From an uncultured Alphaproteobacteria bacterium (GTDB lineage: Bacteria > Pseudomonadota > Alphaproteobacteria > Bin95): a stretch of 38,705 bases of DNA. The DNA lies in contig CALKDI010000201.1 in NCBI GenBank assembly GCA_938084065.1, positions 1 through 38,705 of the forward strand. The letters run 5' to 3'. The number at the start of each line of letters is the position of its first letter. Position 1 is the first letter of the stretch. The position numbers and the translations under genes were made by a program. This document shows positions 1 through 38,705 of this stretch, piece after piece. The notes beneath the pieces are model-generated. The model saw only the letters and a list, made by a program, of their open reading frames with translations, did no database searches and was not told the DNA's origin.

Positions 1-21
1 GGCGGAGTAACCTCCCACCTT

Positions 22-119
22 GTCCTGAACTTGATTCAGGACCCATGCCTGAGAATATCCGCCTGAGTCCGGACTTCGTGTTTACGTCTCTGGCATGGCC
101 CCTGAACCAAGTTCAGGGA
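22..119. repeat. Palindromic intergenic repeat, copy 1
   Basis: Seen directly: positions 22-42 form a hairpin with perfect 8-bp arms (gtcctgaa/ttcaggac, 5-nt loop), and 100-118 form a second hairpin (ccctgaac/gttcaggg, 3-nt loop). The two blocks are near-identical in inverted orientation. Inside them, ccatgcc (43-49) pairs with ggcatgg (92-98), so the whole 98-bp unit can fold on itself. It lies downstream of the stop codon of the minus-strand acyl-CoA dehydrogenase. A related element occurs at 29127-29219. Similar cctgaa-rich palindromes are common between genes in alphaproteobacteria. No coding role is seen. Confidence 0.7.
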
Positions 120-189
120 AAGGGTCAGGAGAGAGTGGAGCGACCGCGCTTGATACAAAGCATCGCCCCAAGCTCAAACCCGCATCAAG

Positions 190-1356
190 TCAAATCTGAT
201 TGCGCTGGATCAGCTGCCGAGCGATCAAAATACGTTGCAACTCGTTGGTGCCTTCACCAATGCACAGCAGCGGCGCGTCGCGATAGAGCCGCTCGACATC
301 GAACTCTTTCGAATACCCATAAGCACCGTGGATGCGCATGCTTTCAGTGGCGTTGTAGAGCGCTGTCTCGGTCGCAAACAGCTTGGCCATGCCAGCTTCC
401 ATGTCGCAGCGTTCGCCACGGTCATAGGCTTTGGCCGCTGCCTCCATCAGGTGACGTGAGGCCTCCAATCGCGTTGCCATATCGGCAAGTTTAATCTGGA
501 TGGATTGGTGCTCAGCAATCGGCTTTCCAAAGGTCTGCCGTTCCTGACTGTATTTCACCGCCAGTTCCAGCGCAGACCGCGCCACGCCGACACCGCGTGC
601 GGCAATGTTGATTCGGCCCAGCTCCAAACCGCCCAGCGCGTGCGGCAGGCCCCTGCCCTCTTCGCCAGAGATCAGCTGGTCGGCGGGAATGCGGTAATCT
701 TCAAAGATCAGCTCCGCAGAATCGATGCCCTTGTAGCCGAGTTTCTCTAGTTTGCGCCCCACTGTGAAGCCATCACGCTTGTCGGCAATGAATAGGCTGG
801 TGCCCTTGTGCCGCGGCTGCACCTCCGGGTCCGTCTTCACCAGCAGCGCAAAGCACGTGCCGTAGATGCCGTTGGAAATCCAGGTCTTGGTGCCATTGAT
901 GACGTAGTCGTCGCCATCACGCTTAGCCACCGTGCGAATCGCCTGCAGATCGGTGCCGCAATTCGGCTCTGTCAGCGCAAGCCCACCACGAATCTCACCG
1001 CTGGCAAACTTTGGCAGCCATTTGCGCTTCTGCTCTTCTGTACCAAAGCGAACGACCGCGGCCGACATGATCAGGTGTGAGTTGAAAATGCCTGACAGCG
1101 ACATCCAGACGGCGGAAACGCGCTCCACAATCTTGGAATAGGTCGAGGCGGAAAGACCCAGGCCGCCATATTCCTCAGGAATAATCGCGCCAAACAGTCC
1201 CAGTTCCTTCATGCCTTCAACAATATCATGGGGATATTCGTCAGCATGCTCCAGCCGCATCACGTGCTGACGCACATCACGTTCCAGGAATTTATCAACG
1301 GCATCCAGGATCTGGGCCTCGGTTTCAGCGGATATGGCAGGCGCTGGCGTGTTCAT
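190..1356 (-). CDS. Acyl-CoA dehydrogenase family protein
   Basis: A 388-aa FAD-dependent acyl-CoA dehydrogenase, which oxidises an acyl-CoA to the 2,3-enoyl-CoA and passes electrons to ETF. The sequence shows the N-terminal helical domain, the middle beta domain with ALTEPNCGTDLQ and KTWISNG blocks, and the C-terminal helical domain. The C-terminus holds IGEGTNELQ, where the Glu occupies the usual catalytic-base position of the short/medium-chain enzymes. The length is normal. I chose the ATG at 1356 over an in-frame start 48 bp upstream because an AAAGG-like ribosome site precedes it and family members begin here. The chain length or branched substrate cannot be read from sequence; isovaleryl-, butyryl- or glutaryl-type substrates are all possible. 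It is divergent from tRNA-Glu, with a 134-bp gap. Confidence 0.9.
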   Translation of the reverse strand: MNTPAPAISAETEAQILDAVDKFLERDVRQHVMRLEHADEYPHDIVEGMKELGLFGAIIPEEYGGLGLSASTYSKIVERVSAVWMSLSGIFNSHLIMSAAVVRFGTEEQKRKWLPKFASGEIRGGLALTEPNCGTDLQAIRTVAKRDGDDYVINGTKTWISNGIYGTCFALLVKTDPEVQPRHKGTSLFIADKRDGFTVGRKLEKLGYKGIDSAELIFEDYRIPADQLISGEEGRGLPHALGGLELGRINIAARGVGVARSALELAVKYSQERQTFGKPIAEHQSIQIKLADMATRLEASRHLMEAAAKAYDRGERCDMEAGMAKLFATETALYNATESMRIHGAYGYSKEFDVERLYRDAPLLCIGEGTNELQRILIARQLIQRNQI

Positions 1357-1490
1357 CAAAAGACCTTTTTCAGGCAGGGCCGGAGTCGAAGTTGGGCGCA
1401 ACATCGGGCGTAGGGTCGCGCCCTGTCAAGCGGCGCTTGAGGTGGTTGCATTTCTGATCAAGGGCCTGTAGAAGGCGCGTCTCTACCGCT

Positions 1491-1565
1491 GGTCCCATCG
1501 TCTAGTGGTTAGGACGTCAGCCTTTCACGCTGAAGACACGGGTTCGAGCCCCGTTGGGATCACCA
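1491..1565 (+). tRNA. tRNA-Glu (anticodon UUC)
   Basis: A cloverleaf can be drawn by eye. The acceptor stem GGTCCCA pairs with TGGGATC, including one G-U pair. The anticodon stem TCAGC/GCTGA encloses the loop CTTTCAC, with anticodon TTC at 1524-1526, and the T arm contains GGTTCGAGCC. The discriminator A is at 1562 and the CCA end is encoded (1563-1565). It reads GAA and, by wobble, GAG codons. It stands alone, between the divergent acyl-CoA dehydrogenase and the convergent penicillin-binding protein gene. Confidence 0.97.
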
Positions 1566-1602
1566 TTCGCTTGGCGCCGCATTTTGCGCGGCCACACCAG
1601 CG

Positions 1603-4041
1603 CTAGTAGAGGCCACCCATCTTTTTACGGACTTTGCGTGTTTTATCGGCACGGTCAGCCGTTGTCGGCGTTCCACCATTGTCAGCACCCGTATTATCCG
1701 CCCCAGGCTCAGTCCCTGGACGGAAAGCTTCGACAATCACGTCAGTCTCCCCGCCTTGCGGCGCCTTGCCGGTTTTCCGGCTGACTCGCACCAACCGCAC
1801 TCCTTCAGGCGCGCGGAATGGATATGCCGGATAAAATTCCAACGCCTGCTTCATGAAGTCCCCAAAAATCGGTGCTGCTATCCGACCGCCGGCCTCATTC
1901 GGCCCCAGGCTTTTCGGCTGGTCGAACCCAACAAAGACACCGACCGCTAGATCCGAACTGAAGCCGATGAACCATGTGTCCTTGGCATCATTGCTGGTGC
2001 CAGTCTTACCCGCCAACGGCACGCCATCGATACGCGCCCGTGTCGCGGTGCCACGGTCAATCACGCCCTGCAGCATTGTCAGCATCTGATAGATGGAAAT
2101 GGGATCATCGACCTGCTCCGGCTCCCATGGCGGCAGCGGCACTGCATCTAGAGAAGCCTCCGCGCCAACACACCCTTCGCACGCCCGAAGGTCATGGCGG
2201 TATTCGGTCTTGCCAAAGCGGTCTTGAATACGGTCGATAAAGCTTGGTTGCAGCCGCTTGCCGCCATTCACCATCATCGCATAGGCGGTGGTGAGCTTGA
2301 GCAACGTGGTCTCACCACTGCCCAGCGCCATCGCCAAGACCGGCGCCATATCCTCCACCACATCAAAGCGCTTAGCGGTGTCGGCAATTTTTGCCATTCC
2401 CACCTCATTCGCCAATCGCACCGTCATCAGGTTTCTCGACAGCTCAATGCCCAAGCGCAATGGCGACGGGCCATAGAACTTGCCGTCGCTAAAGTTGCCG
2501 GGCTTCCACCCGCTGCCCAACACCGTCGGGTCGCGCATCACAAACGGCGCGTCCTGAATGATGGTGGAGGGGGTGTAGCCATTGTTCAGAGCCGTCAGAT
2601 AGACGAACGGCTTGAACACGGAACCCGGTTGCCGCTTGGCCTGCACCGCCCGGTTGTACTCGCTTCGCTCAGCATTATAGCCCCCCACCATCGCCAGCAT
2701 CCGGCCTGTGAACGGATCGACCGCTATGAGCGCACCATCGGCCGCTGGCGCTTGTATCAGTCCATAGGCGCCGGCGGCCAGCGCCTTGCCATTGTCATCG
2801 AATGGCCGCACCAGAACAACATCACCTGCGCTCACCACATCGCTAGGCCGTTTCGGGTTTTGTTTGCGTCGGTAGCTTTCGGCAAACGCGCCAGCCCATT
2901 CCATTTGTTTGAACGAGATAGAGCCAAACGAGCCATCGGCAAACGCAATCTCCACCGCCTTCCGACCGACCTCACGCACTACCGCCAACAGCGATTCTTG
3001 ACCGGCATCAGGGTGCGGAACAGCTTCTAGAGCCGCCTTCCAATCACCGGCCAAATCAATCTGGCTGAGCGGGCCGCGATACCCATGCCGTCGATCATAG
3101 GTCTCCAGCCCACGCCGCAGCGCTGGTTGCGCAATTGTTTGCAGCCGCGGGTCCATCGTCGTTCGCACCGACAGGCCGCCCTCGTACAAGCGCTTATCGC
3201 CAAATCGGCTAGCCAACTCCCGCCTAACCTGCTCAGCAAACCACGGGGCCGGCTGTTGCCCGGCCTTCTCTAACCCTGGCGCCAACAGCGGCTTGGTGCG
3301 CTCTGCCGTCAGCGCGTCTGGCGTGATCAACTCCTCCTCCGCCATACGCTGCAGCACGATGTTCCGCCTGTCCTCAGCCGCCTCCCGCGCTCTAACGGGA
3401 TGGTATGTGCTGGGCGCTTTCGGCAGCCCTGCGAGGTACGCGATCTCACCAGGGGTCAACTGGTCCAAAGCCTTGTCGAAATACCGCATTCCGGCAGCTG
3501 CAACGCCATAAGCGCCAGATCCCAGATAAATTTCGTTCAGGTATAGCTCCAGGATACGGTCCTTTGGCAAGGCCCGCTCAATCCGAAAAGCCAGGATCGC
3601 TTCCTTGATCTTGCGCTCGTACGACACCTCACCGGACAGCGAGAAATTCTTGGCGACCTGTTGGGTAATCGTCGAGCCACCCACCAAACGCCGACCAGAG
3701 CCCATATTCCGCAAATTGGTGACCGCAGCCCGCACAAGCCCACGGAAATCAAGGCCGCGGTGTTGGTAAAAATTGTTATCCTCGGCTGCCAAAAACGCGT
3801 TCTTGACCAACAGAGGAATTTCTTCAATCGGCACGAACACGCGGTTCTCGATGGCGTACTCCGCCATCAACTCGCCATTTCCTGCGTGCAGGCGCGTCGT
3901 GATCGGCGGCACATAGGCCTCTAACGCCCGGTTATCCGGCAGATCACCACTATAGCGGTACGCAACCGCGACCACCGCGGCAACTCCGATAGCCGTCAAC
4001 ACGACAAAGGCCAGTAGGCCACGCAATAACCAACGCTTCAT
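1603..4041 (-). CDS. mrcA: Class A penicillin-binding protein 1A (glycosyltransferase/transpeptidase)
   Basis: An 812-aa bifunctional peptidoglycan synthase anchored in the inner membrane. A short cytoplasmic MKRWLLR is followed by a transmembrane helix (about residues 8-28). The GT51 glycosyltransferase domain has EDNNFYQHRG (87-96, first catalytic Glu), GGSTITQQ (121-128) and LELYLNEIYLG (about 164-174). An OB-like insert occupies about 320-425. The transpeptidase has SVFK (474-477, acylated Ser), SRN (535-537) and KTGTS (679-683). All catalytic motifs are intact and the length is normal. It lies 93 bp downstream of the amidase gene on the same strand, a pairing typical of alphaproteobacteria, so the two are probably co-transcribed. 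The neighbouring tRNA-Glu is convergent. Confidence 0.96.
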   Translation of the reverse strand: MKRWLLRGLLAFVVLTAIGVAAVVAVAYRYSGDLPDNRALEAYVPPITTRLHAGNGELMAEYAIENRVFVPIEEIPLLVKNAFLAAEDNNFYQHRGLDFRGLVRAAVTNLRNMGSGRRLVGGSTITQQVAKNFSLSGEVSYERKIKEAILAFRIERALPKDRILELYLNEIYLGSGAYGVAAAGMRYFDKALDQLTPGEIAYLAGLPKAPSTYHPVRAREAAEDRRNIVLQRMAEEELITPDALTAERTKPLLAPGLEKAGQQPAPWFAEQVRRELASRFGDKRLYEGGLSVRTTMDPRLQTIAQPALRRGLETYDRRHGYRGPLSQIDLAGDWKAALEAVPHPDAGQESLLAVVREVGRKAVEIAFADGSFGSISFKQMEWAGAFAESYRRKQNPKRPSDVVSAGDVVLVRPFDDNGKALAAGAYGLIQAPAADGALIAVDPFTGRMLAMVGGYNAERSEYNRAVQAKRQPGSVFKPFVYLTALNNGYTPSTIIQDAPFVMRDPTVLGSGWKPGNFSDGKFYGPSPLRLGIELSRNLMTVRLANEVGMAKIADTAKRFDVVEDMAPVLAMALGSGETTLLKLTTAYAMMVNGGKRLQPSFIDRIQDRFGKTEYRHDLRACEGCVGAEASLDAVPLPPWEPEQVDDPISIYQMLTMLQGVIDRGTATRARIDGVPLAGKTGTSNDAKDTWFIGFSSDLAVGVFVGFDQPKSLGPNEAGGRIAAPIFGDFMKQALEFYPAYPFRAPEGVRLVRVSRKTGKAPQGGETDVIVEAFRPGTEPGADNTGADNGGTPTTADRADKTRKVRKKMGGLY

Positions 4042-4134
4042 CTGTTCGCTTTCGCATGAGTGTCGCGGGCAACGCTTACCTAGCGCCTGCCGCCAGGTCC
4101 GTCGACCCCGCTAGAGCAGATTGGCCACCAAACC

Positions 4135-5421
4135 CTATCGGCTGGCATCGCCACCAGACTGTAAGGCCGACTGCAGGTCTGTCGCAAAGAAGTTCGCGAT
4201 TGCGGCAACAATACCGTCGGCAATCGCACTGCGATGCTTATCCGACAGCAGCAGGCGCTCTTCATCCGGGTGCGAGAGGAAACCCAGTTCCACCAGCACT
4301 GCCGGAATATCTGGTGATTTCAGCACCGCAAATCCAGCATGCCGGTGTGGACGCTCCAGCAAAGGCACGCGCAGTACCATTGTTTGCACCAACTGATTGG
4401 CGAACCGCACCGACCGGTTTTTGGTCTCACGCTGCGCTAGGTCAATCAGAATAGACACAACGTCCGGCTGCTCATCCGCCAGACTAAAACCGGCCAATGT
4501 ATCCGCCTGGTTCTCTTGTTTCGCCAACGCCGCCGCCTCCCGATCCGAGGCCTTATCCGATAGCGAATAGACAGACAGGCCACGGGCATCAGGATTCAGT
4601 GCCGAATCTGCATGCAGCGATACGAAAAGACGAGCCCCCAAACGCCGTGCTATTCGTGTTCGCTCCCGCAGCGGCAAAAACCGATCATCGCGTCGGGTCA
4701 GCGCGACGCGAAACCGCCCGGTCGCTAGCAAGGCTTTTTCCAATCGCTTGGCCATCGCCAATGTTACCGTCTTTTCGTGCGTGCCCCGACGTCCAACAGC
4801 CCCCGGATCGACACCACCATGACCTGGATCCAACACGATCAAAGGCTGCTCGACCGGCGAAGCCCGGGTCGGACGTGGCAGCGGGATCGGAACCTCCCGA
4901 AAATCGCCGAACCGCTGCGCTTGATAACTGGCAGCATCCTGCCACCGGATAGTCAGGGCGAATTTGGTGCCATGGGGCTGCAAGGCCGCCTGCACGATCT
5001 TCATCGGGTTTTTCAGATCGAAGACAATCCGCTCTGTCTCACCACGAAAATTTCCGCGCCGCACTGCCCGAACGGCTGCGCTCTGCCGCGCCACACGCTC
5101 CAGTTGCGATTGTGGCGGCCGCCAATCAATGGCCGGCATGTCCAACACCAACCGCAACGGTGACGCCAGAGTGAACAAGCGAAAATCCATGGGCTCATCG
5201 ACGATAAAGCGGACCACCCGCCCCTCAGTCTCTGTCGCCAATTGCACATCGGACACAACCGGACGTGCTGCCACCGCATCAGCGGCCAGCGCCACAATGC
5301 CAGCCAACAGCCAGACCATCGCGGTTCGGGGTATCGAACGCCGGACACCTTGCACCAATTTGGGCACCAATTTGGGCACCAATTTGGGCAAAAGCCTACG
5401 CACCAACCTGGACATCAGCAT
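4135..5421 (-). CDS. amiC: N-acetylmuramoyl-L-alanine amidase, AmiC type
   Basis: A 428-aa periplasmic zinc amidase that removes stem peptides from peptidoglycan during cell separation. An AMIN domain (about 57-160), which localises such enzymes to septal wall, precedes the Amidase_3 domain (about 194-412). Zinc ligands appear as H201 (DPGHGG), E216 (HEKT) and H270 (SLHAD); E378 in VELGFLS is the expected catalytic Glu. The N-terminus is unusual. A long basic n-region contains four-residue repeats (KLVP) encoded by a 12-bp tandem repeat, then RRSIPR and a hydrophobic stretch ending before about residue 53. This could be a Tat-type signal (E. coli AmiA and AmiC use Tat) or an over-long Sec signal; Met35 (codon at 5319) is an alternative start. 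No strong ribosome site is visible at either start. It is divergent from rne. Confidence 0.93.
   Translation of the reverse strand: MLMSRLVRRLLPKLVPKLVPKLVQGVRRSIPRTAMVWLLAGIVALAADAVAARPVVSDVQLATETEGRVVRFIVDEPMDFRLFTLASPLRLVLDMPAIDWRPPQSQLERVARQSAAVRAVRRGNFRGETERIVFDLKNPMKIVQAALQPHGTKFALTIRWQDAASYQAQRFGDFREVPIPLPRPTRASPVEQPLIVLDPGHGGVDPGAVGRRGTHEKTVTLAMAKRLEKALLATGRFRVALTRRDDRFLPLRERTRIARRLGARLFVSLHADSALNPDARGLSVYSLSDKASDREAAALAKQENQADTLAGFSLADEQPDVVSILIDLAQRETKNRSVRFANQLVQTMVLRVPLLERPHRHAGFAVLKSPDIPAVLVELGFLSHPDEERLLLSDKHRSAIADGIVAAIANFFATDLQSALQSGGDASR
5353..5388 (-). repeat. 12-bp tandem repeat, three perfect copies
   Basis: The plus strand reads caccaatttggg three times in a row, with degenerate partial copies on both sides (5346-5352 and 5401-5411). 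It sits in frame inside the amidase signal region and encodes repeated KLVP units. Copy-number change by slippage would add or remove four residues without a frameshift. Confidence 0.85.
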
Positions 5422-6019
5422 CGTTTATCATTGGGGCTTCGGATCATGCGTATCGAATACCGATGCCCCGGCTCACACGCAATGCCATCGCATGGCCCAC
5501 ACCAAACATCACACCCCGGATTTACCCGCGGCAACGGGCGCAGCGATGGAGAATTGCAGGCGTAGCTGAAAGAGTCTATGTACTTGTCTCCAACGGATGG
5601 TGCGTGGTGCACCGCCCTACCCCTCGGCCATATTCTGCCGAGTGATAACCGTGATGCCTTGCCTAAGATTGCATGGACAGATCGGTGCCAGGTTGGAAAT
5701 TTTGCACCGCACAAGCCCCCGTTTGCGATTCTTGAGGAGGCCTGAGCCCTGTTGCGCAATACACCCGTGCGAGTTGACTGCCATAGCGCGAATTCCGCGG
5801 TGCCACAGGTATGCTTCAGCCGTCTCCCCCCACACAACATCGAACGGCCTTGCCGGATCAGTTTCCCGCGCGCGCGCCAACTGCACGCCCGTCGAATCAT
5901 CGCTGTAAGCGACGCACAGACAGACCTTTTGGCTCAACGTCCATTTAAGACGCCCCGCGCGCCTGAACATCGAACACCCGGCACCCTATCGGCCGTTCGC
6001 CGATCGGAGACCAGAGTTT
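5422..6019. promoter_or_regulatory. Divergent amiC-rne intergenic region and probable rne leader
   Basis: These 598 bp hold no gene I can support. Several overlapping open frames occur on the minus strand, but none has a ribosome site, a recognisable family or neighbour-like composition. The region must contain promoters for the amidase operon and for rne. I found no convincing -35/-10 pair: a TTGACT at 5774-5779 lacks a matching -10. A small inverted repeat (ctcggc/gccgag, 5623-5642) is present. In E. coli, rne has a long structured leader through which RNase E controls its own mRNA. The length here is compatible with that, which is inference only. Confidence 0.5.
5988..6010 (+). promoter_or_regulatory. 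Hairpin abutting the rne ribosome binding site
   Basis: The arms atcggc (5988-5993) and gccgat (5999-6004) enclose a 5-nt loop and end directly against cggaga (6005-6010), the likely Shine-Dalgarno sequence, nine bases before the rne ATG. Such a placement could influence ribosome access. That it is regulatory is inference. Confidence 0.4.
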
Positions 6020-9016
6020 ATGACCAGACGTATGTTAATAGATTCCAGCCACGCGGAGCAGACGCGCGTGGTCATCATGGAAGACGAGAAGCTGCTGGAG
6101 TTCGATACCGAAACTGGTAGTCAAAGCACCCTCAAAGGCAATATTTACCTCGCCAAGATCACCCGGGTTGAGCCGTCGCTACAGGCGGCGTTCGTAGACT
6201 ATGGTGGCAACCGGCATGGGTTTTTGCCCTTTAGTGAAATTCATCCAGACTATTACCGCATCCCGGTTGCTGACCGCGAGGCGTTGCTGGCTGAACAGGC
6301 GCGTTCCCACCGCAGTTCGGAATTTGACGACGACGCGGATACGGCATCTGACGATGACGACTCGTTTGATGACGACGACGTCCTCGAATCCAATGACGCG
6401 GATGCAGACGACGCATCGCCTGAAGCCAATGGCCACTCAAGTGCAGCCCTGTCTGCTGATACCGACGGCAACGTTGCCGTCGCAGATCTTGACGTAGGAT
6501 CTGACGATGCAGACGACGAGGATGGCTCCTCGGATGATCGCTCCCCTGACGATACCTCGTCCGATGATGGCGAAACCCAGCCGCGCCAGCGTCGCAACGG
6601 CCGTGGCCGCAGCAATGGTCGCAGCCGCGAGGATCGCCCTGAGCAAGATCGCCGCCGCAGCTCTCGCACGCGCCGCGCCTACACGATTCAGGATGTCATC
6701 AAGCGCGGCCAGATCATGCTGGTACAGGTGGTCAAAGAAGAACGGGGCTCCAAAGGTGCCGCGGTTACCACCTATCTCTCACTGGCTGGTCGCTATTGCG
6801 TGCTCATGCCCAATACCGCGCGTGGCGGTGGCATTAGCCGCAAGATCACCGTCGCGAGTGACCGCAAGCGCCTGAAATCCATCGTTGAGTCTCTGGAAAT
6901 CCCGGGTGGTATGGCAGTCATTGTCCGTACCGCTGGTATCGGGCGCACCAAGCCGGATATCAAACGCGACTTCGACTATCTGGCAAAAACGTGGGAGCAA
7001 ATCCGCGAGGTTACGCTGCAATCGCGTGCGCCTGCGCTGATTTACGAGGAAAGCCAGCTGATCAAGCGCGTGCTGCGCGACAGCTATAGCCGCGAGATTG
7101 AAGAGGTTCTGGTCGAAGGCGAGGAGGCCTATCGCGAGGCCAAGGACTTCATGAAGACCTTGATGCCCAGCCACGCTAAGCGGGTGCAGCCTTACCGCCA
7201 AAGCTCACCGCCGCTGTTCCACCGCTTTAAGGTAGATGCCCAGCTGGAGCACCTGAACTCCCCCATCGTGCAGCTGCGCTCCGGCGGTTCCCTGGTCATC
7301 AACCTGACCGAAGCGCTGGTCGCCATCGATATAAACTCGGGCCGGGCTACACGCGAACGGCATATCGAAGAAACCGCGCTCAAGACCAATTTGGAAGCTG
7401 CCGACGAAATCGCGCGCCAATTGCGACTGCGCGACCTTGCCGGCCTGGTGGTTATCGATTTCATTGACATGGAAGACCGCCGCAACAACGCGGCAGTCGA
7501 GCGCCGCTTCAAGGACGCATTGCGCCATGATCGCGCTCGCGTCCAAACCGGCAGGATCAGCCAACTTGGCCTGCTGGAGATGTCGCGCCAGCGCCTGCGG
7601 CCATCGCTGCTTGAAACAATGATGCAGCCTTGCCCGCATTGCGCGGCCACAGGGCGTATTCACTCCACCGGCACCAGCGCGCTCTACACCCTCCGGGCAT
7701 TGGAAGATCACGGCCTGCGCGGCAATGCCGGCATCGCCTTGATCACGACTTCTCCCGACGTCGCATTCCATATCCTGAACGACAAACGGGCGGATCTCGC
7801 CCGATTCGAAAAAGACTACAACCTGTTCTGCCGGTTCCAGCCGGATGCAACACTCATTGCGCCAGACTTGCGGATTGAAATGCTGGAGCGTGCAGAAGCG
7901 CCTGTCCTCGACATCAAACCACTGGCGCCGCCGCACCCGCTTGAAGACGACGACCTGATCGACGACTTCGACGATGGCGATGAGGCCACCGATGATGGGT
8001 CCAAAGGCTCTCGCGCTGACGCAGCAGAACGCGACGACAATGACAACGACGCCGACAATCGCCGCCGTGGTCGTCGTGGCGGCCGCCGTCGCCGGCAGGA
8101 TGGAGATGAAGCACCAGCCGTTGAAGCTAGCGGCCCAATCGCACCACCGTCCGGTGATGCGCTGGAGATTGCTGTTGGCGACGAGGATAGCGACAACCGC
8201 AACCGCCGCCGGCGTCGGCGTCGGACTCGCCCGGAAGGGAAATCTCTGCCTGGCGTCGCCGTCTTCGCCAAGAGCGCGCTTCCCCTGGCCCTCCATATTG
8301 CCGCTGAGCCAGCCAAGCCGGCCCGTGAGGAACGCCCAAGTCGCGAAGAACGCGCAAAACGTGAAGAACCCGTGGCAAATGAGGGGCTTCAGGTCGTCGA
8401 AGACCGTCCGGTCACAGACGAGCGTCCAGCCAGCGAAGAGAAGCCGGCACCACGCCGCCGCTCTCGCCGGGGTTCCGGCCGGTCGCAAAGACGATCCAGC
8501 CCTGCCGACGAGCCAGCTGTCGTTGATGCAATGGCAGTAGTTGATGCATCTGCAGCCGACACAACGCCAACTGATGATCAGGCTCTGGCGACACCGGTAG
8601 CAGCGGTCGCCAATGCCTCAGCGCCAACTGCATCCGAAACCGATGTGGGTGAAGCGTCTGCGGAATCCACCCCTGAGGCAGCTTCAGCCCAGCTTGAACT
8701 GCCAACGCTGGAACCAACAGCAACGCCATCGGTCGGCTCACCAGAGGCCGAACCCGTTGCAGCCGTCGAGGCCCAGCCAGAACCTGAGGCTGAAACAGCT
8801 CCAGAACCGGCACCCATCGCAGAGCCGGCGCCGGAGGTTAATCCCGTGACGGCTGAAGTCCCCGCCCCTGTGGTACCCGACCCGACCCCCGAGCCTGAAC
8901 CAGAAGCAGTCTCCGAGCCGGAAACAACCCCAGAACCAGAACCAGCCCTCGCAGCCGCTTCGGACGAGCCGAAACGTCCGCCCCGGCGCGGTTGGTGGCA
9001 ACGATTGCTGGAATAG
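6020..9016 (+). CDS. rne: Ribonuclease E
   Basis: A 998-aa endoribonuclease for mRNA decay and rRNA/tRNA processing, and scaffold of the RNA degradosome. The start MTRRMLIDSSH matches the family N-terminus, with cggaga upstream. The S1 domain is split by an Asp/Ser-rich, then Arg-rich insert (about 95-218), as in other alphaproteobacteria. The catalytic Asp residues are D437 (AIDINSG) and D480 (VIDF), 43 residues apart as in E. coli D303/D346. The zinc link CPHC is at 538-541. The C-terminal half is low complexity: acidic stretches, Arg clusters near 680-735 that probably bind RNA, then a Pro/Glu/Ala-rich tail. The last ten residues include RRGWWQR, resembling the Caulobacter RNase E tail that binds PNPase. 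All catalytic features are intact. Confidence 0.97.
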   Translation: MTRRMLIDSSHAEQTRVVIMEDEKLLEFDTETGSQSTLKGNIYLAKITRVEPSLQAAFVDYGGNRHGFLPFSEIHPDYYRIPVADREALLAEQARSHRSSEFDDDADTASDDDDSFDDDDVLESNDADADDASPEANGHSSAALSADTDGNVAVADLDVGSDDADDEDGSSDDRSPDDTSSDDGETQPRQRRNGRGRSNGRSREDRPEQDRRRSSRTRRAYTIQDVIKRGQIMLVQVVKEERGSKGAAVTTYLSLAGRYCVLMPNTARGGGISRKITVASDRKRLKSIVESLEIPGGMAVIVRTAGIGRTKPDIKRDFDYLAKTWEQIREVTLQSRAPALIYEESQLIKRVLRDSYSREIEEVLVEGEEAYREAKDFMKTLMPSHAKRVQPYRQSSPPLFHRFKVDAQLEHLNSPIVQLRSGGSLVINLTEALVAIDINSGRATRERHIEETALKTNLEAADEIARQLRLRDLAGLVVIDFIDMEDRRNNAAVERRFKDALRHDRARVQTGRISQLGLLEMSRQRLRPSLLETMMQPCPHCAATGRIHSTGTSALYTLRALEDHGLRGNAGIALITTSPDVAFHILNDKRADLARFEKDYNLFCRFQPDATLIAPDLRIEMLERAEAPVLDIKPLAPPHPLEDDDLIDDFDDGDEATDDGSKGSRADAAERDDNDNDADNRRRGRRGGRRRRQDGDEAPAVEASGPIAPPSGDALEIAVGDEDSDNRNRRRRRRRTRPEGKSLPGVAVFAKSALPLALHIAAEPAKPAREERPSREERAKREEPVANEGLQVVEDRPVTDERPASEEKPAPRRRSRRGSGRSQRRSSPADEPAVVDAMAVVDASAADTTPTDDQALATPVAAVANASAPTASETDVGEASAESTPEAASAQLELPTLEPTATPSVGSPEAEPVAAVEAQPEPEAETAPEPAPIAEPAPEVNPVTAEVPAPVVPDPTPEPEPEAVSEPETTPEPEPALAAASDEPKRPPRRGWWQRLLE

Positions 9017-9025
9017 CAACGATCA

Positions 9026-9073
9026 GTCCGGCGGCGTCTATCAATGTGGCAACACATAACGGATCCGCCGGAC
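9026..9073. repeat. Inverted repeat after rne
   Basis: Perfect 9-bp arms gtccggcgg (9026-9034) and ccgccggac (9065-9073) are separated by 30 nt, just after the rne stop codon and before aat. There is no T-run, so this is not a classical intrinsic terminator. It may be an mRNA 3'-end structure. Confidence 0.5.
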
Positions 9074-9125
9074 GAAATACCAAAGGCTCAGCAGGCTCAA
9101 CCGTTCAACGCGCGGTGAGGTGACG

Positions 9126-9779
9126 ATGACCGAACTGACCCCGACGCTGGTATTGCGCGCCTACGCTATGGGCGTGTTCCCTATGGCCGAATCCCATGAT
9201 GCAGAGACACTGTTCTGGGTTGATCCAGAGATGCGGGGCGTACTGCCGCTCGACACCTTTCACATCCCCCGCCGCCTGAAACGCACCGTACGGCAAGGGC
9301 TCTACACGGTTCGCTGCAACTCAGACTTTGAAGGCGTCATCGCAGGCTGCGCCGCCGCTCGCGCGCCCGACCAGGACACCTGGATCAATGACGAGGTCCG
9401 TCGACTGTTCCGCGCACTGCACGCTATGGGCGTCGTCCACACGGTTGAATGCTGGCAGGATGACCAACTGGTCGGTGGCCTTTATGGTCTGCATCTGGGT
9501 GGCGCGTTCTTCGGCGAAAGCATGTTCAGCCGGGCGCGCGATGCCAGCAAGGTCGCACTGGTACACCTGGTCGCCCGCATGACCTACGCCGGCCTTACCC
9601 TACTCGACACCCAGTTCATCACGGAGCATTTGAGCCAATTCGGCGCCGTGGAAATCCCCCGCGACGACTATCGCCGCCGCCTGGAGCGGGCCATTACTGT
9701 TCCCGCCGCCTTCCCAGCAGAACTTCCCACCGCCGCACTCAATGCGTTCCTGGACCGCCCCAGTCCCTCAACGCTTTAG
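9126..9779 (+). CDS. aat: Leucyl/phenylalanyl-tRNA--protein transferase
   Basis: A 217-aa cytosolic enzyme that transfers Leu or Phe from aminoacyl-tRNA to N-terminal Lys/Arg of proteins, marking them for ClpS/ClpAP (N-degron pathway). Recognisable family blocks are [25 protein letters not shown], the WINDEV block, [19 protein letters not shown] and [11 protein letters not shown]. The length is normal. I chose the ATG at 9126 rather than the GTG six bases earlier because tgagg (9116-9120) then has proper spacing. It lies 109 bp after rne on the same strand, so co-transcription is possible. Confidence 0.95.
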
Positions 9780-9807
9780 TTCGCGCAGGGTCCGGATCGC
9801 CCGCAGC

Positions 9808-10710
9808 CTATTCCGCCGCCACGCCCTTGCGCTGCTCGAAGGTCTCAAACCAACGGCGACCGCCGCCCTTCTGGTTCTCGTATATCGAGCCCTGGTTCTT
9901 TGCCGCCGGCAAAGGCAGGCGCACTGGCACCGGCTCCACCCTAGGTTGGCGAGTGCTCACGCCGCGGGCCATGCGGCTCTCATAGGCCGCATAATCACCC
10001 TTGAGACCGACCATCGGGAAAGCATCTGCCGCCGCATACTCGGTCAGCAGCAAACGCCGTTGCCGGTTGGAGGTGTTCAACGCCGAACCATGCACCGCCC
10101 GCACGTGATGGATGGTCATGGAGCCCGCCGGCCCGGTCAGCATCTCAGCCGGCGAAAGATCCAGCCCTTCTGCGTCCGGATCAAATGCGCCGCAGAAAAA
10201 CCCGTCAGCATGATGATCGTAGACCGGCCCTTTGTGAGAGCCCGGCAACACCATCATCGGACCGTTGCTCTCGTCGCAATCGTCCAGCAACAAGCCAGTC
10301 GCCAGCACGTCGTCATTTGTGTGCGGATAGAACGCCCAATCCTGGTGCCATTCCACCGGCGCGCCATAACCCGCGGCCTTCATGTTCATCTTCGCGCCAT
10401 AGATGCGGATATTGTCCCCCAGCAGTGGCACCAGCACGTCGGTAATGTCGGTGTCGCAGAACAGGTCCCAGAAGAATTTCGAATGATTGTGCGGCTCCTT
10501 GATCCGGCGCACGCGCGGGTTCTGGGTGGAATGACTGTCTTCCAGGTCATAGATCTCGTTATTGGCCGTCACCTCACCCGCCCGGGCAATGATCTCCTCG
10601 GTTTCCTGGCGCAGGCGCTTCAGCTTCTCCGGGCTGAGGACGCCTTCGACAACGACATAGCCTTTTTCGTGATACTGCTCGATCTGGGTTTTGGTGAGTT
10701 GGACAGGCAT
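9808..10710 (-). CDS. Phytanoyl-CoA dioxygenase (PhyH) family protein
   Basis: A 300-aa Fe(II)/2-oxoglutarate-dependent oxygenase, expected to hydroxylate a small molecule or acyl substrate while converting 2-oxoglutarate and O2 to succinate and CO2. The double-stranded beta-helix motifs are present: H122 and D124 in EWHQDW, distal His H207 in AVHGSALNTSN, and Arg at 218-219 in the position that binds 2-oxoglutarate. The block LPGSHKGPV is typical of PhyH proteins. A GAGAG-like site precedes the ATG. The real substrate is unknown, because PhyH proteins in marine alphaproteobacteria are numerous and mostly uncharacterised. It is convergent with aat and divergent from a DMT transporter (122-bp gap), with which it may share a regulatory region. 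Confidence 0.88.
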   Translation of the reverse strand: MPVQLTKTQIEQYHEKGYVVVEGVLSPEKLKRLRQETEEIIARAGEVTANNEIYDLEDSHSTQNPRVRRIKEPHNHSKFFWDLFCDTDITDVLVPLLGDNIRIYGAKMNMKAAGYGAPVEWHQDWAFYPHTNDDVLATGLLLDDCDESNGPMMVLPGSHKGPVYDHHADGFFCGAFDPDAEGLDLSPAEMLTGPAGSMTIHHVRAVHGSALNTSNRQRRLLLTEYAAADAFPMVGLKGDYAAYESRMARGVSTRQPRVEPVPVRLPLPAAKNQGSIYENQKGGGRRWFETFEQRKGVAAE

Positions 10711-10832
10711 GGCAGGCTCTCGCTTTGCAGTGTTGCTCTGGGCAGTGATCTATAGGCGGATTGTGCGCCTTTACGGCCCGCCAAACAAGCGTCAGAACAA
10801 CCACTACGTTGCTCGCGGAGACACAGGCGCCC

Positions 10833-11693
10833 ATGGCCGCCCTCGCCCCCTTCATCTTTATCTGCCTGTGGTCTGGCGCGTTCATCGCGTCGCGCGCAGG
10901 ATTGCCCGATATTTCGCCACTGTTGCTTTTGACCATACGGTTTGTGATTGCTGGCTTACTTTTGGCGATCGCCCTGACCCTGTGGCAGCCGCAACGATGG
11001 AAAGATTTGCGGGGCCGTTGCGGGCCAGTCCTGCTGGCCGGCGTTCTGATGAATGGTGGCTATTTGAGCGCATCTCACATCGCGATGGGCGAAATAACTG
11101 GAGCCACCATGGCGCTAGTTGGCTCGCTGCAACCAATCATGGTGGCCGTTGCTTCGGGACCGCTGCTGGGCGACCGGTTCCGGCCATTACAATGGCTCGG
11201 GTTCGCGCTGGGCACAGCTGGAGTGGCTTTGGTCGCCGGCATAAACGCGCTGGAACTGGATACAGGTCCGGGCATTGTGTGGGCCATGGTCTCGGTATCC
11301 TGCATGGTTGCCGGTACGCTGGTTTTCAGCCGCTACGCCAGAGGTGTGCCCGCCGCGCATGCCAATGCGGCGCAACTTCTGGCCGGCGCAGTGTTCTGCG
11401 GGGTGATGCTGCTGTTATTCGAGGATGCCCACGTGACCTGGACTACCGCCAGCGTCGGCGCTTTGGCCTATGCGATCTTCGGCGTGTCGCTTGGCGGTAT
11501 GGGCCTCTACCTCTACATGCTGAACAGCGGCACGGCAGGCAAGGTGGCGGCGAACTTCTACCTGACCCCCGGCCTGACCGCGATTTTCGGCTTCATTCTA
11601 TTGGGCGAGACCCTGCCACCAACGGCCCTGATCGGCCTCGCTATGGCCATGCTAGGCATCTGGCTGGTTCAAGGCCGCACCCGACGCACCTGA
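10833..11693 (+). CDS. DMT-superfamily transporter (EamA domains)
   Basis: A 286-aa inner-membrane protein with about ten hydrophobic segments arranged as two EamA repeats, as in drug/metabolite exporters. The first begins near FIFICLWSGAFIASRAG, and the second ends near ALIGLAMAMLGIWLVQG. I took the ATG at 10833 (MAALAPF), preceded by cggag about 12 bases upstream. An in-frame start 72 bp earlier would add a hydrophilic tail unusual for the family. The substrate cannot be inferred. Its 3' end overlaps that of the next, convergent transporter gene by 25 bp. Confidence 0.85.
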   Translation: MAALAPFIFICLWSGAFIASRAGLPDISPLLLLTIRFVIAGLLLAIALTLWQPQRWKDLRGRCGPVLLAGVLMNGGYLSASHIAMGEITGATMALVGSLQPIMVAVASGPLLGDRFRPLQWLGFALGTAGVALVAGINALELDTGPGIVWAMVSVSCMVAGTLVFSRYARGVPAAHANAAQLLAGAVFCGVMLLLFEDAHVTWTTASVGALAYAIFGVSLGGMGLYLYMLNSGTAGKVAANFYLTPGLTAIFGFILLGETLPPTALIGLAMAMLGIWLVQGRTRRT

Positions 11694-12547
11694 GTCTCTC
11701 GCCAGATCACAAACAGTCCGCTGCCAATGATTACCGCACCACCGGCGATGGTGTAGATGTCCGGCAGATCGCCAAACATGAAATAACCCAGCAAGACGCT
11801 GGCCACGATCCGCGTGTAGTTAATCGGCGCCAGCAATGAAGCATCGGCCAGGCGAAAGGCATTGAACATGCAGATGTGAGCCGCCAAACCGACCACACCG
11901 GCCAAAAAGGCATAGCCAAACTGATACCCTGTTACCGGCGTCCAGAAGAACGGCGCCGCCAGCACCGCTCCTGCCGCAGCGACCACCTGGGTATAGAGCA
12001 GCGTCGTCATCGTGCTGTCTTGCCCGGCCAACTTGCGGGTAATCAGCTGAAATATGGCAAAGAACAGGGCAGAGCCAATCGGCAGCAAAGCCGCCCATTG
12101 AAACACGTCGGAGCCTGGCCGTACCACGATCATAGCGCCAACCAGCCCGACCAGCACCGCCGCCCACCGCCGCCAGCCCACTGTCTCGCCCAGCATTGGC
12201 CCGGCCAGCGCCACCATGAACAACGGCCCGGTGAAGTTGATCACTGTCGCTTCCGCCAACGGCAGGTATTGCAGCGAGGCAAAGATAAACGTCAGCGAGC
12301 CCAGAATGCTGAATCCGCGGGCCACCTGCAACCAAGGCCGCTTGGTCTGCGCCAGCTTGCGCAGGTTTTGCCGCGTGATGGCAAAATAGATCATCAATGC
12401 CGCCAGCACGCTGACCAGATACAGCCAAACCACCTGAGGGCTGGGCATACTTTGGCCCAGCACCTTCGCCATAGCATCGGCCAGCGCAATGAAAGAGAGC
12501 CCCAGCGTAAACACCAAGACTCCTGCAACGACAGGGGGGAGGGTCAT
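11669..12547 (-). CDS. DMT-superfamily transporter (EamA domains), second copy
   Basis: A 292-aa membrane protein with two EamA repeats and about ten hydrophobic helices. It carries the family block EATVINFTGPLFMVALAG near the end of the first repeat. It differs clearly from the neighbouring DMT gene and resembles the RhaT/EamA group seen in alphaproteobacteria, so a recent tandem duplication is unlikely. The ATG at 12547 has aagggg/gagag upstream. The gene is convergent with the first transporter, and the last 25 bp of each coding sequence are shared on opposite strands. The substrate is unknown. Confidence 0.87.
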   Translation of the reverse strand: MTLPPVVAGVLVFTLGLSFIALADAMAKVLGQSMPSPQVVWLYLVSVLAALMIYFAITRQNLRKLAQTKRPWLQVARGFSILGSLTFIFASLQYLPLAEATVINFTGPLFMVALAGPMLGETVGWRRWAAVLVGLVGAMIVVRPGSDVFQWAALLPIGSALFFAIFQLITRKLAGQDSTMTTLLYTQVVAAAGAVLAAPFFWTPVTGYQFGYAFLAGVVGLAAHICMFNAFRLADASLLAPINYTRIVASVLLGYFMFGDLPDIYTIAGGAVIIGSGLFVIWRETQVRRVRP

Positions 12548-12900
12548 TGCTCTCGCCCCTTACAACCCGCTGTCATTGCGAGCAGAGCGTAGCAATCTGT
12601 CCGCTGTCTTGGCAACGACCCAACAGGTTGCCTCATCGCCTGACGGAATCTCGCAATGACGGAAAAACGGGGAGGATTCACGCCTCGGCCTGTGGCGCGC
12701 TCAAAGTCGCATGGGTGGAATTCTGTGGCATTGAGTATCCTCGGATGCAGGGTCGCACTAGCGGGCACTTGTAAAAACATTGGCGTCACTTTGCGCCGAT
12801 CCGCACGGCCCCGCAACGGCTCTGCCAGTGGTCATCCCGCGACAGATACTGTACTCTGCCGCCAACGCACAAAAGCATCCGGAACAGTAAGGACCTCTCC
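12548..12900. other. Intergenic spacer upstream of hspQ and the second DMT gene
   Basis: This 353-bp divergent spacer has no supported gene. It contains an inverted repeat at 12572-12660 and must carry promoters for both flanking genes. I saw no clear sigma-32 or sigma-70 consensus by eye. The hspQ ribosome site (aaggac, 12889-12894) lies at its right end. Confidence 0.6.
12572..12660. repeat. Inverted repeat with gtcattgcgag arms
   Basis: The 11-bp arms gtcattgcgag (12572-12582) and ctcgcaatgac (12650-12660) are perfect inverted copies about 67 nt apart, with agcgtagcaatct adjoining the left arm. Sequences of this cattgcgag...agcaatc type recur between genes in many bacterial genomes as short dispersed repeats. 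There is only one copy in this window. Confidence 0.6.
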
Positions 12901-13230
12901 ATGGAGGCGCGAAACGCCAAATTTCAGATCGGACAGGTGGTACGGCATCGCAAATACCCCTTCCGCGGCGTGATTTTCGATGTCGACCCCACCTTTGCCA
13001 ACAGCGAAGAATGGTGGTCGTCGATCCCGGAGGATGTGCGGCCAACCAAGGACCAGCCGTTCTATCACCTGTTCGCCGAGAACGCAGAAACCACCTACAT
13101 CGCCTACGTCTCCGAGCAAAACCTGCTGGTGGATGAAAGCGGCAAGCCTGTGCGCCATCCGGATGTGCCGAACGTATTTTCCGGCATGAAGGGCGGCAAT
13201 TACATCATGAGAACGGAGCACGCTCATTGA
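12901..13230 (+). CDS. hspQ: Heat shock protein HspQ (YccV-like)
   Basis: A 109-aa protein of the HspQ/hemimethylated-DNA-binding YccV family. In enterobacteria HspQ is a Lon substrate and allosteric activator of Lon, and binds hemimethylated oriC DNA. Almost the whole chain is the single YccV domain: FQIGQVVRHRKYPFRGVIFD at the start, DQPFYHLFAE in the middle and VSEQNLL further on. The length is normal and the ATG is preceded by aaggac. The TGA stop overlaps the probable TTG start of the next gene, suggesting translational coupling with an apparently unrelated dehydrogenase. Confidence 0.93.
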   Translation: MEARNAKFQIGQVVRHRKYPFRGVIFDVDPTFANSEEWWSSIPEDVRPTKDQPFYHLFAENAETTYIAYVSEQNLLVDESGKPVRHPDVPNVFSGMKGGNYIMRTEHAH

Positions 13231-14315
13231 GCGTGGAGCGAACAAAAATAGAGAGTGGTGACCGCCTCCGCTACGACCGTGCAGCGCTGGAGCAATTCGG
13301 CGCCGCTCTGTTTCGCGCCAATGGCCTGAGCGAAGAAGCTGCCTCTGTCACCGCCCGCCTGCTGGTCGAGGCCGACGCTATGGGCCACGACACGCACGGG
13401 CTTGCGCAGGAAGCGGGCTATCTAAAGGCCCTAGACGACGGCCACATGATCGCAGACAGCGCGCCGGAAATTGTGCGCGACAAGGGTGCTGCGCTCACCT
13501 GGGACGGGCGCTACCAGCCTGGCCTCTGGCTGACATGGCGCGCGGTCCAAGCCGCGCTGGAGCGTGCTGAGCAGTTCGGCACAGCTTCCATCGCCATCCG
13601 CCGTTCACACCATATCGGATGCCTCGCGGCCTTCCTGCCGCTGATCACCGAGCGCGGCTTTATGGGCCTGCTCTACAGCAGCGACCCCGCCATCAAGGCC
13701 GTCGCCCCGTTCGGCGCGGTCGAACAAATTTATACGCCCGACCCCATCGCCTGCGGCATCCCCACCCGCGGCGAGCCCATCCTGATCGACGTCAGCGCGT
13801 CGGGCACCACGATCGGCCTCTCCATGCGCGCCATCGCAGCCGGCGAGAAGCTGGGCGGAGACTGGCTGATTGATACCGACGGCAATGCCACCGACGACCC
13901 CGCCATCCTGATGGCCTACCCGCCGGGCGCTCTGCTGCCGTTGGGCGGCGCGGATCGTGGTCATAAAGGCTTCGGCCTGGGCCTCATGGTGGAGGCGCTA
14001 ACCAGCGGCCTCAGCGGCTTTGGCCGCCTGCAAGGGCCGACGCACCAAGGCGCCAGCGTGTTCCTACAGGTGTTCGACCCGGACGCATCCGGCGGCGGCG
14101 AGGCCTTCCTGGACGAGACCCAACACTTGGCCAACCTCTGCCGCAACGCCCGCACCGCACCCGGCGCGCCACCGGTGCGCCTGCCGGGCCAACGAGGCCT
14201 CGCCTTGAAACGCGAGGCAGAGACAGACGGCGTGCCGCTGCACCCGACCATTCTGCCATCACTGCAGCCATGGACAGAACGCTATGGCATAGCCCTACCG
14301 CAGCCACGTCGCTAA
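13227..14315 (+). CDS. Ldh-family (malate/L-lactate/ureidoglycolate-type) dehydrogenase
   Basis: A 362-aa NAD(P)-dependent oxidoreductase of the Ldh_2 family, which interconverts 2-hydroxy acids (malate, L-sulfolactate, ureidoglycolate, 2,3-diketogulonate) and 2-oxo acids. Typical blocks are GHDTHG (53-58), RRSHHIG (125-131), a PDPIACGIP segment and the GGADRGHKGFGLGLMVE block near residue 240. The start is probably TTG at 13227, overlapping the hspQ stop (ttga), with cggag eight bases upstream; GTG at 13233 is an alternative. It is followed after 43 bp by a CoA-transferase, suggesting a short pathway in which a hydroxy or oxo acid is oxidised and activated to a CoA thioester. The specific substrate is unknown. 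Confidence 0.88.
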   Translation: MSVERTKIESGDRLRYDRAALEQFGAALFRANGLSEEAASVTARLLVEADAMGHDTHGLAQEAGYLKALDDGHMIADSAPEIVRDKGAALTWDGRYQPGLWLTWRAVQAALERAEQFGTASIAIRRSHHIGCLAAFLPLITERGFMGLLYSSDPAIKAVAPFGAVEQIYTPDPIACGIPTRGEPILIDVSASGTTIGLSMRAIAAGEKLGGDWLIDTDGNATDDPAILMAYPPGALLPLGGADRGHKGFGLGLMVEALTSGLSGFGRLQGPTHQGASVFLQVFDPDASGGGEAFLDETQHLANLCRNARTAPGAPPVRLPGQRGLALKREAETDGVPLHPTILPSLQPWTERYGIALPQPRR

Positions 14316-14358
14316 GATCACTACCAACAAAACAATCCAAATCGAGGAAGCGCACCAA

Positions 14359-15525
14359 ATGCGAGCGTTTGAAGGAATTCGCGTCTTTGACGCCACCCAA
14401 GGTGTTGCCGGTCCCCATTGTGCCAGGTTGTTGGCCCAGCACGGCGCTGATGTGGTCAAGATAGAGCCAATCGCCGGCGATTGGGGCCGGTCCATCGGCA
14501 AGAAGCATGGCGAACACTGCGCCTATGGCCTGGCCGTCAACCGCGGTAAGCGCTCCATCGCTCTGGACCTGAAACACCCAGACGGCATCGCCATCGCGCA
14601 AAAACTGGCGTTCGAGGCCGATATCGTGCTGGAGAGTTTTCGCCCCGGCGTCATGGGTCGGTTCGGGCTAGATTACGCCAGCGTCAAGGCAAAAAACCCG
14701 AACGTGATCTACCTCTCGGTCACCGGCTATGGCCAGGAAGGCCCTTACAATGGCCGCCCTGTCACGGATTCAGTGGTCCAGGCCTATAGCGGTTGGATGT
14801 CGATCAACAAAGACAAAGACGGGATGCCACAGCGCATCTCCATCATCGCCATCGATGTGATGACCGGCCTCTACGCCTTCCAGGCCGTCGCCCCCGCGCT
14901 CTATCTGCGCAGCCGCACTGGCGAGGGCCAGTATCTGGATGTGCCATTGGCAGGCGCTGCCTCCGCGTTCCAGGCCGGCAAAATGATTGAGTATCAACTG
15001 GAAGGCTCAGAGCCCGCCGTGCTCGGCGCGCCAGTCGGCACGTTCCAGACCAAAGACGGCTTCATTAACATGAACGCCCGCCGCGATGCTCACTTCGCTG
15101 CGCTCTGCGATATGCTGAGCTTGCCAGAATGGAAGACCGACCCCCGCTTCGCCAGCCAGCAATTGCGGATCGAGAACGAAGCGCCGTTGATGGTGGTCAT
15201 CCGCCCCCTCATGCTGGCCAAAACCAGCGCCGAATGGCTGGCTCTGCTGGAGAAAGCCGACATTCTCGCCGCCAAGGTCAACGACTATGGCGACCTGTTC
15301 GAGGATGCGCAGGTCAAGGCCGTGGAACAGGTGGTCTGGCTGGACCAGAAAGGCTTTGCCGATCCCCTGCCCGTGCCTCAAATCCCAGGCCAACCCAAAA
15401 TCGAACCCGGCAGTTTCCTGGCGCACGTCCCGGTACCCGGCGAGCAAACGGACGAGATATTAGCGGAAATAGGCTTCGATGCCGACCGGATCGCGGCGTT
15501 GCGGGCGGACAAGGCTATAGTCTGA
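14359..15525 (+). CDS. Class III CoA-transferase (CaiB/BaiF family)
   Basis: A 388-aa family III CoA-transferase, which moves CoA between carboxylic acids such as formate/oxalate, carnitine/crotonobetaine or succinate/itaconate-type pairs. It opens with the conserved FEGIRVFDATQGVAGPHCAR block. The expected catalytic Asp is D166 in AIDVMTG, and SVTGYGQEGPY (120-130) is typical. The ATG follows gaggaag with good spacing. Length and domain order are complete. It lies 43 bp after the Ldh-family dehydrogenase on the same strand, probably in one transcript. The acyl partners cannot be predicted from the sequence. Confidence 0.92.
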   Translation: MRAFEGIRVFDATQGVAGPHCARLLAQHGADVVKIEPIAGDWGRSIGKKHGEHCAYGLAVNRGKRSIALDLKHPDGIAIAQKLAFEADIVLESFRPGVMGRFGLDYASVKAKNPNVIYLSVTGYGQEGPYNGRPVTDSVVQAYSGWMSINKDKDGMPQRISIIAIDVMTGLYAFQAVAPALYLRSRTGEGQYLDVPLAGAASAFQAGKMIEYQLEGSEPAVLGAPVGTFQTKDGFINMNARRDAHFAALCDMLSLPEWKTDPRFASQQLRIENEAPLMVVIRPLMLAKTSAEWLALLEKADILAAKVNDYGDLFEDAQVKAVEQVVWLDQKGFADPLPVPQIPGQPKIEPGSFLAHVPVPGEQTDEILAEIGFDADRIAALRADKAIV

Positions 15526-15739
15526 GGCTCAGCACGCCTTTGCGGGACTATGGAAGCCGCTGTGCATTCCCATCCCGATGGCCGCTAGGAGCCAACCACA
15601 GCCACTGGGAGTAGCCCAGGAAATACCCACCTTGGAGTGAATCAGGGGCGGAGGGGCTTGCTTTAGCCGAGTCCACCTCGCCAGCGAAAATGGGGCGGGG
15701 TCGATCGAACTTATTCCTTTCGGAGAATAGACCCCGCGC

Positions 15740-17170
15740 TCAGAATCTGAGCGCATCATAGCGATGGACCCACGGCAAAACGCCTTCGAGTTCGGCAGCG
15801 ACCGACAAGAGTATATCCTCGCGGCCATGCTGTGCGATGAGCTGTGAGCCCATCGGTACGTTTCCATCGGCCCAGTGCAGTGGCAGCGAAATTGCCGGTT
15901 GGCCGGTCAGGTTCGCCCAACTGGTCAATGAGAGGGACGGCATGATCCGTTTCATCACCGACCCGACCTCTTCGTCACTGAACGCCTGCAGCTCACCGTG
16001 CGGATTGGGCGGCTCCGCCACTGTCGCCATCAAGAGCAGATCGAAGCCGCCGGCGTACCATTCGGCGACCTGACGCGTAACGAGCTGGCCCGCTTCGATC
16101 AGATCAAGCAGATCAGCCGCCGACATCTGCCGGGCGGCAGCCACGTACATCCGGGTAATGGGCTCCAACTGCTCGTCTGCGCACGGCACACCCGTGAGTT
16201 TCTCCCACCGGCGTACAGCCCAGTCTGTACTTGCCATCACAATCTTGCCCAGCACGGCTGCAGCGGTGCGACGGTCAAGAATGGGCGGATGGGCCTCCGT
16301 TACGACATGGCCAAGATTCGACAGCGCGTCCGCAGCCACCGAAACCGAGGCGGCTGCCTCTGGCGAAAGCGCACCAAATCCCCCCGGAACACCGCTCCAC
16401 ACACCAATCCGCAATGGTCTCGGTATGGCGCCGTCGGACGGGTGCACTGCGAACGGATCGCCTGTTTCCGGACCGGAGACGGCGTCGAGCAGCCCGGCGG
16501 TGTCGCGTACGGTTCGCGTTACGGCGAGTTCGGCGACCATGCTCGCGAATGCATCGCCATAGAGAGGCCCAAGCGGCACCCTGCCCCGGCTCGGCTTGAG
16601 GCCCACGAGGCCACATCGGGCGGCTGGGGAGCGAATAGAGCCGCCGGCATCATTGGCATGGCCCACTGCGACCATCCGAGACGCGACCGCAGCCGCCGAG
16701 CCACCGCTTGAGCCGCTGGGCGTGTGGCCGGGTAACCATGGATTATGTGTCGGTCCGTACAGCAGCGGTTCCGTCGTCGGCATGCCGCCCAGTTCCGACG
16801 TGTTCGTTTTGCCCACGATGACAAAGCCGGCTTCTTTGAACCGGCGGGCGAGCGTCTGGTCAGCGGGCGCGTGGGAGTAGAGGTCGGCCAGGTAGCGCAT
16901 GCCCTCGTAGAGCGGTTCGGATCCAAGCTCACACGCAAAATCCTTCAGCACCATCGGCACGCCAGCAAACGGTGCGGACGGATCGACCGCAGCCGCTTCG
17001 GCCCGGGCCCGCTCATCGCGACGCTGGATCACCGCGTTCAGCCTAGGATTTCGAGCATCAATACGCGCCAACGCCAAATCGACCAGCTCTATCGGAGACA
17101 CTACGCCGTCGCGGACTAGCGCGGCTTGCGCAGTGGCGTCGAGATCAAGCGGATTGTCATTGTCGGTCAT
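15740..17170 (-). CDS. Amidase-signature family hydrolase
   Basis: A 476-aa Ser-cisSer-Lys amidase. The triad positions are visible: the Lys in MVLKDF (about 76), the cis-Ser in SGSSGGSAAA (about 155), and the nucleophile Ser in AGGSIRSPA (about 178), followed by GLVGLKPSRGRV. The C-terminal part is family-typical. I chose the ATG at 17170 over the ATG six bases upstream because ggag then sits eight bases before it. The family hydrolyses diverse amides (aryl amides, indoleacetamide, allophanate-type). The lack of gatB/gatC-type neighbours argues against tRNA amidotransferase, so the substrate is unknown. It is convergent with the CoA-transferase gene; the 214 bp between them show nothing I can name. 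Confidence 0.9.
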   Translation of the reverse strand: MTDNDNPLDLDATAQAALVRDGVVSPIELVDLALARIDARNPRLNAVIQRRDERARAEAAAVDPSAPFAGVPMVLKDFACELGSEPLYEGMRYLADLYSHAPADQTLARRFKEAGFVIVGKTNTSELGGMPTTEPLLYGPTHNPWLPGHTPSGSSGGSAAAVASRMVAVGHANDAGGSIRSPAARCGLVGLKPSRGRVPLGPLYGDAFASMVAELAVTRTVRDTAGLLDAVSGPETGDPFAVHPSDGAIPRPLRIGVWSGVPGGFGALSPEAAASVSVAADALSNLGHVVTEAHPPILDRRTAAAVLGKIVMASTDWAVRRWEKLTGVPCADEQLEPITRMYVAAARQMSAADLLDLIEAGQLVTRQVAEWYAGGFDLLLMATVAEPPNPHGELQAFSDEEVGSVMKRIMPSLSLTSWANLTGQPAISLPLHWADGNVPMGSQLIAQHGREDILLSVAAELEGVLPWVHRYDALRF

Positions 17171-17448
17171 AGCCATCGCTCCATCGCCCTGTCCATAGGA
17201 CTATCAATCGAATTTCCCGCCACAAGGATGGGCAGCTAAACGTGTCAGTCAAGATTTGATTGACCGCTGATGCGCGGCACTCGATGCTTTATCCGGTGTT
17301 GCGTCTGCGCGAATGTTCAGGCCCGCCGACTCTCCCCGCACCACCCACGAGTCCGGCACGGGATAATTCCCTGCAACCCGTAGCAGCGGGTGCCGCGGCC
17401 TACTTGTTCTGTGCTGCCCGCTTGCCTGCGAACCAGTCTCACACGGCC

Positions 17449-17595
17449 CTAATACGCTTTGAAAGCCGGGTCGTCAGATTTCTGCGATTGTGTTGACGCT
17501 TGTCCCGCCTTCGACGTGTCCGTTGTCTTACAGCCGGCAACGCCTGTCGCGATGGCAAACACCGCTGCCAACACCCATAAGCGTCTAAAACTCAT
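17449..17595 (-). CDS. Small putative lipoprotein (48 aa)
   Basis: I found this by reading the minus strand. MSFRRLW is a basic start, followed by the hydrophobic stretch VLAAVFAIATGVAG and Cys22 in a VAGC lipobox, then a short Ser/Gln/Lys/Asp-rich tail ending FKAY. Signal peptidase II cleavage would leave a 27-residue lipidated peptide starting CKTTD. Upstream, aagga stands eight bases before this ATG; two ATGs slightly upstream in frame are worse placed. The family is not recognised. It resembles the small alphaproteobacterial lipoproteins of unknown role. It is divergent from the 535-aa gene at 17775, with 179 bp between. The 278 bp between this gene and the amidase start contain no other gene I can support. 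Confidence 0.7.
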   Translation of the reverse strand: MSFRRLWVLAAVFAIATGVAGCKTTDTSKAGQASTQSQKSDDPAFKAY

Positions 17596-17774
17596 CAGCA
17601 TCATCCTTATCTACAGTTCAGTCCAAAGATACGATGCAAGCGCGGCCATAATCCGGCAACCAAAACACAGTCGTTTTCCGCTTGGATTCGATCATAAAGT
17701 TGTGACACACTCTGTTGCAAATTAAGCGCATGTCATCACCAAGTCGCGCTTGAGCAACAACGGAGAATACGCCG

Positions 17775-19382
17775 ATGTGCCCCGACAGCCTTTTACCCGC
17801 GATGGATACAGATACCGCCCGTCTTTATGCCACCTTGGAAGATCGGGTAATGGCCCGCGACCAGAAGGGCGCGTCCGACACCTATTACGACCTCGTCCGC
17901 GCCGGTCGTCCGCTGTCTGAGTTGTTAAGTGAGGCTGTCCGCATCCACGGCCCATACACCCATGTGCCCTATCATGAGCGTATCGACGACGGCTTCGTTA
18001 ATTTCGTCAACAACGACCATTGCCTGCTATCGGCCCGCGCCACGATCCATCTCTCGCAATGGCTGCCGCCAGAGGCCCAGGCTTTACCGATGGCGCAGAC
18101 CATCTGGTACATGCCAACCGGCCTGGACATCTGGAACCAGAAAATCCTGAAGGCCCCCGGTCACTACGCTCGTGGCGGCGGCGAACTCCCCGCCGGCCCT
18201 CCACCGGCACCGGTGCGTCACTGGCCGGATCAGGAGCCGAAAGCCCTCTCGGGCCCGCTGGAAGATCGCCTGAATGAATGGGCAACTCAGGTGCATCGCG
18301 GCAATGTGCTGGAGGCGTACTCCATCTTCCTCGGCGTCATGCAAAACCCCGCAGACCGCCAACAGGCCCTGGCCCAATTGGTGTTCGCCGGCCTCTCCGA
18401 CGTTCAGGATCGGGTGCTCTACAACCGCTCCTACACCACCGGACATAAGGCGTTCCGCGCCCGCGCTACGGTGGAGTTAGGCAATCTGATCGGCTGGGAC
18501 CAGGCCCACGACGTGCTGTATGCCGGCGCGCTCGACATCGGCGTCGGTCCGCGCTGGTATTCGACCTATGAGATGGCCTGCAACCTGATCACCGTATTCA
18601 TCGATGGCGACCGCATTTCCGCAATCCCCTATTCCGGCACCAGCGAGCGCGAACGTGAGGTTCTGACTCAGTCCGCACCCCTCACCCAGGCCGAGGGTGA
18701 AGCGCTGATCCACGTCCTCCTGCGTGAGCCAGAGCCGGCCTATATCGAACACCTCGCCAACCTCTTGAAGGCCGGCAAGGGTCCGCGGCAAATCCTGGAT
18801 GTGATCCAACTGGCCGCCGCTCAGGTGTTGCTGGAGACCCGCGACCCAAACGGCTTCTCCATCCCGCAGCACTGCTATGAGTACATGAACACGCTGGGGT
18901 GGTTTTACGACAACTTCCAGCATCCTCAGCGCCTGAAGCTATTGTTCGTCGCCGCCAGCTATCTGAACCGCAACGCCACCCACCAACGGGCATTGGGCGA
19001 TGTCGAGCCGGCACCGGCAAAAGCACCCTCAGCCGCCGCTGGCCTCAGCCCCAACGCAATCCTCGACCATGCAGAGGAAGCCCTGGTGACAATCGAACCA
19101 GAGGCAGCCCTCGCCTGGACCAGAGCCTATCTGGACACAAAAGAAGACCGCGCGCCGCTGGTGCAACGCATCGCCCTCGCCGCCTGCCGCATCGGCAACG
19201 ATCCGCACAACCAAGAGCTCGCGCAATGCCTATTGGAGGATTACGGCAAAAACAAATCCTGGGACCGCGACCGCCTGATTATGGCCGCGGCACAACACAC
19301 CGTGCAGCACCGCAAGTACGGCGACCACCTGGAATGCAGCCACCGCTTCGGTCAGGCTATGGCCGTAGAGCGGCTACAATAG
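17775..19382 (+). CDS. Conserved-looking protein of unknown function, His-rich, mostly helical
   Basis: A 535-aa soluble protein with no signal peptide or membrane helix that I can see. The start at 17775 is supported by ggaga nine bases upstream. I do not recognise the family. Notable features are a His cluster in HGPYTHVPYHE (58-68) followed by NNDHCLL (79-85); TGHKAFRARA (222-231) followed by WDQAHDVLYAG (241-251); IPQHCYEYMNTLGWFYDNF (363-381); and several His near the C-terminus (508-523). The composition suggests packed alpha helices. A Pro/Ala linker at about 411-424 separates a C-terminal helical segment. Regularly spaced His, Asp and Tyr suggest a metal- or cofactor-binding oxidoreductase, but that is a guess. 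It is divergent from the small lipoprotein and convergent with an SDR. Confidence 0.8.
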   Translation: MCPDSLLPAMDTDTARLYATLEDRVMARDQKGASDTYYDLVRAGRPLSELLSEAVRIHGPYTHVPYHERIDDGFVNFVNNDHCLLSARATIHLSQWLPPEAQALPMAQTIWYMPTGLDIWNQKILKAPGHYARGGGELPAGPPPAPVRHWPDQEPKALSGPLEDRLNEWATQVHRGNVLEAYSIFLGVMQNPADRQQALAQLVFAGLSDVQDRVLYNRSYTTGHKAFRARATVELGNLIGWDQAHDVLYAGALDIGVGPRWYSTYEMACNLITVFIDGDRISAIPYSGTSEREREVLTQSAPLTQAEGEALIHVLLREPEPAYIEHLANLLKAGKGPRQILDVIQLAAAQVLLETRDPNGFSIPQHCYEYMNTLGWFYDNFQHPQRLKLLFVAASYLNRNATHQRALGDVEPAPAKAPSAAAGLSPNAILDHAEEALVTIEPEAALAWTRAYLDTKEDRAPLVQRIALAACRIGNDPHNQELAQCLLEDYGKNKSWDRDRLIMAAAQHTVQHRKYGDHLECSHRFGQAMAVERLQ

Positions 19383-19419
19383 CCGCTCCCAAAAAAACAC
19401 CTGCGGCTTCAGTAACCAC

Positions 19420-20157
19420 TTACGTCATCCCGCCAGCAATGCGCAGGTTAGCACCGCTGGTATAGCTGGCCTCGTCCGACAGCAGATAGGCGACGCCGTG
19501 CGCGATCTCGTCGGCTTCACCAGCGCGGCCCATGGGCAGGCCAGGCACCCGCTTGGCCAGCTCGTCCGGCCCCGGCATATCAGTCGCAATCAGGCCAGGT
19601 GCGACCGTGTTGACGCGGATGCTATCGGCCACCAGCTCCTGGCTGAGACCGATAGTCATGGAGTTCACCGCCCCCTTGGTCATCGCATACAGCACTGAAT
19701 TGTTGGGTGAGCCACGATGGGCTGACCCGCTGGAGATGTTGCAAATCACGCCGCCCTGCCCGCCATGTTTGGTGCTCATCCGCTTGATGGCCTCAATGGT
19801 CGGGTACATATAGCCCTTAATGTTGACCGCAATCATACCGTCGATGGTGTCTTGGGTCAGATCCTCAAACCGGCCACGCTGGCTGATCACACCGGCATTG
19901 TTCACCAAATGGGTGAGCCGACCCAGCCCCTGATCCACCGCCTCAAACATCGCCCGCACCGCCGCCAGATCGCCGATATCCGCCTGCACGGCAACGGCCC
20001 GTCGTCCGGCAGCCTCCACATCCATCACGACCTGTGCTGCCGCCTTGGCATTGCCGGCATAGTTGACGGCGACATCATATCCTTTTTCCGCCAACACGCG
20101 CGCGCAGGCTGCGCCGATACCGCGGCTGCCGCCAGTGATGAGAACGATTTTTGACAT
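19420..20157 (-). CDS. Short-chain dehydrogenase/reductase (SDR), FabG-like
   Basis: A 245-aa classical SDR that oxidises or reduces a hydroxyl/keto group with NAD(P). Visible motifs are TGGSRGIG (8-15, nucleotide binding), NNAG (86-89), Ser in NISSGSA (140-146), and Y157 and K161 in YAMTK. The C-terminus ends in SGANLRIAGGMT, as in FabG-type enzymes. I chose the ATG at 20157 because the family begins directly with the first beta strand; an in-frame ATG 18 bp upstream would add six residues. Neither start has a strong ribosome site. There is no fatty-acid-synthesis context, so this is more likely a catabolic or secondary SDR than the housekeeping fabG. It is divergent from the flavin reductase gene. 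Confidence 0.92.
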   Translation of the reverse strand: MSKIVLITGGSRGIGAACARVLAEKGYDVAVNYAGNAKAAAQVVMDVEAAGRRAVAVQADIGDLAAVRAMFEAVDQGLGRLTHLVNNAGVISQRGRFEDLTQDTIDGMIAVNIKGYMYPTIEAIKRMSTKHGGQGGVICNISSGSAHRGSPNNSVLYAMTKGAVNSMTIGLSQELVADSIRVNTVAPGLIATDMPGPDELAKRVPGLPMGRAGEADEIAHGVAYLLSDEASYTSGANLRIAGGMT

Positions 20158-20241
20158 AGCAAAAGGCACTTTCATTGCGAACCGAGCGGAAACGCTCTAA
20201 TCCTAACACCCAACAATCCAACGCCGCCGGAGGCAAGCCCC

Positions 20242-20913
20242 ATGTCGCACTATTTTATCGAAGACCCACGTGAACACGGCCTGAAATTCAACCCGTTCAA
20301 GGCCCTGATCGCCCCCCGCCCCATCGCTTGGGTCTCGACCGTCAGCGCGCAGGGTGTCTGTAACCTGGCACCATACAGCTTTTTCAACGCCGTCAGCGAC
20401 GCGCCGCCGATGATCGTGTTCGCACCCAACAACCCGCGCCCTGGCGGCAATGCCAAGGACACGCTCGCCAATCTGGAGCAGACCGGCGAATTCGTCGTCA
20501 ACCTCTGCAATTACGACCTGCGCGAAGCCATGAACGAAAGCTCCGCCCATGTCGATCCAGAAGTGGACGAGTTTGAGCTGGCCGGCCTCACCAAGGCCGA
20601 CTGCCATCACATCAAGGTGCCACGCGTCGCCGAAGCCCCGGCGTCGCTGGAATGCAAATTCCTGTTCCGCACCCGCCTGCCCTCCTGGCATGCCAAGGTT
20701 GAGAACAACGTCGTGTTCGGCGAAGTCGTCGGCATCCACATCGCCGAGAACATCCTGAACGATGGCCTAGTCGACATGGCAGCCTACCAACCGCTCGCCC
20801 GCCTCGGCTACATGGATTACTCCGTCGTACGCGAAGTCTTCGCCATGGACCGCCCAGACGGCGACCTCGCCTCCTACGAAAGCTCAAAAAAGGGCCGCCG
20901 CGCCGCTGAGTAG
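20242..20913 (+). CDS. Flavin reductase family / FMN-binding split-barrel protein
   Basis: A 223-aa protein of the flavin-reductase-like FMN-binding family. These either supply reduced flavin to a monooxygenase or act as flavoproteins themselves. The family signature is the early block LIAPRPIAWVSTVSAQGVCN (about 22-41), followed by LAPYSFFNAVSDAPPMIVFA and a GEFVVNL block. A strong ggagg site precedes the ATG. No monooxygenase partner lies next to it; the divergent SDR and the downstream enoyl-CoA hydratase are the only neighbours. A strong intrinsic terminator follows, so it is probably transcribed alone. Confidence 0.9.
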   Translation: MSHYFIEDPREHGLKFNPFKALIAPRPIAWVSTVSAQGVCNLAPYSFFNAVSDAPPMIVFAPNNPRPGGNAKDTLANLEQTGEFVVNLCNYDLREAMNESSAHVDPEVDEFELAGLTKADCHHIKVPRVAEAPASLECKFLFRTRLPSWHAKVENNVVFGEVVGIHIAENILNDGLVDMAAYQPLARLGYMDYSVVREVFAMDRPDGDLASYESSKKGRRAAE

Positions 20914-20935
20914 CGCTGACACCGCGGTTACAGCA

Positions 20936-20969
20936 GAGGCGGCGGTCACGGACCGTCGCCTCTTTTTTT
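20936..20969 (+). terminator. Rho-independent terminator after the flavin reductase gene
   Basis: A 12-bp GC-rich stem (gaggcggcggtc with gaccgtcgcctc, one G-U pair), a 3-nt loop (acg) and seven T residues (20963-20969). It lies 22 bp after the stop codon. This is the clearest terminator in the window. Confidence 0.93.
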
Positions 20970-21073
20970 GCGGCTCAGTGCAGAAACTAACCGTTGTAAC
21001 GATTGCCGCGGCGGCGAAACCGCGGCACCATAGGTGCATAAATTCTCAAATACCCTATCAGAGGAAACGCCCA

Positions 21074-21862
21074 ATGGCTGGCTACGAATATCTAAAGGTC
21101 GAGCGCGAAGGTCCGCTCACCATCGTCACGATCAACCGTCCGGAGGTCTACAACGCCCTTCACCCGCCGGCGCATTGGGAGTTCGACAAAGTCTTCACGG
21201 AATTCCGTGATGATCCGGAGCAATGGATTGCCATCGTCACAGGCGCGGGCGACAAGGCGTTCTCTGCTGGCAATGACCTGAAATACCAGGCGGCAGGCGT
21301 CGGCTCGCGGAGCCGGCCGGATTCGGGCTTTGCTGGCATTACCAACCGCTATGACCAGACCAAACCTGTCATCGCGGCGGTGAATGGCTGGGCCATGGGC
21401 GGCGGTTTTGAGACGGCTCTGGCCTGCGATCTGATCATCGCGGCGGAGAACGCTACCTTCGCTCTGCCAGAGCCACGGGTCGGCCTCGCTGCTGGTGCTG
21501 GCGGCATCCACCGTCTGCCACGGCACATCCCGTTCAAGCAGGCCATGGGCATGATCCTGACCGGCCGCCGTGTCAGCGCTGCTGAGGGCAAAGAACTGGG
21601 CTTCGTCAATGAGGTCGTACCGACCGGCGAGGCTTTGGCCGGCGCCAAACGCTGGGCTGCCACCATTCTGGAATGCTCACCCATGTCGATCCGCGCCTCC
21701 AAGCAGGGCGTCTATATGGGCCTGGACGAGACGTCGGTCGGCAACGCCATTCGCAATCAGCATATCTACCCGGCCTACAAGGCGATGGGCGAGTCGGAGG
21801 ACTATATCGAAGGCCCGAAAGCCTTCTCCGAGAAACGCCCGCCGAACTGGAAGGGTCGCTAA
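21074..21862 (+). CDS. Enoyl-CoA hydratase/isomerase family protein
   Basis: A 262-aa crotonase-fold enzyme. The oxyanion-hole blocks are FSAGNDLK (63-70) and AAVNGWAMGGGFE (101-113). Both glutamates used by true enoyl-CoA hydratases are present, E113 in GGGFE and E133 in LPEPRVGL, exactly 20 residues apart as in the rat enzyme. It is therefore likely to hydrate an enoyl-CoA rather than only isomerise. The start ATG at 21074 has gaggaa seven bases upstream. It is separated from the flavin reductase by a terminator, so it needs its own promoter in 20970-21060. The substrate could be an ordinary or an unusual enoyl-CoA such as crotonobetainyl-CoA. Confidence 0.93.
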   Translation: MAGYEYLKVEREGPLTIVTINRPEVYNALHPPAHWEFDKVFTEFRDDPEQWIAIVTGAGDKAFSAGNDLKYQAAGVGSRSRPDSGFAGITNRYDQTKPVIAAVNGWAMGGGFETALACDLIIAAENATFALPEPRVGLAAGAGGIHRLPRHIPFKQAMGMILTGRRVSAAEGKELGFVNEVVPTGEALAGAKRWAATILECSPMSIRASKQGVYMGLDETSVGNAIRNQHIYPAYKAMGESEDYIEGPKAFSEKRPPNWKGR

Positions 21863-21874
21863 AGGCGGCAGCGT

Positions 21875-21917
21875 TAGAGCACCCCTGGCGCAATCTGTTT
21901 GCGCCAGGGGTGCTCTA
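21875..21917. repeat. 19-bp perfect inverted repeat between convergent genes
   Basis: The left arm at 21875-21893 and right arm at 21899-21917 are perfectly complementary over 19 bp, with a 5-nt loop (tctgt). The last three bases of the right arm are the stop codon of the minus-strand ligase gene. There is no T-run on either side, but a stem this strong between convergent genes probably ends or stabilises both transcripts. Confidence 0.85.
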
Positions 21918-23072
21918 CCCAATGATGGCATGCGGCAGAAAGCGAGAGGTGTCGCGGGTGACCTGCGTAGCATCTTCGCGAATGCCGAGCCCGACTGGCT
22001 TCCCGAGCACCAACCAAGAACCAATCACAGTATAGTTGCCGGCAATCCGTGGCAGCGGATGCAGGGCCTGGATAATGTGCCCCTCCGCGCCATAAGGGCC
22101 ATCGACCGTGTAGCGCTTGCCGGACGGCTCCACCCATTCCACATTGGCACCCTCACGGCTGAACAGCGGCTTGCACACATAGCCACCGGATAGGGCAGCG
22201 GCAGGATCGCTCTTAAAGAATGAGGGCAGCAGGTTCGGATGATCCGGAAACATTTGCCAGAGCAGCGGCAGCAGGCCTTTGTTTGACAGGATGGCTTTCC
22301 ACGGCGGCTCCAACCAGCGAACGCCGGCTTTGGGCACGTGTTGGCCGTAGGTATCCTCGAACACCTGTTCCCACGGATACAGCTTGAACATAGCCTGGAT
22401 GATATAGTCGTTGGCGTCTGAGAACCGACCCTCCCCGTCCACGCCGATCTGCTCCAGCGCGACATAGTCTGTGGCGAGGCCGGCTTGGCGAGCGCAGTCC
22501 TCCAGATAAGCCACCGTGCCGCGATCCTCGCCATGGCCCTCGGCGGAGGAGAAATGCAGGTATGAGCCGGGGTCGAAGGCCTCAAACGCGGCTATCAATG
22601 ATTCCTGGATGGAATTGTACTGGTCCGCATCCGGCGGCACCCGCCCGAACACGCGCGCCTGCTCCAGCCAGACCCATTGAAAGAACGCGCTTTCGTACAG
22701 AGAGGTCGGCGTATCCGCGTTGTATTCGTAAAGTTTGGCCGGGCCATGGCCGTCATAGGCAAAATCCATGCGGCCATAGAGCGGCGGCTCACCACGGAAC
22801 CAACTCTGGGCGATGAAGTCCCAGAATGGCTCTGGAATGGCCAGTTGGCGCAACAATTCCTCATCACGGCAGACGCGATCAACCACCTCCATACACATGG
22901 CTTCGATGGCGGCGGTGGGGGCTTCGATGTCGTCCTCCACCTGGCGCAGGGTGAAGCGGTAGTGCGCTCGCTCATCCCAGTACGGCTCACCCTCGATCGT
23001 GTGGAAATGGAAGCCGAGCGCGGTGGCCTGGGCTTGCCAATCGGGGCGTTCTGGAGAGGGAATACGCAGCAT
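21915..23072 (-). CDS. Glutathionylspermidine synthase family protein (ATP-grasp ligase)
   Basis: A 385-aa protein of the GSP_synth family, ATP-grasp C-N ligases whose founder joins glutathione to spermidine. Family blocks visible are GRMDFAYDG (100-108), YEYNADTPTSLYES (115-128) and KPLFSREGANV (301-311), with Lys and Glu residues expected to bind ATP and magnesium. The amidase domain of E. coli Gsp is absent, so this is the stand-alone YgiC/YjfC type, whose substrates are poorly known. The start at 23072 overlaps the tlpA stop codon (tgatg), so the two are almost certainly translationally coupled. Its own stop codon lies inside a 19-bp inverted repeat. Confidence 0.9.
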   Translation of the reverse strand: MLRIPSPERPDWQAQATALGFHFHTIEGEPYWDERAHYRFTLRQVEDDIEAPTAAIEAMCMEVVDRVCRDEELLRQLAIPEPFWDFIAQSWFRGEPPLYGRMDFAYDGHGPAKLYEYNADTPTSLYESAFFQWVWLEQARVFGRVPPDADQYNSIQESLIAAFEAFDPGSYLHFSSAEGHGEDRGTVAYLEDCARQAGLATDYVALEQIGVDGEGRFSDANDYIIQAMFKLYPWEQVFEDTYGQHVPKAGVRWLEPPWKAILSNKGLLPLLWQMFPDHPNLLPSFFKSDPAAALSGGYVCKPLFSREGANVEWVEPSGKRYTVDGPYGAEGHIIQALHPLPRIAGNYTVIGSWLVLGKPVGLGIREDATQVTRDTSRFLPHAIIG

Positions 23073-23680
23073 CAGCGCGCCAATTCGCGGACAGCAGCAA
23101 CCAGCGCTGGATCGTCCCACTCTGCCGGGCCGATATAGCTGGCGGCGATCTCGCCCGCGGCATTGATCAGATAGGTGCGGGGCAGGCCTCTGCCGGCCAG
23201 CGACCGGGTGAAATCACCCTTGGGGTCTAGGTATGGCGGCAGCCGGTAGAGCCGGTGCTGTGCCAGGAACGGCGCGACTTTGAGCAGACCTTCCCGGTCG
23301 GAAGACACCGCGACCACCTGAATGCCATCATCGGCGACGGCGGCTTGCAGGCGATCAAGCGACGGCATCTCACGCACACACGGGCCGCACCATGTGGCCC
23401 ACAGGTTCACGACAACGCCTTTCCCCTTAAAGTCCGCCAGACTGACCGGCTGTCCCTGGCCATCGGTGAAGGCAACCGCGCTGCCCGGCTGCGGCGGCGT
23501 GTGCCGCTCCAACATGGCGGTCCAATCAGGCACCGGGCGAGCAGACTCAGCAGACGACCCTCCGCCCCCTGCGGCGACGACTCGAAGCGGGTCGTCTTCC
23601 CCTTCGCCTGTCATCATGCCATACAGAGCAGCCGCGACCGCGATCACCGCCACCAGCAATATCAGAGCAATCCAGCGCAT
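23072..23680 (-). CDS. tlpA: TlpA-type thioredoxin-like disulfide reductase
   Basis: A 202-aa membrane-anchored thioredoxin-fold protein facing the periplasm. It has an N-terminal hydrophobic anchor (about 4-22), a Gly/Ser-rich linker, and then a TlpA/ResA domain with the active site WATWCGPC (C98 and C101) and a GLPRTYLI block carrying the cis-Pro. TlpA-like proteins reduce periplasmic disulfides, for example during cytochrome oxidase or cytochrome c maturation. A strong ggagga site stands nine to ten bases before the ATG, fixing the start. That start codon shares two bases with the divergent argH start codon. The downstream partner, coupled by tgatg, is the GSP-synthase-like ligase. Confidence 0.92.
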
Positions 23681-25127
23681 GTCTCAGTCTTCCTCCGATC
23701 AGAACGCCAATCCGCTTTGGGGTGGCCGGTTTGCCGCCGGTCCTGCCGCGATTATGGCGGAGATCAACGTCTCTATTGGCTTCGATAAACGCCTGGCGCC
23801 GCAAGATATTGCCGGCTCCCGCGCGCATGCAGCCATGCTTGCAGATCAAGGGATTATCACAGCAGAAGACAATGCGGCCATTCAACAAGGCTTGAACACG
23901 GTCGAGGCAGAAATAGCCAGCGGCGTCTTCCCCTTCCGCCCGGAATTGGAAGACATCCACATGAATGTGGAGGCCCGACTGCGGGAATTGATCGGCGAAC
24001 CTGCGGGCCGGCTGCACACCGGACGCAGCCGCAATGATCAGGTCGCCACCGACTTCCGTATGTGGGTGCGGCAGGCCTGCGACGAAGCTGACCGGGCACT
24101 GGCCGACCTGCAACAGGCGCTGGTGGACCAGGCCGAGGCCGCGGCTGACATGGTGATGCCGGGCTTCACCCATTTGCAAAACGCCCAGCCGATCACCTTT
24201 GGCCACCATTTGATGGCCTATGTGGAGATGTTCGGCCGTGACCGCAGCCGGTTTGCCGATGCGGCCCAGCGGATGAATGAATTGCCGTTGGGCGCGGCGG
24301 CCCTGGCTGGCACCCCCTTCCCCATCGACCGGCGCGCCACCGCCCAGGCATTGGGCTTTGCCCGACCAACAGCGAATTCGGTCGACAGCGTCTCCGCCCG
24401 CGATTTCGCACTGGAGTTCCTGTCTGCCACCGCGATCAGTGCCACCCACCTCTCGCGCCTGGCCGAAGAAATCGTGCTCTGGTGCTCCGAGGGCTTTGGC
24501 TTCGTCAAACTGTCGGATGCTTTCACCACCGGCTCCAGCATCATGCCACAAAAGCGCAACCCGGATGCGGCAGAGCTGACCCGAGCTAAGTCTGGCCGGA
24601 TGATAGGCTCGCTCACCAGCCTGCTGATCACGATGAAGGGCTTGCCGCTCGCCTATTCCAAGGACATGCAGGAAGACAAAGAGCCCACATTTGAGGCCGC
24701 AGATGCGTTGATGCTCTGCCTCGCCGCCAGCGCCGGCATGGTCCGCGATTTCGCCCCACAGCCAGATGCCATGCGCGCCGCCGCCGCCCGCGGCCATATT
24801 ACGGCCACCGACCTGGCCGATTGGCTGGTGCGCGAGTTGGGCCTGCCCTTCCGTGACGCCCACCACATCACCGGCACCTTGGTGGCCGAGGCTGACCGGC
24901 AAAAAACGTCACTGGCCGGGCTCAGCATCGAATCCATGCGCGCGGTGCATGACGGCATCCATGCCGGTGTCTATGATGTGCTAACGCTGGACGCCTCGGT
25001 CGCAAGCCGGACCAGCGAAGGCGGCACCGCGCCAGTGCGCGTGCTAGAAGCGATTGCAGAAGCTCGGATGCGGTATGGATTGCAAGGGGTTGGCCTACAG
25101 GGGAATGAATCGAACAATGCAGGATAA
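23679..25127 (+). CDS. argH: Argininosuccinate lyase
   Basis: A 482-aa enzyme of the fumarase/aspartase superfamily. It splits argininosuccinate into arginine and fumarate, the last step of arginine synthesis, as a cytosolic homotetramer. Visible blocks are LWGGRF at the start, [21 protein letters not shown] and the signature [11 protein letters not shown] with the catalytic Ser. I take the ATG at 23679 because WGGRF follows after 13 residues and no other start codon lies between. No good Shine-Dalgarno sequence precedes it. The start codon overlaps the start codon of divergent tlpA, so the promoter must lie inside tlpA coding sequence. The 3' end overlaps lptM by 11 bp. Confidence 0.96.
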
Positions 25128-25272
25128 AAAACGCCTTATGGGACGCCTAGTCATCATGCTGCTGGTGCTGACCGTCATCGCCTTTGCCGTCACCGCGTGT
25201 GGCAAGAAGGGCGATCTGGAGCACAGAGACGGCACAAATTCCACTTACCCGCGGGCCTATCCAACCAAATGA
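25117..25272 (+). CDS. lptM: Small lipoprotein LptM (YifL-like)
   Basis: A 51-aa lipoprotein. A basic [10 protein letters not shown] is followed by a hydrophobic stretch and a lipobox ending TAC, with Cys28 as the lipidated residue, then GKKGDL. The CGKKG start of the mature peptide is the hallmark of the LptM/YifL family. In E. coli LptM helps the LptD-LptE lipopolysaccharide translocon mature. The gene sits between argH and lysA, its usual alphaproteobacterial position, overlapping argH by 11 bp and lysA by 4 bp (atga). A later ATG (25138) is a possible alternative start. Whether the LptD role holds in this organism is inference. Confidence 0.85.
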
Positions 25273-26537
25273 CGCCATTTCACTACCGGGATCACCGTTT
25301 GTGCGCCGAATCCGTGCGCCTATCCGACATTGCTGAGGCTGTCGGCACGCCGGTCTATGTCTATAGCAGCCAGGCGCTACAGGACTCCTACCGCAGCTAT
25401 GCGGACGCGTTCGCTGGTCTGCCGGTCACGATCTGCTATGCGGTAAAGGCGAACGATTCGCTGGCCGTGCTGCGCCTATTAGCGGCTGAAGGCGCAGGCG
25501 CCGACGTCGTCTCCGGCGGAGAGTTGCGCTATGCCCTGGCCGCCGGCATCCCGGCGGGCCGCGTCGTCTTCTCCGGCGTCGGCAAAACCCGTGAAGAACT
25601 GGCATTCGCGCTAGCCGAAGGCGTCATGCAAATCAACGTCGAGGTCGCCAGCGAGCTGGACGTGCTCAGCCAGATCGCCACCGCCATCGGCAAGACCGCC
25701 AAGGTCGCCATCCGCATCAACCCGGATGTGGACGCCGGCACCATCGCCCAGATCTCCACCGGCAAGGCTGAGAACAAATTCGGGATCGCCTATGAAGATG
25801 CGCCCGCGCTATTCCGGCATGCCCACAGCCTGCCCGGCGTTGAGCCGGTGGGGATCGCCGTGCACATCGGCTCGCAAATCACCAAGCTGGAGCCGTATCG
25901 AGACGCCTTCCTGCGCGTGCGCACGCTGTACGAGGAGCTGAAAGCCGACGGCTTGCCGCTGGAGCGCATCGACCTCGGTGGCGGCTTAGGCATTGTCTAT
26001 AATCAAGAGGAACCGCCCAGCGTCGCCGCCTATGCGGGCGTTGTGCGGGAGGTCTTCCATGGCCTGGACGCGCAGTTCGTGTTCGAGCCAGGACGTCGCA
26101 TTGCTGGCTTGGCAGGTGTGCTGGTGACCAAGGTCATCACGGAAAAGCAGACCGCGACCAAGCGCTTTGTCATTGTCGATGCGGCCATGAACGATCTGAT
26201 CCGTCCGGCGCTCTATGACGCCTATCACCCGATCCAGCCGGAAACTGCGCCAGATGCGGATACGGAATGGATCGAGGCCGATCTGGTCGGCCCAATTTGT
26301 GAGAGCACCGACCAGTTCGCCGCCAACCGGCCACTGCCGCCGCTGTTGGCTGATGACATGTTGGTGATCGGCGCCGCTGGGGCCTATGGGGCAGTGATGG
26401 CCTGCGAGTATAATGGCCGTCCGCGCGTGCCCGAAGTGCTGGTGCGCGGTTCGGATTGGGCCGTGGTGCGCCGCCGCCCGACCTATGAGGAAATGCTAGC
26501 GGCACAAAACCTGCCGCCATGGCTGGAGGAGGCCTAG
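25269..26537 (+). CDS. lysA: Diaminopimelate decarboxylase
   Basis: A 422-aa PLP-dependent fold-III enzyme that decarboxylates meso-diaminopimelate to L-lysine, the last step of lysine synthesis. The PLP Lys is K60 in CYAVKAND, the GGGLG block near residue 240 binds the PLP phosphate, and the catalytic Cys is in GPICESTD. Other blocks seen are HIGSQI and EPGRRIAGLAGVLV. The ATG at 25269 overlaps the lptM stop (atga), so translation is probably coupled. Length and motifs are complete. It keeps the meso-DAP pool shared between lysine and peptidoglycan in balance. Confidence 0.96.
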   Translation: MTPFHYRDHRLCAESVRLSDIAEAVGTPVYVYSSQALQDSYRSYADAFAGLPVTICYAVKANDSLAVLRLLAAEGAGADVVSGGELRYALAAGIPAGRVVFSGVGKTREELAFALAEGVMQINVEVASELDVLSQIATAIGKTAKVAIRINPDVDAGTIAQISTGKAENKFGIAYEDAPALFRHAHSLPGVEPVGIAVHIGSQITKLEPYRDAFLRVRTLYEELKADGLPLERIDLGGGLGIVYNQEEPPSVAAYAGVVREVFHGLDAQFVFEPGRRIAGLAGVLVTKVITEKQTATKRFVIVDAAMNDLIRPALYDAYHPIQPETAPDADTEWIEADLVGPICESTDQFAANRPLPPLLADDMLVIGAAGAYGAVMACEYNGRPRVPEVLVRGSDWAVVRRRPTYEEMLAAQNLPPWLEEA

Positions 26538-26595
26538 ACCCCTGACGTCCATTACCCGTTCCCTGCCGATCCAATACCGGATCGCCCTTGCCTGG

Positions 26596-29085
26596 GTGAG
26601 CCTCTGGGTGGAACGGGTTTGGAATGGGCTTTGGCCGATGCAGGCGGTGGTGCTGGCGCTTCTGGCCCTGGCATTGTCGGGCATTCTGCCGGCCTTGGGG
26701 CCGTGGCTGCACAGTCTTGGCCTGTTCGCCGGCCTTACTTGGCTCGGGTGGACGCTCTGGCAGCGGCGCGGCGCATGGCGTCTGCCATCGCGAGGTGAGG
26801 CTGCCCGGCGGCTAGAACAAGATAGCGGCGTTGCCCACCGACCGCTGCAAGCCATAGCGGATCGGCCTTTGGGTGACGACCCCACGGGTCAAGCCCTCTG
26901 GCAGGCTCACCAGCGCCAACTAGCAGCACATCTAGCCCAGCTGCGTCCCGCCCCGCCCACAAACGCCCTGCCCCGGCTCGACCGGTTCGCATGGCGGGCT
27001 GGAGCGCTCTTGGCTGTGGTTATAGCCCTGTTTCTAGCCGGCCACGACTGGCGCCATCACCTGCGCGAGAGCATCCAGCCGCGGTTCGCCGCTATTGCCG
27101 GCCAGGACGCCCCCGCCGTCGACCTGTGGATTGAGCCGCCGGCCTACACCAACAAACCGCCAATATTCGCCCCGGCCTCGGGCGAGCCGATGCGGGTTCC
27201 GATCGGCAGCATGCTGGTCGCGCGGGTCAGTCGATCTGGCTCCGCCACGTTAGAGATAGACGATCAGACACATGCCTTTGAGGAAGACGGCCCGGACAGC
27301 CACAAACTGACGATGGAATTGACCGAGGGCAGACAGATGGCCGTCCGCGGTGGCGGCTCCACCCTGGCAGAATGGCCGCTCGACATCGTCTACGACCAAC
27401 CGCCCACTGCCGAATTTGTTGAGCCACCGTCGGCTACGCCACGGCAGTCGCTGCGCATCGACTATGCCTTCGCCGACGACTATGGCGTCACCGCTGCCCG
27501 GGCCGAAATTCGGTTGGCGGGCCAGGAGACAGCGGCAGATGCCGGCGAGCCGCTGCTATTGGTGTTTCCGTTGGGCGATGTGGCCGCGACGGTGCAATCC
27601 AGCAGTTTCCACGACCTGACACCGCACCCCTGGGCCGGACGTAAGGTCCTGGTGCGCCTTCAAGCCGTGGATGCTCTGGGACAGACTGGCGAGAGCGATA
27701 GCGTTATCGTTACCCTGCCAGAACGAGTCTTTACCCATCCAGTCGCGCGCGAGATCATCGCGGCCCGCAAGGACTTGGACCAAGGCCAACCACCGCGTGA
27801 GGTAGCCTCCGCGCTGGGCAAGATTGCCCAATTCCCAGGGCGGTTCGATGACAACACCACCGTGTTTCTGGGCCTACGCGCCAGTTCCTATCGGCTGTGG
27901 CGCAACACCGACGAAGCAGCGCTCACATCCGTGCGGGACCTGTTGTGGGATATAGCGTTGCGGCTGGACCAAGGCGACCTGCCCGGAGCCGAGCGCGACC
28001 TGCGCGCCGCTCAAGAGGCCTTGCAGGAAGCGCTCGCACGCAATGCCGATGAGGCAGAAATCCGCCGCTTGGTCGAGGAGTTGCGGCAGGCCATGCGCCG
28101 CTTTGCGAGCGAATTGGCGAACCAGGGTGGGCAACCACCTTCTCCGCCGGCTCCGGCTCAGGCGAATGATACTGCTGAGGTGGCTGACCTAGAGCGTATG
28201 CTGGACCAGATCCAGTCCTTGGCCGAAAGCGGCTCAACGCAAGCGGCGCGCGACCTGCTGGCCCAGCTACAGCAGATGTTGGAAAGCGCCCAGGCCTCCC
28301 AACAAATGAGCGAGGCACAGCAACAACAGGCCGCCGCCATGACGCAAATGCTCAATCAGCTGATGGAGATGCAACGGCGGCAGCAAGCCTTGATCGACCA
28401 GACGTTCGAGCGCAATCAACAGGCCCAACCGCCACAAAACGGCCCGCCCGATGCCAATGCCGGCCAGCCCCAAATCATGATGGATCTGCGCCGCTTTGGC
28501 CTGCCCAATCTGATGATGCCGCAATTGCGCCAACCGGGACAGCGGCCATCTCAATCGCGGGAACAGCGCAACGATCCTATGCCTGGCCCCATGCCCGGTC
28601 TGGCACAAGACCAAGACGATTTGCGCCGCGATCTGGGCGAATTGATGCGCCAGTTAGGCGAGATGATGGGCAATATTCCAGACGCCATGCAGCAGGCGGA
28701 GCAGGCCATGCGCAGCGCGCGCGACAACCTCCAGCAAGGCGCTGGCAATCCGGCACTGGCCGCAGAAAACGTGGCGCTGGAACACTTACGCCAGGCCGGC
28801 CAGGGGCTGTCACAGCAATTATCACAACAAATGGGCACCCAGTCCGGCCCCGGCACCACCTTTATGCAGGGCAGAGGCTCTGCCGGCCCCGGTCAGAACC
28901 GCGACCCCTTAGGCCGAGAGGGTCAAGACGGCCAGTCAGCCTCCGAAGTCGGCCCGCGCCTCCCAACAGAGACGGAAACCCAACGCGCCCGCCGCATCCG
29001 CGACACCCTCTACAAACGCAGCGCAGATCCCGACCGCCCAGTGCCAGAACAAGACTATCTGCGGCGATTGCTGCGGCAATTCTGA
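26596..29085 (+). CDS. DUF4175 / TIGR02302 family membrane protein
   Basis: An 829-aa protein from the GTG at 26596. Two hydrophobic segments lie near residues 15-50 and a third near 134-148. A beta-rich middle (about 170-370) follows, then a long helical, Gln/Met-rich, coiled-coil-prone C-terminus (about 440-740). This layout and the position after lysA match the uncharacterised alphaproteobacterial TIGR02302 family. The start is doubtful. The reading frame stays open upstream to the lysA stop and encodes YRIALAWVSLWVERVW, which looks like family N-terminus. A ggaggagg site at 26525-26532 stands nine bases before an in-frame CTG at 26542, while the GTG has no ribosome site. It is probably in one operon with argH-lptM-lysA. 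The function is unknown. Confidence 0.85.
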   Translation: MSLWVERVWNGLWPMQAVVLALLALALSGILPALGPWLHSLGLFAGLTWLGWTLWQRRGAWRLPSRGEAARRLEQDSGVAHRPLQAIADRPLGDDPTGQALWQAHQRQLAAHLAQLRPAPPTNALPRLDRFAWRAGALLAVVIALFLAGHDWRHHLRESIQPRFAAIAGQDAPAVDLWIEPPAYTNKPPIFAPASGEPMRVPIGSMLVARVSRSGSATLEIDDQTHAFEEDGPDSHKLTMELTEGRQMAVRGGGSTLAEWPLDIVYDQPPTAEFVEPPSATPRQSLRIDYAFADDYGVTAARAEIRLAGQETAADAGEPLLLVFPLGDVAATVQSSSFHDLTPHPWAGRKVLVRLQAVDALGQTGESDSVIVTLPERVFTHPVAREIIAARKDLDQGQPPREVASALGKIAQFPGRFDDNTTVFLGLRASSYRLWRNTDEAALTSVRDLLWDIALRLDQGDLPGAERDLRAAQEALQEALARNADEAEIRRLVEELRQAMRRFASELANQGGQPPSPPAPAQANDTAEVADLERMLDQIQSLAESGSTQAARDLLAQLQQMLESAQASQQMSEAQQQQAAAMTQMLNQLMEMQRRQQALIDQTFERNQQAQPPQNGPPDANAGQPQIMMDLRRFGLPNLMMPQLRQPGQRPSQSREQRNDPMPGPMPGLAQDQDDLRRDLGELMRQLGEMMGNIPDAMQQAEQAMRSARDNLQQGAGNPALAAENVALEHLRQAGQGLSQQLSQQMGTQSGPGTTFMQGRGSAGPGQNRDPLGREGQDGQSASEVGPRLPTETETQRARRIRDTLYKRSADPDRPVPEQDYLRRLLRQF

Positions 29086-29126
29086 GCTAGGCCTAGCGGC
29101 GGAAGCTATTCTCTCCGCGCCTTTCT

Positions 29127-29219
29127 CTGGACTTGGTTCCGGGCCTACGCTTGAGAGCCAGCCAACCATTCCCTGCTCTGTAAGAAATTCCCGAGCATGG
29201 ATCACGGATCAAGTCCGGG
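29127..29219. repeat. Palindromic intergenic repeat, copy 2
   Basis: The left arm ctggacttggttccggg (29127-29143) and right arm cggatcaagtccggg (29205-29219) are imperfect inverted copies: ggacttg plus ccg is shared, with one base inserted. They resemble the arms of the element at 22-119 (cctgaacttg...). It lies between the convergent DUF4175 and dnaE2 genes, where it may act as a shared 3' structure. Confidence 0.6.
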
Positions 29220-29229
29220 AAACCGCGCC

Positions 29230-32200
29230 TCAATGGAAGTCCCGTGACTTGACTGGGAAGCGCTGGCTATCAGGCTCTAGCGGTGCAACTGGGCCAGCCG
29301 AGGCAGAAGGTCCATCCAAGTCGCTGAGCCAGTGGGAGCGATCTTCCAAATGCTCGGCAACTACATGAATCACTAGGCCCTCGCGCTGCAACCGGCCTTT
29401 GACCCATAGCAGGCGCGCGCGCATGACGGTGGCGCGGTAGGCCTCGAACACTTTCGGCCAGACGATGATGTTGGCGACGCCAGTTTCGTCCTCAAGCGTG
29501 GCAAAGATCACGCCTTTAGCACTGCCGGGCCGCTGCCGCACCAGCACCAGGCCGGCGACGGTAACCCGCCCGTTCGCCGGCAGATGCGGCAGGCGGGCGC
29601 TCGGCACGGCGTCGGGCAAGCGCGGGCGCAGCAATGCCATCGGGTGGCGGCGTAGGGTCAGACGCTGGCGGCGGTAATCCTCCGCCACTTGCTCGCCCAT
29701 AGTGGCAGCCGGCAGGGCTACGGCGGGTTCAGTCTGTAGGGCCGCCTCCGCCCGGTTCTCGCCGGTGGCGGCGAACAATGGCAAGTCCTCGACGGTCGGC
29801 GGCAACGCACGCACCGCCCACAGCGCCTCCCGCCGGTTCTGGCCGAGCGAGCCGAAGGCATCCGCCTCCGCCAACCGCTCCAGCACGGCAGCGGAGAGGC
29901 TGGCGCGCGTGCGAACCTCCGCCACACTGCCATAGCCGCGAGCCGGGCGGGCCGCCATCAAGGCCCGAGCATCTGCCTGTTTCAGCCCCTTGATCTGTCG
30001 CAACCCGAGACGCAGCGAGCGCTCTGGCTTGGCCGAAGTCACACCCCAGCCAATGGAGCCCCGCGCCGGCCCTGGCCCTGCGCCCGGCTGCAGGGTGCAA
30101 TCCCAATCACTGGCGTTCACGTCCGCCGGCAGTATGTGCACGCCATGTTCCACCGCGTTGCGCACGATCTGCGCCGGGGCGTAGAATCCCAGCGGCTGGC
30201 TGTTCAGCAAGGCCGCGGCAAACACCTCCGGATAATGGCATTTCAGCCAGGATGAGACATAGACCAGCAGGGCAAAGCTGGCGGCGTGGCTCTCCGGAAA
30301 GCCATAGGTGCCGAAGCCCTCAATCTGCTTGAAACAGCGTTCGGCGACGTCCCGGTCGTAGCCGCGGGCGACCATGCCGCTGACCATTTTCTCGTGGAAT
30401 TTGTGGATATCGCCGCCTTTCTTGAAGGTCGCCATGGCGCGGCGCAGGCGGTCAGCCTCGTCCGGGGTGAAGCCGGCGGCGACGATGGCGATCTTCATCG
30501 CCTGCTCTTGGAACAACGGCACGCCCAGCGTCTTGCCCAGCACCTTTTCGAGCGCTTTCGAGGGGTAGGACACTTGCTCCTTGCCCTCGCGCCGGCGCAG
30601 ATAGGGGTGGACCATGTCGCCCTGGATCGGCCCCGGTCGGACGATGGCGACCTCGATCACCAGATCGTAGAAATTGCGCGGCTTCAGGCGGGCCAGCATC
30701 GACATCTGCGCCCGGCTCTCCACCTGAAACGTGCCGAGCGAGTCGGCGCGCGACAGCATCTCGTACGTCGCCCAGTCGCCCTCCGGAATGCTGGCGAGGC
30801 CCAGGTCGCGGCCATAATCCTGGCGCAGCAGATCGAATGCCTTGCGCACACAGGTCAGCATGCCGAGCGCCAGCACATCCACCTTGAGAATGCCGAGCGC
30901 ATCGATATCGTCCTTGTCCCACTCGATCACCGTGCGGTCGGCCATGGCGGCGTTCTCGATCGGCACCAGATCTTCCAGGCTGTCGCGCGCAATCACAAAG
31001 CCGCCAGTGTGCTGCGAGAGGTGGCGGGGGAAGCCGATCAACTCGCGTGCCAAGGTCAGTGTCATCGCAATACGCCGGTCGGTGGGGTCGAGCCCAGCCT
31101 CGACCACGCGCTCCTCAACCACTGTAGCCTCGTGCCAGCCCCAGAGATTGCCGCTGATGGCGCCGACCGTATCCGGCGACAGGCCCATGACCTTGCCCAC
31201 GTCGCGCAGCGCGCCGCGAGCGCGGTAGGTAACGACGGTAGCGGTCAGCCCGGCGCGGTGGCGGCTATAGCGGTTGTAGAGGTATTGAATGACCTCCTCA
31301 CGCCGTTCGTGCTCGAAATCGACGTCGATATCCGGCGGCTCGTCGCGAGCAGCGGAGACGAAGCGCTCAAACAGCAGGTCGATGCGGGTCGGGTCGACCG
31401 CTGTGACGCCCAGGCAATAGCACACGGCAGAATTCGCCGCCGAACCGCGGCCTTGGCAGAGGATATCCTGGCTGCGGGCAAAGCGGACGATGTCGTAGAC
31501 GGTCAGGAAATAGGGCGCATAACCGAGTTCGTCGATCAGGCTGAGCTCTTTGGCAATGGCCAGCTGCACCTGGTCCGGCACACCCTGGGGGTAGCGGTTG
31601 GTCGCGCCTTCACGGGTCAGGCGGGTGAGGGTTTGTTGCGCGGTTTCTCCCGCCACCATGATCTCTGCTGGATATTCGTAGCGCAACTCGTCGAGAGAGA
31701 ATTGGCAGCGCTCCGCCAGTTCCAGCGTGTTGGCCAGCGCTTGGGGGTGCTCGCGGAATAGGCGGGCCATCTCTTGCGGCGTCTTCAAGTGGCGCTCGGC
31801 ATTGGCGGCGAGGCGAAAGCCGGCCTGGTCAATGCTGGTGCGGTGGCGGATGCAGGCCAGCACGTCGGCCAGCGGCTTGCGGCCTGGCACATGCATCAAC
31901 GGCGCGTTGGTGGCGAGCAGCGGGATGCGATGGCGGGCGGCAAGCGCCGCGTCTCGGGCAATGCCGTCTGCCCCGTCGAAGCGCGGGTGGGTGGCGAGGT
32001 AGAGGTTGCGGCGGAAGTCGCTCTGCAAACGGTGGGCCAGCGCGTCGGGATCTAGGTCCGGCGGTATGCTGTCTGGCAACAGGGCGAAGATCAACCCTTC
32101 CGCGTACTCACGCACGTCATCAAGGCTGAGCCAGCAAGCCCCTTTCGGCGCTCGCCTTCGCCCCAAGCTAATCAGGCGCGAAAGGCGGGAGTAGGCTGGG

Positions 32201-32508
32201 CGGTCCGTCGGGTAAGCCAGCAGGCTGATGCCATCTGGCATGCGTAGTCGCTGGTCAGCGTCCAGTGGCTTGACCTCATAGCCGGCCACATCCCGCACCA
32301 GATCGAGCCGCGCGCCAACGACATAGCGGACACCAGCCTGCTTCGCCGCCACATGGCCACGCACCACGCCGGCCAGGCTGTTGCGGTCGCAAATCGCCAG
32401 CACCGAAACGCCCAGCGCCGCCGCAGCAATCGCCAACTCGTCGGCGTGGGAAGCGCCTTCCAGAAAACTGAAATTGCTGGTGGCAAAGAGTTCAGCGTAG
32501 GCAGCCAT
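29230..32508 (-). CDS. dnaE2: Error-prone DNA polymerase III alpha subunit DnaE2
   Basis: A 1092-aa C-family polymerase that, with ImuA and ImuB, carries out mutagenic translesion synthesis. It has an N-terminal PHP domain (YAELFATSNFSFLEGASH), the DnaE2-type CDRNSLAGVVRGH block (40-52), CQGRGSAANS (351-360), the catalytic PDIDVDFEH (392-400) and the ILKVDVLALGML block that carries the third Asp. An OB-fold follows, and the tail KSRDFH is typical of DnaE2 rather than DnaE1. It is full length. I chose the ATG at 32508; a TTG at 32577 is in frame, and the frame stays open back to the aldolase stop codon. imuA and imuB, its usual partners, are not in the window, and I see no LexA-type gttc-N7-gttc box nearby. 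Confidence 0.94.
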   Translation of the reverse strand: MAAYAELFATSNFSFLEGASHADELAIAAAALGVSVLAICDRNSLAGVVRGHVAAKQAGVRYVVGARLDLVRDVAGYEVKPLDADQRLRMPDGISLLAYPTDRPAYSRLSRLISLGRRRAPKGACWLSLDDVREYAEGLIFALLPDSIPPDLDPDALAHRLQSDFRRNLYLATHPRFDGADGIARDAALAARHRIPLLATNAPLMHVPGRKPLADVLACIRHRTSIDQAGFRLAANAERHLKTPQEMARLFREHPQALANTLELAERCQFSLDELRYEYPAEIMVAGETAQQTLTRLTREGATNRYPQGVPDQVQLAIAKELSLIDELGYAPYFLTVYDIVRFARSQDILCQGRGSAANSAVCYCLGVTAVDPTRIDLLFERFVSAARDEPPDIDVDFEHERREEVIQYLYNRYSRHRAGLTATVVTYRARGALRDVGKVMGLSPDTVGAISGNLWGWHEATVVEERVVEAGLDPTDRRIAMTLTLARELIGFPRHLSQHTGGFVIARDSLEDLVPIENAAMADRTVIEWDKDDIDALGILKVDVLALGMLTCVRKAFDLLRQDYGRDLGLASIPEGDWATYEMLSRADSLGTFQVESRAQMSMLARLKPRNFYDLVIEVAIVRPGPIQGDMVHPYLRRREGKEQVSYPSKALEKVLGKTLGVPLFQEQAMKIAIVAAGFTPDEADRLRRAMATFKKGGDIHKFHEKMVSGMVARGYDRDVAERCFKQIEGFGTYGFPESHAASFALLVYVSSWLKCHYPEVFAAALLNSQPLGFYAPAQIVRNAVEHGVHILPADVNASDWDCTLQPGAGPGPARGSIGWGVTSAKPERSLRLGLRQIKGLKQADARALMAARPARGYGSVAEVRTRASLSAAVLERLAEADAFGSLGQNRREALWAVRALPPTVEDLPLFAATGENRAEAALQTEPAVALPAATMGEQVAEDYRRQRLTLRRHPMALLRPRLPDAVPSARLPHLPANGRVTVAGLVLVRQRPGSAKGVIFATLEDETGVANIIVWPKVFEAYRATVMRARLLWVKGRLQREGLVIHVVAEHLEDRSHWLSDLDGPSASAGPVAPLEPDSQRFPVKSRDFH

Positions 32509-32649
32509 CGGCTTCAACTCGCACCATGGCCGGCTCGCCACGTTTCCACTCGCCGCCGTTCCATCCGCTTCACCCAATACGGCAATAGCAACCGAAATGG
32601 CGACGACGTAACCCCAGGCGCTAACCGGGTTGTTTCGTCGCCATCGGTC

Positions 32650-33432
32650 CTAATTCCGATAGCTGGTGTCGGCTTTGTCCAGCTTGCGCATCAGGGCTGC
32701 AAACTCCATGCGGCCATAATCCATGCCGCCGCCATTCTGGGTGCCATCAGCAATGAAGCTCTCAACGCCGTCGCGGGAGTGCGAGGCGACGTTGTCGCCA
32801 ACAACACGCATCTTGCCCGCTGCCGCTGCATCTAACTGCACTTGGGCCGAGCGCTCCAGCCGGTAGAGGCGCATGAAGGCCTCAGGCACGGTCTTGCCAG
32901 TGGTCAACAGGCCGTGGTTGCGCAGGATCAGGGCTTTGTTGTCGCCGAGCGATTTTTGCAGCCGCTCACGCTCATCCAGGTAGAAGCTGGGGCCTTCGTA
33001 CTCGTGATAAGACAGGCGCTCATGGAACATGGTCGCGTTCATCGAAATGTTCAGCAGTCCGTCTTCCAGTGCGGAGATGGCCATGCCGGCGCGGGTGTGC
33101 GTGTGCATGACAACATGATTATCGCTGTCCTCGACCATGTGCACGGCAGAGTGGATGATGAAGCCCGCCTTGTTCACCGGATACGGCGTGTCCTCGACAA
33201 TATTGCCGTCCACATCGATCTTCACGAGGTTGGAGGCCGTGATCTCGTCATAGTTCAGGCCGTAGGGGTTGATCAGAAAGTGATGATCAGGCCCCGGTAC
33301 GCGCGCTGTCAGATGGCCGTAGATCAGCTCAGTCCAGCCGAAATGATCGACCAGGCGATAGGCGGCGGCGAGCTCAATGCGAACTTCGCGCTCGGTCGTG
33401 GCGGGGGAGAGGTCGGCGATGCGGGCGTCCAT
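32650..33432 (-). CDS. Class II aldolase/adducin family protein
   Basis: A 260-aa member of the zinc-dependent class II aldolase/adducin family (fuculose-phosphate aldolase, ribulose-phosphate epimerase and related enzymes). Zinc-ligand motifs are MHTHT (109-113) and RNHG (171-174). The early WTELIYGHLTARVPG block and the INPYGLNYDEIT block are typical of the subgroup found in alphaproteobacterial catabolic clusters, whose substrates are mostly unknown. I chose the ATG at 33432 because gagga lies nine bases upstream; a longer in-frame start would add 28 atypical residues. It sits between an FAD oxidoreductase and dnaE2 on the same strand, with 114-bp and 141-bp gaps. Confidence 0.9.
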   Translation of the reverse strand: MDARIADLSPATTEREVRIELAAAYRLVDHFGWTELIYGHLTARVPGPDHHFLINPYGLNYDEITASNLVKIDVDGNIVEDTPYPVNKAGFIIHSAVHMVEDSDNHVVMHTHTRAGMAISALEDGLLNISMNATMFHERLSYHEYEGPSFYLDERERLQKSLGDNKALILRNHGLLTTGKTVPEAFMRLYRLERSAQVQLDAAAAGKMRVVGDNVASHSRDGVESFIADGTQNGGGMDYGRMEFAALMRKLDKADTSYRN

Positions 33433-33546
33433 GGGGCTGTATCCTCTGCGGTGGAGGGTTGATTGTTGGCCAGAGTTTAGCATGAGGGGCGGCTGCGGAA
33501 CCAGTCTCCTTGCCAAGCCTGGAAATGGGCGGCCCGCGGTAATCCC

Positions 33547-34893
33547 TCAACCGGTGCCTTTGCGGCGGTCTTTCTTGTCCAGATAGCGGTAATACTCTCC
33601 GACGATGGGTAAAAACCAGGGGTTGCCCTGGTAAAACGGCACGCCGACACCGGGGAAGGGCAGGTCGGCATACTCGCTGTCGGACCGTCCTTCCTGCAGG
33701 ATGCGCAGGGCAATCTGGCGGCCTAGATAGGTCATCATTGCAACGCCACTGCCGTTGCAACCGGTGCAGTAGTGAATGCCGTCTTCACAGCCCATGTGCG
33801 GCAGCGCATCGGTCGTCATGGCGACAGTGCCGGACCAGGAATGTGTGATGCGGGCGTCTTTCAGCTGAGGCCAGCGGTCCGTCATCATTTTGTGCAGTAG
33901 AGCGCCGCTCACCTCCGGCGAGACGTCTTGGAACCTGGCCCGCCCGCCATACATTACGCGCCGATCCCCCGGCAGCAGGCGGTAATAGCTGGTTATACGC
34001 GGTGTTTCAGAGATTGTGCGGCCGTTGGGGATCAACTCCCGCGCCAAATCCTCCGGCAACTCTTCGGTCGCGATGATCTGGCTGGCTATAGGCACCAATT
34101 TTTTGCGCAATTTGGGGGATAGATCGCCGGTATAGCCTTTGGTGGCGACGATGACGTGCTCAGCTCGGCAGGGTCCGCGCTCTGTGTTGACGACGAAGGC
34201 GCCCGGCGATCCGGTGATACCTGTTACTTTTGTGTGCGCGCATAATGTGACGCCCGCAGCGGCACAGGCATCCAACAGGCCTTTGTGGAACAAAGCTGGG
34301 TGCAGTTTGCCCGAGCGTTCGATGACCAAACCACCATGGTAGAAATCACTGCCAATTTCCTCCCGCTGTTGGTCTTTGGATACGACGCGGGCGCCGACTT
34401 GCAGAAGCCGGTTCAGCATATCGGCCTTCTTTTGCAGCCCTGGGAAATGGTCGGCAGTGAAGGCGCCGACAAACCGACCGCGGGGCTCAAAGTGGCAATC
34501 GATGTTCTCACGTTCGATTAAGTGCTGCACCAGTTCGTAGGCGGCGAGGCTTTCGCCAAGCAGTTTTTCAAGCACGGGCTGTAGCGATGCACCGCGTTTT
34601 TCCTGGCCGGGGCCGCCGGATATTCCCTTGCCCAGGTTGATGCCCGTGCTGACACCGCCGCCGTTTCGGCTGCTGGCACCCTCACCAAACGCGAGCGCAT
34701 CGACGACGGTGACGGCCCGGCCGCCTCTCGCCAATTCCAGCGCGGCGGACAGACCTGAATAGCCGCTGCCGACAATGAATATCTCGGTCGTATCCGGCAG
34801 ATCCTTGGCATGGGTCGTGCCGGGCCTGGCGGCCTCCCACCAGTACGGTTCAGGCTTGTAGTCCGGATGGAACAACGACCGGTCGATCTGCAT
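33547..34893 (-). CDS. FAD-dependent oxidoreductase (DAO family, PuuB/OrdL-like)
   Basis: A 448-aa flavoprotein of the D-amino-acid-oxidase superfamily. The dinucleotide-binding motif is IVGSGYSGLSAALELARGG (about 41-59), followed by the SSRNGGGVS block. The C-terminal HSWSGTVAMTTDALPHMG and YCTGCNGSGVAMMTYLG blocks are characteristic of gamma-glutamylputrescine-oxidase-like enzymes, which oxidise secondary or primary amines. I take the ATG at 34893 with aaagg nine to ten bases upstream; a GTG one codon earlier is possible. The substrate is probably an amine or N-methylated amino acid, but this is not decidable. It belongs to a run of minus-strand genes. Confidence 0.9.
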   Translation of the reverse strand: MQIDRSLFHPDYKPEPYWWEAARPGTTHAKDLPDTTEIFIVGSGYSGLSAALELARGGRAVTVVDALAFGEGASSRNGGGVSTGINLGKGISGGPGQEKRGASLQPVLEKLLGESLAAYELVQHLIERENIDCHFEPRGRFVGAFTADHFPGLQKKADMLNRLLQVGARVVSKDQQREEIGSDFYHGGLVIERSGKLHPALFHKGLLDACAAAGVTLCAHTKVTGITGSPGAFVVNTERGPCRAEHVIVATKGYTGDLSPKLRKKLVPIASQIIATEELPEDLARELIPNGRTISETPRITSYYRLLPGDRRVMYGGRARFQDVSPEVSGALLHKMMTDRWPQLKDARITHSWSGTVAMTTDALPHMGCEDGIHYCTGCNGSGVAMMTYLGRQIALRILQEGRSDSEYADLPFPGVGVPFYQGNPWFLPIVGEYYRYLDKKDRRKGTG

Positions 34894-34950
34894 CACGCAC
34901 GCCTTTCCATGGACACTTCCTGCAACCGGCTTCGCAAGCCGTTGGGCCGA

Positions 34951-34994
34951 AGCGGCCGCCTGCTATGCCTGATAGTGCGGAGCAGGCGGCCGCT
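34951..34994 (-). terminator. Strong hairpin after the NIPSNAP gene
   Basis: The perfect 14-bp arms agcggccgcctgct (34951-34964) and agcaggcggccgct (34981-34994) enclose a 16-nt loop. It lies 14 bp beyond the NIPSNAP stop codon and before the FAD oxidoreductase start. There is no long T-run, so it may attenuate or stabilise rather than fully terminate. Confidence 0.55.
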
Positions 34995-35007
34995 GTTTGC
35001 GAGTGGG

Positions 35008-35331
35008 TTAGCCCACCGTCGATTTCGGTGTCGGCACGATGCGTTGGACGACATTTTCTTCGCGGATCAGATAGTTCGGCACCCGCGGGCCCATATCATT
35101 TTTCCAGTAATCAGTCTCATACACGGCTTTGTAGAGTGCTTCGCGTTGCTCTTCGCTTTCGAAGCGGCGTAGCCAAACATAGCAGCTTTCATCCGTCTCA
35201 CCGCGGAATGAGCCGCAGATCACCATGCCTTTGGAGACCTGGAACGGGATGATCTCCTGTTCCATGATCTGGACCCATTCATCCATCTTGCCGGGCTTCA
35301 CTTTGTATTGGCGCAGTTCGTAGAAGGCCAT
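35008..35331 (-). CDS. NIPSNAP family protein
   Basis: A 107-aa dimeric alpha/beta-barrel (ferredoxin-like) protein of the NIPSNAP family. It opens with FYELRQYKVKPGKMDEWVQ and carries the aromatic block YVWLRRFESEEQRE. Bacterial members are small, lack a defined reaction and often sit beside catabolic genes. The ATG at 35331 has aaagga ten bases upstream. It lies 114 bp upstream of the FAD oxidoreductase on the same strand, with a strong hairpin in the gap, so co-transcription is uncertain. Confidence 0.9.
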   Translation of the reverse strand: MAFYELRQYKVKPGKMDEWVQIMEQEIIPFQVSKGMVICGSFRGETDESCYVWLRRFESEEQREALYKAVYETDYWKNDMGPRVPNYLIREENVVQRIVPTPKSTVG

Positions 35332-35487
35332 GATTGCGTAGTCCTTTGGTTGGGAGTTGAGACAGGCAGATTGATGCAAGCCAGCGGTTCGGTCAACGCC
35401 GTCAACGAAGCGTATCAACCGCCCGGCTGGAGCGAACAGCCTGGAAAACCTGGGTCTTTGATAGGCGAAGTTCTTATCTCATGCCGA

Positions 35488-35517
35488 TCCCGGATAGCGG
35501 CATCGCCTCTTCCGGGA
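35488..35517. repeat. Inverted repeat after the DUF1244 gene
   Basis: The 7-bp perfect arms tcccgga (35488-35494) and tccggga (35511-35517) enclose a 16-nt loop, beginning 12 bp beyond the DUF1244 stop codon. No T-run follows on the minus strand. It could be a weak terminator separating DUF1244 from NIPSNAP. Confidence 0.4.
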
Positions 35518-35528
35518 CCGCTAACCCC

Positions 35529-35822
35529 TCAATGTCCCGCTTTGGCCTTCATCTTGGCCAGCTGTTCCGGCGTCGCCTCGGTCTGGTGTTTGGCTTTGTA
35601 CTCGGCATACGGCATGCCGTAGACCAGCTCGCGGGCGGCCTCGTAGTCGATCTCAACACCGCGCTCATCGGCGGCGGCTTTGTACCATTTGGAGAGGCAG
35701 TTGCGGCAGAAGTCGGCCAGATTCATCAGGTCGATATTCTGAACCTCGGGGTTGTCCCTCAGATGCTGCACCAGGGTGCGGAAGGCGGCGGCTTCGAGTT
35801 CGGTTTGGGTCTGTTGGTCCAT
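35529..35822 (-). CDS. DUF1244 domain-containing protein
   Basis: A 97-aa protein filled by the DUF1244 domain, known from alphaproteobacteria and some gammaproteobacteria and of unknown function. The signature is NLADFCRNCLSKWYKAAAD, with a CxxC-like pair (Cys in FCRNC), followed by YEAARELVYGMPYAEYK. A near-perfect aggagg site lies seven bases before the ATG. In other alphaproteobacteria this gene also occurs near pyruvate kinase, as here, with the glycerate kinase and pyk genes divergent from it. The Cys pair might bind metal; that is untested inference. Confidence 0.92.
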   Translation of the reverse strand: MDQQTQTELEAAAFRTLVQHLRDNPEVQNIDLMNLADFCRNCLSKWYKAAADERGVEIDYEAARELVYGMPYAEYKAKHQTEATPEQLAKMKAKAGH

Positions 35823-35915
35823 TACGGGCCTCCTGAAAGCTGGGGTAGGGCTGGCCTATAATTGGGGGGTAAGACGCGTGTTGACCAGCCCCGGTTTCCG
35901 TGGGACGAGTTGGCC

Positions 35916-37196
35916 ATGATGCAAGACCCACGTCAATTCCTCCAGGACTGCTTGGCCGCCGCGATTGCGCGAGCAGCGCCTGACCATGTGCTCGCCGCTC
36001 ACCTGCCGGCGCTGCCTGCCGCCGGGCGTGTGATTGTCGTTGGCGCTGGCAAGGCCGCAGCGGCCATGGCGGTTGCGGTTGAGGCCGCCTGGCCCGGCGC
36101 GAGGATCGAAGGGCTGGTGATCACCCGCTACGGCCACGGCCTGCCTGCGCGCTCTATTGAGGTGGTCGAGGCCGGCCATCCCATGCCGGATACGGCGGGT
36201 GCGGAGGCTGCGGCGCGGATTGCGGCGCTGGTGCACAGCGCTGGCGCGGATGATCTGGTGCTGTTCCTGGCATCCGGCGGCGGCTCGGCGCTGCTGGCGC
36301 TACCGGCGGATGGAATCAGCCTGGACGACAAGCGCGCGATGAACGCGGCGCTGCTGCGGTCCGGCGCGAATATTGGCGAGATGAACGCGGTGCGTAAGCA
36401 TCTCTCTGCCCTGAAGGGCGGACGGCTGGCAGCGCTGGCGGCTCCGGCAAAGGTGCTGACGCTAGCTATCTCCGACGTACCCGGCGACCGGCCCGACGTG
36501 ATCGCCAGCGGACCGACTGTGCCGGACGAGAGCACTTTGGCCGACGCGCTTGCGGTGCTGGCGCGCTATGACATCACGCCGCCAGCAAGTGTCGCGGCAA
36601 GGCTGGCCGATTCGGCGGCGGAAACGCCCAAGCCTGGCGATGCCATCTTCGCGAACACCGATTTCCGCATGTTGGCAACGCCGCAGCAATCGTTAGAGGC
36701 CGCGGCAGAGGCCGCACACGCGGCAGGCATCACGCCGCTAATCCTCTCCGACCGGATTGAGGGCGAAGCGCGGGAGGTCGGCAAGGCTATGGCCGGGATC
36801 GCGCTGCAAGTGGCAACTCACGGTCAGCCGGTGGGGGCTCCAGCGGTGTTACTCTCCGGCGGTGAGACGACGGTTACTGTGCGCGGCAAGGGCCGTGGCG
36901 GGCGCAATGCGGAGTTCCTGCTGGGCCTTACCCTGGCGTTGAACGGCCACCGAAATATTCATGCCCTCGCGGCGGATACCGACGGCATTGATGGCAGCGA
37001 GGACAACGCCGGCGCCTGGTGCGGACCGGACAGTCTGGCGCAGATGCGAGCTGCCGGATGCGACCCTGCGGCGCTGTTGGCGGCGAATGACGCCTATAAT
37101 GCCTTTGGGGCATGCGAAAGCCTTATTGTCACCGGGCCGACACGAACCAATGTTAATGACTTCCGTGCCATCTTGATTTTGCCTGAGCCCGGCTAA
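35916..37196 (+). CDS. Glycerate 2-kinase, type-2 (MOFRL/DUF4147 family)
   Basis: A 426-aa kinase converting D-glycerate and ATP to 2-phosphoglycerate, related to TtuD and GckA. The N-terminal DUF4147 domain holds VVGAGKAAAAMA and the LASGGGSALL block. The C-terminal MOFRL domain holds LSGGETTVTV, GRGGRNAEF and ADTDGIDGSEDNAGA. I chose the ATG at 35916 because upstream in-frame starts give an N-terminus unlike the family and a gacgag site is near. It is followed 18 bp later by pyruvate kinase, so one transcript is likely. The pair resembles ttuD-ttuE of tartrate utilisation and fits glycerate arising from glyoxylate, hydroxypyruvate or tartrate. Confidence 0.92.
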   Translation: MMQDPRQFLQDCLAAAIARAAPDHVLAAHLPALPAAGRVIVVGAGKAAAAMAVAVEAAWPGARIEGLVITRYGHGLPARSIEVVEAGHPMPDTAGAEAAARIAALVHSAGADDLVLFLASGGGSALLALPADGISLDDKRAMNAALLRSGANIGEMNAVRKHLSALKGGRLAALAAPAKVLTLAISDVPGDRPDVIASGPTVPDESTLADALAVLARYDITPPASVAARLADSAAETPKPGDAIFANTDFRMLATPQQSLEAAAEAAHAAGITPLILSDRIEGEAREVGKAMAGIALQVATHGQPVGAPAVLLSGGETTVTVRGKGRGGRNAEFLLGLTLALNGHRNIHALAADTDGIDGSEDNAGAWCGPDSLAQMRAAGCDPAALLAANDAYNAFGACESLIVTGPTRTNVNDFRAILILPEPG

Positions 37197-37214
37197 CAGG
37201 CTAGGAGCCTACCC

Positions 37215-38645
37215 ATGCATCGCGGCCGCCACGCTAAGATCGTCGCCACCCTCGGCCCCGCCAGCACCTCGCATGAGATGATTCTGGCGCTGTTTGACAA
37301 AGGCGTCGATGTCTTTCGCCTGAACTTCAGCCATGGCGAGCATGCCGATCACGCGGCCCGGCTGGCCACGATCCGCGCCATCGAGATCGAGCGCGGCCGG
37401 CCCATTGGCGTCATGGCGGATATGCAAGGCCCAAAGCTGCGGGTTGGCACGTTCATCAATGACGAAGCAATGCTGACCGCCGGCGAAATCTTCCGCCTGG
37501 ACATGGATTCGGCGCCGGGCGATGCCAACCGGGTGCAACTGCAGCATAAAGATATCTTTGCGGCGCTGGAGGAAGGCACAGAACTTTTGGTCGACGACGG
37601 CAAAATCCGCCTGCGGGTGCGCGATTTCGGGTCAGACTTCGCCAATTGTGAGGTGATCGCCGGCGGTCGAATTTCCAACCGCAAAGGCGTCAATGTCCCT
37701 GGCGTGGTGCTGCCCCTATCGCCGCTGACCGACAAAGACCGGCGCGATATGCAATTTGCGCTGGACCAAGGGGTCGACTGGATCGCCCTCAGCTTTGTGC
37801 AACGCCCAGAAGATCTAGCCGAGGCACGGCGGTTGATCGGCGGGCGGGCGGCTGTCCTAACCAAGTTCGAGAAGCCAGCGGCCATCGACCGACTGCGCGA
37901 GTTGGTGGAGCTGTCCGACGCCTGCATGGTGGCGCGCGGCGACTTGGGCGTGGAAATGCCGCCGGAGGAAGTGCCGGTGCAGCAGAAACGCCTCGTCCGC
38001 ACCTGCCGCGAACTGGGCAAGCCAGTCATCGTCGCGACGCAGATGTTGGAAAGCATGATCAACTCCCCTGCCCCGACACGGGCAGAGGCGCAGGATGTGG
38101 CCTCGGCCGTTTATGACGGGGCCGACGCCGTTATGCTGTCGGCGGAAACCGCGGCGGGTGATTACCCGCTGGAGGCGGTCGAGATCATGGACCGCATTAT
38201 CAAACGGGTGGAGGCTGATCCGGTGTTCCGCCAGGTACTGGAAGCCCAACACGAACGGCCGGAGCCAACGGCGGCGGACGCCATTACCGCGGCGGCACGC
38301 ACGGTCTCGGAGACGATTAAGGCGGCGGCAATCGTCACCTACACCACGAGCGGCTCCACCACCTACCGCGCCAGCCGCGAACGGCCAATTGCGCCGGTGC
38401 TGGGCCTGACCTCAAACATGCGCACCGCGCGGCGGCTGGTGCTGGCCTGGGGCGTGCACACGGTGCACACCGCGGACATCGAAAACTTCCAGCAGATGGT
38501 CGACAAGGCGGCGAACATCGCACGGCAGGAAGGTCTGGCACAAGTCGGCGACCCGCTGGTGATTACAGCCGGCGTTCCCTTTGGCACTCCGGGAGCAACA
38601 AACGTACTACGCCTAGCCTGGGTACCGAGGGCACCGGTAGTTTAA
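37215..38645 (+). CDS. pyk: Pyruvate kinase
   Basis: A 476-aa glycolytic enzyme making pyruvate and ATP from phosphoenolpyruvate and ADP; normally a tetramer needing Mg and K ions. Blocks seen are KIVATLGPAS at the start, VFRLNFSHG, ADMQGPKLRVG, the B-domain insert, LTKFEKPAA with the catalytic Lys, MVARGDLGVEMP with metal ligands, and ATQMLESMI...PTRAEAQDVA. The C-terminal regulatory domain is complete. The ATG has taggag nine bases upstream. It lies 18 bp after glycerate kinase. The remaining 60 bp of the window show nothing recognisable. Confidence 0.97.
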   Translation: MHRGRHAKIVATLGPASTSHEMILALFDKGVDVFRLNFSHGEHADHAARLATIRAIEIERGRPIGVMADMQGPKLRVGTFINDEAMLTAGEIFRLDMDSAPGDANRVQLQHKDIFAALEEGTELLVDDGKIRLRVRDFGSDFANCEVIAGGRISNRKGVNVPGVVLPLSPLTDKDRRDMQFALDQGVDWIALSFVQRPEDLAEARRLIGGRAAVLTKFEKPAAIDRLRELVELSDACMVARGDLGVEMPPEEVPVQQKRLVRTCRELGKPVIVATQMLESMINSPAPTRAEAQDVASAVYDGADAVMLSAETAAGDYPLEAVEIMDRIIKRVEADPVFRQVLEAQHERPEPTAADAITAAARTVSETIKAAAIVTYTTSGSTTYRASRERPIAPVLGLTSNMRTARRLVLAWGVHTVHTADIENFQQMVDKAANIARQEGLAQVGDPLVITAGVPFGTPGATNVLRLAWVPRAPVV

Positions 38646-38705
38646 GGGTGAGCGATGGGGTGGACGCCCCCCGACGGCATCAATGTGCCAAGGTAGCGGG
38701 TGTTG

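Follow-up and report, generated by a model that had tools for sequence, protein, structure and literature searches.

The open reading frame at positions 17775–19382 (+) of the window, by which we mean the whole 38,705-nucleotide stretch of alphaproteobacterial DNA analysed here, is a real, intact and strongly conserved gene, and its 535-residue product (P0001) is probably a bacterial oxygenase of the BTG13 fold that would use mononuclear non-heme iron and O2, at a putative His4-Glu site, to cleave carbon-carbon bonds in aromatic or quinone-type compounds. The protein has no recognisable family by sequence, yet its predicted structure places it with the questin oxidases at the level of the fold, an assignment drawing on the reading frame, its relatives, an AlphaFold model and a structural match. 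We infer the iron, the oxygen chemistry, the ring cleavage and the substrate class.

The frame runs from ATG to TAG, and a GGAG resembling a ribosome-binding site can be read 9 nt upstream of the ATG (17762–17765, +). In the alignment several relatives share this starting residue (MPPDS and MSPDS versus MCPDS in the window protein), in agreement with a sequence-only reading of this DNA that had described a long protein with a well-supported start. All motifs quoted in that reading occur in the protein. Its description as His-rich holds in a mild sense, with histidine making up 21 of 535 residues (3.9%), and the repeats it had perceived did not materialise, as self-BLAST returned the identity match only and three part-versus-part profile comparisons gave probabilities below 1%.

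Searches of Pfam, NCBIfam and PDB sequences (phmmer and profile, E ≤ 10) and of PHROGs (E ≤ 1) returned no match to the protein. The result extends to the Questin_oxidase family PF14027, for which P0001 had no match at E ≤ 10 and for which four relatives, three distant and one closer, likewise had none, while a bacterial PF14027 protein used as positive control (P0002) matched at 9.3e-31. Comparison of the family profiles with PF14027 by hhalign gave probabilities of 0.2% and 0.1%, which amounts to no sequence-level relation; the second of these alignments (0.1%, non-significant) puts H478 on the PF14027 histidine H312. When the four His motifs of PF14027 were scanned as blocks, the proposed histidines did not stand out as distinct best sites, and H478 ranked no higher than second for its own block. 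The metal-site mapping described below is thus not established by sequence tests alone, and we attribute the failure of every family search to recognise the protein to how far its sequence has drifted.

A scan of species genomes recovered 121 confirmed relatives, the best 80 of which were kept, and 50 of these together with the window protein form an alignment of 51 rows with 58–68% identity to the window protein. Ten histidines are invariant across these main-family rows (H58, H63, H67, H82, H130, H224, H366, H383, H478 and H512). Fusion reading frames in L078, L017 and L037 are apparent only and were attributed to open upstream frames. L105 (E 0.03), considered as a distant relative, was rejected because it is of the repeat type and lacks the motifs, and other matches of the distant search with E 0.24–0.72 were left out of the relatives.

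AlphaFold, given the 51-row alignment, predicted a nearly all-helical structure with pLDDT 89.6 and pTM 0.91. Foldseek found no significant match to this model in the PDB, listing 8z4q at rank 2 with E 0.31 and 8yxs at rank 25, and nothing among viral models at E ≤ 0.001. Realignment with VIA-align, covering 994 chains, placed questin-oxidase-family entries in all top five positions, namely 7y3w (Z 16.7), 7y3x (16.3), 8yxs (16.1), 8z4q (14.5) and 8z4r (14.2). Judging from their PDB titles these are fungal dioxygenases, described as questin oxidase (BTG13), non-heme iron dioxygenase (AflY-like) and hydroquinone dioxygenase (PaD). These alignments include 333–342 residues at rmsd 4.1–4.5 within a model span of 44–521, with 7y3w at 4.1 over 333. 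Questin oxidases had been considered as candidate kin ahead of the fold search. The predicted model thus has the overall fold of the questin-oxidase/BTG13 structural group, and the claim that the protein belongs to no recognisable family stands for sequence and falls for fold.

It could be argued that the match reflects nothing beyond a common arrangement of helices, the protein being an unrelated helical repeat of the TPR, HEAT or AAA-collar kind in which the histidines serve some other purpose. The absent sequence relation to PF14027, the Foldseek E value and the high scores that helical models attain by chance all speak for this alternative. A refolded fragment of residues 79–484 (pLDDT 86.1) reached Z 11.1–12.4, only 2–3.5 above unrelated helical collars (8.9). 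We nevertheless regard a helical-repeat protein as improbable, for although helical models can reach Z of about 14 by arrangement alone, the questin oxidases hold every one of the top five places at Z 14–17 over about 335 residues, against 8.3 over 107 residues for the next row. Two further observations run against it, the coincidence of the fragment's C-terminal anchor with the metal motif in three known proteins and the retention in distant relatives of those histidines that had been stated beforehand.

In BTG13 the residues of interest, taken from PDB sequences with the numbering checked by the H58F entry 7y3x, are H55 (and H58), H158, H296, H374 and K377; the iron ligands we take to be four histidines and a carboxylated Lys377. 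Ends 1 and 406 of the fragment fall on residues 52 and 380 of 7y3w and on 60 and 392 of 8yxs, and its C-terminal end on residue 400 of both 8z4q and 8z4r. Counting from these ends without gaps, and assuming that the numbering of 8yxs and 8z4q equals the sequence index, places H82 on H55/H63, H478 on H374/H386/H394 and E481 on K377/K389/K397. The N-terminal anchor for PaD disagrees (42 and 50), and the C-terminal anchor, carried by the last six fragment residues with pLDDT below 50, coincides with the metal motif in BTG13, the AflY-like protein and PaD alike. H82 (codon 18018–18020, +) and H478 (19206–19208, +) are accordingly the fragment-anchored candidates for iron ligands, as counterparts of BTG13 H55 and H374. 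For H224 (18444–18446, +) and H366 (18870–18872, +) we infer correspondence to BTG13 H158 and H296 by order and motif, the local sequences being TTGHKAFRAR versus EGAYHPLIQL for H224 and PQHCYEY versus FMHMVTS for H366. From the structural alignment, the histidines would meet in one pocket.

The four candidates H82, H224, H366 and H478 had been recorded before any distant relatives appeared. Those relatives are 27–31% identical and consist of three diverged proteins (L103, L104 and L115) and a member of another subfamily (L118). In 13 rows picked for diversity, nine from the main family and these four full-length distant ones, with the distant partial matches L116 and L117 left out, H67, H82, H224, H366 and H478 are invariant, whereas H58, H63, H130, H383 and H512 vary. 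The probability that all four candidates fall among the five retained of ten histidines is 0.024, a figure with few independent events behind it because the three L103-type rows resemble each other closely. The fifth, H67 (17973–17975, +), may belong to the second sphere or be catalytic. K514 (19314–19316), near the C-terminus, is also invariant in 13 of 13 rows.

Relative to the histidines named in the sequence-only reading, H67, H82 and H224 are upheld by this conservation, H58, H63 and H245 vary, and the candidate ligands H366 and H478 were missing from its list. Its broader suggestion of a helical enzyme with a His-based metal or cofactor site gains support from the nearly all-helical model, the likeness to non-heme iron dioxygenases and the four invariant histidines of the predicted site. 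The profile search and structure prediction that it had proposed gave different answers, the former finding no match in Pfam or PDB sequences and the latter a model that matches the questin-oxidase fold.

Compared with BTG13 from Cercospora (PDB 7y3w, 7y3x, 7y3y), the predicted model shares the helical fold and a late Hxx(K/E) motif, and its four candidate histidines would follow the BTG13 order (two anchored by the fragment and two placed by order and motif). Identity is 9%, there is no sequence-profile relation, the window protein is about 100 residues longer, and the substrate of BTG13 is a fungal anthraquinone. The BTG13 paper (ACS Catal.) is cited in PMC12186474 and PMC13257696. PaD (8z4q, 8z4r) and the AflY-like oxygenase (8yxs) share the fold at Z 14.2–16.1 and 8–11% identity, and the C-terminal anchor falls on their HxxK, the Lys of which is Glu in the window protein. 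Bacterial PF14027 proteins, from Rhizobium plasmids and elsewhere, have four invariant histidines in the same order as the candidates of the window protein; they are shorter (about 350 residues) and have no profile match to the window family. Across ten of them H30, H122, H235 and H312 of P0002 are invariant and profile-align to BTG13 H55, H158, H296 and H374, a fifth invariant column (H249) lies outside the four motifs, and H241 is nearly invariant. At the position equivalent to K377, three residues past the last of the four histidines, these ten proteins (L089–L096, L086 and L084) carry Ser in eight cases and Lys in two, so that even PF14027 proteins do not carry the carboxylated lysine as a rule.

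E481 (19215–19217, +) occupies the place of BTG13 K377 by the fragment anchor. The carboxylated lysine of the BTG13 group is replaced by Glu in P0001 and in all 51 main-family rows, and the 13 divergent rows have Glu in nine, Arg in three and Lys in one. Lys occurs only in L118, in the motif DDPHNQK, which is of the same type as that of BTG13, and Arg in three rows is odd for a metal ligand. The gene of this third subfamily (L118:1483–3036) adjoins, by eye, glycosyl hydrolase-like and Gfo/Idh-type oxidoreductase-like genes, and the same genome also has a main-family copy (L112). A possible, and at present tentative, interpretation is that these proteins form a hidden superfamily of bacterial enzymes that activate O2, in which a single fold has had its carboxylated-Lys ligand exchanged in evolution for Glu, Arg or Lys and the chemistry differs from anthraquinone cleavage. 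The same substitutions, Glu throughout the main family and Arg or Lys in the distant rows, might instead mark a switch to non-oxidative chemistry, in which the questin-oxidase scaffold and its His metal site would serve a hydrolase, lyase or decarboxylase using Zn, Mn or another metal. We consider such a switch unlikely; four histidines plus one acid form a plausible site for oxygen-activating iron, and the neighbouring genes bear on the question as well.

In the window, the gene is followed by a convergent short-chain dehydrogenase (19420–20175, −; Pfam adh_short_C2, 7.8e-49) across a 37-nt intergenic gap and then by a flavin reductase-like gene (20242–20913, +; PF01613, 2.6e-22), and further neighbours code for enoyl-CoA hydratase, CoA-transferase, dehydrogenase and amidase. 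The enoyl-CoA hydratase frame (20978–21862) is listed from a GTG although its Pfam match begins only at residue 47; the ATG at 21074, which is in frame and follows AGAGGAAA, looks a better start. At 9742–10755 a 337-residue ATG frame without a Pfam match is overlapped by a 300-residue frame on the opposite strand, and either or neither may be a gene.

Across the best 80 of the 121 relatives, the immediate downstream gene lies on the same strand at 58 loci, and the families encoded there include TauD (14), glyoxalase (10), short-chain dehydrogenase (SDR; 6), GNAT (6) and P450 (4). Enoyl-CoA hydratase (11) and NHL-repeat proteins (10) are found immediately upstream among 75 scanned loci. With genes called heuristically, TauD starts 16–23 nt past the gene at eight loci and within 500 nt at 13. 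By the same gene calls, within 5.5 kb downstream 27 of 81 loci have a quinone-oxidoreductase-like MDR gene, so named by eye, and 20 have a P450. No single neighbour is constant across loci, and the neighbourhoods fit the breakdown of some organic compound, which may be aromatic, without indicating a single substrate. The diversity of neighbours, which include hydrolases, racemases and CoA enzymes, suits non-oxidative chemistry, whereas the recurrence of TauD, P450 and SDR genes directly downstream counts against it. The adjacent flavin reductase-like gene, together with the many invariant aromatic residues, could also be taken to mean that the invariant histidines and aromatic residues bind not a metal ion on its own but a larger cofactor such as heme, flavin or bilin. 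This we judge highly improbable, given that no heme- or flavin-binding fold heads the structural list and that flavin reductase is absent from the 25 commonest immediate-neighbour families at the 80 downstream and 75 upstream loci.

Relatives come mostly from records titled Alphaproteobacteria or its genera, including Reyranella, Rhodopila, Bradyrhizobium and Acetobacteraceae; some are MAGs titled only Proteobacteria, and single ones are titled Binatota, Gammaproteobacteria, Immundisolibacterales and Nitrosovibrio. The window genome has one copy. An evenly drawn sample of the phylum contained the family in 2 of 398 genomes, one being the window's own, and a sample of the class in 6 of 385. Among 40 relatives two carry the gene, the window's own genome included, and none of the 13 other genomes of the same taxonomic family does. 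The gene is present in 35 of 75 genomes of the taxonomic family of G139, taken as Reyranellaceae, and in 6 of 15 of the order of G800; the class of G170 has it in 0 of 321 genomes. The plasmid search gave no match, and 10 pattern matches in viral contigs included no relatives. Such uneven presence across the sampled genomes indicates an accessory, patchy gene.

Under the favoured reading as an oxygenase of the BTG13 fold, H82, H224, H366 and H478 would hold one Fe(II), and E481, three residues past H478, would replace the carboxylated lysine of BTG13 as a direct ligand or in the second sphere, yielding the His4-Glu site. Oxygen would be activated at the iron, with neither flavin nor 2-oxoglutarate taking part, and its insertion into a substrate of the electron-rich aromatic, quinone or hydroquinone type would cleave a C-C bond. 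The preceding and following steps may fall to the dehydrogenases, P450s, TauD-type oxygenases and CoA enzymes encoded nearby.

This proposal provides a first testable function for a family that occurs in 121 or more genome stretches and is unnamed by any sequence library searched. If right, it would extend an atypical non-heme iron fold of fungal secondary metabolism to a separate bacterial lineage, and would supply one ligand position in Glu, Lys and Arg forms, so that whether oxygen activation requires a carboxylated lysine could be tested directly. The tentative superfamily interpretation, if true, would mean that first-sphere variants of a metal site that is itself very rare exist in nature as a series. 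For soil Alphaproteobacteria, the family may add a new ring-cleaving catalyst.
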